Of a stretch of 50,567 bases of DNA, positions 1 through 50,567 are shown piece after piece (positions within the stretch are counted from its first letter, which is position 1; every line of letters starts with the position of its first letter). The stretch lies in IMG/VR virus record IMGVR_UViG_3300006790_000025, positions 1 through 50,567 of that record. The stretch is one strand, 5' to 3'. The position numbers and the translations under genes were made by a program. The DNA comes from a virus. Below the pieces are notes generated by a model. It was given only the letters and a program-made list of their open reading frames with translations. It searched no databases and was not told the origin of the DNA.

Positions 1-63
1 AGCACGATTCAGAACGCCAATGAAGTAGGCGTAGTGAAAATCAACATGAACGTTGTCAAGTAA
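1..63 (+). CDS. C-terminal end of an unidentified protein (cut by window edge)
   Basis: Frame 1 is open from the first base through 20 codons to a TAA at 61-63. The visible tail contains NANEVGVVKINMNVVK. A stem-loop begins ten bases after the stop, as expected at a gene end. Nothing in so short a tail identifies the protein, and the start lies outside the window. Confidence 0.5.
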   Translation, partial: STIQNANEVGVVKINMNVVK

Positions 64-72
64 ATAAAGGCC

Positions 73-101
73 GGGGATCAGATTTAATCAGTCTGATCCC
101 C
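73..101 (+). terminator. Perfect 10-bp stem-loop after the left-edge gene
   Basis: GGGGATCAGA (73-82) pairs with TCTGATCCCC (92-101) around a 9-nt loop. No uninterrupted T-run follows, so it may be an inefficient terminator or a transcript-stabilising hairpin rather than a classical intrinsic terminator. Confidence 0.55.
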
Positions 102-152
102 ATTCGCCTTGACTATTTTATTCCCCCGTGTCGGCATCTACTATAAATAAAA

Positions 153-200
153 TCTTCTGCTGCTGCTTTCGTCGGTTCTTCTGCTGCTGCTTTCGTCGGT
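153..200 (+). repeat. 24-bp perfect tandem repeat, two copies
   Basis: The unit at 153-176 is repeated exactly at 177-200. It contains CTGCTGCTGC followed by TTTCGTCGGT, and part of the end (GTCGGTT) recurs at 202-208. It lies in the non-coding gap between the left-edge gene and the next promoter. Two copies without a spacer rule out a CRISPR array. Function unknown. Confidence 0.85.
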
Positions 201-244
201 TGTCGGTTCGTGTGTGTGCGTACATTGCACTATAAAAAAATAAG

Positions 245-272
245 TAGACTCTTCTCTTCATTGTGCTACTAT
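245..272 (+). promoter_or_regulatory. Sigma70-like promoter with extended -10
   Basis: TAGACT (245-250) and TACTAT (267-272) are 16 bp apart, and the -10 is preceded by TGC, an extended -10 element. It sits about 30 bp upstream of the 305-517 gene. The match is moderate (4/6 at -35), and the call rests on position and the extended -10. Confidence 0.45.
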
Positions 273-304
273 TGAGGTCCAATCAATTGAGCTAGGAGAA
301 AGAC

Positions 305-517
305 ATGATGTTGTTGACCGGATATAAATCTAAAAAAGAACTGAAGGAAAACATTGGGAAACCTTTGTCCTATCAGGAGACTTCAATATTCGGAAACGAA
401 TATGACGGAAACGGAACGTTCGTTGCGGCCCATCGCCCATTGATCACGAAGCTTCCGGGCAGAGAGTTCTTTGCTGAAGTCACGATGAAGAATCATCTCA
501 TTGATAAAGTCAAATAG
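305..517 (+). CDS. Small conserved phage protein of unknown function (70 aa)
   Basis: The ATG at 305 follows AGGAG at 294-298. The product starts MMLLTGYKSKKELKENIGKP and contains YQETSIFG, a pattern I associate with a small protein found in many marine phage genomes. It is soluble, without signal peptide or membrane segment. It forms a single-gene unit, with a promoter-like sequence upstream and an intrinsic terminator downstream. No function can be inferred. Confidence 0.8.
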   Translation: MMLLTGYKSKKELKENIGKPLSYQETSIFGNEYDGNGTFVAAHRPLITKLPGREFFAEVTMKNHLIDKVK

Positions 518-527
518 CAGGAAAGGA

Positions 528-567
528 ACGGGAGCGGGACGGAAACGTCCCGTGTTCCCGTGTTTTT
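528..567 (+). terminator. Intrinsic terminator
   Basis: An inner stem (534-540 with 547-553, one G-T pair) is stacked on an outer stem ACGGGA/TCCCGT (528-533 with 556-561). A T5 run follows at 563-567. It ends the single-gene unit at 305-517. Confidence 0.75.
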
Positions 568-628
568 GTCGCCTGTTCTTGCTGTCACAAACAAGGACGT
601 GTCGGCATCTTACAAAATAAAAAGAAAG

Positions 629-658
629 AAAAAAAAGAGAGGAGCCGAAGCCCCTCCC
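629..658 (-). terminator. Intrinsic terminator with UUCG tetraloop (minus strand)
   Basis: On the minus strand GGGAGGGGC-TTCG-GCTCCTCTC forms a 9-bp stem with two G-U pairs and a C(UUCG)G tetraloop, followed by eight T (629-636 as A on plus). It ends the leftward transcript of the two small genes at 666-1176 and faces the plus-strand terminator at 528-567. Confidence 0.85.
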
Positions 659-665
659 CAGTTTC

Positions 666-851
666 TTACCATCGCTGTTTGAAATGTTTGAACAGGCACC
701 ATTGATATCCCGCAATCACCGAAGCAACTCCGATGAAGCAGACACCCGCCCACATTAGAAAGTAGGACGGTCCCACGTCTCCTGCAATGAAGATCAATGC
801 AGAGAGAATTGTGAAGAACCCAACAAACATGAATGAAAAACCAATGAACAT
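666..851 (-). CDS. Small two-TM membrane protein (61 aa)
   Basis: The start follows a good AGGAGA ribosome site. The product is almost entirely hydrophobic, with predicted membrane helices at about residues 2-24 and 30-48 and a basic C-terminus ending KHFKQRW. It is transcribed leftward after the 901-1176 gene and lies between two near-identical UUCG hairpins. No family is recognised. Its size and topology would fit a small inner-membrane effector or a holin-like protein, but nothing specific supports that. Confidence 0.7.
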   Translation of the reverse strand: MFIGFSFMFVGFFTILSALIFIAGDVGPSYFLMWAGVCFIGVASVIAGYQWCLFKHFKQRW

Positions 852-871
852 TTCTTTCTCCTAAAGAAGAG

Positions 872-893
872 GGGAGGAGCCGAAGCCCCTCCC
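872..893 (-). ncRNA. UUCG-tetraloop hairpin between two minus-strand genes
   Basis: GGGAGGGGC-TTCG-GCTCCTCCC on the minus strand is nearly the same stem as the terminator at 629-658 but lacks a long T-run. It sits between the stop of the 901-1176 gene and the ribosome site of the 666-851 gene. It could be a leaky terminator, a processing site or a 3'-end stabiliser; it is recorded here as a structured RNA element. Confidence 0.6.
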
Positions 894-900
894 GTTTTAG

Positions 901-1176
901 TTAAACTTGAATGTCGATCTCGACATGTGCATCGTCGATTATGGCTTTCACTTTTTCGTAAAGATCATAATCTTTGATATACTCTTCAGCCTTAACGCTG
1001 TCGAGTATCTCTTCTTTGAACTCTTCGCTTGACCACATTACGGCCTCACGAAGATCGTTTTCCAAAACTTGAAAACGTTGATCAACGATGCTTTCGATGA
1101 TCGCCTCCATTTGAGCGAAGAACTCTTCCTTCGCCTCGTTCTCAAATGACTTATTCAAGTATATCTGCTTCTTCAT
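901..1176 (-). CDS. Acidic helical protein of unknown function (91 aa)
   Basis: I place the start at the ATG at 1176 (MKKQIYLNKSFENEAKEE), eight bases after AAGGAG. An in-frame upstream ATG would have the ribosome site inside the coding region. The product is Glu/Asp-rich and probably all-helical (EEFFAQMEAIIESIVDQRF). No membrane segment or known domain is visible. It is the first gene of a leftward two-gene unit with 666-851. Confidence 0.75.
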   Translation of the reverse strand: MKKQIYLNKSFENEAKEEFFAQMEAIIESIVDQRFQVLENDLREAVMWSSEEFKEEILDSVKAEEYIKDYDLYEKVKAIIDDAHVEIDIQV

Positions 1177-1301
1177 TTGAGTTTCTCCTTCTTGCAAGTT
1201 AAAGAAACATCGAGACTTTGTCTTCTGGCTCTCTGCGGGGGAGGGTCTGGGGGCCGCTGCATTCCGCTATGTATGTTGCCGTGTGCGTCTCGACAAGACC
1301 T

Positions 1302-1329
1302 ATAGTACACAACCCCGAGAGGAAGTAAA
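1302..1329 (-). promoter_or_regulatory. Sigma70-like promoter for the leftward small genes
   Basis: On the minus strand TTTACT (1324-1329) and TACTAT (1302-1307) are 16 bp apart, the same -10 and spacing as the promoter at 245-272. It would give a leader of roughly 115 nt before the gene starting at 1176; the leader includes the inverted repeat 1210-1216/1287-1293. Confidence 0.45.
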
Positions 1330-1484
1330 GTAAAAAGATACGAGGAGGAGGGGGACCGGGGGCAGAAAAAAAGTACCAGCATTTTTTTATAGAGAAATAG
1401 AACAGCCGCAAATTTTCCAATTTTTCAAAATGGCCCCCTTGTTTTAAAAAGGGAACCCATATATGAACTTGCTTTGCACTGAGC

Positions 1485-1500
1485 GTTGCAAATCTGCAAC
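1485..1500. repeat. Operator-like inverted repeat
   Basis: GTTGCA and TGCAAC are perfect 6-bp arms around AATC. The size and spacing fit a dimeric regulator site, in the AT-rich part of the divergent region. No candidate repressor is visible in the window. Confidence 0.5.
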
Positions 1501-1561
1501 AGTTGTCTAAATTTAAAAAATATGTTACTTTAGCAAAAAGAGTTGCTACTGTCTGATTCAT

Positions 1562-1635
1562 ATAGATTCTATTTGAATCTATTTATTTATTATTATATTT
1601 TCTATATCTTATTCTACTGAATCTAACTGAATCTA
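1562..1635. repeat. TGAATCTA repeats just upstream of terS
   Basis: Four copies of the core GAATCTA occur here. An 8-bp inverted pair ATAGATTC/GAATCTAT lies at 1562-1569 and 1575-1582, and two head-to-tail copies of ACTGAATCTA at 1616-1625 and 1626-1635 end five bases before the terS ATG. The last two are spaced 10 bp, one DNA turn. They could be protein-binding sites (terminase or regulator). Confidence 0.75.
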
Positions 1636-1639
1636 TACT

Positions 1640-2371
1640 ATGACACAATCTCCTCCACACGTTATGTACGGAAAATGGTCTGAGAAAGAATTAAGAGATA
1701 AAATAAATATTTTGTCTTCTCAGCGAGGCAGTTCGTATGCGGGACGTGATCTCATTGAAATGAGAAGAGAATCTAAACGAAGAAGAGATGTACGTCTTGC
1801 TCAGAAGAAAGTTCGTGTATATAATAAAAAAATAAAAGATAATTCATTGTCTTCAGAGGAAAAGAAAATGCTCGATAGGCCCGAAAAGGGACGCAAGTTT
1901 AAAAAGGGAGAGTTTATTGCTGGTATGTCTCCGAAGCAGGAAAAGTTCTGTATGGAGTATATTGCTACTGGTGATCCTCTTGTTGCTTATAAAGCTGCTG
2001 GATATGCTCTTGGTGAAACTGATACGGTTAATAGACAAAGAGCCGCTCGTGTTCTTGCGACTGAAAAAATTAAAACAAGAATAGATACTCTTCGTGATGA
2101 GGCGATAGATCGCATGGCGTGGTCGGCTGATCATGTATTGAATCGCCTTGACGAAGTATATCAACATGCCTTAAATAACGGAGACTACACGAATGCAAAC
2201 AGAAGCATTGAAGCTGTAGCAAAACATCTAGGCATGTTTGTGGATCGTACTGAAAGTAAAATTAAAATGTCTTCTTTTTCAAATGAAACAGACAAAGATG
2301 CAGTTGAGAAGGATATAGCCAAATTAGCAGAGATAGCTGGATTAAAAGTTATTTCAGGCGGCAAAGAGTAA
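1640..2371 (+). CDS. terS: Terminase small subunit (TerS)
   Basis: The protein is 243 aa. The core from about residue 95 (MSPKQEKFCMEYIATGDP, then AYKAAGY and a KTRIDTLRDE helix) matches the Terminase_2-type DNA-binding domain, in which a helix-turn-helix recognises packaging DNA and recruits TerL. The first 95 residues are highly basic (KRRRDVR, KKVRVYNKK) and probably add DNA contacts. The C-terminal 60 residues look like an oligomerisation/TerL-binding tail. It lies two genes upstream of TerL, the standard order. No Shine-Dalgarno precedes the ATG at 1640; ATG 1664 is an alternative. The upstream GAATCTA repeats may be its binding site (inference). Confidence 0.85.
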   Translation: MTQSPPHVMYGKWSEKELRDKINILSSQRGSSYAGRDLIEMRRESKRRRDVRLAQKKVRVYNKKIKDNSLSSEEKKMLDRPEKGRKFKKGEFIAGMSPKQEKFCMEYIATGDPLVAYKAAGYALGETDTVNRQRAARVLATEKIKTRIDTLRDEAIDRMAWSADHVLNRLDEVYQHALNNGDYTNANRSIEAVAKHLGMFVDRTESKIKMSSFSNETDKDAVEKDIAKLAEIAGLKVISGGKE

Positions 2372-2379
2372 CTTTTAAT

Positions 2380-2712
2380 ATGAACTCCGAAGAGTTTATC
2401 GAATTTATAAAGATTAATCCGTATGATGAAAATAATCCATATGATACGAGTACTTTTCAAGCAAGGCTTCCGTACTCACCCGGAGAACATTCTGTTGGAA
2501 CATACGGCTACAGGCAGTGTCTGGACCGCGTACAGTATATGATAGAGATATGGCATAGTCAGATATGCTGCCATCCTTCTTTTAAAAATCCTGATAATGA
2601 CATGGATGATATTCGTGGCAAAGCGGCACGAGTAGCCATTGATCTCTTTGATCTGTTTGCTTCGCTCGATGAAAAGCATTACAGCGAAAGATATAATCAA
2701 CAAGTGCAGTGA
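2380..2712 (+). CDS. Hypothetical protein between TerS and TerL (110 aa)
   Basis: It starts eight bases after terS and its TGA (2710-2712) overlaps the TerL start region, so it is translated with the terminase genes. It has a proline/tyrosine-rich N-terminal half (NPYDENNPYDTSTF) and a helical C-terminal half (RGKAARVAIDLFDLFASLDE). I do not recognise the family. The position suggests a packaging or regulatory accessory role. Confidence 0.7.
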   Translation: MNSEEFIEFIKINPYDENNPYDTSTFQARLPYSPGEHSVGTYGYRQCLDRVQYMIEIWHSQICCHPSFKNPDNDMDDIRGKAARVAIDLFDLFASLDEKHYSERYNQQVQ

Positions 2713-2714
2713 AT

Positions 2715-4286
2715 ATGACTGAAACTCAGGCAACGTCTGATCAGCTAAAAGCACGAGACGCAATGTTTGAGCTAGTGGTTGGTAATGCTCACAATGACTT
2801 TCTCACCTTTGTAAGACTTGTTGCACCACAGCTTATTGCTGACTTCAAAATGGGTCGGCATATAGAAGTAATCAGCAACAAGCTACAACAAGTAGAAGAA
2901 GGAGCCATTAAGAGGCTGATGGTCTTTCTTCCTCCTCGTTCCAGTAAATCTGTTATATGTTCTAAGTTGTTTCCTGCTTGGTACATAGGAAGACACTCCA
3001 ATCATGAAATTCTTTCTGTTTCTCACTCTGACCAACTTGCCAGTGATTTTGGGCGTAGTGTTAGGGATGTCGTTAATAGTGATATCTTTAAATTAATTTT
3101 TCCTGACGTATCGCTTCGTTCTGATGTACGTGCTGCTGGTAAGTGGCAGACAAATTCAAATGGTGTGTATGTAGCTGCAGGTGTAAAGACACAGATTGCT
3201 GGACGTGGCGCACATGTTGCACTGCTTGATGACGTGATGTCAGAAGAAGATGCATTCAGTGAAGCAGGACGCAGATATATTAAAGAGTGGTATCCGGCAG
3301 GACTACGCACTCGTTTAATGCCAAATGGTTCAATTGTTATCATTAATACCAGATATCATGAAGATGATATATGTGGATGGCTACTTGCCGCTGAACAGCA
3401 AGCAGACTCGAATGAATCAAATCTTGACCCTTGGGAAGTCATTAAGATTCCAGCTTGGCTTGATGAGGAGGCATCTAGAATATTAAATTTGCCCGTAGGC
3501 TCTTCATACTTTCCAGAGTGGAAACCAAATAATATTCTCAAAGCGGATGAGATGGAGATAAAGCGGCACAACGGCTCTCGTTATTGGGAATCTTTATATA
3601 TGCAGAATCCGGTTCCAGCGGAGGGTGGCATTATGAAGAGAGAGTGGTTTAAAAGCTGGAATGAAGAAACACCGCCGAATTGTGATTTTATCGTACAAAC
3701 ATTTGACACAGCCTTTTCTACAAAGACAACAGCAGACTATTCTGTGATGCAGACATGGGGCATCTTTGAAGTATTGGAGACAGATAGTCGCGGCGTAGAG
3801 ATGTGGGTTCCAAATATTATACTGTTAGGAAATGTGCGAGATCGATTTGAATATCCAGAACTACGTTCTCGTGCTCAAGATGAATATGATAAACATCAAC
3901 CAGATGTTATCATGATAGAAAAGAAAGCAAGTGGTCAGTCCTTAATTCAAGATTTAAGAAGGGCTGGACTGCCTGTATTGGAATATACACCAGATCGTGA
4001 TAAAGTAAGTAGAGCAAATGCAATCACTCCTTTTCTAGAAGCGGGACGTGTTTGGCTTCCGTTAATGAAAGATTGGTCTATGACTTTACTAGAGGAAGCA
4101 TCTAGTTTTCCTCATGCTCGACACGATGATCAGGTAGATGCAATGGTTATGGCTGTTCTCTACATGAGAGACAGTTGGAAGGTTGAACATCCTAACGATC
4201 CTAACTTTGATGAGGATGAAGACACATATCAGTCCCCTCGAAAAGGTTATTGGAACTTTGCATCAAATAACTCTTCATATGTTTAA
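2715..4286 (+). CDS. terL: Terminase large subunit (TerL), packaging ATPase-nuclease
   Basis: The protein is about 523 aa, a usual TerL length. Numbering from the GTG at 2709, the ATPase domain has a Walker A variant PPRSSKS (75-81) and Walker B ALLDD (about 170-174). The RNase H-like nuclease domain shows FDTAF (about 334), IEKKASGQ (about 403) and the metal-binding HDDQVDA (about 472). The layout matches the psiM2-type large terminase family (TIGR01630, from memory). It translocates DNA into the prohead through the portal and cuts concatemers. The start is ATG 2715 or GTG 2709; the latter overlaps the previous stop by four bases and neither has a clear ribosome site. Confidence 0.95.
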   Translation: MTETQATSDQLKARDAMFELVVGNAHNDFLTFVRLVAPQLIADFKMGRHIEVISNKLQQVEEGAIKRLMVFLPPRSSKSVICSKLFPAWYIGRHSNHEILSVSHSDQLASDFGRSVRDVVNSDIFKLIFPDVSLRSDVRAAGKWQTNSNGVYVAAGVKTQIAGRGAHVALLDDVMSEEDAFSEAGRRYIKEWYPAGLRTRLMPNGSIVIINTRYHEDDICGWLLAAEQQADSNESNLDPWEVIKIPAWLDEEASRILNLPVGSSYFPEWKPNNILKADEMEIKRHNGSRYWESLYMQNPVPAEGGIMKREWFKSWNEETPPNCDFIVQTFDTAFSTKTTADYSVMQTWGIFEVLETDSRGVEMWVPNIILLGNVRDRFEYPELRSRAQDEYDKHQPDVIMIEKKASGQSLIQDLRRAGLPVLEYTPDRDKVSRANAITPFLEAGRVWLPLMKDWSMTLLEEASSFPHARHDDQVDAMVMAVLYMRDSWKVEHPNDPNFDEDEDTYQSPRKGYWNFASNNSSYV

Positions 4287-4297
4287 GGAAATTTACA

Positions 4298-4489
4298 ATG
4301 GAAGAAGTAAAGAAAGAGTTAAAAGAAATTTCTCAACAGTTAAACAAAGCTTCTAAAATGCATAAGGGCCAAGCAAACCGAATAAAAAAAATTACCAAAA
4401 AGAAATATGCAGAAGGTGGTTCAGTACGTGGAGTTGGAGTTGCACAGCGTGGCTTTGGCAGAGCACCGTATAGTAACCAATTAATTTAA
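4298..4489 (+). CDS. Small basic Gly-motif protein, copy 1 (63 aa)
   Basis: It has a Lys-rich coiled-coil-like N-terminus (KKELKEISQQLNKASKM) and a C-terminal signature GGSVRGVGVAQRGFGRAPYS ending in NQLI. The same signature ends the next two genes and partly the fourth. It has no membrane segment or known domain. Its position between TerL and portal suggests a virion or assembly protein whose conserved tail binds a common partner (inference). Confidence 0.75.
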   Translation: MEEVKKELKEISQQLNKASKMHKGQANRIKKITKKKYAEGGSVRGVGVAQRGFGRAPYSNQLI

Positions 4490-4511
4490 TATTTCATAAG
4501 GCAAACTAGTT

Positions 4512-4901
4512 ATGGCACTCTCTAAACCATCTGATGAAGAAAAGTTAGATAGAAGTAAACCTATTTTAAAAAAGAAAAAAGACCCAGTACAATCTCTCAG
4601 AAGAAAAGTTGGAAAAAGGCATAGAGATTTAGCGAAGCCCATCTTAAATGAGGCGGACAAATTAGATTATAAAGATAGAAATAAAACAGAAAGAGTAATT
4701 CAGAAACTAAGATCGATCAATAAAGGAACAAAAAAAGATTTAGCTTTAATTGATGACTACGGTGTAGATGCTCCTAGATCACGGGGTTTCATGACTGACT
4801 ATGACAGACCTCAGAAAAAAGCCGGAGGCGGTAAGGTGCGTGGAGCAGGTGCTGCACTAGGCGGCTACGGTAGAGCAACTTACAGCGATGAATTGATTTA
4901 A
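4512..4901 (+). CDS. Small basic Gly-motif protein, copy 2 (129 aa)
   Basis: The body is Lys/Arg-rich (RRKVGKRHRDLAKPILNEAD) with helical character. The C-terminus GGGKVRGAGAALGGYGRATY followed by SDELI repeats the motif of the preceding protein. The bodies of the four neighbours differ while the tails are alike, so the tail looks like a shared docking peptide. Stop codon and downstream bases are included in a 16-bp tandem duplication (4895-4926). Confidence 0.75.
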   Translation: MALSKPSDEEKLDRSKPILKKKKDPVQSLRRKVGKRHRDLAKPILNEADKLDYKDRNKTERVIQKLRSINKGTKKDLALIDDYGVDAPRSRGFMTDYDRPQKKAGGGKVRGAGAALGGYGRATYSDELI

Positions 4902-4926
4902 AAATGTCAGGATTTAAAAATGTCAG
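4895..4926 (+). repeat. 16-bp tandem duplication across a stop/start junction
   Basis: GATTTAAAAATGTCAG occurs at 4895-4910 and again at 4911-4926. It carries the end of the upstream gene and the start of the downstream one, so an extra ATG at 4904 opens an 8-codon frame (MSGFKNVR) ending just inside the next gene. Confidence 0.9.
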
Positions 4927-5294
4927 ATAAAGATAAGAAGAGCAAAAAAAAGAAATTACTAGAACAACAAGAAGACTATGCTACTGCGAATGAAAGGTCT
5001 TTTTTTGGTAAATTTTCTCCTACGGCTCTTATACACAGAGGTCTTAGTAATCTTATGGCTGATGATGAAGATGATTTGAAAAGCATCAGAGCTAAAAGTA
5101 AGAAAAAAGATCGAGTTGATTTAGATACAGGTCTTCCCGGTATACCTGCTCCTTTTGCTGAATCCTTAGGAACATCAACTTTAAAACCATCAGATTATTT
5201 CGGTAAACGTGCGGGAGGTCGAATTAAAGCTCGTGGAGTAGGTGCAGCAAAACGTGGCTACGGTAAAGGACCGTATAGCGATAAACTAATTTAA
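4920..5294 (+). CDS. Small basic Gly-motif protein, copy 3 (124 aa)
   Basis: It starts KDKKSKKKKLLEQQEDYAT and has a central FFGKFSPTALIHRGLSNL. It ends with GGRIKARGVGAAKRGYGKGP then YSDKLI, the family tail. The start at 4920 is the second of two duplicated ATGs; the first leads to a very short frame. Function unknown; probably virion-associated by context. Confidence 0.75.
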   Translation: MSDKDKKSKKKKLLEQQEDYATANERSFFGKFSPTALIHRGLSNLMADDEDDLKSIRAKSKKKDRVDLDTGLPGIPAPFAESLGTSTLKPSDYFGKRAGGRIKARGVGAAKRGYGKGPYSDKLI

Positions 5295-5309
5295 ACAAGG
5301 ATACTTGAC

Positions 5310-5624
5310 ATGACGGCTATGAACAGGTCAAATACGAGTAAGCAAAATTACGGAAGTGGTAAAGTTGTGGGCTATTCAAAAGAAGAACGTAAGGATATGG
5401 ATGCTTTAATGAATAAAGTAAATCCAAGCTTTGCTGAAGACACGACAAGTGTTCCACCAGAGTTGAGTGCTGAATCTCAGTCTGTAAATAAATTAAAAGT
5501 AAAACCCGGACGTAAGCCAAAAAGAAAAGCTGGTGGTGGTTCTATGGGTTACAAACATGGTGGTTCTGTTTGTGGTCGTGCTACAGGACAAGGATACGGT
5601 AAAGCTCGTAAACCAAAAGGTTAG
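5310..5624 (+). CDS. Small basic Gly-motif protein, divergent copy 4 (104 aa)
   Basis: The C-terminus has two Gly-Gly segments (KAGGGSMGYKHGGSVCGR) and GQGYGKARKPKG, a variant of the tail in the three preceding proteins that lacks the final YSxxLI. The N-terminal 60 residues are polar and probably disordered. It ends six bases before the portal gene, so co-expression with the portal is likely. Confidence 0.7.
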   Translation: MTAMNRSNTSKQNYGSGKVVGYSKEERKDMDALMNKVNPSFAEDTTSVPPELSAESQSVNKLKVKPGRKPKRKAGGGSMGYKHGGSVCGRATGQGYGKARKPKG

Positions 5625-5629
5625 AAATT

Positions 5630-8600
5630 ATGGCTGTAGAACGAAATCCTTTTCAGGTTCTGCCCGGAGGTCTGGAGAATCAACCAGACGGTGCTGATCT
5701 TGAGCTAGAGATAGAATTAGAGGATGGTGATCTAGAAGGAGTAACACTCAGCGAAGACATGGCTGCTCTTACTCTTGTTGAACAAGATCACTATGCAAAC
5801 TTAGCTGACTATCTAGACAAGGAAGACCTCGATGAGATTGGCGGTATGGTTTCGGAGCAATTCGAAGCAGATCGTGATTCTCGTGGTGAATGGGAAAGCA
5901 CGTTTGAACGTGGTCTCGATCTTCTTGGTATCAAGCTTCAAGAGACAACTGAACCTTTTGAAGGAGCGTGTACTGCAGTTTCTCCGTTGATTATTGAATC
6001 AGCAATTAAGTTTCAAAGTAAAGCTTCTATTGAATTGTTTCCTCCCGGCGGTCCAGTTCGTACACAGATTGTAGGGTCTGCTACTCCTGATAAGGAAGCA
6101 CAGTCTACTCGTGTACAACAATTTATGAACTATCAGCTTACGGATCAAATCAGCGAGTACTTCGATGAATTTGAACGTATGCTCTTTCACCTTCCCTTAG
6201 TAGGCTCCGCATTTAAAAAGATTTACTATGATCCAAACTTAGAACGCCCATGTTCTGAGTTTGTACCTGTAGACCAGTTTTACGTGTCTTATCATGCACC
6301 TGATCTCAGAAGGGCAGATCGTTACACACATGTAATTTATAGATCACCCAACGAACTGCGAAAAGAGATTTCAGTTGGCATGTATCGAGACATTGATCTT
6401 CCTCAAGCATCTGTCCCTGATCCGTCAATGCTTGGTCAGAAGATCGACTCTCTGATGGGTCTGGCTCCTTCAGAAGATTATGATCAACAATATGTTCTTC
6501 TTGAGCAACATTGCTATCTAAATCTTCCAGAGCCGTTTAATGATCCTGATGAAGTTGCTTACCCTTATATTGTCACTGTAGAGGAAAGTAGCGGACAAGT
6601 TCTAGCTATACGCCGTAATTTTAATAAAGATGATATAAGACGTGAGCGTGAGACGTACTTTGCTCACTATAAATTTGTTCCGGGCTTTGGCTTTTATGGT
6701 CTTGGCTTGGTACATTTACTGGGCAATCTCACTATGTCAGCCACTGCTGCTCTTCGTAGCTTGGTTGATGCGGGTCAGTTTTCTAATCTTCCGGGCGGTT
6801 TCAAAGCTCGTGGTGTTCGTGTTGTAGGTGGAAATGATCCCATCTCTCCGGGCGAGTTTCGTGAAGTTGAATCAACTGGAATGGATTTGCAGAAGTCTAT
6901 TGTACCTTTACCGTACAAAGAACCTTCTCAAGTTCTATTTCAAATGCTTGGCTTTCTTACTGCTGCAGGTCAGAAGTTTGCTGATACTACGGATCAAATT
7001 GTTGCTGACGCTACAAACTATGGTCCTGTTGGTACAACAATGGCTCTGCTTGAAGCGGGTGCAAAGTTTTTCAGTGCGATACACAAAAGACTTCATCATA
7101 GTCAACGTGATGAGTTTCGTATTCTTTCTAGATTAAACTATGAGTTTCTTCCAGATGCTTATCCATATGAAATACCTAATATCGATTCCAGTATCTTTAA
7201 GTCTGATTTCGATGGTCGCGTTGATGTTATTCCTGTTTCAGACCCTAATATTCCTTCTGCTGCTCATCGCTTGGCAATGGCACAAATGGTTCTGCAATTG
7301 TCGAGCCAAGCTCCTCCGGGTATGTATGACATCAGGCAGGTTCACCTAAGTATTCTTTCTGCTTCTAATATTCAAAATCCAGAAAGATACATGCCACCTC
7401 CTCCGCAACCTAAATCAAATGATCCAATTACGGATATTCAGATTGCTTCACAAGGACAGCCAATTAAGGCATTTCCAGAGCAAGATCATAAAGCACATAT
7501 TGCAGTGAAGTCTGCTTTTATTGAAGACCCCACTCTTGGTCAAAATCCAATGATGCAGTCTGTTGTTCCTCTTCTTCAAGCAAACATTCGTGAGCATATG
7601 GTTATGCAGTATGCGGCTCAGATGGCTGGCTTGATGGACATGGGTTCAAAACAGCTTGAACAAACAGGCGCAGAGGTCACTCCAGAAATCATAGGTGAGC
7701 TTACGTCAGCCGCTGCTCAAGAGGTGCTACAAGCAAATCAAGGCGGTGCAGCAGGTGTTAAAAATCTTGAACAACAAAGCATGGAACTTGAGCGTATGTC
7801 TCTTGACATTAAACGCGAAGGTTTACAGATTGAAGCAACAAAAGATGCTGCAGAGCTTTCACTTAAAAACCGTGAGCTTGGTCTAAAAGAAAAAGAAATA
7901 TCTTTACGTGCTGTCTCAAAGATGAGCGACAAAGAAGATAAAGAAGTAGATCGTCGTGTTCGTGCGTTAAAAGATGCTGCAACAATAAATGAAAAACGTA
8001 ATAATAGTTTACGAGATCAAGAAACAAAGATGGCAATTGAAGCAATTCGTGCAATGTTAAAAGAGCGTGAATTGTTTATGAAAGAAAGACAAGAAAGCGT
8101 AAACTTAGCAAAAGGCGGTGTTGCTGACTTAGATAGCATGAAACAAAAGCTTATGAATGTTGCTGACTTAGATAGTATAAAAGAAAAAATTATGAATGCT
8201 GCTGATTTAGATAGTTTACAACAACTCATGAATAGCGTAGACTTAGCAATAGGCGGCACACCAAAACAACAACTTATGAATCTTGCTGATTTAGATAATT
8301 TAAATCTTCCAGATGAATATAATTATTCTTCAGGCCCAGCTACTTCTTATCCAACAGGAGACAAAGTAAGAGAAATTGCATCTAAGTTTGATATTCCTCT
8401 TACTAGTGTGCTACAAGAAGTTGACAATCAAAGAAAAGATGAAATTCTGGGTAAACAAGCTGAAGAAGTTATGAAAGAACTAAATGTTCCTGAAAGACTT
8501 CGACCAGAAGAAACTATAGAAGAAGATATTAAAATTGCTATTCGTCCAAGCGAGAAGCTAGAGAATACAGCTATTTCTTTGAGTGAAATGGAAACAAGTT

Positions 8601-9199
8601 CTCTTCCTTTAACTGAAGCTGATAAAATGTTAATGAGTCAAATGGAAGCAAGTTCTGCTCCTTCAACTCAAACTGATGATATGCTCAGTAGATTTATGAG
8701 AGGAGAACTGTCTAAGAAACCGGAAGAGCTATTTACATCAGCTAAAAAAGATGAAAGTAAAGACATGAAAAGTTCATTAGAATTAGTAAAAGAGTTTGAA
8801 GGTTTTGAACCAGAAGTTTATGAAGATGTTGTAGGAGTCAAAACTGTAGGATATGGAACGGCTGCTACATCTGGAAGAGATATTCCTGAAAGTGTTACTG
8901 AAGAAGAAGCTTCTGCAATGGCTCAAGAAGATTTGGATAAAATAGAACAACAACTTGACGATATAATTAAAGTTGATATTACTCCAAATATGAAAGAAGC
9001 TCTAAAGTCTCTAGCCTACAATGTAGGTATTGGTGCGATTAAAAAGAGCAAGGGCTTGAAGAAATTAAACGAAGGTGATATTGAAGGTGCGGCTGAAGAG
9101 TTCTTTGATGAAGACAAAGGATTTGTAAAGGCAGGTGGTGAAAAACTTGCTGGACTAGTTCGTCGCCGTGCTGCAGAACGAGACGTATTTTTAAGTTAG
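5630..9199 (+). CDS. Portal protein fused to a T4-type lysozyme (GH24) domain
   Basis: At 1189 aa this is far longer than a P22-type portal (about 725). Residues 1-620 look like a P22-like portal: it directly follows terminase, with GGMVSEQFEADRDSRGEWES and a YGPVGTTMALLEAGAKFFSA crown-type segment. Residues about 690-825 are long charged helices (coiled coil). Residues 831-897 are ADLDS-type repeats ending in LADLDNLNLPDEY, followed by a polar linker. Residues about 1046-1189 are a GH24 lysozyme with E1057 (KEFEGFEP), D1066 (VYEDVVG) and T1072 (KTVGYGT). Their spacing of 9 and 6 equals the E11/D20/T26 spacing in T4 lysozyme, so the domain looks active. The portal is the DNA-entry ring; the lysozyme could act on peptidoglycan at ejection or be released for lysis (inference). 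Confidence 0.88.
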   Translation: MAVERNPFQVLPGGLENQPDGADLELEIELEDGDLEGVTLSEDMAALTLVEQDHYANLADYLDKEDLDEIGGMVSEQFEADRDSRGEWESTFERGLDLLGIKLQETTEPFEGACTAVSPLIIESAIKFQSKASIELFPPGGPVRTQIVGSATPDKEAQSTRVQQFMNYQLTDQISEYFDEFERMLFHLPLVGSAFKKIYYDPNLERPCSEFVPVDQFYVSYHAPDLRRADRYTHVIYRSPNELRKEISVGMYRDIDLPQASVPDPSMLGQKIDSLMGLAPSEDYDQQYVLLEQHCYLNLPEPFNDPDEVAYPYIVTVEESSGQVLAIRRNFNKDDIRRERETYFAHYKFVPGFGFYGLGLVHLLGNLTMSATAALRSLVDAGQFSNLPGGFKARGVRVVGGNDPISPGEFREVESTGMDLQKSIVPLPYKEPSQVLFQMLGFLTAAGQKFADTTDQIVADATNYGPVGTTMALLEAGAKFFSAIHKRLHHSQRDEFRILSRLNYEFLPDAYPYEIPNIDSSIFKSDFDGRVDVIPVSDPNIPSAAHRLAMAQMVLQLSSQAPPGMYDIRQVHLSILSASNIQNPERYMPPPPQPKSNDPITDIQIASQGQPIKAFPEQDHKAHIAVKSAFIEDPTLGQNPMMQSVVPLLQANIREHMVMQYAAQMAGLMDMGSKQLEQTGAEVTPEIIGELTSAAAQEVLQANQGGAAGVKNLEQQSMELERMSLDIKREGLQIEATKDAAELSLKNRELGLKEKEISLRAVSKMSDKEDKEVDRRVRALKDAATINEKRNNSLRDQETKMAIEAIRAMLKERELFMKERQESVNLAKGGVADLDSMKQKLMNVADLDSIKEKIMNAADLDSLQQLMNSVDLAIGGTPKQQLMNLADLDNLNLPDEYNYSSGPATSYPTGDKVREIASKFDIPLTSVLQEVDNQRKDEILGKQAEEVMKELNVPERLRPEETIEEDIKIAIRPSEKLENTAISLSEMETSSLPLTEADKMLMSQMEASSAPSTQTDDMLSRFMRGELSKKPEELFTSAKKDESKDMKSSLELVKEFEGFEPEVYEDVVGVKTVGYGTAATSGRDIPESVTEEEASAMAQEDLDKIEQQLDDIIKVDITPNMKEALKSLAYNVGIGAIKKSKGLKKLNEGDIEGAAEEFFDEDKGFVKAGGEKLAGLVRRRAAERDVFLS
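8120..8320 (+). repeat. ADLDS peptide repeats in the portal linker
   Basis: Residues 831-897 of the portal contain VADLDSMKQKLMN, VADLDSIKEKIMN, AADLDSLQQLMN, a degenerate VDLAIGG unit and LADLDNLNLPDEY, spaced about 12-20 residues. The coding DNA repeats too (GCTGACTTAGATAG). This looks like recent internal duplication, with amphipathic helices likely. Confidence 0.8.
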
Positions 9200-9203
9200 A
9201 ACA

Positions 9204-9350
9204 ATGGCACTCAAAAGACATCAAAAATCTAATAAGATTGTATTTAAACAAGTCAGAAAAAAACGAAATACAAATTATAAAAAGATACCAAAGCGTTTAA
9301 AGAAGCAAAAACTTTTTACTAATGGGCCACAGGTTCGTACTAAAAAATAA
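9204..9350 (+). CDS. Very small, highly basic protein (48 aa)
   Basis: The ATG at 9204 follows the portal stop by four bases and the frame ends in TAA at 9348-9350, sharing its last A with the ATG of the next gene (TAATG). It starts MALKRHQKSNKIVFKQVRKK and is over one-third Lys/Arg. Tight packing between two co-directional genes supports expression. No family is recognised; nucleic-acid or capsid-interior binding is possible from the charge alone. Confidence 0.65.
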   Translation: MALKRHQKSNKIVFKQVRKKRNTNYKKIPKRLKKQKLFTNGPQVRTKK

Positions 9351-9559
9351 TGTTTGAAGAGTTTGAAGACGTTAAAAAAGCAATTGCTGAAGAACAGCAA
9401 AAGTTAAAAGACAGACTTGCTTACGGCACTTGTGAATCCTACGAAGATTATAGATTTGTAACTGGTATTCATGAGGGGTTGACACAGGCTATCAAATTGT
9501 TAGATAATTATGTTTCAGAAGTTCTCACTGAAATGAATACTGACAATGATGATTTTTAA
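9350..9559 (+). CDS. Helical protein of unknown function (69 aa)
   Basis: It starts in a TAATG overlap with the preceding small gene. It is an acidic, probably two-helix protein (FEDVKKAIAEEQQKLKDRL; GIHEGLTQAIKLLDNYVSEV). Short proteins of this pattern sit near portal and scaffold genes in other marine phages as far as I recall. No function known. Confidence 0.7.
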   Translation: MFEEFEDVKKAIAEEQQKLKDRLAYGTCESYEDYRFVTGIHEGLTQAIKLLDNYVSEVLTEMNTDNDDF

Positions 9560-9573
9560 AGTGGAGTTATACT

Positions 9574-9993
9574 TTGACCTTTCAACCTAAAATGGGCCGT
9601 GCAATTATGAATGATGAATGGATTACCGACTCAGAAGTATCTGATCCTGAAACACTTCCAGAGATTCCGGGTTATCATGTTTTAGTTCGTCCTTATGCAA
9701 TTCGAAATGAAACAAAGGGCGGCATTCTTCTTCCTGATAAATTTGCAGATGATATGAAGTATCTGACTACTGTTGGCAAAGTTGTCAAAATAGGCGATAC
9801 TGCTTATAGGGATGAAGAAAAGTTTCCTAACGGTGCATGGTGTTGTGAAGGAGACTTTGTATGCTATACTAAACACAGTGGACAAAAGTTTGTATACAAA
9901 GGTATTCGTTACATTCTTTTGTATGATGATCAAATTATGATGAAGATTGACAATCCAAGTGATGTTGATCCTATGCATGATCTGGTATCATAA
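9574..9993 (+). CDS. GroES-like co-chaperonin
   Basis: The TTG start at 9574 has GTGGAG at 9561-9566; ATG 9592 is the alternative. Residues about 25-130 match the Cpn10 fold: VLVRPYAIRNETKGGILLPD (first strand and roof/mobile-loop boundary), VGKVVKIGDTAYRD and a late GDFVCYTKHSGQKF. Family members form a heptameric lid on GroEL; phage versions such as T4 gp31 adapt host GroEL to fold the capsid protein. Its place between portal and scaffold/capsid genes fits that role. At 139 aa it is longer than host GroES (about 97), with extensions at both ends. Confidence 0.82.
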   Translation: MTFQPKMGRAIMNDEWITDSEVSDPETLPEIPGYHVLVRPYAIRNETKGGILLPDKFADDMKYLTTVGKVVKIGDTAYRDEEKFPNGAWCCEGDFVCYTKHSGQKFVYKGIRYILLYDDQIMMKIDNPSDVDPMHDLVS

Positions 9994-10038
9994 TTTTAAC
10001 TAGCGTTAACGTAGGCTTCGCTACTGCGGGAAAGTAAA

Positions 10039-11052
10039 ATGACTGAACAAAATAAAGATGATCAAGACTGGAATCAACTCGATCTTGATAGTTATAAAGA
10101 ACAAAATGATACTTCAAAAGTTGATTTTGAATTAGATGCTGATGTAGAGACAGATGAGCCTGAAAGTAAGATAGAGGCTACTGTTGAACAAGAAGCGTCA
10201 CAAGAAGAACCGAAAGAAGCTTCGCAAGAAAAAGAAGAAGATATTCCTGAATTAGAAGGAATTGAAACAGACGGAGCACAAAAACGTATTCGTCAATTAA
10301 TTAAGCAACGCAAAGATCGTGATGATGCGATCTCTGCAATGCAAAAAGAATTAGCCGAATTAAAAGCTTTTCAAAGCGAAGCTGAAGAAAAACAGTACAA
10401 CAGTCAAGAAAAACTGGTTACTGTTACTGAACAACAGCTTCAACAGCAATTAGATTCGGCTCGTGATAAATTTAAAAGAGCTTATAGTGAAGGCAATCAA
10501 GACACTCTCTTAGAAGCACAAGAACAAATTTCTGATGCTCAAAGCGAGTTGAAAATGCTAGATCAGCGTAAACAGTGGCTGACTGCACAAGAAGAAGAAC
10601 GTAAGCTACAACAAGAAGCTCAACAACAAAATGCTGGTTACGAGAACTATGATCCAAAAGCTCGTGACTGGGCAGCAAAGAATCCTTGGTTCGGACAGGA
10701 TGATACTGCAACAGCAGTCGCTCTTTCTATAGACCAACAGTTAAAACAAAATGGATATGATCCTTCTTCTGATGATTATTATCGAGAAGTGGATCGTCGT
10801 CTAAAAGAAGAATTACCTCATAAGTTTTCTACTCAGAATAATACTATTGAGGAAGAAGTTTCGTCAGCGGCCACTACGTCAAGGCCGAAGCAAGTGGTAG
10901 CAGGACAATCGCGCACACCTGCTCCTAAAAAAGTTAAACTTAGTCAAGAAGACGTGCGTTTAGCTAAGAAATGGAATATACCTCTTGAACGATATGCTGC
11001 CGAAAAAGCCAAAGCTGATAAAGCGGATGGTGAATATACTGCAGTACTTTAA
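10039..11052 (+). CDS. Putative scaffolding protein
   Basis: The protein is 337 aa, starting MTEQNKDDQDWNQLDLDSYK. The N-terminal third is very acidic and disordered, and residues about 85-210 form a long Gln/Glu-rich coiled coil (EKLVTVTEQQLQQQLDSARD). The C-terminus is basic (KKVKLSQEDVRLAKKW), as in the capsid-binding helix of other scaffolds. It lies directly upstream of the head genes. Scaffolds diverge fast, so the call rests on composition, coiled coil and position. Confidence 0.7.
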   Translation: MTEQNKDDQDWNQLDLDSYKEQNDTSKVDFELDADVETDEPESKIEATVEQEASQEEPKEASQEKEEDIPELEGIETDGAQKRIRQLIKQRKDRDDAISAMQKELAELKAFQSEAEEKQYNSQEKLVTVTEQQLQQQLDSARDKFKRAYSEGNQDTLLEAQEQISDAQSELKMLDQRKQWLTAQEEERKLQQEAQQQNAGYENYDPKARDWAAKNPWFGQDDTATAVALSIDQQLKQNGYDPSSDDYYREVDRRLKEELPHKFSTQNNTIEEEVSSAATTSRPKQVVAGQSRTPAPKKVKLSQEDVRLAKKWNIPLERYAAEKAKADKADGEYTAVL

Positions 11053-11076
11053 TTAATAGCGCGGAGATTTAAGAAA

Positions 11077-11613
11077 ATGGCTCAAGATAAACTTGAAAAC
11101 GAAGTTAACGAAGAAAAGAAGACGTTAAAAAAAGGCAAACGTGTTAGCAAAGAACGTGTTGCAGTCTCTCGTGAGGCTCTGTCTATTTTTGAAAATGATG
11201 ATTGGCTGTCTATACCAGAAGCAGTCAAGAATGATTTTGAAGAACAAGGCTACGGCTTAATGTGGATTCGCATCATGCTCAACGGTCAGGATGACTTTCA
11301 AAATATTGGTCGCAAACAGCGTGAAGGCTGGGAATTTGTGACGGCAGAAGAATGTCCTGAAATGGCTAGTGGGTTTCGTGTTATGGAGTCAGGAAGTTTA
11401 GCTGGTTGTATAGTGCGTGGTGATGTTGCTCTTGCCAGACAACCTATTGAATATGGTGAAGCTCGTCGCACTGCAATAAACAAACGGACTCGTCAGTTAG
11501 AAGAAGCAGTGTCTTCTCGTCTGATGAATGATCGTCCTGATCGTCGTGCTCCCGTTACGGATTCAAGTAAATCTAGAGTGAACACAGGTCGGCAAGCTCG
11601 TTTTGACGGCTGA
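11077..11613 (+). CDS. Conserved head-region protein of unknown function (178 aa)
   Basis: GGAG precedes the ATG. The centre contains YGLMWIRIMLNGQDDFQNIG and WEFVTAEECPEM, a pattern seen beside capsid genes in several marine phages. It has a basic N-terminus and Arg-rich C-terminus (DRPDRRAPVTD). It lies between scaffold and decoration protein, so a head-assembly or minor head role is likely; the biochemical role is unknown. Confidence 0.7.
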   Translation: MAQDKLENEVNEEKKTLKKGKRVSKERVAVSREALSIFENDDWLSIPEAVKNDFEEQGYGLMWIRIMLNGQDDFQNIGRKQREGWEFVTAEECPEMASGFRVMESGSLAGCIVRGDVALARQPIEYGEARRTAINKRTRQLEEAVSSRLMNDRPDRRAPVTDSSKSRVNTGRQARFDG

Positions 11614-11638
11614 CCTTATTTTTAACTCTTAATATATG
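11610..11638 (+). promoter_or_regulatory. Weak promoter candidate ahead of the capsid genes
   Basis: CTGACC (11610-11615) and TATATG (11633-11638) are 17 bp apart in an AT-rich gap of 41 bp before the strong AGGAGG site of the decoration-protein gene. Each box matches 4/6. With the terminator at 13207-13242 it would bracket the two main capsid genes. Confidence 0.3.
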
Positions 11639-11654
11639 ATAGGAGGGAAGTGCT

Positions 11655-12239
11655 ATGGCTCTTTCTAAAGCTCTAAACGGGGCTGTTCCTGCTCGTATGC
11701 GCGGTAGCTCGCCTAATTCAGGTGGACAGAATCGTTATCGTATTGCTAATACGTTTGCGTCTGACATCTTTACGGGTGATATCGTTAAAGTAAGTGCAGG
11801 TTATATTCAGCCTATTGCTACGACCACTGATTTCGCACAAGGCGTTTTCATGGGTTGTGAATATGTCGATCCCGTTTCTAATCGTCCTGTGTATGGTAAG
11901 TATTGGCCGGGGGGAACCTCGTCTGTAGATGCAAAACCATATGCAAATGTTGTAGATGATCCTTCTGCTGTTTACGTAATGCAAGCAGATGCGACTGTCT
12001 CTATTGGAGATGTGGAAAGCGCGAACTTTGCGGTAACGCTTGGTTCGGGAAGTACGTTAACTGGTCGTTCGGGTTTCGGTATCAAAGTTGCTACTCGTGA
12101 TACTACTATTTCACAAATGGTTCGTGTTATAGGCTCGTATGACATTCCGGGTAATGAGTTGGGTGATGCTAATCCGAAAGTACTAGTTCGGATTGTACAG
12201 CACATTGATGCTCAAGTATCCGTCAATTCGGGGGCATAA
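11655..12239 (+). CDS. Capsid decoration/head-stabilising protein candidate
   Basis: The protein is 194 aa and starts after a near-perfect ribosome site (AGGAGG, 11641-11646), the strongest in the head region, as expected for an abundant virion protein. The sequence is beta-rich and small-residue-rich (GDIVKVSAGYIQPIATTTDF, GSGSTLTGRSGFGIKV). It ends four bases before the major capsid gene. Abundance signal, beta content and position suggest a surface decoration protein; no specific family is claimed. Confidence 0.65.
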   Translation: MALSKALNGAVPARMRGSSPNSGGQNRYRIANTFASDIFTGDIVKVSAGYIQPIATTTDFAQGVFMGCEYVDPVSNRPVYGKYWPGGTSSVDAKPYANVVDDPSAVYVMQADATVSIGDVESANFAVTLGSGSTLTGRSGFGIKVATRDTTISQMVRVIGSYDIPGNELGDANPKVLVRIVQHIDAQVSVNSGA

Positions 12240-12242
12240 ACA

Positions 12243-13178
12243 ATGGCTATTAATCGCTCTAATATTTCCAAGCAGTTGCTTCCCGGTCTTAATGCTATTT
12301 TCGGCATTGAGTACAACTCGATTGAAGACGAACACGTTTCGCTCTATGAAGTCGAAAACTCTGATCGTGCCTTTGAAGAAGAAGTACTAATGACTTCTTT
12401 CGGAGAAGCTCCGGTCAAGGCCGAAGGTGCTGCTGTGGAATACGACACGGCTCAAGAAAGCTGGACCTCACGGTATACGCATGAAACTGTTGCTCTTGCG
12501 TTTGCTGTTACCGAAGAAGCTATGGAAGACAATCTGTACGACACGTTTGCTAAAATTCGTGCTCGTGCGCTTGCTCGTGCAATGGCTTCTACCAAACAGG
12601 TTAAAGCGGCGAATACGTTTAACAACGGATTTTCTTCTTCCTATAATGGTGGTGACGGTGTTCCGTTGTTCTCGAACTCTCACCCGACAGTAGGTGGGTC
12701 TTCTCAGGACAACTTGCTAACGGGTGCTGACCTTTCGGAAGCTTCTCTTGAAACGGCAGTAATCGCGATTCAAAAAACAAAAGATGATCGTGATATTCTT
12801 ATCGGCGCTATGCCTCGCTCGGTGCATGTGCCGCCTGATCTTCAGTTCACGGCAGAGAAAGTTCTCTACTCTGATCTGAGCACTCGGACGGCTACGGCTG
12901 GTAGTGATGGTATTACTAACCGGAACGACATTAACCCTGTTAAGTCTATGGGTGTAATGCCTGATGGTTGTTATGTAAACCATCGGTTCACTGACACGAA
13001 TGCGTGGTTTGTGAAGACTGACGTTCCAAACGGTACGAAGATGTTCGTCCGTGCTCCGCTTGCTACGAAGATGGAACCTGATTTCGATACGGGCAATCTT
13101 CGCTTTAAGTCTCGTGAGCGGTACAGCTTCGGCTGGTCCGATTGGCGTAACTGGGTTGGTAATCAGGGTTCTTCCTAA
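12243..13178 (+). CDS. Major capsid protein (HK97-fold, Mu gpT-like candidate)
   Basis: The protein is 311 aa, the usual size for an HK97-fold shell protein without a long N-terminal delta domain. It starts MAINRSNISKQLLPGLNAIF. The segment TSRYTHETVALAFAVTEEAM with the following long helix AKIRARALARAMASTKQVKA resembles the spine region of Mu gpT-like capsid proteins. Codon use is visibly richer in G and C at third positions than in the neighbouring genes, typical of very highly expressed genes. It is followed by a strong terminator. Confidence 0.82.
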   Translation: MAINRSNISKQLLPGLNAIFGIEYNSIEDEHVSLYEVENSDRAFEEEVLMTSFGEAPVKAEGAAVEYDTAQESWTSRYTHETVALAFAVTEEAMEDNLYDTFAKIRARALARAMASTKQVKAANTFNNGFSSSYNGGDGVPLFSNSHPTVGGSSQDNLLTGADLSEASLETAVIAIQKTKDDRDILIGAMPRSVHVPPDLQFTAEKVLYSDLSTRTATAGSDGITNRNDINPVKSMGVMPDGCYVNHRFTDTNAWFVKTDVPNGTKMFVRAPLATKMEPDFDTGNLRFKSRERYSFGWSDWRNWVGNQGSS

Positions 13179-13206
13179 TACCAGCTAGACGTTGATACGT
13201 AAATTG

Positions 13207-13242
13207 GGGAGTGCTTGCCGCTTATGTGAGCACTCCCTTTTT
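13207..13242 (+). terminator. Strong intrinsic terminator after the capsid gene
   Basis: GGGAGTGCT (13207-13215) pairs perfectly with AGCACTCCC (13229-13237) around a 13-nt loop, followed by T5 (13238-13242). It lies directly downstream of the major capsid gene, where many phages step down transcription. Confidence 0.92.
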
Positions 13243-13264
13243 ACTATGAAAGAGGAAAATTTAA

Positions 13265-13537
13265 ATGTCTACTAATTTGACAGCTATCTACGTAGCCGCA
13301 ACAGCAACAGTTACAGATTATCCAACTCGTCTAAGAAGCATTGATTGGTCAAATGCAGCAAATCAATTTAAAACTCTAACTGTTAGAGATGCGTCTGCAG
13401 CAGGTACTGTAATTTATCAAGCTGCTCTTCCTGCTGGTGGTTCCTCTAATGTTTATTTAGATGATGGAATACGTGCTCCTAACAAAGTTCATGTCTCTGT
13501 TGCAACAAGTGTTTATGCTACAATAGTAGTAGGATAA
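13265..13537 (+). CDS. Small beta-rich protein, probably virion-associated (90 aa)
   Basis: GAGG precedes the ATG. It is rich in Ala/Thr/Ser/Val with alternating hydrophobics (AIYVAATATVTDYPTRLRSI), suggesting a small beta-sandwich. No known domain is recognised. First gene after the capsid terminator. Confidence 0.65.
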   Translation: MSTNLTAIYVAATATVTDYPTRLRSIDWSNAANQFKTLTVRDASAAGTVIYQAALPAGGSSNVYLDDGIRAPNKVHVSVATSVYATIVVG

Positions 13538-13541
13538 AGAA

Positions 13542-13880
13542 ATGCCTTTAGCAAAGGGTAAGTCTAAAAAAACAATTAGTAAAAATATTCGTAAACTTCG
13601 TAAAGAAGGTAAACCTCAGAAACAGGCTGTGGCTATTGCTATGCAAAAAGCAAAAAAATCTAAAAAGAAAACAACTGTTAAAAAAGCAACAGGTGGTCCT
13701 GCAAAATCTAAGTCTCGTGTAAATGAAGCAGGTAATTACACAAAACCTGCGATGCGTAAACGATTGTTTAATTCAATAAAGGCTGGAGGTAAGGGAGGCA
13801 AGCCCGGACAATGGTCAGCAAGAAAAGCACAAATGTTAGCCAAGCGTTATAAGGACGCTGGAGGAGGATATAAATCATGA
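13542..13880 (+). CDS. Basic protein with DUF6496- and DUF5872-like segments (112 aa)
   Basis: The N-terminal segment KGKSKKTISKNIRKLRKEGK with QKQAVAIAMQKAK resembles DUF6496. The C-terminal RVNEAGNYTKPAMRKRLFNS and GKPGQWSARKAQMLAKRYK resembles DUF5872 (names from memory). A Lys-rich linker with a TGGPAK motif joins them. Such proteins recur in marine phage structural regions; the role is unknown. The high positive charge suggests binding to DNA or to acidic virion surfaces. Confidence 0.75.
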   Translation: MPLAKGKSKKTISKNIRKLRKEGKPQKQAVAIAMQKAKKSKKKTTVKKATGGPAKSKSRVNEAGNYTKPAMRKRLFNSIKAGGKGGKPGQWSARKAQMLAKRYKDAGGGYKS

Positions 13881-13981
13881 GTTGTAATTGTAAGTTTTGT
13901 CCTGTTCATGTAGTTAAACACTATTTAAAAATAGTTTATGATCGTTGTAAAGCTATTGTAAACGCTGCTAGAGGAAAATAA
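13877..13981 (+). CDS. Tiny Cys-rich protein (34 aa)
   Basis: The ATG overlaps the previous stop (ATGA, 13877-13880) and the frame ends one base before the GTG of the next gene. The N-terminus is MSCNCKFCPVHVVKHYLK with a further Cys at residue 24. C3, C5, C8 and H11 form a compact possible metal knuckle. Stop-start coupling on both sides supports translation. No family is known to me. Confidence 0.6.
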   Translation: MSCNCKFCPVHVVKHYLKIVYDRCKAIVNAARGK

Positions 13982-13982
13982 A

Positions 13983-14243
13983 GTGGCGTTAAAAAAGTCA
14001 CAACGTAGTTTAAAATCTTGGACAAAACAAAAATGGCGTACTAAATCTGGTAAACCATCTACACAAGGTCCAAAGGCTACGGGTGAGCGTTACCTTCCTA
14101 GTAGTGCTATTAAAAGTTTAAGCGCAAAAGAGTATGCTGCTACATCTCGAAAGAAAAGACAGGATACTAAAAAAGGTAAACAAGTTTCAAAACAGCCTAA
14201 GAAAATTGCTAAAAAAACAAGGCGACATAGGAAAGTAACTTAA
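13983..14243 (+). CDS. Basic conserved marine-phage protein (86 aa)
   Basis: GTG start with AGAGGA upstream. The segment SLKSWTKQKWRTKSGKPSTQ and GERYLPSSAIKSLSAKEYAA match a small basic protein I recall from cyanophages and other marine phages. More than a quarter is Lys/Arg; it is probably disordered at the C-terminus (KQPKKIAKKTRRHRK). No function known. Confidence 0.75.
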   Translation: MALKKSQRSLKSWTKQKWRTKSGKPSTQGPKATGERYLPSSAIKSLSAKEYAATSRKKRQDTKKGKQVSKQPKKIAKKTRRHRKVT

Positions 14244-14244
14244 A

Positions 14245-15036
14245 ATGGCTATAATTCCATCTGTAACTGTTAGAGGTAATAACGAACCTTTTGAGTTGCA
14301 AGTAGCTCGTAATCAAATTTTAGAGCATAAATCAATATTTAAATTTGGTTTTAATCCTAATGTAGATGATGCACTTGAAACTGTATGGGCGCAGGGTGGT
14401 CTGTATTCTTATCTGTCTTCAGCTACTACTCTTTATATTTCCAGTTCTTCTACCGCAGATGATGCGGCGGGGACGGGAGCAAGAACTGCTACGGTTTCAG
14501 GTCTGGATGCAGATTGGAATGAAGTATCTGTAACAGTAGACTTAGATGGACAGAACGGTGTGCAGTTAGGAGATGCTTCTAACTGGATACGAGTTTTCAG
14601 GGTTACTGTTGATACAGCAGGAAGTGGTGGGCAAAATGCAGGTGTCCTATATGTGGGAGACGAAGCTTCTCCTACATTGGGTGTACCTACAAACAAGTAC
14701 GCTACAATAGCTATTGGAGACAATCAGACTCTTATGGCTTTGTGGACTGTCCCAGCAGAATACACAGCCTATCTATATCAGACAGATATCACGGTAGCTA
14801 CGACACAGAACAATAAGTACTGCACTGGTAGTATTGTGGCAAGACCTGATGGTGGGGTCTTTCAGGTTAAAGATAAGTTTTCAAAAGGTGAAAGCAGTCA
14901 TATCCAAGCGTATCAAATACCTTTAAAGTTTGAGGAAAAGACTGATATAGAAGTTAGGGCTATAGGCGATAGTTCTGGTGCTAATATAGCAATATCAGGT
15001 GGATTAGATATTATTTATATTAAAAACTCGGATTAA
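14245..15036 (+). CDS. Virion structural protein, beta-rich (263 aa)
   Basis: It starts one base after the previous stop. The sequence is mostly beta, with GARTATVSGLDADWNEVSVT, YTAYLYQTDITVATTQNNKY and a C-terminal DIEVRAIGDSSGANIAISGG. This architecture is shared with a structural protein of T4-like cyanophages that I recall only as virion-associated. No enzyme motif is visible. A surface or capsid-associated role is likely from context. Confidence 0.65.
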   Translation: MAIIPSVTVRGNNEPFELQVARNQILEHKSIFKFGFNPNVDDALETVWAQGGLYSYLSSATTLYISSSSTADDAAGTGARTATVSGLDADWNEVSVTVDLDGQNGVQLGDASNWIRVFRVTVDTAGSGGQNAGVLYVGDEASPTLGVPTNKYATIAIGDNQTLMALWTVPAEYTAYLYQTDITVATTQNNKYCTGSIVARPDGGVFQVKDKFSKGESSHIQAYQIPLKFEEKTDIEVRAIGDSSGANIAISGGLDIIYIKNSD

Positions 15037-15330
15037 ATGATGGCTAAGTCAAAAAGAAAAGGAATGAAGGGAATGACCATTAAAGGTGGTCATAAACGTC
15101 CTACGAAATCAGGTGCTGGTCTTACTAAAAAGGGAGTAGCAAAGTATCGTAAACAGAATCCCGGTTCTAAATTACAAACAGCAGTTACAGAAAAGAAGCC
15201 AAGTAAAGCAAGAGCAGCTAGACGTAAAAGTTATTGTGCTAGGTCAGCAGGGCAGATGAAGAAGTTTCCAAAAGCCGCTAAAGACCCTAACAGTCGTTTA
15301 CGTCAAGCCCGTAAGCGGTGGAGATGTTGA
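15037..15330 (+). CDS. DUF6321-like basic protein (97 aa)
   Basis: The segments GAGLTKKGVAKYRKQNPGSK, LQTAVTEKKPSKARAARRKS-type text and YCARSAGQMKKFP, ending RKRWRC, match the DUF6321 pattern (from memory), with its conserved SxCAR and terminal Cys. Very basic. The gene begins ATGATG directly after the previous stop; the second ATG at 15040 is equally possible. It is coupled to the next gene by a TGATG overlap. Confidence 0.75.
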   Translation: MMAKSKRKGMKGMTIKGGHKRPTKSGAGLTKKGVAKYRKQNPGSKLQTAVTEKKPSKARAARRKSYCARSAGQMKKFPKAAKDPNSRLRQARKRWRC

Positions 15331-16001
15331 TGAGTGTTTCAACTACACAAGATTTTAACTTAGATATTGATGAAGTAATTCAAGAAGCTTTTGAGCACTT
15401 GGGCGGTCCTGCTAATACGGGTCAAGACAGTAGATCAGCAAGACGTTCTCTTAATATGCTTCTAACAGATTGGTCTAATCGAGGTATTCTTCTTTGGACA
15501 ACTGCTTTTACAAATCAAACAATGACTGAGGGAACAAGTGTCTATACTTTAGATAGTTCTATTGTAGGAGTTACTGAAGCAGTAATTCGAAGAGACGATA
15601 ATGATATTGAGATGGAACGTCTCTCAATGGAAGAATATTTAAAGATTCCAAATAAAACTTCTAAAGGTCGTCCTATTCAAATAGCTACACATCGTAGACG
15701 TGAGAATGTTGATATTCATGTCTGGCCTACGCCTGAGAATAGTACAGACATTGTAAGAATGTGGACAATTAATCGAACTTTTGATTCTAATAATTCTGCC
15801 GACAATCCAGATGTTCCTTATCGTTTTCTTCCTTGTCTAGTAAGCGGCCTTGCTTATTATCTTTCTCTCAAACGTCCGGGTATTAGTGCTCAACGTAGTG
15901 AGATATTGAAAGTACATTACATGGAACAATTAAACGAGGCGATGGAAGAAGATAGAGAACGTGTGTCATTTTATAGTGTTCCTAGTCTTAGGAGAATTTA
16001 A
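15330..16001 (+). CDS. Head-tail connector protein (P22 gp4-like candidate)
   Basis: I use the ATG at 15330 (TGATG overlap) because GGAG at 15320-15323 is six bases upstream; a GTG at 15318 lies too near it. Residues from about 10 (NLDIDEVIQEAFEHLGGPAN, then SARRSLNMLLTDWSNRGILL) match the connector type that plugs below the portal in P22-like podoviruses. The pattern VWPTPENSTDIVRMWTINRT is typical of its beta part. It would close the head and bind the tail hub. Confidence 0.75.
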   Translation: MSVSTTQDFNLDIDEVIQEAFEHLGGPANTGQDSRSARRSLNMLLTDWSNRGILLWTTAFTNQTMTEGTSVYTLDSSIVGVTEAVIRRDDNDIEMERLSMEEYLKIPNKTSKGRPIQIATHRRRENVDIHVWPTPENSTDIVRMWTINRTFDSNNSADNPDVPYRFLPCLVSGLAYYLSLKRPGISAQRSEILKVHYMEQLNEAMEEDRERVSFYSVPSLRRI

Positions 16002-16264
16002 TGACAAAAGCATATTTCATTTGTGATCGAAGTGGTTTTCGTTTTCCTTATGAAGAGCGTATAATTGAATCTACTGGACTTGTTGTAGGACCAACTGAAA
16101 CAGATGGTCTTTATGATATAAAAAATCATCCTCAAAATAAGTCTCCAGTAATAAGAAATAAGATTGTATTGAAGGACGCACGTCCTGATACTGTAATGGC
16201 AACCACAAGCACAACAACAGATGCTCAGTGGTCGCCTAATGATACTGTAATATTAAATCCTTAA
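16001..16264 (+). CDS. Small conserved phage protein, tail region (87 aa)
   Basis: TAATG overlap with the connector gene. The N-terminus AYFICDRSGFRFPYEERI resembles a widespread small phage protein (consensus YxxCDRSGxxxPYxE). One Cys only, no membrane segment. Translational coupling to the connector suggests a virion assembly role; exact role unknown. Confidence 0.75.
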   Translation: MTKAYFICDRSGFRFPYEERIIESTGLVVGPTETDGLYDIKNHPQNKSPVIRNKIVLKDARPDTVMATTSTTTDAQWSPNDTVILNP

Positions 16265-16279
16265 TTTTGGAGTTAGAAA

Positions 16280-16726
16280 ATGGCTATTACGTCTGGTATA
16301 AATATTGTTTTTAAAAAGGATGTTATGTTAGAGCAACATAATCTTCCTTCTGACACACTTAAAATTGCTCTTGTTTCGTCTAGTGGAAGTGCCTCAAATG
16401 GCGGTCCAGATACTCTTGCTAGTATTAGCGGAGAGATTTCAGGAACAAGTGATGGAAGCGGAGACAGTGGATATGTTACTGGTGGAACTACGGTTAGTAA
16501 CGTAACTGTTTCAAATGTAAGTTCCTCTGGAGTTGTTGATTTTGATGACGTTCAGTGGACAAGCGTTACCTTTACTGCTCGTGGTGCAGTGATGTATAAT
16601 GCAACTAACAGTAACAAAGTTATTGCTGTGTATGATTTTGGTGGAGACAAAGCAGTCACTAACGGTACTTTTCAGCTAACGATTCCTTCTGCTACAAGTG
16701 CTGCTGCTATTGTTCGCCTTAACTAG
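16280..16726 (+). CDS. Beta-rich virion protein (148 aa)
   Basis: GGAG precedes the ATG. It is Ser/Thr/Gly/Val-rich (TVSNVTVSNVSSSGVVDFDD; RGAVMYNATNSNKVIAVYDF). The pattern VQWTSVTFTARGAVMYNATN is seen in tail-associated proteins of other marine phages. Probably a beta-sandwich fibre or tail component. Confidence 0.65.
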   Translation: MAITSGINIVFKKDVMLEQHNLPSDTLKIALVSSSGSASNGGPDTLASISGEISGTSDGSGDSGYVTGGTTVSNVTVSNVSSSGVVDFDDVQWTSVTFTARGAVMYNATNSNKVIAVYDFGGDKAVTNGTFQLTIPSATSAAAIVRLN

Positions 16727-16748
16727 TATTAAGTAAGGAAAACTTGTT

Positions 16749-17639
16749 ATGGCTCTTGTTTTAAAAGATAGAGTAAAAGAGACTACAACAACTACTGGAA
16801 CAGGTACTTTAACTCTGGCAGGAGCCGCTGCAGGTTTTCAAACTTTTGCAGCAATTGGTGATGGAAATACCACTTACTATGCTTTAGTTAGTCAAGACTC
16901 TGGCGTAGGAGAGTGGGAAGTAGGCATCGGAACTTATACGTCTTCTGGAACTACTTTAGCAAGAACTACTATTCTTCAATCATCCAACTCTGGATCAGCG
17001 GTTGATTTATCAGCAGGTACTAAAGATGTATTTGTTACTTATCCTTCTGACAAGTCTGTTGCTGTAAGTAGTTCTCCTAATTTTGCTACAGTCTCTGCAA
17101 CAAGTTTAAATGCAGGAACACTTACTAAAGGCGGTGCAGATGTTGCAACGTCTTCTACTGTTGCTTCTCTTTCCGCTACTCTTGCTACCAGTATATCTAA
17201 TCATCTTCCTTTAGCAGGAGGAACAATTACTGGTACAGTAAGTGCAACAGATATTTATGTAAGTGCTGTTGCTGTAGGTACAAACAGTCTTTTAGGTAAA
17301 AATCTACATATTGAAAAAGCAGCAGTAGCTGATATTGTAAGTTTAACTGATGCTGCTAGTATTTCTATAAGCCTAAATGATGGGCAAAACTTTGCTGTTC
17401 AACTTGGTGGCAATAGAACATTAGAAAGTCCTACAAATTGTGTACCCGGACAAGTAGGTTCTATTTTTGTAATTCAAGATGGAACAGGAAGTCGCACATT
17501 ATCATACGGCAGTAACTGGAAGTTTGTAGGAGGAACTGCTCCTACTCTTAGTACTGCAGTTTCATCTGTAGATAGAATTGATTATATTACTTACACTTCT
17601 GTTGCTGTTCATGCAGTTGCAAGCTTGGATGTGAAATAA
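16749..17639 (+). CDS. Tail fibre protein with GQxG C-terminal domain
   Basis: The protein is 296 aa. The N-terminal domain (LVLKDRVKETTTTTGTGTLT; GEWEVGIGTYT; ARTTIL; KDVFVTYPSDKS) is a common phage fibre module. A Ser/Thr-rich linker contains LPLAGGTITGTV, a typical fibre repeat. The last 90 residues (PGQVGSIFVIQDGTGSRTLS, WKFVGG, VDRIDYITY) are paralogous to the end of the 22701-23633 protein. Likely part of the receptor-contact apparatus. Confidence 0.75.
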   Translation: MALVLKDRVKETTTTTGTGTLTLAGAAAGFQTFAAIGDGNTTYYALVSQDSGVGEWEVGIGTYTSSGTTLARTTILQSSNSGSAVDLSAGTKDVFVTYPSDKSVAVSSSPNFATVSATSLNAGTLTKGGADVATSSTVASLSATLATSISNHLPLAGGTITGTVSATDIYVSAVAVGTNSLLGKNLHIEKAAVADIVSLTDAASISISLNDGQNFAVQLGGNRTLESPTNCVPGQVGSIFVIQDGTGSRTLSYGSNWKFVGGTAPTLSTAVSSVDRIDYITYTSVAVHAVASLDVK

Positions 17640-17640
17640 A

Positions 17641-20600
17641 ATGGTATTTAATAATAATCTCCTTTTAGGGTCTAGTGGTACTACTACAGCTTTTGAAGTT
17701 GATAACAGTACTGTCCTCGATGATGGTAGTAGTCAGTATTTTACCAGAACTCAAGGTACGCCAACCACTGAGCAGACGTGGACGCTAAGTTTCTGGATTA
17801 AACTCGGGACGTTAGGTCACCAACGAACCGTGATTGGATTCGATAGCAACGACGACGGTTGGTTATACTTTGGCAGCGATGACACATTAGCAATCCAAAG
17901 TTCTGCTGGAGCTAACATTTTTAAAACGACGCAAGTCTTCCGTGATCCTCATGCATGGCAGCATATTGTGATAAGCAACAGTACGAGTAGTGTCGCTCGT
18001 CTTTATATCAATGGTTCGGAAGTCACAAGTTTTGCAACAGACTCAAGGTCTGGCAAGACTTGGACAAAAATCAATGTCAGCGGTGCTACCTTCAATATCG
18101 GACGACGACAATCCTCCCCCTCGGGCAATTATGCAGACTGTTATTTTAGTGAGTTTGTCTTTGTTGATGGTCAGCAACTTGACGAAACCAGCTTTGGCGA
18201 AACGGACAACAACGGCGTTTGGCGTCCAATTTCAATTTCAAACTCAATTTCTGATTTTGGCAACAACGGCTTTTACCTACCGTTCACTGACAGTTCCTTT
18301 TTAGGGTTGGATAACTCAGCAACTACAAATTCTCCCGGTGCTCTTCCCTCTTTGTTGATGCACTTTGATGGAACTGATGGGTCTACTACCATGACTGATA
18401 ATAGTCCATATAGTCAGTCATGTACTGCACAGGATAATGCTCAAATTGACACGGCTCAGTCTAAGTTTGGTGGAGCATCTTTGCTTTTGGATGGCACAAA
18501 TGACAGAGTATCTGTTGCTGACGATTCAAGTTTAGACATTGGTTCTAATAATTTCACACTAGCAGGTTGGGTTCGTTTTAATGGAGCACCGTCAGGAGAT
18601 GCAACTTTTATTGCAAAATGGCGGCTGGCAGCGGGCCAGCGTGAATTTAGATTTTACTATGAAAATGCTTCTTCTGAGCTTAGAATGGTTCTTTCTACAA
18701 CAGGTTCTAATGAAGTTACTATTGCAGAATCTTGGTCTCCATCTGGTGATACTTGGTATCACCTAGCTGCATCACGCACAGGTGGAAACATTCATTTGTT
18801 CGTTAATGGCACTCAGTTAGGTAGCGGAACATCTGATAGTAGCACAGTAAATGATGCAGGACATGCTGTTACATTTGGTTGTACTGATAATGCTGGGCCT
18901 GTGGCTGCTTTGAATGGATGGCTTGATGAGTGGATTTTTTTAAACGGAACAGGAATCTATTCTAGTAATTTTACACCACCAACTGCTGCATATGCGATTA
19001 ATAATTCGTTTGTAGATACAAATTCACCCACGCAGTCCAACGACTCGCCAACTAAGAATTACTGCGTACTGACTCCGCTGGAGTATGGCGGCAGTGGTGG
19101 CGTTGCTACCTATTCAGAAGGCAATCTTAAAGTCGTACAAAGCAGCGGGTCTGCTTTGAATGTATATGGTTCGGTAGGATTTTCTTCAGGAAAATGGCAC
19201 TATGAAGTAACGTTGACAAACACCGTTGACCAGTTTGGTTTGGGAATAATTCCTGTTGGAAATGTCACTGATGGTAATTCTAATCAATTCTGGAACAATG
19301 GAATTGGTGCTATGATCAGCGGTAGTAATGATGGGAAAGTGTATAATAACGGTAGTCAAGTTGCTACAATTACAAGTGGCAGCGGAACAGATGGTCAAAC
19401 GTTCTCAATGGAAATTGATTTAGATAACGATCAATTGGAGTGGTTCAACAATTCAGGATCATCGTTAGGAACTTATAGTTTTACCCAAGCGACAGCCAAT
19501 GGCGGCAGGTATTTGCCGTGCATACATTGCAACGATGATGGAACCTTAGTCGCTAACTTTGGCGCAAGTACATTTAGTAAAACGCCAAGCACAGGCTTTT
19601 CTGGTATATCAGCACTATTGTTGAGCGAACAAATTTCACTAGGCATTGAAGACGGCACGGCACATTTTCAACCTACAAAGTATGCAGGTAATGGCACAGC
19701 AATTGGCAGCGGTGGCAAGGAAGTAAATCAGTCAGGAAACAGTAGTTTCAAACCTGATTTTGTTTGGATTAAAAACCGAGATCAAGCTGACAACCACATG
19801 CTCTATGATGCTGTTCGAGGAGCAACGAAAGACCTTCATAGTAATTCTAACGCTGCACAGAATACTGATACCGAGGGCCTATCAACCTTTGATGTCAATG
19901 GATTTACTGTTGGAAACAATGTCGAGGTAAATACCAACACTGAAGACTATATCGCATGGCAATGGAAAGGTGACGGCACCAGCGGCAGCACCAATAGTGA
20001 TGGTTCTATAAACAGCACCGTTAATGTTAACACAACCGCTGGATTCGCAGTTGGCGAGTATACCACGCCTTCCGAAACGGCGGCTGTTCGGACTGTTGGT
20101 CATGGGCTTGGATCGAATATAGACATGCTCCTCTTGAAAAATCAAGGCACTGGACATTGGGCCGTGTGGCATAACGAAATTGGCAACGAATATCTAAGAC
20201 TAAATTCCACAGACGGTTCAACCAGCGCAGGTACTGGAGATAATTCTCTTTGGAATAGTGTAACACCCGGCAATGCTTCTGATACTTTTACAATAGGAAC
20301 AAACTCAGATGTGAACGGCAATAATGTTACCTTTACATTTTATGCATTTAGAGCAATCGAGGGTCATTCCGCTTTCGGTAGTTATGTCGGAAATGCAAGT
20401 TCTGATGGGCCTACGCTTGTGGACTTAGGTTTTAAACCTGCTTATGTAATTATTAAGCAAAAAAGTACAACAGGAGATTGGATTTCTAAGACCACAGTTA
20501 TTGATCCTCAGAACCCACTGAACAACCGTTTGTATCTCAACTCAGCAAACGCCGAAAGTTCATCGGATTACATCATAGATGTACTAAGTAATGGATTTAA

Positions 20601-20706
20601 AGTCAAAGATAGCCAAGCTGCTATTAATGGATCAGGTAACACTCTGGTCTACGCAGCTTGGGCAGAGTACCCCTTTGCAGGAACCACACCTGCTCCTGCA
20701 CACTAG
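17641..20706 (+). CDS. Large tail fibre: two LamG, SPRY-like and DUF7483-like domains
   Basis: The protein is 1021 aa. Residues about 25-200 are a LamG/concanavalin-like lectin domain (QTWTLSFWIKLG; AWQHIVISNS; ARLYINGSEV). Residues about 235-455 are a second one (LLMHFDGTDGS; NFTLAGWVRFNG; TWYHLAASRTGGNIHLFVNG). Residues about 505-645 look SPRY-like (SSGKWHYEVTL; QLEWFNNSGSSLGTY). Residues about 695-1013 match DUF7483 (PDFVWIKNRDQADNHMLYDA; family name from memory). Glycan binding on the host surface is the likely task. The second LamG appears inserted between FYLPF and the SPTKNYCVLTP stretch that normally follow one another. Confidence 0.8.
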   Translation: MVFNNNLLLGSSGTTTAFEVDNSTVLDDGSSQYFTRTQGTPTTEQTWTLSFWIKLGTLGHQRTVIGFDSNDDGWLYFGSDDTLAIQSSAGANIFKTTQVFRDPHAWQHIVISNSTSSVARLYINGSEVTSFATDSRSGKTWTKINVSGATFNIGRRQSSPSGNYADCYFSEFVFVDGQQLDETSFGETDNNGVWRPISISNSISDFGNNGFYLPFTDSSFLGLDNSATTNSPGALPSLLMHFDGTDGSTTMTDNSPYSQSCTAQDNAQIDTAQSKFGGASLLLDGTNDRVSVADDSSLDIGSNNFTLAGWVRFNGAPSGDATFIAKWRLAAGQREFRFYYENASSELRMVLSTTGSNEVTIAESWSPSGDTWYHLAASRTGGNIHLFVNGTQLGSGTSDSSTVNDAGHAVTFGCTDNAGPVAALNGWLDEWIFLNGTGIYSSNFTPPTAAYAINNSFVDTNSPTQSNDSPTKNYCVLTPLEYGGSGGVATYSEGNLKVVQSSGSALNVYGSVGFSSGKWHYEVTLTNTVDQFGLGIIPVGNVTDGNSNQFWNNGIGAMISGSNDGKVYNNGSQVATITSGSGTDGQTFSMEIDLDNDQLEWFNNSGSSLGTYSFTQATANGGRYLPCIHCNDDGTLVANFGASTFSKTPSTGFSGISALLLSEQISLGIEDGTAHFQPTKYAGNGTAIGSGGKEVNQSGNSSFKPDFVWIKNRDQADNHMLYDAVRGATKDLHSNSNAAQNTDTEGLSTFDVNGFTVGNNVEVNTNTEDYIAWQWKGDGTSGSTNSDGSINSTVNVNTTAGFAVGEYTTPSETAAVRTVGHGLGSNIDMLLLKNQGTGHWAVWHNEIGNEYLRLNSTDGSTSAGTGDNSLWNSVTPGNASDTFTIGTNSDVNGNNVTFTFYAFRAIEGHSAFGSYVGNASSDGPTLVDLGFKPAYVIIKQKSTTGDWISKTTVIDPQNPLNNRLYLNSANAESSSDYIIDVLSNGFKVKDSQAAINGSGNTLVYAAWAEYPFAGTTPAPAH

Positions 20707-20715
20707 GAGATAGAG

Positions 20716-21372
20716 ATGTATGTACTAAATAACACAAAAGAACTTAAAGCCGGAAAAGCTTGGACTGATGATAATGGTATTCAACATCCAGCTAATTGGG
20801 CATCTGTATGGTCAACTGATGAAAAAGCGGCTCATGGTCTTACAGAAGTAAATATACAAATTAAACCTGATAGTAAGTTTTATCAAGTAAGTGGACCGTC
20901 TTTAGATGGTTCTTGGAGTTCTAAGCCTAAAAACTTAGATGATGTTACAGAAACTGTTGACGGTGTAGAGACTACAACGCTTGGCCTTAAATCAGAGTGG
21001 ATCGCTAAAACAAAAAAAACAGCTAATACTTTATTAGCTCCTACAGATTGGCAAGTGATTGCTAAAGCAGAGCGTGATCGTGCTATTGATTCGAATGTGG
21101 CAACTTATCGTGCGGCTGTAATTGCTAAATGTGCAGCTATTGAAAAGTCTATAACAGATATTACAGATATAGTTATTCCTTCAGATTTAGCAACAATAAA
21201 AGCAAAAGAAGAAGAAGATAAAACTGATGCTGATAGAAAAGTAGTATCTGATTACGAGGCTGAAGTAGCTAACAAATTTGCAACGTTCAAAGCGTTGTTT
21301 GATGCACCTGTAGACAGTGACGGTAGGCCTACGGGCAATGCACCAATGTATGACTGGCCTGAGTTGTTATAG
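20716..21372 (+). CDS. Tail fibre-associated protein (218 aa)
   Basis: GGAG precedes the ATG. The N-terminal domain WTDDNGIQHPANWASVWSTD and KAAHGLTEV is a short conserved module of phage tail genes. The C-terminal part (TLLAPTDWQVIAKAERDRAI, then TYRAAVIAKCAAIEK) resembles DUF4376-type fibre-assembly or fibre-end proteins. Lies directly after the large lectin-like fibre, as chaperone or accessory genes commonly do. Confidence 0.65.
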   Translation: MYVLNNTKELKAGKAWTDDNGIQHPANWASVWSTDEKAAHGLTEVNIQIKPDSKFYQVSGPSLDGSWSSKPKNLDDVTETVDGVETTTLGLKSEWIAKTKKTANTLLAPTDWQVIAKAERDRAIDSNVATYRAAVIAKCAAIEKSITDITDIVIPSDLATIKAKEEEDKTDADRKVVSDYEAEVANKFATFKALFDAPVDSDGRPTGNAPMYDWPELL

Positions 21373-21381
21373 GAATTAATT

Positions 21382-22026
21382 ATGACTTTCGGCTCTAGTA
21401 CATTTTCTCAAACAGCTTTTGCTGAAAGCACAGTAGTACCTAATAATACTGTTACAATTAGTGGTGTTAATGCTTTATTTCTAACAGGTTCGTTATCTCC
21501 AAGAATAGATTTTACTGTAGATGTAACGGGAGTTAGTTTTAATGCAAATACTGGAACTGTTACTGTATCAGGTGGAGCAGAGGTTGCAGTAACCGGACAG
21601 TCTTCTTTCTTTAATGTAGGCTCTCATCTTGTTGTTCCTTCTATAGAAATACTTATGAGTGGTGTAAATGCCACTTTTAATACAGGAACAATTACAAACA
21701 CGATTCAATCAAATGTAAGTTTGAGCGGTGAAGGTTTTATAGCTAATAATGGAGTAATGAGAGCCACAGGCGGCGGTGCTGTTACTATGGTAGGAGTTGC
21801 GGCTGCTTATGAAGATGGTTCTTTTGCTACTGAAATATTAACAAATGTAGATTTGTCAGGTCAGTCAGCAATTTTTAATCTAGGAGATTATTCAATATCA
21901 GGAACTGCTAATGTTATCGTTACTGGATTGAACGCTACCTTTGATGAAGCAACAGGATTAGTCTGGTATCAAACTCCTACGAATGCTTCTGTAGAAGCTT
22001 GGACAACAGTAACGAGGCCTTTATAA
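21382..22026 (+). CDS. Repetitive beta protein, tail region (214 aa)
   Basis: It contains about five related units with the pattern V-x-SG-x2-A-x-F-x2-G (for example TISGVNALFLTGSL, AVTGQSSFFNVGSH, LMSGVNATFNTGTI, DLSGQSAIFNLGDY). Regular beta repeats of this type suit an extended fibre or a beta-solenoid. The C-terminus SVEAWTTVTRP is typical of small phage virion proteins. No enzymatic motif. Confidence 0.65.
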   Translation: MTFGSSTFSQTAFAESTVVPNNTVTISGVNALFLTGSLSPRIDFTVDVTGVSFNANTGTVTVSGGAEVAVTGQSSFFNVGSHLVVPSIEILMSGVNATFNTGTITNTIQSNVSLSGEGFIANNGVMRATGGGAVTMVGVAAAYEDGSFATEILTNVDLSGQSAIFNLGDYSISGTANVIVTGLNATFDEATGLVWYQTPTNASVEAWTTVTRPL

Positions 22027-22035
22027 GGAAAGAAC

Positions 22036-22695
22036 ATGTCTTTAACTTACACAACTCTTCAAAGTCAAATAAAAGACATTTTAGAAAATGATGGTACAGA
22101 ATTTTCTGATGCTGTTCCTTCTTTTATTGAACGGGGTGAACTTAGATTATTTAGAGAAATTGATTCTTTAGGATTAAATAAATATGCTAATACAAATTTT
22201 AATGTAGGTGATCCTTTTTTAAGCAAGCCAGAAAGCACTGCTATTATTCGTTCTGTTAATTACAGAACTGCTGAAGGAAATCGTATTCAACTTTTACAAG
22301 CTACTAATGAGTATGTTAATGATTATTGGCCTGTAAGAGCTTCTGTGGGATCACCTCGCTATTATTCTAATTTTGGTTTTGATACTATATTAGTAGCTCC
22401 TGCTCCTTCCTCTGCAAGTACAGTCGAAATGGAATATATTGCACAACCGACTCCTCTTGCTGATTCTAATCAAACAAATTATTTTACTGACTATACTTCT
22501 AATGCTTTGCTCTATGCTTGTCTAATTGAAGCATGTTATTATATGAAGAATCCTTCAGCAGTTTCTTATTGGGAAAGACGCTACAAAGAAGAGGTTAATG
22601 CTTTAAATAATGAAGCTAGACGTACTCGACGTGATGACATGATTGTTGCTGCTAATCCATCAGGAGGCGAAGACAATCTAATTAGTGGGACTTAA
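22036..22695 (+). CDS. Phage adaptor/connector protein (SU10 adaptor-like)
   Basis: The protein is 219 aa. Helical N-terminus (TLQSQIKDILENDGTEFSDA, then FIERGELRLFREID) and a C-terminal helical block (ALLYACLIEACYYMKNPSAV, then YWERRYKEEVNALNNEARR) match the adaptor family under short-tail hubs (SU10-type, from memory). It would form a ring between head connector and tail tube or nozzle. Confidence 0.72.
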   Translation: MSLTYTTLQSQIKDILENDGTEFSDAVPSFIERGELRLFREIDSLGLNKYANTNFNVGDPFLSKPESTAIIRSVNYRTAEGNRIQLLQATNEYVNDYWPVRASVGSPRYYSNFGFDTILVAPAPSSASTVEMEYIAQPTPLADSNQTNYFTDYTSNALLYACLIEACYYMKNPSAVSYWERRYKEEVNALNNEARRTRRDDMIVAANPSGGEDNLISGT

Positions 22696-22700
22696 AATAG

Positions 22701-23633
22701 ATGACTAGCACTTATTCAACAAACTTACGATTAGAAAAACAAGGTTCCGGTGAAAATGCTGGGTCTTGGGGTGATCGTTTAAATTCAAATGTGATTGATT
22801 TAGTAGATCAAGCTGTAGGTTCTTATACATCAATTAGTCTTGCTGCTGATAGTCACACATTGTCAACAAATAATGGAGCAGCAGACGAAGCAAGGTCAGC
22901 AGCTTTGTATTTACATGGAACACTTACTTCAAGTGTTGATGTGAATGTTCCTGACAATATTGAAAAAACTTACATAGTTAGAAATAATACTTCTGGAAGT
23001 TTTGCTGTAACACTTAAAAATGTTTCAGAAACAAATGGTTTTGAAGTACCTCAAGGTAGTACAACAGTAATATTTACAGATGGTGTTAGTGTTAATCCTG
23101 TTACTACTCCAGTAAATCAATCATCAGGTGAAGTAATTAGTTTGTCTGCGACTACTATTAATGTTCCTACTATTACAAGCGCAGCAATTAGTGGATCAAC
23201 TATAAACGCTTCTACCATAACAGGCGGTACTGTGTCTGGTACGTCTATTGTAGGAACTAATATTACAGCACAGTCTACAGTTACATTTGAGTCAGTTGTT
23301 TCAGTAAGCGGTGCAGCAATTGCTTCATTCGTAGAAGCAAGTGTAAGCGGTGATCATCAAATCAACTTACTACAGAGTAATAACTTTTTTGTCTATACTA
23401 AAGGTGATGTTTCTGTTCAAACTCCTTTAAACTTAAATAAAGGACAGTCTGGAATTATTTATGTTGTTCAAGATAGTGGAGGAGCTAATACTATTTCATT
23501 CTCAGATGTTTGGAAAACTTCCAAAGGAAGTACAATAAGGCTAACTCAATCAGCTAGTGCAGTAGATGCTATATCTTATTTTGTCAGAGGAGTCTCTGCA
23601 ATTGATATAGCTATTTTAAAGGATTTAAAATAA
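22701..23633 (+). CDS. Tail fibre protein, paralogous C-terminal domain
   Basis: The protein is 310 aa. The N-terminal domain (YSTNLRLEKQGSGENAGSWG, DRLNSNVIDLVDQAV) is a widespread fibre N-terminus. The centre is Ser/Thr/Ile repeats (GSTINASTITGGTVSGTSI). The end (KGQSGIIYVVQDSGGANTIS, WKTSKGS, VDAISYF) parallels the end of the 16749-17639 protein. Probably trimeric fibre, by analogy. Confidence 0.72.
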   Translation: MTSTYSTNLRLEKQGSGENAGSWGDRLNSNVIDLVDQAVGSYTSISLAADSHTLSTNNGAADEARSAALYLHGTLTSSVDVNVPDNIEKTYIVRNNTSGSFAVTLKNVSETNGFEVPQGSTTVIFTDGVSVNPVTTPVNQSSGEVISLSATTINVPTITSAAISGSTINASTITGGTVSGTSIVGTNITAQSTVTFESVVSVSGAAIASFVEASVSGDHQINLLQSNNFFVYTKGDVSVQTPLNLNKGQSGIIYVVQDSGGANTISFSDVWKTSKGSTIRLTQSASAVDAISYFVRGVSAIDIAILKDLK

Positions 23634-23634
23634 C

Positions 23635-23883
23635 ATGATGGATGATCCTACTATGTTATGGAACGCAATGCTTACTCTTATAGTTGGTGTGTTTCTTTGG
23701 TGGACAAGAGGAGTTACAACATCTTTAAACGATGTTAAACAACAAATTTCTGAAACTCGTGAGACATCTGCATTGAGATACGCAACAAAAGAAAGCGTTG
23801 AAAAAGATATTGATCAAATTTTAATGAGATTTGATCGTTTAGAAACTAAACTTGATAAAGTTCTTTCTAACTTGCCAAAGTAA
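23635..23883 (+). CDS. Membrane-anchored coiled-coil protein (82 aa)
   Basis: One membrane helix at about residues 8-24 (WNAMLTLIVGVFLWWTRG), then a charged coiled coil (LNDVKQQISETRE; IDQILMRFDRLETKLDKVL). The layout is like other small phage proteins annotated as holin-like or i-spanin-like, but no defining motif is present. It lies inside the tail cluster rather than with the other membrane genes at 40250-42028. Confidence 0.65.
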   Translation: MMDDPTMLWNAMLTLIVGVFLWWTRGVTTSLNDVKQQISETRETSALRYATKESVEKDIDQILMRFDRLETKLDKVLSNLPK

Positions 23884-23889
23884 TAAGTA

Positions 23890-25728
23890 ATGTCTACAGA
23901 CACTAAGACAATTAAATACGATTTTCGTCCGGGTATCACAAGAGAAACAACACCATACGCAGCAGAAGGTGGTTGGTATGACGGCAATCGTGTACGTTTT
24001 AGAGATGGAAAACCTCAAAACATAAGAGGATGGCAAAAAAGAAATACAAGTACCTTTATTGGAACAGCCCGTGAATTAATGAGTTGGTCAAGTCTTGATA
24101 CAACTAAGTATGCAGGAATTGGTACAGAACATAAAATTTATGTAGAAACAGGTGGTCAATTTTATGACATCACTCCTATTACTAGTACGGTATCTGTAAG
24201 TTCATGTTTCAATACAAGTATTGGAAGTGCGGATGTAATAGTTAGCGTAACTGCTCATAATATTCAAACAGGAAGTTATATTAATATTACAGATGCTACT
24301 ACTGTTGGAGGTAATATTTACTTTGATGGAGATTATCAAGTAAGTGTAGTTGATGCTGATTCTTTTGAAATTACTTATGTTTCCGCTGCAGTTTCAACTT
24401 CTGTCAATGCAGGAAACGCGACAATTAATTACAGATTAACTTCTGGTTCTTTTGCTCAAACAGGTGGGTATGGTTATAACGCAGGAACATATGGTGGTTT
24501 AGATGCTGGTGTTAGTGTTCGTGCATGGAACATGCCAGCAACAGTAACAAACATTACTTTAGATTTACGCAAGTGGACTTTCTCTCCTTTTGGAGAAGAC
24601 TTACTTATAAATGCTTTTCCCGAAGGACGTATATATCGATGGGATGAGTCAAATGGAACGGGAACAGAAGCTGTTATTGTAAGCGCGGCTCCTACTGTTT
24701 CAAATGGTGTATTGGTCAGTCCTATAGATCGTCATGTTCTTGCATTAGGTTCTACAGATTTAACAGGCACATTTGATCCATTGCTTGTTAGATGGAGTGC
24801 TCAAGAAAACTATGATGACTGGACTCCATCTGTAGGAAATACCGCTGGAGATGTTCGACTGGCTGGAGGATCAGAAATTAAATGTGCTCTTCCTTACAGT
24901 AATCAGATATTAATTTGGACAGATAAAACTTTGCATGGAATGCAGTTTGTAGGTTCTCCTCTTGTCTTTGCTACTACAAAGCTTGGAGACAACTGTGGAG
25001 TTATATCACGTACAGCAGCAGCAGAACTAGACGGTAAAAGTTTTTGGATGGGAGAAGGAAACTTTTACATGTTCTCAGGTCAGGTAAATGTTTTGCCTTG
25101 TACTGTTCGATCTTATGTCTTTGAAGATTTTAATTACGATCAAGCTGCAAAAGTATATGCTGGTGTTAACTCTGAGTTTGAAGAAGTTACATGGCTATAT
25201 TGTTCAGCAGGTGCTCAAGAATGTAATAGATATGTTTCTTTTAGTCCTTCTCAAAATTACTGGACTTATGGAGAAGCTGTTTGGACATCATGGGAAGATG
25301 CAAACGTATTTGATAATGTACTAACTACAGGTGTTTCAGTATCATTAGGAGAGAATCCTCCCAATTATAGTTATCTATATGACAATGAACCGTCAAACGT
25401 ATATACAGCCGATGGCTCTGTTTTAACCTCTTTTGTTGAAAGTGGAGAATTTGATATCGGTGATGGTGACGATATAATGTATATAGATAGAATGATACCA
25501 GATTTTGTTGTTTCTGTTGGAACTTTGGATGTCAGTTTAATAACCAAAAGTCATCCTACTTCTTCAGAAATAACAAAGGGACCGTTTGTTGTAAATCAAA
25601 GCACAAAACAAATTAGACCAAGAGCAAGAGGACGTAGCGGTAAATTAAAGATAGCTACGTCAACGGCTCAAACAAAATGGAAGTTTGGTACTGTTCGATT
25701 AGATATGATGCCTGATGGAAAGCGTTAG
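23890..25728 (+). CDS. Tail hub/nozzle protein (P22 gp10-like candidate)
   Basis: The protein is 612 aa. The start IKYDFRPGITRETTPYAAEG with GGWYDGNRVRFRDGKPQNIR is a typical opening of nozzle proteins in short-tailed phages. The C-terminal half has propeller-like beta text (KSFWMGEGNFYMFSGQVNVL). A cell-attachment-like insertion of about residues 98-180 (INITDATTVGGNIYFDGDYQ) resembles a ubiquitin-activating-like UBA or Ig insert and is not typical of gp10. It would form the distal tube through which DNA passes. Confidence 0.72.
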   Translation: MSTDTKTIKYDFRPGITRETTPYAAEGGWYDGNRVRFRDGKPQNIRGWQKRNTSTFIGTARELMSWSSLDTTKYAGIGTEHKIYVETGGQFYDITPITSTVSVSSCFNTSIGSADVIVSVTAHNIQTGSYINITDATTVGGNIYFDGDYQVSVVDADSFEITYVSAAVSTSVNAGNATINYRLTSGSFAQTGGYGYNAGTYGGLDAGVSVRAWNMPATVTNITLDLRKWTFSPFGEDLLINAFPEGRIYRWDESNGTGTEAVIVSAAPTVSNGVLVSPIDRHVLALGSTDLTGTFDPLLVRWSAQENYDDWTPSVGNTAGDVRLAGGSEIKCALPYSNQILIWTDKTLHGMQFVGSPLVFATTKLGDNCGVISRTAAAELDGKSFWMGEGNFYMFSGQVNVLPCTVRSYVFEDFNYDQAAKVYAGVNSEFEEVTWLYCSAGAQECNRYVSFSPSQNYWTYGEAVWTSWEDANVFDNVLTTGVSVSLGENPPNYSYLYDNEPSNVYTADGSVLTSFVESGEFDIGDGDDIMYIDRMIPDFVVSVGTLDVSLITKSHPTSSEITKGPFVVNQSTKQIRPRARGRSGKLKIATSTAQTKWKFGTVRLDMMPDGKR

Positions 25729-25733
25729 ATGTT

Positions 25734-26036
25734 ATGGCAAGATTTCCAAACTTTCCCAGATTTCCATATCAATTTGATAATGAGATAAGTTCTACTTTAT
25801 ATCGAATTATTGCTGAATGGGCAACGACTCTGATAAGAGAAAACAATCAAGCTGATATTGTTCTTCAGCAGCGTAAGGTAGAGAAAGATACAGATGGCAG
25901 TATAGAGATAGATGGAAGAATTAATGTAGGAGACACAGGCAGTGCGGTCACAGCTAAATCAGGAGATATTAGATTTAATTCTTCAACTAACAAATTTCAA
26001 GGATATAACGGAACAACTTGGCAGGATTTTCATTAG
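25734..26036 (+). CDS. Small tail protein with fibre-type C-terminus (100 aa)
   Basis: The N-terminus is aromatic and Pro-rich (FPNFPRFPYQFDNEISSTLY), followed by a helix. The last 30 residues (SGDIRFNSSTNKFQGYNGTT then WQDF) are a common fibre-end motif. Its stop touches the start of the next gene. Likely a small fibre or adaptor. Confidence 0.65.
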   Translation: MARFPNFPRFPYQFDNEISSTLYRIIAEWATTLIRENNQADIVLQQRKVEKDTDGSIEIDGRINVGDTGSAVTAKSGDIRFNSSTNKFQGYNGTTWQDFH

Positions 26037-27503
26037 ATGGCTCAGATGATAAGTGATTTTGGAACAGGAGGATTACAAAACACTCCTGTAACTACAACAG
26101 GAATGGCTCCAACAGGTACTGCTCCAACAGGAACTGCGCCTACTGTAAGTAATACAGGTGCTCCTAATCTGTCTCAACTTTCTGAAGAACAAAGAAAACG
26201 TATTTTAGAAATGCTTGCTAAGATAAGAGGAGCGGGATTTGATCCTATAAGAGGAGCAAATACTGGTTTTGCAGGAGCTTTAGGATTAAATAAGTTTGGT
26301 TCAAGTAACTTAGATGTGAAGAGACTACAACAAGGAACTGGTGCTCTATTTCCACGAAACTCAAATTTTTCAGGAACACCACCAACTGCGCCTAGAATAC
26401 CTCGTCCTAGAGCAATGGCTAGTGGTGGTATTGCTGATGTTCCTGTAGATCAGAGATACGGAATTGGAGGAATTATGTCAGCATTAGGGCGTATTGCTGG
26501 TGGAATCTTCTTAGGCAGTATCGGATTAAATCCAATAGCTGCTTCTGCAGTAGCTAGTGGAGCAGTGAGTGCTATTGAGGGTAAAAGACCAGAAGAAATT
26601 ATAGGTGATGCTGCTCTTGCTGGATTGTTCTCTTATGGTGCAGGTAAGATAGGAGAGGCAGTAGGACTTGATGATATGTTAGGCGGTGACACGTTAGCTG
26701 ACACTTTTTCATCAGTAGATGCTTTACAGGCTCCTGTAGCAGAAGCAACTACAAGAGAGTTAGGACCGGAACTTGCACTTATCGATGCTGGAGATGTTGC
26801 CGTACCGGGATATGAAGTTCCTCAAACTGTTCCAACTTATCTACAAAAACTAGGAGCAGTTCCTACTTCCAGACTTGCAACAAGTGCGGCTGGTGAAGGT
26901 ATTAAAGCTGTCTTAACTCCCGAAGAACCAGAACCTGCAGAGTTTGATATAGAGGGAGTAGGTGATTATACCATACAACCTATGGCTCCGTTAGATCGTC
27001 AACGTGCGGGACCGGGAAGTCGTACCTTCTACGAACCTTATACTCTAGGGTATCAGCCACAGCAGCCTTTTGCTAAAGGAGGCCCAGCACGAGTAAATGA
27101 AGATGACTTTGTTGTAACGGCTGATGTAACATCTGCTATTGGAGATGGAGATACTGTAGCTGGAGCACAAAGACTAAGAGATGAGCTAGGCATGGGTGGA
27201 AAGGCTGGTCAAAATTATCGTGAAGGAAACGTAGTTAATAGTGGATTAGAAGGATTGGTAGGAGGTCCGGGGGCTGGACTTGATGATCTGGTTCAGGCTA
27301 CAATAGGAGGTAAGCAAGCGGCTCGTCTGTCTCGTGGAGAGTTTGTTGTTCCTAAACCTGTAGTTCAAGAACTAGGCAATGGTGATCTAACTAGGGGTCA
27401 TGAGAAACTTTACAACTTGATGAAAAATGTTCGTAAAGAAAAGATGGGAACTTCTAAACAGCCGGGACCGCTTAATCGTTCACTTGGTTCACTTATGAGT
27501 TAG
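26037..27503 (+). CDS. Internal or tail-associated virion protein with a duplicated FVV module (488 aa)
   Basis: The N-terminus has TGMAPTGTAPTG repeats. Residues about 145-215 are Gly/Ala-rich and hydrophobic (GGIFLGSIGLNPIAASAVAS), as in membrane-inserting ejection proteins. Two related modules follow: NEDDFVVTADVTSAIGDGDT (about 355) and RGEFVVPKPVVQELGNGDLT (about 440), each with a downstream LxxxL helix. Gly-Gly motifs ASGGIAD and AKGGPAR recur in neighbouring virion proteins. First of four genes that look like the ejection set. Confidence 0.65.
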   Translation: MAQMISDFGTGGLQNTPVTTTGMAPTGTAPTGTAPTVSNTGAPNLSQLSEEQRKRILEMLAKIRGAGFDPIRGANTGFAGALGLNKFGSSNLDVKRLQQGTGALFPRNSNFSGTPPTAPRIPRPRAMASGGIADVPVDQRYGIGGIMSALGRIAGGIFLGSIGLNPIAASAVASGAVSAIEGKRPEEIIGDAALAGLFSYGAGKIGEAVGLDDMLGGDTLADTFSSVDALQAPVAEATTRELGPELALIDAGDVAVPGYEVPQTVPTYLQKLGAVPTSRLATSAAGEGIKAVLTPEEPEPAEFDIEGVGDYTIQPMAPLDRQRAGPGSRTFYEPYTLGYQPQQPFAKGGPARVNEDDFVVTADVTSAIGDGDTVAGAQRLRDELGMGGKAGQNYREGNVVNSGLEGLVGGPGAGLDDLVQATIGGKQAARLSRGEFVVPKPVVQELGNGDLTRGHEKLYNLMKNVRKEKMGTSKQPGPLNRSLGSLMS

Positions 27504-27504
27504 A

Positions 27505-27954
27505 ATGTATAGAGCAACTTTAATTTCTAATTATCTTATTAATTATACTCCGATACTAAAAGACGAAGATATAAATAAATATTTAGAAAAAGTAATTCCC
27601 CATACAGGTGGAAGATACTACAAAGAAGATATTATTGAAGCACTTCACAGCGATGCAATGCACTTATGGATTGCTTTTGATGGAGACAATGAAAAGATAG
27701 ATGGAATTGTAGTAACACATTTTACTGTCTATCCACGAAAAAAAGCACTTACAATTTTATTGTGTGCAGGAGAAAAGTTAAACAATTGGTATGATGTAAT
27801 GATAAAACAGCTAGAAGATTTTGCAAAAGTAAATAGCTGTAATTTAATTTCATCTGGTGGACGTAAAGGTTGGGTTCGTAGAATGAAAAAAGACGGATTT
27901 AAGCAAAGTTTTTTTATTGCAGAAAAAGAATTAATAGGAGGCTCTCATGGGTAA
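27505..27954 (+). CDS. GNAT-like protein, T7 gp13-type candidate (149 aa)
   Basis: The size and the layout (HLWIAFDGDNEKIDGIVVTH, a central strand-helix and a late RKGWVRRMKKDGFKQ with the C-terminal FFIAEKELIG) resemble acetyltransferase-fold phage proteins such as T7 gp13. In T7 gp13 is needed for virion assembly next to gp14-gp16. The order here, just before the ejection proteins, is the same. Whether it binds acetyl-CoA is unclear: no clean Q/RxxGxG/A motif is visible. Confidence 0.6.
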   Translation: MYRATLISNYLINYTPILKDEDINKYLEKVIPHTGGRYYKEDIIEALHSDAMHLWIAFDGDNEKIDGIVVTHFTVYPRKKALTILLCAGEKLNNWYDVMIKQLEDFAKVNSCNLISSGGRKGWVRRMKKDGFKQSFFIAEKELIGGSHG

Positions 27955-30082
27955 AGGTGGTGGTGGTGGAAGTCCTGCTCCAGCCCCGGCTCAACAGGTA
28001 GTCAGTAAGACTGAGATACCTGAGTGGTTTAAGCCGTATCTTACAGAGGTTTTTGAACGGGCCAGAACTGCGTCTGAAGAGGCATATCAAGCACCTCCTG
28101 ATAGAGCACGTCTGCAAGAAATTGGAAAAGAAACAATTGCAGATATTGATCCTGCTCAACAAGAAGCTCTTGATTCATTAGCATCTGCAGACACGGCAAA
28201 AGTTGGACTGTCTGCAATTACAGAAGGACAAGACCTTACTCGAACTGGTGGGACATCAATTACAGGAGATGAGATAACTCAAGCAATGAATCCGTTTCAA
28301 CAAGCAGTTACGGACATTGCTATACGAGAAGAGCAACGCAGAGCATCGACACAAAGGCAACAGATACAGGCTCAAGCTGCAAGGTCTGGTGCTTTTGGTG
28401 GATCGCGTGGTGCTCTCATGGAAGCTGAGTTTGAACGTAATCTAGGCCAACGACTTGCTGATATTCAAACAAGTGGTTCCGCTGCTGCATTTGATCGTGC
28501 TACACAGCGTCTAATGCAAGAAAGACAACGACAACTAGCGGCAGGTCAGCAAATGGCTGGACTGGGTACAACTGAGCAAGCTGCTACCTATTCAGGACTA
28601 CGAACTCAATTGGGTGCTGGAGAAGCTAGACGTGGCTTAGAACAAGAACAGATCACTCGTGGACTTGAAGAGTTTCAACGTGAAGCAGATTATCCTGCCA
28701 GACAGGTTGGTTTTTATTCTGGTATTATTCGTGGATATCAACCGCCAATGAATACTTATCAATCAACTATGACTCCGTATAGTCCAACACAAGCTTTGTT
28801 AGGAACTGCAACGGCTGCTGGTGCATTGGGTAAAGGATTTGGATTATTCAATGATGGTGGTATTGTCAGTCTTGCCTTTGGTGGTGCTCCTTCTCAACAG
28901 TACACAGAAAGTGTAGGAGACGAAGAGGGTATTAGTAGTATGGTTGGACAGCCTGTTGCTTCTTACTTTAATGGTGGAGGTGTTCAGCCAGTAACTGCTC
29001 CACCTGCTATGTTAAGCGGTTTGAAGTTAAAGCAGTTATATAAATTAGCAGAACAGGCTAAAAGTGCTCCTCCAAACGATCCAAATCGTATGGCAGTTGT
29101 GGAAGCAATTGAAGCTCAAGGAGGAGTTGTTCCTCCCTATCTACAAAGACCAGCTTTTAAAAATCAAGTAGGATCAGGTGCGCCAGTAGTACCAAAACCT
29201 AGAGCACTTCCTCCGGGTACAAGACCTAAAGATACTTCACCTTCAGCAAGTGGTTCAAAAACTAAGGGCAACTGGGCTGAAGCCTATGCTGATCAATGGA
29301 AAGGAAGCACCGAACCGTATAAGGGAAAACCAGATAGCGAAGTAACGGACGAAAGAATTAAAAATCAAAGGGATGATGAAAGACGTTTGAATGAGTATAT
29401 GACAAAAGTGCTAGAGCTTCCTCAAGAAGAAGATTTAAGCTGGCTTGATCCTGAAAATCTGTACAAAAACGTAGATGATTTTAGTTATGGTCCCGGTAAA
29501 AAGGCATCTGATCTTATAAAGAAATCAGATGCAGTAGAAAAAGAAACTGATGAAAAAGAATCAAAAGAAAAAACAGACCTTACAGATTGGTTCGGTCTTG
29601 CTGCCGCTGGTCTTGCTTTAAGCGGAGGACGTGAGTCAGACAGAGGACTTGCTGCAAAACTCTTGTCAGGTATAAAACGACCTGAAGAAAGAGCGTTAAA
29701 GATGATGGAAGCAAAATATGCGGGTGCGCTGCCTGACATAAAAAGACTAGAAGCTGCACGAGACTATAAAGCTAAAGTAGCAAAGCTTAGTTTAGACTCT
29801 AGAAAACTTATGAGAGAGATAATGAAAGACGACAGACAGTTTGGTCTAGATGTACTAAAAGAAGTTCCTGAAGTTTATAAGATGCTGTTGATGAATGAGC
29901 AAGACTCAATGGAAATCTTAGGAAATGAAGATGCTACACCAGAGGCAAAACGAGAAGCACAAGCAAGAATCATGCAAAATATTGGTGTCTTAGCTCGAAT
30001 GGGTTCTGCTGGTCTTGCAGAGGGCGGTGCTGTTCCAGAGAATTTACAGAAGTATGGCGTAACTAGTATCAGGAACATCTAA
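27947..30082 (+). CDS. Internal virion/DNA ejection protein (T7 gp14/P22 gp7-type candidate, 711 aa)
   Basis: It overlaps the preceding gene by eight bases and has a strong AGGAGG site. The start is Gly/Pro/Ala-rich (GKGGGGGSPAPAPAQQ), then EIPEWFKPYLTEVFERA and a long Gln/Ala/Arg helical region (REEQRRASTQRQQIQAQAAR, SGAFGGSRGALMEAEFERN), typical of the smaller ejection proteins of short-tailed marine phages. Gly-Gly motifs FNDGGIVSLAFGG, FNGGGVQPV and AEGGAVP occur at about residues 302, 343 and the C-terminus. It would be stored in the head and exit with or before DNA (family knowledge). Confidence 0.7.
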   Translation: MGKGGGGGSPAPAPAQQVVSKTEIPEWFKPYLTEVFERARTASEEAYQAPPDRARLQEIGKETIADIDPAQQEALDSLASADTAKVGLSAITEGQDLTRTGGTSITGDEITQAMNPFQQAVTDIAIREEQRRASTQRQQIQAQAARSGAFGGSRGALMEAEFERNLGQRLADIQTSGSAAAFDRATQRLMQERQRQLAAGQQMAGLGTTEQAATYSGLRTQLGAGEARRGLEQEQITRGLEEFQREADYPARQVGFYSGIIRGYQPPMNTYQSTMTPYSPTQALLGTATAAGALGKGFGLFNDGGIVSLAFGGAPSQQYTESVGDEEGISSMVGQPVASYFNGGGVQPVTAPPAMLSGLKLKQLYKLAEQAKSAPPNDPNRMAVVEAIEAQGGVVPPYLQRPAFKNQVGSGAPVVPKPRALPPGTRPKDTSPSASGSKTKGNWAEAYADQWKGSTEPYKGKPDSEVTDERIKNQRDDERRLNEYMTKVLELPQEEDLSWLDPENLYKNVDDFSYGPGKKASDLIKKSDAVEKETDEKESKEKTDLTDWFGLAAAGLALSGGRESDRGLAAKLLSGIKRPEERALKMMEAKYAGALPDIKRLEAARDYKAKVAKLSLDSRKLMREIMKDDRQFGLDVLKEVPEVYKMLLMNEQDSMEILGNEDATPEAKREAQARIMQNIGVLARMGSAGLAEGGAVPENLQKYGVTSIRNI

Positions 30083-30085
30083 ATA

Positions 30086-33000
30086 ATGGCACAGCTTCTT
30101 GACCTTGCTGATCTGGGAAGGCTAGAACTGCCTGATGAGTATACAAGCCAAGATACTCAGGATGCTGTTATTCTAGCTCAGTTAAACGATCCTAACTTTA
30201 GTCCTATACAGGAGGAACTAAACGCCATTGATCGTCTTTTAGGTAAGATGAAAGAAGGTCAAGTTTCTCCTCCTAAGTTTACTCCCCTTGAAGAAATAGA
30301 AAGAACTCCTGATAGAGGTTATCTTGGAGAAGCTCTTGCTGCTATTCGTTCTGGTGGTCAAGGTCTTTTTGGATTGGCCCTAACTGGTATGGAGCGTTTT
30401 GCAGAACGTGCTGGTCTTGATCCTACAGGAGATGACGAAGGCTGGCTTCGTATGGCAGGAGATGCTCTACAACAGGGTGCTGATGAAATAAAAGCAACTC
30501 CCGGTAAAGAAGAGTATTTTAAGTGGTTTCAAGCTTTTGGTTCTCTTTTAGGTTTTACTGTACCAGCCATTGTTGCTGCTCCGATTAGCGGAGGTGCTTC
30601 TTTCGGAGTTGCTGCTACTCTTGGAATTGGGGCTGGAGCGGGTGAAGCATATAACCGTGCAGAAGAAGCAGGTGCTACTGAAGAACAGTTAACTCAATCT
30701 ACATTGCTTGGAGGTGGTTTAGGAGGATTCGAAAGTATTCTTCCAACAAAAATAGCTGGCAGAGTTCGGAAAGCGTTTGGAGGAGACAGTTTCTTACAGA
30801 AAACAATAGAAAATAATATAAGAGAAGCTGGAAAAAAGAGTTTAACTCGTGGTGATCTTGCTCGTAATCTAGGTATTGAACAAGCACCATTTAAAGCTTT
30901 TGGTCTGAAGATTGCAAAGGCTACAGGATTAGAAGGATCGCAAGAAGCTGTTGCTGCAATTGGTCAGAATGCAATTGAAAGATATATCTATAATCCAGAT
31001 GCGGATTTAGTTAACGTTGATGTCTTAGAAGAAGGCTTATATGGCGGTAGTGCTGGTGGTGCTTTGACTGGCATTATCGAAAGCTTTAGTCTTAGAAAGT
31101 CACGCCGTGTTCGTAAAGCATTTGATGACTACACAAACTCTGAAGAATATCAAGGAGTCATCAGTCAGGTAAGTAAAGACGTAAATACTCTTGAGTCTGC
31201 AGAAACTGCACAACAAGAAGCATTAGCAAACGGTGATGAAGCTTTAGCAACTCGACTGCAAGAAGTTATAGATAATGCAGAAGCTCGTGTACGAAGAGCA
31301 AATGAGCTTGTTACTACGTCAGTCATGGAGAATGTTTATGGCGGTCCTGAAGTTTTAGCTTATCTAGCTGAACAAAAACTTGAAGACGGTTCTCCAATGT
31401 ATGATGCAGATCAGCTTCAAAAGCTAACCTCTCAACAACTGTCTGAAATATACAAGCGTCACGTTACAAATCCCATGACAAAGTATGAAAGGGATTCTCG
31501 TGATTGGTTGTCTTCTCTTGATAATCCAGTAACAAATGAAGCTTACACTTTTGAAGAGATCGAAGCTGTTTATGATCGTTTCGGTCCTCAAGGCGTAGTT
31601 CAACTAGATAACTTTATTACACAAGCATATGAGGATGTAGATAAAGGAAAGTCTAGTAAGGCAGAATTATATGAACGTGTTCGCCTACGAACAGATCATA
31701 ATTTTTTTGATAGTAATCAAAATGAAGTTATTGCTTCTATAGAAAATGATAGCAGTCTTGATTCTGAAGCAAAGATAAAATTACGTCATTCTTTTTTTGA
31801 GCATATTAAGAATGCAAGAGAGGCTGGAATATCTAATAAAGAAATTATGAAACTTCTGCAGCCTTTAGAAAAGAGTATAGCTACTTTCGCAGACGCAATA
31901 GGAAAGTCTCATACTGAATTTCGTATGAGTCTGCTTCGAAATAAAATTAAAACTAAGATAAAAGTAGAGCCAGCACCAGAACCAGAGGCAGCGCCTGAAG
32001 CAGAGGCAGCGCCTGAAGCAGAGGCAGAAGTAGAACCAGAAGCAGAAGCAGAAGCAGAGCCAGAAGCAGAGCCAGAAGCAGAGCCTGAAGCAGAACCAGA
32101 AGCAGAGGCTGTAACAGAACCAGAACCAGAGGCTGTAACAGAACCAGAACCAGAAGCAGAAGTAGAAGAAGCGTTTCCTAAACAAGATGCTCCTCCCAGT
32201 GCTGATCCTATAGTTGATAATCCTGCTCCTGTAGATGAGATAACTCCAGACGTTATTGAAGAAGCGGAAAATACTCCAAAAGAAGGTGCTCCTGACGTAG
32301 AAAGCGTTGCTTCTCCTCCTCCTCCGACTAAACCTACTCCACAACAAATAGAAACTTATAACGAAGAGCAACGTCTTGCAGAAATAGAGGAGCTTAAAAA
32401 ACAACAAGAGGCTCTTGACAGTGAAATAACATCTGTTGAAAAGCTGCTTGAGAAAGAGAATGTTCGTCTCGGAAATCCAAATTTAACAGAAGAGCAATTT
32501 AATTTATATTTAGAAAAAGCAGAAAAATTAGAACAAAGATTAGAGCCTCTTAAACAAAGACAGCAAGATATTGTTCAAAGGCTCATAGATTTAAATGATC
32601 CTGAAACGTCTCTTCAGGATATTAAAACTTTAGAAAATAAAGTTATCATGGATCAAAAAATAGCAGAAGAAGGTTTGTTTTCTGCTGAGTCTTTAAAAAG
32701 ATTTGAGAATGCTCTTAAAAGAATGTTTGGCCCAAAAGTAGGAGATAGGGCTGAAGACATAGTAATTTTATTTGGAGAAGAAGCAAATAAAGTAACTGCA
32801 GAAACCACTCTAGGTCATGCTAGATCACGTTTCGTTCCTCCAGATTCAAGTGCGGTAAAAAGTCCTTATGGTTACGTAGAAGACATGGGGCCTATAGGTA
32901 AAGTTAAACAAGTTCCTTATGAAATTGCCATCAGAACTGATGTACTTCCTTCTGAAAAGCACGGCTTTCCAAAAAGTTATACTGATTTTCAAAGACTAAT

Positions 33001-36000
33001 GGGGCTTACTTATCACGAAGGATTTCATGCAGCAAAACGTCTTGTTCTTACTCAAGATCAACAAGCACTTCTTGATAGAGTTATTACTCAGAAATTTGCA
33101 GAAAAAAATGGTATATCAAGAGAATGGTTTGATCTGTATCCTGAAAATGAAAAACTAGAAGAAGCACAAGCTCAGATATATGCTTTATGGGCTGCAGGTG
33201 TTCCGATCAAAGGAATGAATGCTCCAGTAAGAAAGCAACTTAAAACACTAAAAGACTTCTTCGAAGCTTTTTCAAGCTGGGCAAGAGGAGAAGGTTTTAT
33301 TAAGACTATTACTGATCCCGATTCTACTCCTGAAATAGAAACTATTAAGAAAATGTTTACTGATCTTGATAGCGGAGAGTTAGCTAGACAGGCAGGACGT
33401 TTGGATAATGAAGCTGCAGCAAAGTATGCAGGTGTTAATGCTGCTCCTAATTATGATGGATTGTTGAATGCTTCTATGAACCAGCCTCCAAAGTACGGCG
33501 GTATTACAGATGTATTTTCTAATCCATTTGCTAATCAATCACTTCGTGATCTTGGATGGATAGGCAGGTTAATATCTCATCCATCTGATCTAGCTCAGAA
33601 GAATCCACTGTTTAAAAGTTTCTATAATGCTCTTCAAAAACGTATTCAAATTCGTAACAGCATTAAAGGTGCTGCAGTAAAACAAGGTGCTGACGCACTA
33701 CGTAACTTGAATGCAGAACAGAGACAACTTACTTCTGTTGTTATTCAATTAGCAAATAATGCACAAGTTGAACCTACGATAGACATGGAAACAGGAACTG
33801 TTAGTGTAACCATATCTTTAGATAAAATGGGTGAATTAGAAACTACTTACGGTAGCCTAGATAAAATGTTTTCTAAAATTGGTCTTGATCCAAATGTTTT
33901 TGAACGCACTACTTCTATAGATAAGGACTTTGCTAAGTTAGGAATTGATCTTCCAGATTCTTATTCTTTTACATTATCTAATCAACCAGAAGTTGCTCAA
34001 GCAGTTGCAGGTGTTCGTTCAGCAAGTAATCATTTAAGTGATAATCTTTTTACATCTATTCTTCACTCATATCTAAATGGAAAGTTCATAAAAGAGAGTG
34101 GTCTAAGCGATGTTATTAGAACAGTAGATGAAGCTGGACAACCTGTAGAGTATTCAAGTGTTCTTGCTGATTTAAATAAATTTATGGATGTACAGAATAA
34201 TCCATTTTTAACTAGGAATGAAGACGGTGAAGTTGTACTTACAGACGACTTTGCAAGTGCTTCTATTGAAGAAAAGATGAAGGCCTTTCCTGCTTTGAAG
34301 GAAGAGTATTTAGGCAAAAAAGACACACCCGCAAAACTAAAGGAAGTTTTAAGGTTAGTGCAAGGTCTGACAGCAAGTCGTATAGATGGTTATTTTCCAA
34401 ACTATCGATATGGAGATCATGGTATTATTGTTAGAGATGGAGAAGGTAAAGTTATTTACTTTGAAACAATTCCGTCTAGTTTCTTAGATAGGTTTGGTTC
34501 GAGAAAACAACAACGAATAAATGAAGTTAAAGAACAAATACAACAAGAGTATCCGGGTCAAGAAGTTGTAGATTTTAAACTTGAATATGATAAGAAAAAG
34601 CAAAGCTTCGCAGGTATGAAACCTGAAGAGCAAGCAGCTTTGTTTGAGTCAATGAATATTCTTGAAGAGATAGCTTTAAGAAGAGCAGGTTCTCCTTCTA
34701 AAAAGGATGTAGAAGAGTTAATTGAAGAAATTCAAAGTGGGCTGTTTGCAAAAAGAATAGAAAAATTAATTCAACCAAGACAAAACATACCCGGATATAT
34801 AAATGAACGTAATAACGATGGAAGTTATTTACTTGATTCATTTATTCGGGCTGTTGATACAACATCAAATACTGCTTCTTCTTTATTTACAGAACCAGAA
34901 TTGTTTGGAAGTCTTGATCGATTAAAGGATGCCAAAGATCAACCAAGATATTACAAAAGAGCAGAAGAGATTTATAACTACATTAACACACCGAACAATG
35001 AAGCACCTATAGCTCGTGCTTTTGCTTTTCACATGTTCTTAGGACTCAATGTATCTTCTGCTGTTGTCAACTTAACACAAACTTTTCAAGCCACCTATCC
35101 TGTTTTAGGAGCAATCACTGGTCTAGGAAGTTCAGGTGTCTATGTTGCTAAAGCTTTAAAAGACGCAGGTTCTTTATACGGAAAGCAGATTGGTTCTGGG
35201 AATACTACTTCTTTAGGTGAGTACGGCTTCTCTTTCTTTACATCAAAAACTGCTCCTGATGGAACGGTAACAGTTGAAGTCGATATGTCAAAGAAACCTG
35301 ATTCAATAACAGAGGATGAGTATAGGTACTTAGCTGAATTGTTCAGAACTGGTGTAATTCAACCAATTCAAAACATTGATCTAGGAGCATCGACCTTACA
35401 ACAGATGGACATCCGAGGGCCAGTACGTCCATTGCTTCATCTGTCTGGTTACGCTTTTGGTGTCGTTGAAAACACTAACCGTATCGCTGCAGCTTTAGCT
35501 TTTTATCGAGCAGCAAAAGACCCTAAGAATAGAAAAAACTTTGAAGCATATTTAGGAGGCACTCGCTTTGGAGAGCAAGATGTATCTCAACTAGACTCAG
35601 AAAAATTTGCTCAGTTAGCAGGTACAATGGGCGTTGAGAAAACACAGTTTTACATGGGACAAGAGAATCGACCAGCGATTATGCAGGGGCCAGTAATGAG
35701 CGTTGTGACGCAGTTTCAAAGTTTCCTGTATCAAATGGTAGGACTGTATGGAGATGCTTTCCTGAAGTCCTTAAACGGGCGTATGGCACAGGTTCCAGAA
35801 GCAGATAGGCCCGTTGTTCGTAAGATGGCTATGAAACAACTAGCTGCTATGACTTTATCTATGATGGCATTTGGCGGTGCTATGGGTCTTCCGTTTATGG
35901 AAAACCTAAAGGAGCTAATTAAATTCTTCACTGAGCAGTTTGGTGATCAGGTTGGCGAGGACTTTGAAGAGGAGCTTCGTGTTGTTCTTGGTGAGACAAT

Positions 36001-36748
36001 GGGCTACACCGCAACAGATGCTCTTCTTCGTGGTCTTCCTCGTATGCTAGGTGCAGATGTTTCGAGACGTACAGGTTACGGTGATGTTGTACCTCTTCGA
36101 CTTCTAATGGGAGGTGATCCTGTAGACTTTGCTGGACCTGCTGCATCTAGAGCATATGATATGTTAGCAGGAACAAAAGAGGCTTATGATAATGGTGATC
36201 TATTAGGAGCCGCTATTGGAGTGATGCCTATTGCAGCTAGAAATGCTTATGAAGGTCTCTATAAAGAGCCTGAAGTAGGAACCTTTACTGCACGAGGACA
36301 ACAGCTTCTTCCTGCTGGAACTCTCGACGCGACTGAAAGAATGATGAAATCAATTGGATTTACTCCTACTACAATATCTCGTGCTAGAGAAAGACGAGGA
36401 CTAGAAAATTATTTGTCTTATCGTTCTAAGAAAGGTAAAGATGTATACACAAATAGAATGGCTAAAAATCTAGGTGCATACATGGCTGCTTCTAAAAATG
36501 GAGATGGAAGGTCAGCGGCTCATTACCTACAAAAATACTATCAAGATTATCTTCATACAATGCAACATGATTTTGATAATATCATGACTCCATCTCGTAT
36601 GTACAGAATTAATCCACAAACTCCTTACAACAGAGCAATGAGAGCACTTGATCCCTTTGGATTTGGTACTGGTCCTCGTGTTCCAAAGGGTGTCAGGCCT
36701 GAACTATTTGAACGAGTTATGGGTGGTGCTGCTTACAGTAAAGGTTGA
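30086..36748 (+). CDS. Giant ejection/internal virion protein with HExxH motif (2220 aa)
   Basis: The largest gene of the window. Residues 7-19 (LADLGRLELPDEY) repeat a motif of the portal linker. Residues about 150-190 are hydrophobic Gly/Ala helices (FTVPAIVAAPISGGASFGVA), suited to crossing a membrane. Residues about 625-696 are a Pro-Glu-Ala repeat. A probable metallopeptidase-like domain has HEGFH at 977-981 with a possible third ligand in KLEEAQAQIYALW. The rest is mostly helical. Family precedent is the very large ejection proteins (T7 gp16 and marine counterparts with large polyvalent-protein domains). No lytic transglycosylase motif is obvious. The protease role is inferred from HExxH alone. 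Confidence 0.75.
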   Translation: MAQLLDLADLGRLELPDEYTSQDTQDAVILAQLNDPNFSPIQEELNAIDRLLGKMKEGQVSPPKFTPLEEIERTPDRGYLGEALAAIRSGGQGLFGLALTGMERFAERAGLDPTGDDEGWLRMAGDALQQGADEIKATPGKEEYFKWFQAFGSLLGFTVPAIVAAPISGGASFGVAATLGIGAGAGEAYNRAEEAGATEEQLTQSTLLGGGLGGFESILPTKIAGRVRKAFGGDSFLQKTIENNIREAGKKSLTRGDLARNLGIEQAPFKAFGLKIAKATGLEGSQEAVAAIGQNAIERYIYNPDADLVNVDVLEEGLYGGSAGGALTGIIESFSLRKSRRVRKAFDDYTNSEEYQGVISQVSKDVNTLESAETAQQEALANGDEALATRLQEVIDNAEARVRRANELVTTSVMENVYGGPEVLAYLAEQKLEDGSPMYDADQLQKLTSQQLSEIYKRHVTNPMTKYERDSRDWLSSLDNPVTNEAYTFEEIEAVYDRFGPQGVVQLDNFITQAYEDVDKGKSSKAELYERVRLRTDHNFFDSNQNEVIASIENDSSLDSEAKIKLRHSFFEHIKNAREAGISNKEIMKLLQPLEKSIATFADAIGKSHTEFRMSLLRNKIKTKIKVEPAPEPEAAPEAEAAPEAEAEVEPEAEAEAEPEAEPEAEPEAEPEAEAVTEPEPEAVTEPEPEAEVEEAFPKQDAPPSADPIVDNPAPVDEITPDVIEEAENTPKEGAPDVESVASPPPPTKPTPQQIETYNEEQRLAEIEELKKQQEALDSEITSVEKLLEKENVRLGNPNLTEEQFNLYLEKAEKLEQRLEPLKQRQQDIVQRLIDLNDPETSLQDIKTLENKVIMDQKIAEEGLFSAESLKRFENALKRMFGPKVGDRAEDIVILFGEEANKVTAETTLGHARSRFVPPDSSAVKSPYGYVEDMGPIGKVKQVPYEIAIRTDVLPSEKHGFPKSYTDFQRLMGLTYHEGFHAAKRLVLTQDQQALLDRVITQKFAEKNGISREWFDLYPENEKLEEAQAQIYALWAAGVPIKGMNAPVRKQLKTLKDFFEAFSSWARGEGFIKTITDPDSTPEIETIKKMFTDLDSGELARQAGRLDNEAAAKYAGVNAAPNYDGLLNASMNQPPKYGGITDVFSNPFANQSLRDLGWIGRLISHPSDLAQKNPLFKSFYNALQKRIQIRNSIKGAAVKQGADALRNLNAEQRQLTSVVIQLANNAQVEPTIDMETGTVSVTISLDKMGELETTYGSLDKMFSKIGLDPNVFERTTSIDKDFAKLGIDLPDSYSFTLSNQPEVAQAVAGVRSASNHLSDNLFTSILHSYLNGKFIKESGLSDVIRTVDEAGQPVEYSSVLADLNKFMDVQNNPFLTRNEDGEVVLTDDFASASIEEKMKAFPALKEEYLGKKDTPAKLKEVLRLVQGLTASRIDGYFPNYRYGDHGIIVRDGEGKVIYFETIPSSFLDRFGSRKQQRINEVKEQIQQEYPGQEVVDFKLEYDKKKQSFAGMKPEEQAALFESMNILEEIALRRAGSPSKKDVEELIEEIQSGLFAKRIEKLIQPRQNIPGYINERNNDGSYLLDSFIRAVDTTSNTASSLFTEPELFGSLDRLKDAKDQPRYYKRAEEIYNYINTPNNEAPIARAFAFHMFLGLNVSSAVVNLTQTFQATYPVLGAITGLGSSGVYVAKALKDAGSLYGKQIGSGNTTSLGEYGFSFFTSKTAPDGTVTVEVDMSKKPDSITEDEYRYLAELFRTGVIQPIQNIDLGASTLQQMDIRGPVRPLLHLSGYAFGVVENTNRIAAALAFYRAAKDPKNRKNFEAYLGGTRFGEQDVSQLDSEKFAQLAGTMGVEKTQFYMGQENRPAIMQGPVMSVVTQFQSFLYQMVGLYGDAFLKSLNGRMAQVPEADRPVVRKMAMKQLAAMTLSMMAFGGAMGLPFMENLKELIKFFTEQFGDQVGEDFEEELRVVLGETMGYTATDALLRGLPRMLGADVSRRTGYGDVVPLRLLMGGDPVDFAGPAASRAYDMLAGTKEAYDNGDLLGAAIGVMPIAARNAYEGLYKEPEVGTFTARGQQLLPAGTLDATERMMKSIGFTPTTISRARERRGLENYLSYRSKKGKDVYTNRMAKNLGAYMAASKNGDGRSAAHYLQKYYQDYLHTMQHDFDNIMTPSRMYRINPQTPYNRAMRALDPFGFGTGPRVPKGVRPELFERVMGGAAYSKG
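31960..32175 (+). repeat. Pro-Glu-Ala low-complexity repeat
   Basis: About 70 residues of PEAEA/EPEAE/AVTEPEPE units encoded by GAAGCAGAGCC-like repeats inside the giant ejection protein. Highly acidic and extended; likely a flexible spacer between the N-terminal and the HExxH halves. Length may vary by slippage. Confidence 0.9.
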
Positions 36749-36773
36749 CATTCTTATAATTTATTCCTATAAA
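36745..36773 (+). promoter_or_regulatory. Near-consensus sigma70 promoter for the glycan genes
   Basis: TTGACA (36745-36750, perfect) and TATAAA (36768-36773, 5/6) are exactly 17 bp apart. The -35 overlaps the stop codon of the giant ejection gene. It is the best promoter in the window and lies 38 bp before the ATG at 36811. Confidence 0.8.
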
Positions 36774-36810
36774 TAGTTTTCCCTACTATATTGGAATAAG
36801 TATATATAAG

Positions 36811-37611
36811 ATGGCTGAGACTGATTCTCATTTAGTTTATGTTGGCTATGACTCTCGTGAGCAAGCTGCCTATGATGTCTGCGAGTTCACTCTAAAAAGA
36901 CAAAACTCCTCTAATATTTCAATTCAAAAATTAGAACATCGTGAGCTACGTCAGCGTGGTAAGTTCTGGCGTAAGTGGCGTATTGATGAAGGTGGTCAGT
37001 ATTGGGATGAAGAGGATGGCAAACCTTTTTCAACTGAGTTTTCACACACTCGCTTTTTAGTTCCTCATCTAGCAATGAATGATCATGAAGAGAATGGTTG
37101 GGTTCTTTTCTGTGACTCTGACTTTTTGTTTAGAAAACCATTGTATAAGTTATTCGATCAAGTCGATGACAAGTACGCTGCGATGTGTGTTAAGTTTAAC
37201 TTCGAACCAAAAAATAGTAAAAAGATGGATGGAATGATACAGAGTTCTTATCCTAGAAAACTCTGGTCATCTTTTGTTTTGTGGAATGTAGGGCATCCAT
37301 CAAACAAACAGATACTTGATCCTCTTAAAACAAACACAGCAACAGGACGAGACCTGCATAACTTCTCGTGGCTTAAAGACGAAGAGATAGGAGGAATAGA
37401 TGAGTCATGGAATTATATTCCCGGCATCTCTCCAAACACTGAAACGTATCTACACAGTTTTAATGTAAATGCAATTCACTTTTCAGAGGGTGGTCCTTGG
37501 TTCAAAGAGTATGAGAATGTTCCATTTGCAAAAGATTGGAAAACCCAATATAAAAATGCTTTGCATAGTAAGTACCTAAGAGAGGCCTACCCTGATGACT
37601 TCGAAAAGTAA
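36811..37611 (+). CDS. GT-A fold glycosyltransferase-like protein (266 aa)
   Basis: The start HLVYVGYDSREQAAYDVCEF is a typical first strand of GT8-like glycosyltransferases. The metal/nucleotide-sugar DxD motif is FCDSDFLF at about residues 102-109. A later HFSEGGPW (about 229) is the type of C-terminal His motif of the fold. Soluble, no signal peptide. First gene after its own promoter, overlapping the next by 17 bp, so the pair is translated together. Substrate unknown; transfer of a sugar onto host surface glycans or virion proteins is the main possibility. Confidence 0.75.
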   Translation: MAETDSHLVYVGYDSREQAAYDVCEFTLKRQNSSNISIQKLEHRELRQRGKFWRKWRIDEGGQYWDEEDGKPFSTEFSHTRFLVPHLAMNDHEENGWVLFCDSDFLFRKPLYKLFDQVDDKYAAMCVKFNFEPKNSKKMDGMIQSSYPRKLWSSFVLWNVGHPSNKQILDPLKTNTATGRDLHNFSWLKDEEIGGIDESWNYIPGISPNTETYLHSFNVNAIHFSEGGPWFKEYENVPFAKDWKTQYKNALHSKYLREAYPDDFEK

Positions 37612-39919
37612 ACTAAGTATCATTAGCAGCTTTCATGTAAAAGACTGGGAGCTATATGCTAAGAACTTTGTAGATACTTTTATTGAGTATGTTGATAAAG
37701 ATATTGATCTTTATATGCATTATCATAATGGAATGCTTCCAGATAATGCTCCTAAAGCTGACAATGTAAGTTATGTATCTTTAGATAACGATGAAGACCT
37801 GTTAGACTTTAAAGCAATGAATGCTGAGTTCGATGGCAGAGATCAGCAGGGCGGCTACAATTATCGTATGGATGTAGTGAAGTTCTGTAATAAAGTTTTT
37901 GCTATTACAAATCAAGCATTCTCTATGGTAAGAGATACAGGATCACCTGATAACGGATATCTAATTTGGTTAGATGCTGATTCTGTTTTTCATAATAAGT
38001 TAGACTGGTCTGATCTTTCTCTGTACGCTATTCCTACAGTAGAAGCAGAATTAGTTCACTTAGGAAGAACAGCAATAGATTACAGTGAGACATCTTTTCT
38101 CTCCTTTAATCTAGATTCAAATCGTGCTCTAGAGTTTCTTCAAGACTTCAGAGGAATGTATACAAGTCATGAGGTCTTTGGATACAGAGAATGGCATGAT
38201 GGATTTGTCTTTACACGTCTAATGAATATTCATGAAGAGCATGGATTAGATGTTTATAATCTATCTTCAGAATGCCAAGACCTCTCAGCCTTTGCTTCAA
38301 CCGGATTGTCTAAGTTCATCGAACACAAGAAAGGAAACTTAAAGTACGACAAGGAAGCGAATGATGGAGCATTGCCTGTTGATACAGTAGCTATGGGTCC
38401 ACAAAGGTATGCGTATTTAAATACAATTATTGATTATTATGAGCGTAATAATATTCTTGAAGTAGGAACGTGGAATGGTGATCGCGCTATACAAATGGCA
38501 ACTGCGGCGTTTAATAAATCGAATGTTGTTCACTATACTGGTTTTGATCTTTTTGATTACGCTACAGAAGAAACGGATAAAGCAGAACTTAATACAAAGG
38601 CTCACCATACAAAAGAAGAAGTCACAAAGAAACTTACTGAGTTTGCAGAAAAAGTAAGAGAAGATGGAAAGTTTTTTACATTCTGTCTTTTTGCAGGAGA
38701 TTCTAAAGAAACTCTTAACCTTGTTCACAATCATGATTTCTGTAGCACTCATAACATTAAACCTAATTTTGCTTACATTGACGGTGGGCATAGCATCGCT
38801 ACTTGTTCTTCTGATTACCTTAAACTAAAACATATTCCTGTTGTTGTTATTGATGACTACTTTACTGCTGACTCCGAAGGTAAAGAAGTCGATCCAGAAA
38901 TGTGTGGAACAAATCACGTATACGATCATCTTGTTGATCCTGATTATCGAAAAGAAATTTTAAGATCGAATGATCGAGTACTAGGTGGAGGAATAACAAA
39001 CTTTGCTCTGGTTGTCTGTGATAAAAATCTTGACGATCCTCCTGAGATGCTCCTTGTTCCAACAGAAGACAGAACACCTATCAAGGTTCAACCGCACGAT
39101 TCTATGCCTGATGAGTATATTCAGGAAAGCATCACTGCAAATAAAAATAAGATGGATCGATGGATAAAGGAGACTGGTGCTCCTACTGATGAGAATATGA
39201 TTATTGTCTCTGCTGGCCCATCTTTGAAAAAGAATATGGATAAGCTAAAGGAGAAAATTAAAGAAAAGAATGCTTTAGTTGTCTGTGTTAAACATGCTCT
39301 TCCTATTCTATTGAAAGAAGGTATTACTCCTTGGGGCTGCATTGTTCTCGATCCTAGACCCATTGATGGAATGTCTACTCATGGAGTGAAACGCCGTGAT
39401 CTCTTTAAGAAGATTCCAAAAGAAACTAAATTTTTTATAGCGTCTATGACAGATGTTTCTGTCGTTGATTACTTATTGAGTAAGACGGATAACACATATG
39501 GATGGGATGCTTTCTCGCAAGCTATTCAACACTGGCCTCCTCTCAGAGATACTATGTTGATCACTGGTGGAACATGTGCGGCTACGAGAGCAGTCGGTTT
39601 ATTTCATGTACTAGGATTTAGAAACTTTGATCTCTTTGGATTTGATGGATGCATTGAGGGAGAGCCTGAAGATAAGACAGAGAAGTTAGAGTCGGGCAGT
39701 GCTAAATGGATCAAGGTTGGAATCGGAGACGAGGAAGAGAAGTTCTGGGTGACAGGAGAGCTTCTTGCTATGGCTCAAGATATTGAAGCTATGCTGGATA
39801 ATAAGACTATTGACATGACAATTGACATGCATTGTGGTGGGCTTGTTGCAGCTATCTGGAGAGATAGAGTTAAGAAAGGATATGTTCGACCACACTGGAA
39901 GGAAATATTGAATGTCTGA
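37595..39919 (+). CDS. Three-domain protein: GT-A glycosyltransferase, SAM methyltransferase, MAF/DUF115-like
   Basis: The protein is 774 aa with three recognisable parts. Residues about 1-260 are GT-A-like with WLDADSVF (DxD, about 126-133). Residues about 275-430 are a class I SAM methyltransferase of Methyltransf_24 type: ILEVGTWNGDRAIQM (motif I, about 287), YTGFDLFDYA, and FAYIDGGHSIATCSSDYLKL leading to VVVIDDYF. Residues about 535-774 match DUF115/MAF proteins (MIIVSAGPSLKKNMDKL; VKHALPILLKEGITPWGCIV; LFGFDGCIE), the domain of flagellin nonulosonate transferases. It overlaps the upstream glycosyltransferase and the downstream gene. Together they suggest synthesis and attachment of a methylated sugar; the acceptor is unknown. 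Confidence 0.8.
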   Translation: MTSKSKLSIISSFHVKDWELYAKNFVDTFIEYVDKDIDLYMHYHNGMLPDNAPKADNVSYVSLDNDEDLLDFKAMNAEFDGRDQQGGYNYRMDVVKFCNKVFAITNQAFSMVRDTGSPDNGYLIWLDADSVFHNKLDWSDLSLYAIPTVEAELVHLGRTAIDYSETSFLSFNLDSNRALEFLQDFRGMYTSHEVFGYREWHDGFVFTRLMNIHEEHGLDVYNLSSECQDLSAFASTGLSKFIEHKKGNLKYDKEANDGALPVDTVAMGPQRYAYLNTIIDYYERNNILEVGTWNGDRAIQMATAAFNKSNVVHYTGFDLFDYATEETDKAELNTKAHHTKEEVTKKLTEFAEKVREDGKFFTFCLFAGDSKETLNLVHNHDFCSTHNIKPNFAYIDGGHSIATCSSDYLKLKHIPVVVIDDYFTADSEGKEVDPEMCGTNHVYDHLVDPDYRKEILRSNDRVLGGGITNFALVVCDKNLDDPPEMLLVPTEDRTPIKVQPHDSMPDEYIQESITANKNKMDRWIKETGAPTDENMIIVSAGPSLKKNMDKLKEKIKEKNALVVCVKHALPILLKEGITPWGCIVLDPRPIDGMSTHGVKRRDLFKKIPKETKFFIASMTDVSVVDYLLSKTDNTYGWDAFSQAIQHWPPLRDTMLITGGTCAATRAVGLFHVLGFRNFDLFGFDGCIEGEPEDKTEKLESGSAKWIKVGIGDEEEKFWVTGELLAMAQDIEAMLDNKTIDMTIDMHCGGLVAAIWRDRVKKGYVRPHWKEILNV

Positions 39920-40223
39920 TGACGATAATAGTAATATTGTAGATTTTCCTATTAACTTTACCATCTCTCCTGTTCAAAATAAAAACATATCAGAACAAAA
40001 AACTAAAGACGCACATGCAAGTTTAGTCTCTTCTATGGAAGAGATATTTTCATCTATCAAAGAAAATGATAAAATGGTTGGTGGAGTCTTTCTTGCGTTT
40101 GAAGAAGATGGTGCAGTCGCTGATTGGTTTGCAGGATCAATAGCTGTTAGTGCTGTCTACCTGCAACTAGATAGAATTAAAAATGATCTGATATCTCTCT
40201 TAGATAATAACGAAGCGGAGTAG
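39912..40223 (+). CDS. Hypothetical protein at the end of the glycan operon (103 aa)
   Basis: The start overlaps the upstream stop by eight bases with a weak GGAA site. Residues about 46-65 read DKMVGGVFLAFEEDGAVADW, and the C-terminal half is helical (LQLDRIKNDLISLLDNN). No family recognised. Expression is presumably coupled to the three-domain enzyme. Confidence 0.7.
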   Translation: MSDDDNSNIVDFPINFTISPVQNKNISEQKTKDAHASLVSSMEEIFSSIKENDKMVGGVFLAFEEDGAVADWFAGSIAVSAVYLQLDRIKNDLISLLDNNEAE

Positions 40224-40227
40224 TATG

Positions 40228-40242
40228 ACTCCGTAAAGGAGT
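40228..40242 (+). promoter_or_regulatory. Hairpin that holds a ribosome-binding site
   Basis: ACTCC (40228-40232) pairs with GGAGT (40238-40242) around GTAAA. The right arm is the Shine-Dalgarno of the gene at 40250, so folding would hide it. It may delay or tune expression of the membrane/lysis genes that follow (inference). Confidence 0.5.
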
Positions 40243-40249
40243 ATACTCA

Positions 40250-40837
40250 ATGGACCCGATTACATTAGCGGCAATTACAGGTGGATTCGCCGCCGTTAAG
40301 TCTGCCGTTAGCGGAGTCAGGACTGCTCTCGCAACTGCTGATGATGTAGGTGCCATAGCAGGGCATCTTGATAAGCTATTTACAACGCACAATGCAGCAA
40401 AGCGACGTGTAAAAGATGCTCGAAAAAATAAGAATTTAAAAAATAATAAATGGGCAAAGTTTTTAAAGCTTAGAATAGGCGGCGATGATTCAGATGAAAC
40501 ATCACTGGCTAACGTAGCAGCAGCTAAGCTCGCAGAGAAGCAGCATGATGAAGAGATTAAAAAGCTGTCTATAGAAATAAATAGAAGGTTCGGTGCTGGT
40601 ACATGGGATGAGATATTAGAGGAACAGAAAAAATTAATTGAAGAGAAAAAAGAAAGAATCAGAAAGGCTAAAGAGAAGAAGAAAGAAGAAGAGTTACAAA
40701 GGGCTTTAGGCAAAAAAGCTCTGTGGGAAAAAATATTAATCGAATCTGTTAAAATTATAGGAGTTAGTTTATTTCTTATTGGTATGATAGCTCTTCTCGT
40801 TTATTTAAAAGAATCAGGAACAAGAGGCTTATATTAA
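40250..40837 (+). CDS. Tail-anchored coiled-coil membrane protein (195 aa)
   Basis: The N-terminus DPITLAAITGGFAAVKSAVS is a hallmark of a small protein widespread in marine phages. The centre is a highly charged coiled coil (KKLIEEKKERIRKAKEKKKE). A single membrane helix is near the C-terminus (IIGVSLFLIGMIALLVYL, about 169-186). First of five membrane or lysis-region genes; a spanin-like or lysis-timing role is possible but unproven. Its ribosome site is in a hairpin. Confidence 0.7.
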   Translation: MDPITLAAITGGFAAVKSAVSGVRTALATADDVGAIAGHLDKLFTTHNAAKRRVKDARKNKNLKNNKWAKFLKLRIGGDDSDETSLANVAAAKLAEKQHDEEIKKLSIEINRRFGAGTWDEILEEQKKLIEEKKERIRKAKEKKKEEELQRALGKKALWEKILIESVKIIGVSLFLIGMIALLVYLKESGTRGLY

Positions 40838-40838
40838 A

Positions 40839-41180
40839 ATGGATGGAACCATAGATATTAAGTTTCTGATTACGATTGGTGGAATCATATTCAGTGTCGC
40901 TGGTGCTGCCGCTGTTGGTAAGATGCAGATCAAAGCAATACTAGAATCGCTGCTAGACATAGAAAGAAGGTTAAGAGTTATAGATAAAAGAATTGATGAT
41001 TTAGAAAGCCATCAAGGTGTTATTAGAAATCAACTCAATGTCTTTAAAGATATTCTAAGTCCTGATAATCTAGCTGCTCAAAATAGAGAGATTTCAGAAA
41101 TTAAAACAAATATTAAAGAACTGCAGCGAGATGTAGATAGGCAGTATCGTATGCATAATGGAGCACATCCTAATGTTTAA
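40839..41180 (+). CDS. N-terminally anchored coiled-coil protein (113 aa)
   Basis: A membrane helix at about residues 9-28 (FLITIGGIIFSVAGAAAVG) precedes a long coiled coil (IERRLRVIDKRIDDLESHQG; EIKTNIKELQRDVDRQYRM). The topology is that of an inner-membrane spanin or of holin-associated proteins. The gene starts one base after the upstream one and overlaps the next. Confidence 0.68.
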   Translation: MDGTIDIKFLITIGGIIFSVAGAAAVGKMQIKAILESLLDIERRLRVIDKRIDDLESHQGVIRNQLNVFKDILSPDNLAAQNREISEIKTNIKELQRDVDRQYRMHNGAHPNV

Positions 41181-41394
41181 ATTTATTCCTGAAGGTGTTA
41201 AGATTACATGCGAAAACTGTGGTCATGAGCGTCATTGTTGGACTTCTCTTCGTAAGCAAGTAGACAAAGAAAATGGAGAGATAGAAGTTTGTAAGACTTG
41301 CAGTTGTGATATATGCAAAACTCCTGAATGGGTAGTTGAAGAACTAGAAAAGTATGAAAAAGGACTAAAGTCCAGAGTAGAAGTTTGGAGCTAA
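41173..41394 (+). CDS. Small zinc-ribbon-like protein (73 aa)
   Basis: I use ATG 41173, nine bases after GGAG at 41160-41163; an ATG at 41158 has no ribosome site. Cysteines are paired as CENCGHERHC near the N-terminus and CKTCSCDIC in the centre, which would bind one or two zinc ions. The C-terminus is a charged helix. It overlaps the upstream gene by eight bases. Role unknown; possibly regulatory or nucleic-acid binding. Confidence 0.68.
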   Translation: MFKFIPEGVKITCENCGHERHCWTSLRKQVDKENGEIEVCKTCSCDICKTPEWVVEELEKYEKGLKSRVEVWS

Positions 41395-41396
41395 AA

Positions 41397-41624
41397 ATGT
41401 CAAACAGTGAAAATATTGCAGATAAAGAAGCATATCAATCTAACAGACGAAGAATGTGTTGGGTTGTTCTTACTCTGATAACAGCTATGACTATGGCAGT
41501 TTTAATCTGGCCTGAGAGATACGAGAAAGCTCTTGTTATGGAGATGGCTTATCTTGCTTTATGTGGTCTTGTGGCCTCATACTTTGGTGCAACCGCTTTT
41601 CAAAATAAGATTGGCAAGAAATGA
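41397..41624 (+). CDS. Two-TM holin-like protein (75 aa)
   Basis: ATG 41397 has GGAG at 41387-41390. Two membrane helices at about 22-40 (WVVLTLITAMTMAVLIW) and 50-68 (MAYLALCGLVASYFGATAF) with charged ends fit a small holin, probably with both ends in the cytoplasm. It overlaps the next gene, a three-TM-type holin, by four bases. The pair could be holin plus partner or antiholin. Confidence 0.65.
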   Translation: MSNSENIADKEAYQSNRRRMCWVVLTLITAMTMAVLIWPERYEKALVMEMAYLALCGLVASYFGATAFQNKIGKK

Positions 41625-42028
41625 TACAAGCACTCTTACCTAGTATTCTTCCTGCTGTAACAGATATTGTCGGAAGATTTCTGCCTGAAGACAAAGAAGC
41701 TAAAGCAAAAGCTCAACGAGAAATAGAGTCGCAACTAGCAGCACACCTCGCTAAGATTGATGTGGGTCAGCTAGAAATAAACAAGACTGAGGCGGCTCAT
41801 CGTTCTATTTGGGTGAGCGGTTGGAGACCGTTTATCGGCTGGTCGTGCGGAGTTGCACTCGCATGGACGTATGTTATCACTCCTATTCTTAATTTTATTC
41901 TTGCACAAACAGGACACTTAATGGATTTACCTGCTATGGATATGGGAGAGATGATGCCTGTCTTGATGGGAATGTTGGGATTGGGAGGCCTCAGAACCTT
42001 CGAAAAATTTAAAGGCGTTGCAAAATAA
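41621..42028 (+). CDS. GTA-type holin (holin_3TM family candidate)
   Basis: The protein is 135 aa. The segment EINKTEAAHRSIWVSGWRPF followed by IGWSCGVALAWTYVITPILN is the family signature (gene-transfer-agent holin, PF11351 from memory), with further hydrophobic helices at about 80-105 and 112-128 (MMPVLMGMLGLGG). It would open the inner membrane for lysis. No endolysin gene lies beside it. Confidence 0.78.
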   Translation: MIQALLPSILPAVTDIVGRFLPEDKEAKAKAQREIESQLAAHLAKIDVGQLEINKTEAAHRSIWVSGWRPFIGWSCGVALAWTYVITPILNFILAQTGHLMDLPAMDMGEMMPVLMGMLGLGGLRTFEKFKGVAK

Positions 42029-42045
42029 GAGTCTTGTGTTATATT
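42018..42045 (+). promoter_or_regulatory. Sigma70-like promoter for the last plus-strand gene
   Basis: TTGCAA (42018-42023, 4/6) and TATATT (42040-42045, 5/6) are 16 bp apart, starting within the end of the holin gene, 60 bp before the ATG at 42106. A short inverted repeat GTAAG/CTTAC follows at 42052-42073 in the leader. Confidence 0.5.
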
Positions 42046-42105
42046 AATATAGTAAGTGCTTTTAAAGGCTTACATAAAATCAATGCTTAACTAATAGAGG
42101 TTGAT

Positions 42106-42372
42106 ATGCATATCAATTATTTTTCAAAAACACTACCATATGACTACGCTTCTTATACTTCTTCTTTTGCAAAGGAGATGGAGAAATCTTTTAAGATGTC
42201 GGAGCGTGTGGCAAACAAATACAAAGAGGCAGCAATCGAGCAAAAGCTCGAAGTTCTTCGATATCAACGTGAGAAGTTAGACGAACAGATTATGAATTAT
42301 GAAGTTCAACTGGCTGATGTATCAATGGTTGATATCAGCGAAACGAAGGACCATAAGCCCACAGAGCAATAG
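42106..42372 (+). CDS. Hypothetical helical protein (88 aa)
   Basis: GAGG precedes the ATG. After an aromatic N-terminus (YFSKTLPYDYASYTSSF) the protein is a charged helix/coiled coil (ERVANKYKEAAIEQKLEVLR, then KLDEQIMNYEVQL). It probably has its own promoter. Its last 38 bases overlap the end of the minus-strand oxygenase gene. No family recognised. Confidence 0.68.
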   Translation: MHINYFSKTLPYDYASYTSSFAKEMEKSFKMSERVANKYKEAAIEQKLEVLRYQREKLDEQIMNYEVQLADVSMVDISETKDHKPTEQ

Positions 42373-42904
42373 AATGCTTTTCATTTCGTGTTACATGTTT
42401 AACACGATGCCAGAGATAAGAGGGGAAGACAATAATGCTTCCTCTCTTTTTTAATTCAGGAACATCTATAATTCTTTTGTTGTAAGACTTTGAAGGCTTG
42501 CCCCAGCTAAACTGAAACTCACCGCCTTCATAGTCATCATTGAGAGTAACAACTAAAGAGAGCTTACGAACTTTCTCAGGAATAATCTCACGTTCCAGAG
42601 TATCTATATGCCAACCGTAGTGGTTTCCCTCATAGTAAGTTGAGAACTGCATCACCTCGCATCCTGTGATATCGAAGTTCCAACCTGCTTCCTGATTTGC
42701 TAAGATCATACACTTGAAGAATATATCGGATAAGTCTGCATCATCTATCCATGATAGCTTGCTTTTTCTAATATCGTCATCAATTACTTTATCTTCTGTC
42801 GTAGCATCTTCCGATATAAAATTACGAGAAAGCAAGATAAGATCATCACAGAACTTATTCGACAGGGCTTCCTCGCTGCTCCAATAATTTTGATAGCTAA
42901 TCAT
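42335..42904 (-). CDS. 2-oxoglutarate/Fe(II)-dependent oxygenase
   Basis: The protein is 189 aa, of the prolyl-4-hydroxylase/PKHD type. Iron ligands are H99-x-D101 (YGWHIDT) and probably H166 (YLWHRVKHVT). The 2OG-binding basic residue position reads NEKHSIALW, with Lys instead of the usual Arg (GxRxSLVxW). The jelly-roll strands LSLVVTLNDDYEGGEFQF and GSIIVFPS are typical. It follows the ribonucleotide reductase by eight bases. Substrate unknown (protein or nucleic-acid hydroxylation are the known family roles). Its 3' end overlaps the converging gene. Confidence 0.85.
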   Translation of the reverse strand: MISYQNYWSSEEALSNKFCDDLILLSRNFISEDATTEDKVIDDDIRKSKLSWIDDADLSDIFFKCMILANQEAGWNFDITGCEVMQFSTYYEGNHYGWHIDTLEREIIPEKVRKLSLVVTLNDDYEGGEFQFSWGKPSKSYNKRIIDVPELKKRGSIIVFPSYLWHRVKHVTRNEKHSIALWAYGPSFR

Positions 42905-42912
42905 AATACTTG

Positions 42913-44598
42913 TTATACTCCACAGCTACCGCCGTGTCCAGTGATGTCACAAATATCATGAGTTTCTACACTCTCCTCAAACTCTTCACCTAGTTTTTCT
43001 ACAGCTTCTTTGTAAAGCACACGGCTAAGTGGCTGGCCTCCCCTGCACCCGTCAGGGTACACAGTGAAACCGCGCAGCCTGTGAGCGTGAGAAGCAAGAG
43101 TATCAGAAAACTCATCGATAATGTCTTCATTGTTAAACTTGCTTCCCCACTGAGGTAAATTAATAGTTGATGAAATAGACATGTCTACATAGTCTTGAAC
43201 ATCTGCTTGAAACTTTATTCTTCTTTTATAATCTTCAGAAAGATCAAGAGCAGACTCAATGCTATCAGGATTAACACCATAAAGATCAATGATCTCTTGG
43301 GCTGCACTGTCTACTACATATTGATAGTGCCAACGATTACCGCCTTTAAGATACCTACGTTTGTAGGCAACAGCAAAGATAGGCTCAACACCTGTAGAAG
43401 TTCCAGCTAATATACCAATGGAACCTGTAGGAGCAATCGCTCTATTAGCAACAGGAGCACTGCAGTTAAGAGTATTACTAAACTTAGAACTGATGTGATC
43501 ACTTACTCCTTTGTATACCGACAGCCACTTATGAAGCTCTTCTGTAACTTCATACTTATTACCTGATTTAATCAGCCATTCATGTAAGCCCATAAGACCA
43601 AGACCTAGCCTACGATTTTTCTCTCTTGTCTTATAAACTTTATCATAAGGTAGTTTAGCACGTAATGTGCCACATAAAAGAAACTTAGTAGCTAACTCAA
43701 CTATGTCTGAAAACTCTGCAAGATTGTCAATACGACCCATGTTAATAGAGCCAAGATTACAAACATCCGAATCATCTGCTGACGTGACTTCAGTACAAGC
43801 GTTGCGTAATGTTTCATTTTCTTTTTCAAAGAAGTTAAATGAAAAGCCCGGTTCTGCTGTTGATAAGGCTTGTCGAATATTCTTCCTAAAAGTATCCCCA
43901 ACATCTCCTGTTCTCCAATAATTAAGAAGCCAATCAGTATCGTAGTTCACACTGATATTGGTCATGTCTAAAGGAGCAGTGTAGTTAAAGTCTTGTTCTT
44001 TAACCTGACCTATGCTGAATCCTGTATCTCCTACAGGCATGTCATACCAGTTCTTACTCGAAAGAAACTTATCTATGTCTGGATGCTGCCAGTTTAAGCT
44101 GGCATAGATAGCAGACCTACGGCTTCCTCCCTGCATTACCCTGCGACCAATCTCATTGACCATCTGCATCTTGGGAATAGGGCCAGAGGCGAGGCCTCCT
44201 GTACCATTTAGAAGGCGTCCTTCCTCACGATAAACAGAATAGTCAACTCCTATTCCACCACCTGTCATCAGACATGATTCAGCTTTCCAAGAAATGTTAG
44301 CCCAGTCCTCACGAGTATCTTCTTCTGCTTTTAACAGATAACAGTTATTAAAGAACTTATTATCTCGACCAGCATAATATAAATATCTTCCACCGGGAAT
44401 AAACTTTAAATCAGTTATTATTCTTTTTAGTTCATCCTTGTCTTCTTTACAAAGATATTCTTGGCAAACGTCATCAACAAGCGTAGATGACAAAGCATCC
44501 CAAGTCTCACATCCATGATGTGCATATTTCTGTTTGAAAATGTCCTCGCTAAATTTTGAGCGAAACATGGGGTTTTCATTGCTACGGAACGTAGCCAT
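42913..44598 (-). CDS. nrdJ: Ribonucleotide reductase, class II-like (B12-dependent) large chain
   Basis: The protein is 561 aa. Active-site residues: C86 (NNCYLLK) and C280 (DVCNLGSIN) as redox pair candidates, thiyl Cys and Glu in NACTE (266-270), substrate-loop APTGSIG (389-395), and a C-terminal reducing pair CDITGHGGSC (550-559). The GTGSI-type loop, the GGGIGVDYS region and the compact size fit adenosylcobalamin-dependent class II enzymes. No R2-type small subunit or NrdG activase lies in the window, which agrees. It supplies dNTPs from host ribonucleotides for replication. Host cobalamin would be needed (inference). Confidence 0.88.
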   Translation of the reverse strand: MATFRSNENPMFRSKFSEDIFKQKYAHHGCETWDALSSTLVDDVCQEYLCKEDKDELKRIITDLKFIPGGRYLYYAGRDNKFFNNCYLLKAEEDTREDWANISWKAESCLMTGGGIGVDYSVYREEGRLLNGTGGLASGPIPKMQMVNEIGRRVMQGGSRRSAIYASLNWQHPDIDKFLSSKNWYDMPVGDTGFSIGQVKEQDFNYTAPLDMTNISVNYDTDWLLNYWRTGDVGDTFRKNIRQALSTAEPGFSFNFFEKENETLRNACTEVTSADDSDVCNLGSINMGRIDNLAEFSDIVELATKFLLCGTLRAKLPYDKVYKTREKNRRLGLGLMGLHEWLIKSGNKYEVTEELHKWLSVYKGVSDHISSKFSNTLNCSAPVANRAIAPTGSIGILAGTSTGVEPIFAVAYKRRYLKGGNRWHYQYVVDSAAQEIIDLYGVNPDSIESALDLSEDYKRRIKFQADVQDYVDMSISSTINLPQWGSKFNNEDIIDEFSDTLASHAHRLRGFTVYPDGCRGGQPLSRVLYKEAVEKLGEEFEESVETHDICDITGHGGSCGV

Positions 44599-44623
44599 GT
44601 CATTTCTCCTTTATAAATGTAGT

Positions 44624-44833
44624 TTAAGAAATAGGTGCGGTGTAGGATAAATTAGACCGGACGATGTAGATAGGTCGAGTGTAGTTAGAAAGAACTTGTT
44701 TTTCCACCCAAGCTTTAACTTTCATATAGCCTCTGCTGTGCCAATAATGTTCGATGTTTTTTACAAGCTTCAAAGAGTCTGAATGAGATGCTAAATAATT
44801 TCCTTTAGGTGTAGGATTTAATTTGTACGACAT
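44624..44833 (-). CDS. Hypothetical protein upstream of nrdJ (69 aa)
   Basis: AGGAG lies nine bases before the ATG. A Tyr/His/Lys-rich small protein (SLKLVKNIEHYWHSRGYMKV, then KAWVEKQVLSNYTRPIYIV). The Trp-x-x-Lys helix and following strand suggest a small folded domain. No family recognised. First gene after a promoter-like sequence at 44869-44896, co-oriented with nrdJ. Confidence 0.68.
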   Translation of the reverse strand: MSYKLNPTPKGNYLASHSDSLKLVKNIEHYWHSRGYMKVKAWVEKQVLSNYTRPIYIVRSNLSYTAPIS

Positions 44834-44868
44834 TATTTATAGCTCCTCTTTCAGGGTGAAACAGTTAT

Positions 44869-44896
44869 ATTATCAGTAGATAAAGTGATAGGCAAA
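44869..44896 (-). promoter_or_regulatory. Sigma70-like promoter before the nrdJ unit
   Basis: On the minus strand TTTGCC (44891-44896) and GATAAT (44869-44874, 5/6) are 16 bp apart; shifting by one gives TTGCCT with TAATAT at 17 bp. It would drive the 69-aa gene, nrdJ and the oxygenase separately from the replication genes upstream. Confidence 0.45.
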
Positions 44897-44905
44897 GTTA
44901 ATAAT

Positions 44906-45286
44906 TTAGTCAAGGTTTTTTAACATCTTAGAGATTTCTTTTTCAGACATGCCTTCAATTTTTTCATAAAGATAGTCAAGATACCATTTAGCTTTTCCTA
45001 AATCTTTCTTAGGAGTGCCTTTATAACCGTACCTCCAAAGGTATTTAAATATCTGTCCTTTTAGATATCCCATAAATTCAACGCGAGACATGCTTGCTTC
45101 AATTGCTTTGATTGCTTCAATACCATTTCTATTGTAATGAGCAGGTCTAGAAACGTCATCAAACTTTTTATAATTATCTGGCTTCGTCATGTATAGTATC
45201 TCGTCTTCACCTTCCTCTGGTTTTTCCATTACGGTTATGGCTGCATCATGTGCATCTTGTAACTTCTTCCAGTCTTTATACTTCAT
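44906..45286 (-). CDS. DUF3310-type protein (126 aa)
   Basis: The segments RPAHYNRNGIEAIKAIEASM and EFMGYLKGQIFKYLWRYGYK with DLGKAKWYLDYL are the signature of DUF3310 phage proteins, sometimes called nucleotide-kinase-like without clear proof. I use ATG 45286: its A is shared with the TAA of the preceding small gene (TAATG), showing coupling; a TTG at 45295 has no ribosome site. About 30 extra residues precede the domain. Confidence 0.85.
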   Translation of the reverse strand: MKYKDWKKLQDAHDAAITVMEKPEEGEDEILYMTKPDNYKKFDDVSRPAHYNRNGIEAIKAIEASMSRVEFMGYLKGQIFKYLWRYGYKGTPKKDLGKAKWYLDYLYEKIEGMSEKEISKMLKNLD

Positions 45287-45450
45287 TAGAAACAACGTGA
45301 CGCAGTGTAAAGCCTATGGGCTTTTCCTGTATATGCACTTGCGCCTCCTGTTCTCATGTAAATCTGTTCAATGGCATCGTCTTCAGAAGATGCTCGAACA
45401 CCCTGTGCCATTAAACGACCGTCGTAATATACGTTGTAATAAGCCATCAT
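45286..45450 (-). CDS. Small conserved-looking protein, coupled to DUF3310 gene (54 aa)
   Basis: The frame begins MMAYYNVYYDGRLMAQGVRA and continues SSEDDAIEQIYMRTGGASAY before ending in ...SRCF and TAA. The stop overlaps the start of the DUF3310 gene by one base, and the upstream gene ends five bases before, so it fills the operon gap exactly. The fold hint is a short beta-beta-alpha (Y-x-V-Y-x-DGR followed by an EDDAIEQI helix). Function unknown. The second ATG at 45447 is an alternative start. Confidence 0.7.
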   Translation of the reverse strand: MMAYYNVYYDGRLMAQGVRASSEDDAIEQIYMRTGGASAYTGKAHRLYTASRCF

Positions 45451-45455
45451 CACTT

Positions 45456-45869
45456 TCAATCCTTTGATGCGTTAATGAGTACGTTAATTCTACGATAAGG
45501 AAATTCTACATCTCCGTCAAGAACTTTCTTGTAGTATCGACGTGCGTAATCTGGATCAATACCAGCAAGCTCACAGATAGGCTCAAACGTAGAAGCAGTT
45601 ACACAAGCTGGTAAACTAAACCACTTATGAGCGGCACGTCTGTTGTTAACGGATTCAAGAGGTTCTCCTTTGTATGCTTCTTTTGTAGCGTCCAATAAGC
45701 TTTGAATAAAGACTGCAATAAATAACATTCTTTCTGGACTAGATGCTTGTTCGTTCTCTGTTGCTTCTAGATTTGTATGGTCAAAAGATAAGTCACTCCA
45801 AAAAAAATCAAAGCCATCAGACTCATTTAAGATAAATTCTTCTGTTTCTTTTTCTTCTTTCTCAGCCAT
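45456..45869 (-). CDS. Hypothetical protein of the replication module (137 aa)
   Basis: An acidic N-terminal 40 residues (KEEKETEEFILNESDGFDFF) precede a helical domain: ERMLFIAVFIQSLLDATKEA, SVNNRRAAHKWFSLPACV, FEPICELAGIDPDYARRYYK. The last part resembles a helix-turn-helix seen in small marine-phage proteins. It overlaps the endonuclease I gene by 43 bases. DNA-binding is possible, not shown. Confidence 0.72.
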   Translation of the reverse strand: MAEKEEKETEEFILNESDGFDFFWSDLSFDHTNLEATENEQASSPERMLFIAVFIQSLLDATKEAYKGEPLESVNNRRAAHKWFSLPACVTASTFEPICELAGIDPDYARRYYKKVLDGDVEFPYRRINVLINASKD

Positions 45870-46270
45870 TCTTTTGGAACCACTTTATCCGACCACAGAA
45901 AACCATGTTTATCACACCACATTGCATAAGTTGTTTTACTTTTTTTAGAAATAGTAGAGTTTGGAGACATCAAAACAAAACGAATATCTAAGTCAGGATT
46001 ACACTTCTTTACATAAAGCATCTTCTGTCTATCAGCTACGTTAAACCAACCCTTGCACTCTATTACAATTCCGTTAGGAAGAATAAAATCAGGAAGGTAG
46101 GTTCTGTCTTTGGCTGGAATTATGTACGGAATTGTGTACGGTTCAAACTCATATTCAATTTTTCTCTTATCTAAATCTTCTGCAACTGTCCTTTCAAAGT
46201 TTGATCTAAATTTACCACTGCGCTTGCCGTATTGATTACTGCGTTTGCTCAATGAAAACCTCTTCGACAT
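45827..46270 (-). CDS. T7 endonuclease I-like Holliday junction resolvase
   Basis: From ATG 46270 the residues E26, D61 (TYLPDFILPNG) and E71-C-K73 (IVIECKGWF) keep the exact spacing of T7 gp3 E20, D55, E65 and K67 (35, 10, 2), so the PD-(D/E)XK site is intact. In T7 this homodimer cuts branched DNA before packaging and helps degrade host DNA. A TTG at 46252 (KRSNQYGKRS) has AAGAGG six bases upstream and is a serious alternative start. The C-terminus is Lys-rich and overlaps the next gene. Confidence 0.9.
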   Translation of the reverse strand: MSKRFSLSKRSNQYGKRSGKFRSNFERTVAEDLDKRKIEYEFEPYTIPYIIPAKDRTYLPDFILPNGIVIECKGWFNVADRQKMLYVKKCNPDLDIRFVLMSPNSTISKKSKTTYAMWCDKHGFLWSDKVVPKEWLRKKKKKQKNLS

Positions 46271-47090
46271 TAGGCTCACGTTCAACTACAGTTAAGTAGC
46301 GTGTTCCGTTAGAATATTTAAACGCTCTCAGATTAGGCCAACATTTAGTCTTATGAGAACAGTACGAGCATCCTACAGATAGCTTTCGATTACCTGACTT
46401 ACCATCTTCCTCATCCCAATAACACAGATCAGGTGGAGTATCTTTAGCTAGTGCGTTTCTAACATCATCAATTCTTTTATTAACATCCATCATTTGATTT
46501 CTGTCAATATTCATTATAGCAATCTCACCACTCTGTTTATCTAAGACAACAAAAGCAGCACGACTGTCCTTATTCTTTTCCGCATATCCGCTAATCTGTG
46601 CTAGGTATCCAAAGGGATCATCAAAGAAAAGAGTTTCATTTTTAAATTTTAAAAGAGATCGTCCAGAGGCAGACTTAAAGTCAACCAACACTCCATCTAT
46701 TCGACCATCTGAATGTCCTAATACACCCTTAACATTATGCTCTTCTTGCTGATCAGTGACGGAGTGTCCTGATGTTTTAACTAATAGAACAAGAAGTTCT
46801 TCAATGATTGAACCGTAAAGAAATTTAAGAAGAGTAGAGTAAGAAAACTTTTCTGTATCAGATTTTTCTTTCTCTTGATTGGAGTACCAAAGCTGACGAA
46901 GAGGCTTACCTATCGAAGACATTCGAACAACTTCTCTTTCGCCTTCTTCAGTATTGGAACGAGTGAGGGAAGCCACTACAGCTTTTTTAACATTCTCCCC
47001 GAACTCTTCTAAGTCTTCTTTAGAAGGTTCTAACCCTTTATCCCAAAGGGTTTCAAGATCATTAAGGAGATAATCAAAGCTGGCGGTCAT
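46236..47090 (-). CDS. RecB/Cas4-like PD-(D/E)XK exonuclease
   Basis: The protein is 284 aa. Nuclease motifs: GHSDGRIDGVLVDFKSASGR, with D at GRIDG and D-x-K in VDFKS, and a QISGYAEK helix following. The C-terminal part holds four Cys, LCYW and GCSYCSHKTKC, spaced like the iron-sulfur or structural metal cluster of Cas4/RecB-type nucleases. It takes the genomic place of the T7 gp6 exonuclease, next to SSB and endonuclease I. Likely role: resection or degradation of host DNA and recombination. The reading overlaps the resolvase start by 35 bases. Confidence 0.82.
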   Translation of the reverse strand: MTASFDYLLNDLETLWDKGLEPSKEDLEEFGENVKKAVVASLTRSNTEEGEREVVRMSSIGKPLRQLWYSNQEKEKSDTEKFSYSTLLKFLYGSIIEELLVLLVKTSGHSVTDQQEEHNVKGVLGHSDGRIDGVLVDFKSASGRSLLKFKNETLFFDDPFGYLAQISGYAEKNKDSRAAFVVLDKQSGEIAIMNIDRNQMMDVNKRIDDVRNALAKDTPPDLCYWDEEDGKSGNRKLSVGCSYCSHKTKCWPNLRAFKYSNGTRYLTVVEREPNVEEVFIEQTQ

Positions 47091-47108
47091 AGTGGCTTCC
47101 CTCTAGTT

Positions 47109-47151
47109 GAACAGAGCAGGGTAAGGAGAAAGAAAAACCCCCGCTCTGTTC
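47109..47151 (-). ncRNA. 9-bp stem-loop in the SSB-exonuclease gap
   Basis: GAACAGAGC (47109-47117) and GCTCTGTTC (47143-47151) are perfect arms around 25 nt; on the minus-strand RNA a further GGG/CCC pairing can extend it. No T-run follows on the minus strand, so it is not an intrinsic terminator. RNA processing or uncoupling of SSB from exonuclease expression is possible. Confidence 0.6.
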
Positions 47152-47158
47152 TATTCAA

Positions 47159-47650
47159 TTAAAAAGGAGCAGGTTCTTCAGTGTACCCACCTTCAACAGC
47201 AGAGAAACCTCCACCACTGTCTCCTGCACCTTCATACTCTACTAGGTCTACTACCTGAACTCCTTTCAGATAGAAGCCATTCTGTCCTTTACGAGGTCCA
47301 CCCTTATAAGGCGACACATCAAAAAGAACATTTACATTAGAACCATTACCAATAAGCTTGGTCATGGGATTAGTCTGAGCATCTACCACACGAGGCCGAG
47401 GATTATCAGAACCGTCACGACTCTTTGCATAGTTACGAAGAGTGACATACTGACCTCGTTGTCCTGAGTAAGGCTTTCCTTCTTCAGCTTGATCAGTTTT
47501 AACTTCTAATCCTAGCTCTTCCGCAATCCCAATATTTTTCTTATTAAGATTACCTACGTCAATTGAGTAGCGAAAGTCATCAGGAGAGAACTTGGAAGCC
47601 TGTGGTTGATAGACTTTAGCCCAGTATGCTTTTCCAGATATCACTGCCAT
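47159..47650 (-). CDS. Single-stranded DNA-binding protein (T7 gp2.5-like role)
   Basis: AAGGAA precedes the ATG. The protein is 163 aa: an OB-type body (GKAYWAKVYQPQASKFSPDD; YVTLRNYAKSRDGSDNPRPR; VLFDVSPYKGGPRKGQNGFY) and a flexible Gly-rich acidic tail ending EEPAPF. An acidic tail closed by Phe is how T7 gp2.5 and bacterial SSB recruit polymerase and helicase. It lies between polymerase and exonuclease genes. Confidence 0.82.
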   Translation of the reverse strand: MAVISGKAYWAKVYQPQASKFSPDDFRYSIDVGNLNKKNIGIAEELGLEVKTDQAEEGKPYSGQRGQYVTLRNYAKSRDGSDNPRPRVVDAQTNPMTKLIGNGSNVNVLFDVSPYKGGPRKGQNGFYLKGVQVVDLVEYEGAGDSGGGFSAVEGGYTEEPAPF

Positions 47651-47698
47651 TTTCTTAAAGTTCCTTTGTTTCGATCAGTTTCAGTTTGGTTTCAGTAG

Positions 47699-48247
47699 TT
47701 ACGAGATGCTCCGATATGAGGAGCCAGAGCCAACATACTCAGCCGCATCGGCCATGTCAAGAAGTTTTTTTGGCGGCATCAAATCTTTTATCGGTTTGTT
47801 ATAACAATCGGCTGGAACAATATAATCATTGTCCCCATCTATATCTCCTTTCTTTAAAAATTTAGCGGTATTCATAAAGTTTTTCTTCGAGTCAAATCCA
47901 AGAATCCAGCCTTTAGATTTATCAGAAAGAACACGACAGAACACATAGTAGTCACAGTCTTGCCTAGTATTATAAGCGGCTATGCTACACTCGTAATAGG
48001 CTAGAGGTTTTACTTTTGCAGTTTTACTCTTTACGTCTATCTTAGTGCCGTCTGGTAAAACAAGATCGTAATCATAGGTGTTTGCAATCTTACAGTTACC
48101 GTTGAGATAAGCAGCAACCATTAACTCTCCTAGAAAACCAACATGATTTCCTTTACCTTTTGATATAGAGTTTTTGAGACGACCTAGTTTCTTTGCTGAA
48201 TCTTCAGCAGACTTTCTCATCTCATGAGTAATTATCATTTCGTACAT
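47699..48247 (-). CDS. PD-(D/E)XK nuclease-like protein (182 aa)
   Basis: The core GFLGELMVAAYLNG, then YDYDLVLPDGTKIDVKSKTA, then ECSIAAYN and DYYVFCRVLSDKSKGWILGF shows the E..D..D-V-K arrangement of restriction-like folds (catalytic D in YDYDLV, D-x-K in IDVKS). It is a type common in phage replication modules, with unknown target. It starts one base after the polymerase stop; a second in-frame ATG lies three codons in. Confidence 0.75.
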   Translation of the reverse strand: MYEMIITHEMRKSAEDSAKKLGRLKNSISKGKGNHVGFLGELMVAAYLNGNCKIANTYDYDLVLPDGTKIDVKSKTAKVKPLAYYECSIAAYNTRQDCDYYVFCRVLSDKSKGWILGFDSKKNFMNTAKFLKKGDIDGDNDYIVPADCYNKPIKDLMPPKKLLDMADAAEYVGSGSSYRSIS

Positions 48248-48248
48248 C

Positions 48249-49901
48249 TTAGTGAGTCTCCGACCAGTTTAATCCTATCTTTGATTCGCTGTCTAGAGGA
48301 CACTTAACTGATAAATTTTCTTCTGTCTGTTTAGTTGCCTGTCGAGTCAAAGAAGAAAACTCTTTCGCATCCTCTTTATGTACTTCAAATTGTACCTCAT
48401 CGTGTACATTTGCGACAGGCTTTGCATCTAAACCTTTTGTTTTTACTAGGGACATTATCTGAGTTAGCCAATCTTTACAGACAATTGCACCCATTCCTTG
48501 AAGTAAAGTATTAACTGAAGAGTGAGAACTTCTTACGTGAAGATAGCGTCCATCAATTGCTTTTACTTTTTCTGAAGATGTAGCCTCTTCGATGATTTGA
48601 TTTCTCCATCTAGAAAGCTTGGGCATTCTATCAAGAAAACGATTAATTAAAACCTGCCCCTCTGATGAAGAACCTCCTACTACTTGACCGATCTTTGCCG
48701 CACCTGCTCCATAGAGAAACGCATAGATAAATGTCTTTGCCTGATCTCTGTTGTCTAAACCTGCAGCCTTTTGATTTGCAGTATGAACATCACCTTCTAA
48801 TATCTCACGAGTATAGTCATCGTCTTGAATGTAGTGAGCAAGGCATCTAAGCTCCAGACCAGAGCTATCTGCACCTACTAGTCTGTAGTTCTCTGAATCC
48901 TCTACAGTCCAACAGCTACGACATTCCTTTCCATAAGGAGAATAGACTGCAGGAATTTGAGCCATGTTAGGGCTGTTGTGTGTCATTCGATTTGTCACAG
49001 CACCAATGGTAATTACTTTTCCGTGAACACGGTTTGTATCTGGATTAACTACCTTCATCCAAGATTTAATTTGTGATTCTCTTTTCTTCAGAAGCATGTA
49101 TCTAACTAACTGTTTTGCTTCTGGAAGAGGACACTGACTCAATGTCTTTTCATTTACAATGGGATTGCCTGTCTTCTCGGTAAACTCAGTAGGCTTCCAT
49201 CCTCTCTTCACAAGGCGATCAGCTATCTGTTGTCTGCTTTGTGGATTAAAGGGAACTACCTTATCTGGTATTCTTTTTCGAGGCAGTATTGTAGGCTCAA
49301 ATGTCTCCTGCATTTTCTTCTCAATGAGAAATGATTCGTCACTTAGATCACAAAGAAGAAGAGTTGCGGCCTGTATATCAAGATAAAATCCAGTATCCTC
49401 TTGAATGTTTATGGCTCTTCGAACAGCATGTTCTAGATCAACGCTTCGTTTTGAGAAGTCAGAAGCATGTTTAACAAAATGATTGTAAAGCTTTTCAGTT
49501 ATGTCTACATCACGCTTGCAGTACTCTTCCATCATTGGAGAGTAGTTAGACCAATCATTAAAGTCCATCTTCATCAATCCAAATCTCTCACCCCATTCTC
49601 CAAGAGAATGACCTCGATCAATGATTGGATTATGTAGTTGAGAAAGAAGAAGAGTATCTATAACTTTTGAATAGGATATGTTGCAGTTTAGCAATCTATT
49701 TATAGACGGTAGATCGAATGAAAGACCGTTATGCATGATGATCTTTTCTGCTTGATTTAGATAAGCAGGAAGCTCACTCATTGGTCTTCCATTCGGCCCA
49801 CCAAACGAGACATAAGTATTCGTATTTAGTTGTTTCGCAACAGCTAAATGAATAACAGATGGATATAAACTATCTGTTTCTATGTCGAGTAGAATTTTCA
49901 T
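48249..49901 (-). CDS. Family A DNA polymerase with 3'-5' exonuclease (T7-type)
   Basis: The protein is 550 aa. Exonuclease: D6 and E8 (LDIET), N58/D63 (HNGLSFDLPS), Y127-x3-D131 (YCKRD). Polymerase motif A D345 (GADSSGLELR), motif B R385-K389-Y393-Y397G (RDQAKTFIYAFLYG), motif C H500-D501-E502 (VANVHDEVQFE). The residue aligned with E. coli Phe762 is Tyr393, as in T7. All catalytic residues are present. It is shorter than T7 gp5 (704), with a reduced thumb; no thioredoxin-loop insertion or DnaJ-like insert is obvious. It replicates the phage genome with the adjacent helicase and SSB. Confidence 0.95.
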   Translation of the reverse strand: MKILLDIETDSLYPSVIHLAVAKQLNTNTYVSFGGPNGRPMSELPAYLNQAEKIIMHNGLSFDLPSINRLLNCNISYSKVIDTLLLSQLHNPIIDRGHSLGEWGERFGLMKMDFNDWSNYSPMMEEYCKRDVDITEKLYNHFVKHASDFSKRSVDLEHAVRRAINIQEDTGFYLDIQAATLLLCDLSDESFLIEKKMQETFEPTILPRKRIPDKVVPFNPQSRQQIADRLVKRGWKPTEFTEKTGNPIVNEKTLSQCPLPEAKQLVRYMLLKKRESQIKSWMKVVNPDTNRVHGKVITIGAVTNRMTHNSPNMAQIPAVYSPYGKECRSCWTVEDSENYRLVGADSSGLELRCLAHYIQDDDYTREILEGDVHTANQKAAGLDNRDQAKTFIYAFLYGAGAAKIGQVVGGSSSEGQVLINRFLDRMPKLSRWRNQIIEEATSSEKVKAIDGRYLHVRSSHSSVNTLLQGMGAIVCKDWLTQIMSLVKTKGLDAKPVANVHDEVQFEVHKEDAKEFSSLTRQATKQTEENLSVKCPLDSESKIGLNWSETH

Positions 49902-49903
49902 TC

Positions 49904-50567
49904 TTAGAGATTATCTATGTCTGCTACTGGTTGAAAGCTAGTTGCTGTTTTTTGATCATCTGAATCATCTTCAGGTTGAGGAAGACCATCTACTTCAAAC
50001 TGTCTTCCAGTAGTCCTGTCATACTGAAGATAAGAGGCAGGTCCAGTATCACCACTGAATCTATTTTTAAGAACGCGAACAAGAGTAGTGTTTCGTATAT
50101 CAGCATTTTCATTCTGACTATCTCGTTCTAATGAGATGACCATATCACTTAGCTGTGCTATTCCAGCACTGCCTCGAAGATGAGAAAGAGAAACAACGCC
50201 TCCTTCTTCATGTCCATTATTCTGAACACGCTTTAGATGTGTAACAACTCCTAAGTGAATATCTAATTCTTGAACAAGCATTCGAAGCTTAGTCATGACT
50301 TCATCTAAGGCACGTCTCTCATCTCCCTGATCTCCTGCACTCACAACGATACTAACGTGATCAAGAAAGATGAACTTACACTCAAGTCCTTTTGCCATAT
50401 ATCGAACACGAGATACCAGCTTATCGATATCCCAAGAACCAAAGTGATCAAGCAGAAATACTCTTCTGTTTAAAGACACTGCATCAAATGCATCTTTAAA
50501 TTCCTGATCACTGTACTCACAAGTGGGTAAGTGAAAAGGTTTGTTCGCATGAATACCTAGCAAAGCT
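49904..50567 (-). CDS. Replicative helicase (T7 gp4-like), C-terminal part
   Basis: The frame is open to the right edge, so the N-terminal part, including any primase domain and Walker A, is missing. Visible RecA-like helicase elements: FIFLDHVSIVVSAGD (Walker B, H2), ERRALDEVMTKLRMLVQELD, GVVTHLKR (H3), SLSHLRGSAGIAQLSDMVIS and the arginine-finger region VRVLKNRFSGDTGPASYL. These closely parallel T7 gp4. The acidic C-terminus (PQPEDDSDDQKTATSFQPVA) could contact the polymerase, as in T7. It is five codon-free bases or fewer from the polymerase start. Confidence 0.93.
   Translation of the reverse strand, partial: ALLGIHANKPFHLPTCEYSDQEFKDAFDAVSLNRRVFLLDHFGSWDIDKLVSRVRYMAKGLECKFIFLDHVSIVVSAGDQGDERRALDEVMTKLRMLVQELDIHLGVVTHLKRVQNNGHEEGGVVSLSHLRGSAGIAQLSDMVISLERDSQNENADIRNTTLVRVLKNRFSGDTGPASYLQYDRTTGRQFEVDGLPQPEDDSDDQKTATSFQPVADIDNL

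Follow-up and report, generated by a model that had tools for sequence, protein, structure and literature searches.

What would a phage do with a glycosyltransferase, a methyltransferase and a domain related to bacterial Maf proteins in one polypeptide, and on which molecule would these activities act? The question is raised by an IMG/VR virus record of 50,567 bases, all of which was analyzed (the window), in which a gene for a stand-alone glycosyltransferase (GT1) is followed by a gene for such a fusion protein; the features of this cassette and its surroundings are listed in Table 1. The terminase and portal proteins encoded in the window, compared over their aligned portions, share about 39-44% identity with those of marine phages such as Pelagibacter phage HTVC023P and Roseobacter phages CRP-901/902, with a lower value of 33% for the Roseobacter terminase match, and the window also encodes an endonuclease I, a family A DNA polymerase and a DnaB-like helicase domain.

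Table 1. Features of the putative glycan-modifying cassette and its flanks (positions in the window).
Feature	Position	Strand	Basis and remarks
2220-aa protein, gene directly upstream	30086..36748	+	Annotation of a Pseudomonas phage relative: "structural protein"
Sigma70-like promoter TTGACA-N17-TATAAA	36745..36773	+	Sequence; kept before GT1 in relatives, about tenfold enriched
GT1, stand-alone GT-A-type glycosyltransferase (DSD motif), phrog_28018	36811..37611	+	266 aa
GT2-MT-Maf-like fusion	37595..39919	+	774 aa
GT2 domain, residues 1-258 of the fusion	37595..38368	+	Alignment, fold match (residues 5-256), residue conservation
Methyltransf_24 match, residues 288-412	38456..38830	+	Pfam; SAM motif I, D396, D420/D421
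PF01973 (MptE-like/Maf_flag10) match, residues 529-688	39179..39658	+	Pfam
103-aa cassette-linked protein	39912..40223	+	Start overlaps stop of fusion gene; 64 cassette loci
GTA-type holin, three transmembrane segments	41621..42028	+	PF11351, E 9e-20

The sequence-only reading of the fusion as a glycosyltransferase joined to a methyltransferase and a DUF115/Maf domain was borne out by Pfam, by conserved residues and by an AlphaFold model; searched domain by domain, the methyltransferase part (when excised) and the Maf-like part were recognized by Pfam and the glycosyltransferase part by its fold. The PF01973 match is clear (E 4e-20 and 72.7 bits, where 34.6 bits is the cut-off), while the Methyltransf_24 cut-off of 26.3 bits was exceeded by the domain once excised (26.7 bits) but not by the whole protein (22.6 bits); a relative (L027) matches the same family at 43.1 bits in its whole protein. 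Motif I of the methyltransferase (ILEVGTWNG, residues 287-295) is where it had been placed, and the DGGHS and IDDY motifs, previously put at about 391-415, are at residues 396-400 and 419-422. The N-terminal 258 residues have no Pfam match; they contain a DxD motif at 127-129 (LDAD, residues 126-129) and HxKG at 244-247, and stand-alone relatives of this GT2 domain are encoded in phages (L006, L007) and on many viral contigs, with distant matches in a plasmid search in Rhizobium only. Catalytic residues are not lost throughout the family, as the metal-site residues D396, D420 and D421 are intact in 53 of 61 distinct methyltransferase-bearing sequences (altered in the other 8) and a DxD-type motif is present in 82 of 84 distinct sequences.

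The AlphaFold model, built from an alignment of 46 relatives, had a mean pLDDT of 85 and a pTM of 0.45, and replaced a model from four close relatives alone with a pLDDT of 41; because the pTM is low, the arrangement of the domains is not fixed by the model. GT2 is a confident GT-A fold, of which residues 5-256 match PBCV-1 A64R, glycogenin and BoGT6a, tied in Z score (2p72, A64R: Z 14.5, 179 residues, 3.0 Å). A64R, a glycosyltransferase acting in capsid glycosylation, shares its fold with the GT2 domain, as do other viral GT-A enzymes, but it modifies the capsid of an algal virus and its sequence identity to GT2 is low (11-12%). The methyltransferase part matches the O-methyltransferases COMT, MycF and CalS11 (Z 14-15). 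The best structural match overall is the Maf protein PseD (5MU5; Z 19.1, 345 residues over model residues 268-756, rmsd 14.8 Å), in an alignment that spans the methyltransferase and the Maf-like domain in a different relative orientation, and a profile including bacterial Mafs matches 5MU5 at 1e-21.

Regarding the relationship to Maf, both proteins have the PF01973 fold with a Rossmann-type domain directly before it, but in the phage fusion this domain is a canonical SAM methyltransferase and a GT-A domain is added. For the N-terminal domain of Maf, a degenerate Rossmann fold weakly similar to methyltransferases has been described (PMC11339370). Descent of that domain from the phage methyltransferase at the sequence level was considered, given the same order and the structural alignment, but is not claimed, as no profile homology was found between the phage methyltransferase and the N-terminal regions of bacterial Mafs (hhalign probability 0.4%). 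The Maf N-terminal domain family PF20157 had no match in the fusion at E<=1; it matches the epsilonproteobacterial Mafs L100 and L110, and two clostridial Mafs that were scanned were also without a match. The fusion scored 40.4 bits with NCBIfam NF050051 against a cut-off of 670, a strict value since a clostridial Maf reaches just 114. With PF20157 undetected and the NF050051 score far below the cut-off, the phage fusion is not a true Maf and is not filed as one. The proposed likeness to domains that attach nonulosonates to flagellin holds for the fold and, distantly, for the sequence, whereas other features that define Maf are missing and a CMP-sugar synthetase (PF02348) was not found in the window or in 13 related phage records.

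The Maf-like domain could alternatively be a binding or scaffold domain for a nucleotide or pterin-like ligand, organizing the glycosyltransferase and the methyltransferase and having no transferase activity itself. PF01973 includes the archaeal 6-hydroxymethylpterin diphosphokinases, and the last third of the model fits the MptE-type enzyme of M. jannaschii (HPPK, 8SD5) well (Z 15.4, 200 residues, 3.6 Å); in addition, some family members deviate from the GPSL motif of the phosphate loop. However, the archaeal protein is a single-domain pterin enzyme, and the phage domain has invariant KH, DPR, STHG and TGELLA motifs of its own. Residues KH566-567, DPR586-588, GGT658-660 and R665 are present in 84 of 84 distinct sequences and STHG in 83 of them, which goes beyond what a scaffold would lead one to expect, and the domain stays when the methyltransferase is deleted; a mere scaffold is considered improbable.

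The phage Maf-like domain is encoded on at least 566 IMG/VR contigs, many of them presumably near copies of each other. The search for the whole chain recovered the same architecture: among the best 80 of these at least 566 loci (truncated ORFs included), 50 encode GT2-MT-Maf and 25 encode GT2-Maf without the methyltransferase, the rest being truncated, and GT1 is directly upstream of the fusion in nearly all complete loci of this set. Full-length relatives of close similarity were rare, and a profile-guided scan revealed many fused ones at 39-45% identity; GT1 and the fusion occur as a pair in lineages that share 39-75% identity in the fusion protein. By contrast, the Maf-like domain had no match at E 1e-3 in 50,697 deposited phage records, and the cassette is not annotated in CRP-901 or HTVC023P, the isolates with related terminase and portal. 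Bacterial relatives are ordinary Mafs without glycosyltransferase or methyltransferase parts, as found in a scan with two short peptide patterns which fused bacterial versions could escape. Regarding the earlier statement that no phage enzyme with this domain order had been described, a literature search for phage Maf, DUF115 or MptE returned nothing relevant and no paper was found, but uncultured phages commonly have this architecture, and UniProt contains an entry of almost the same length (A0A6J7X5Q0, uncultured Caudovirales phage), which apparently has the same architecture, judged from a Foldseek alignment (774 columns, 31% identical) and not from a domain scan. Each domain is known by itself; what seems not to have been described in the literature searched is their combination in phages, how widely it occurs and that the methyltransferase was lost more than once.

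A phylogeny of 76 Maf-like domains shows, on well supported branches, at least two losses (or gains) of the methyltransferase; this part is deleted in two clades and is optional in the fusion. As core residues of the glycosyltransferase and Maf-like domains are near-invariant and the methyltransferase is lost or degenerate in places, sugar transfer and the Maf-like step are the conserved business of the cassette and methylation is accessory. In a large methyltransferase-less clade a 302-aa gene lies between the GT2-Maf gene and the homolog of the 103-aa gene (L186:4815-5723, L201:4812-5720); that it encodes a separate methyltransferase was considered and rejected, there being no Pfam match, and by eye the protein looks like a GT-B transferase reduced to its C-terminal half. 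The GT1 protein of locus L186 touches PF01501 (GT8) with a score below the cut-off.

With respect to gene organization, the cassette had been described as a two-enzyme unit behind the best sigma70 promoter of the window. The promoter (TTGACA at 36745-36750, a 17 bp spacer and TATAAA at 36768-36773) was missed in a first scan that accepts only T as the final base; scored with a simple weight matrix, it comes third among the sites of the window, both higher ones being inside long ORFs, so it is the best intergenic site but not the best overall. The TTGACA-N17 box is also found upstream of GT1 in loci L002, L003, L015 and L016, and among 72 distinct regions upstream of GT1, which are related by descent and do not represent independent events, 51% scored at least 10, compared with 4.5% of random stretches from the same loci. 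Because of this conservation in relatives the promoter was counted as real, and the claim that the cassette has a promoter of its own was upheld. The two enzymes are encoded by ORFs that share 17 bases, and for the enzymes the two-member description is right, but a third small gene is coupled to them. Homologs of this 103-aa gene are present in 64 cassette loci (the window and its own copies included), directly adjacent in 36, so that the gene adjoins the cassette in many phages or sits one gene further downstream; its product had no match in the 50,697 phage records and belongs to no Pfam family. A hairpin at 40215-40234 was rejected as a terminator, as it has no T-run on the + strand.

Among 61 viral cassette loci with sufficient flanking sequence, near copies included, 52 have a gene for a GTA-type holin with three transmembrane segments less than 3 kb downstream of the cassette and on its strand. 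The gene directly upstream in the window probably encodes an internal virion or ejection protein, and in L002, L003, L015 and L016 the cassette is immediately preceded by genes for C-terminal relatives of this 2220-aa protein; relatives in deposited phages cover only its C-terminal third. The protein also has a Glu/Ala/Pro repeat tract near residues 630-690 and an HEGFH motif. In locus L046 the modules of the cassette are separate genes located on both sides of the scaffold and major capsid genes.

No membrane-spanning or signal segment was found in the cassette enzymes, and the GtrA flippase of phage gtr serotype-conversion operons (PF04138) was absent from 14 phage records, some of them fragments, in a search in which the controls were detected. 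With neither a membrane segment nor a CMP-sugar synthetase or GtrA, soluble enzymes, host-made donors and a cytoplasmic acceptor fit best. Regarding donor, acceptor, timing and benefit, we infer, tentatively and at somewhat less than even confidence, that the cassette builds a glycan in the cytoplasm from host donors and that its target is most likely a phage structural protein. GT1 and the fusion would make and finish a short glycan from activated sugars made by the host, in which GT1 and GT2, with their GT-A fold and metal-binding DxD, would add sugars; the Maf-like domain may bind a negatively charged donor (a nonulosonate- or Kdo-like acidic sugar activated with CMP is plausible) and pass it straight to a protein or onto the glycan being built; and the metal-dependent methyltransferase, where intact, would cap a sugar by O-methylation. 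The cassette, with a host-type promoter of its own and a position next to the holin gene that would close the late region, is most likely expressed late, and a structural protein could be glycosylated in the cytoplasm before or during assembly, in the way that Maf modifies flagellin. That the substrates of Maf are flagellin subunits is, with the late position next to the holin, the reason why a virion protein is put first as acceptor; the same position and the unfused genes around the capsid gene in L046 slightly favor virion proteins over the host surface. That these proteins constitute a widespread family of Maf-like protein O-glycosyltransferases of marine phages, in which GT1 and GT2-(MT)-Maf place an acidic, sometimes O-methylated glycan on virion proteins, is a more specific proposal and is regarded as less likely than not. 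Against a virion target, the promoter found in about half of the lineages resembles that of a moron and could mean early expression, the cassette adjoins ribonucleotide reductase genes in other lineages (L017-L044), and Maf-specific partner domains are missing from the fusion.

Modification of the host surface is the main alternative: by altering or capping a glycan there, the cassette would keep other phages, or the progeny of the same phage, from attaching to infected cells or debris. A host-type promoter is consistent with this, the holin neighborhood would suit protection of the progeny at release, and clusters of glycosyltransferase, methyltransferase and sulfotransferase genes in related phages look like surface-glycan sets; relatives of the glycosyltransferases in other phages cluster with FkbM methyltransferases and a heptosyltransferase-like gene, and such clusters could equally serve host glycans. 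Klebsiella O7 O-antigens are terminated by multi-module proteins of glycosyltransferase and methyltransferase (PMC11231755). Like the phage fusion, O7 ORF6 and the WbdD-type glycosyltransferase/kinase/methyltransferase terminators join sugar transfer to methylation at the chain end (PMC11231755), but the fusion has no kinase or coiled-coil ruler, its methyltransferase and glycosyltransferase folds are different, and those terminators have no Maf-like domain. The missing flippase, the absence of membrane-spanning segments and of a link to a lipid carrier, and a methyltransferase cap that is dispensable argue against a surface role, which is regarded as possible rather than probable and as not far behind the virion reading.

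DNA glycosylation occurs in phages, and the enzymes could in principle hypermodify phage DNA against restriction. A 2OG-Fe(II) oxygenase gene at 42335-42904 (- strand, at the end of the convergent replication region) would be in keeping with this; however, its product matches 2OG-FeII_Oxy_3 (prolyl-hydroxylase-type) and not TET/JBP, the cassette glycosyltransferases had no match to known DNA glucosyltransferases in the searches made, and we know of no precedent for a Maf-like domain acting on DNA. This explanation is considered very improbable.

If glycosylation of a virion protein is correct, uncultured marine phages would have a conserved cassette for glycan editing, mostly at a fixed place next to lysis genes, and the Maf/MptE fold would gain a branch in phages. 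The cassette also offers a natural experiment on methylation, because methyltransferase-free and methyltransferase-degenerate versions exist beside intact ones.

Regarding other genes of the window, a phrog_8198 protein (14245-15036, + strand), relatives of which adjoin the cassette in L002, L028/L044 and L177, was dropped as a candidate acceptor, being present in just 3 of 16 cassette records. A 1189-aa protein (5630-9199, + strand), for which no match covering 80% was found among the 50,697 phage records, combines a portal (phrog_1216, residues 161-604) with a C-terminal phage lysozyme (PF00959, residues 1054-1183, E 5e-34). Two genes of the SU10 adaptor family are located at 15318-16001 and 22036-22695 (+ strand).
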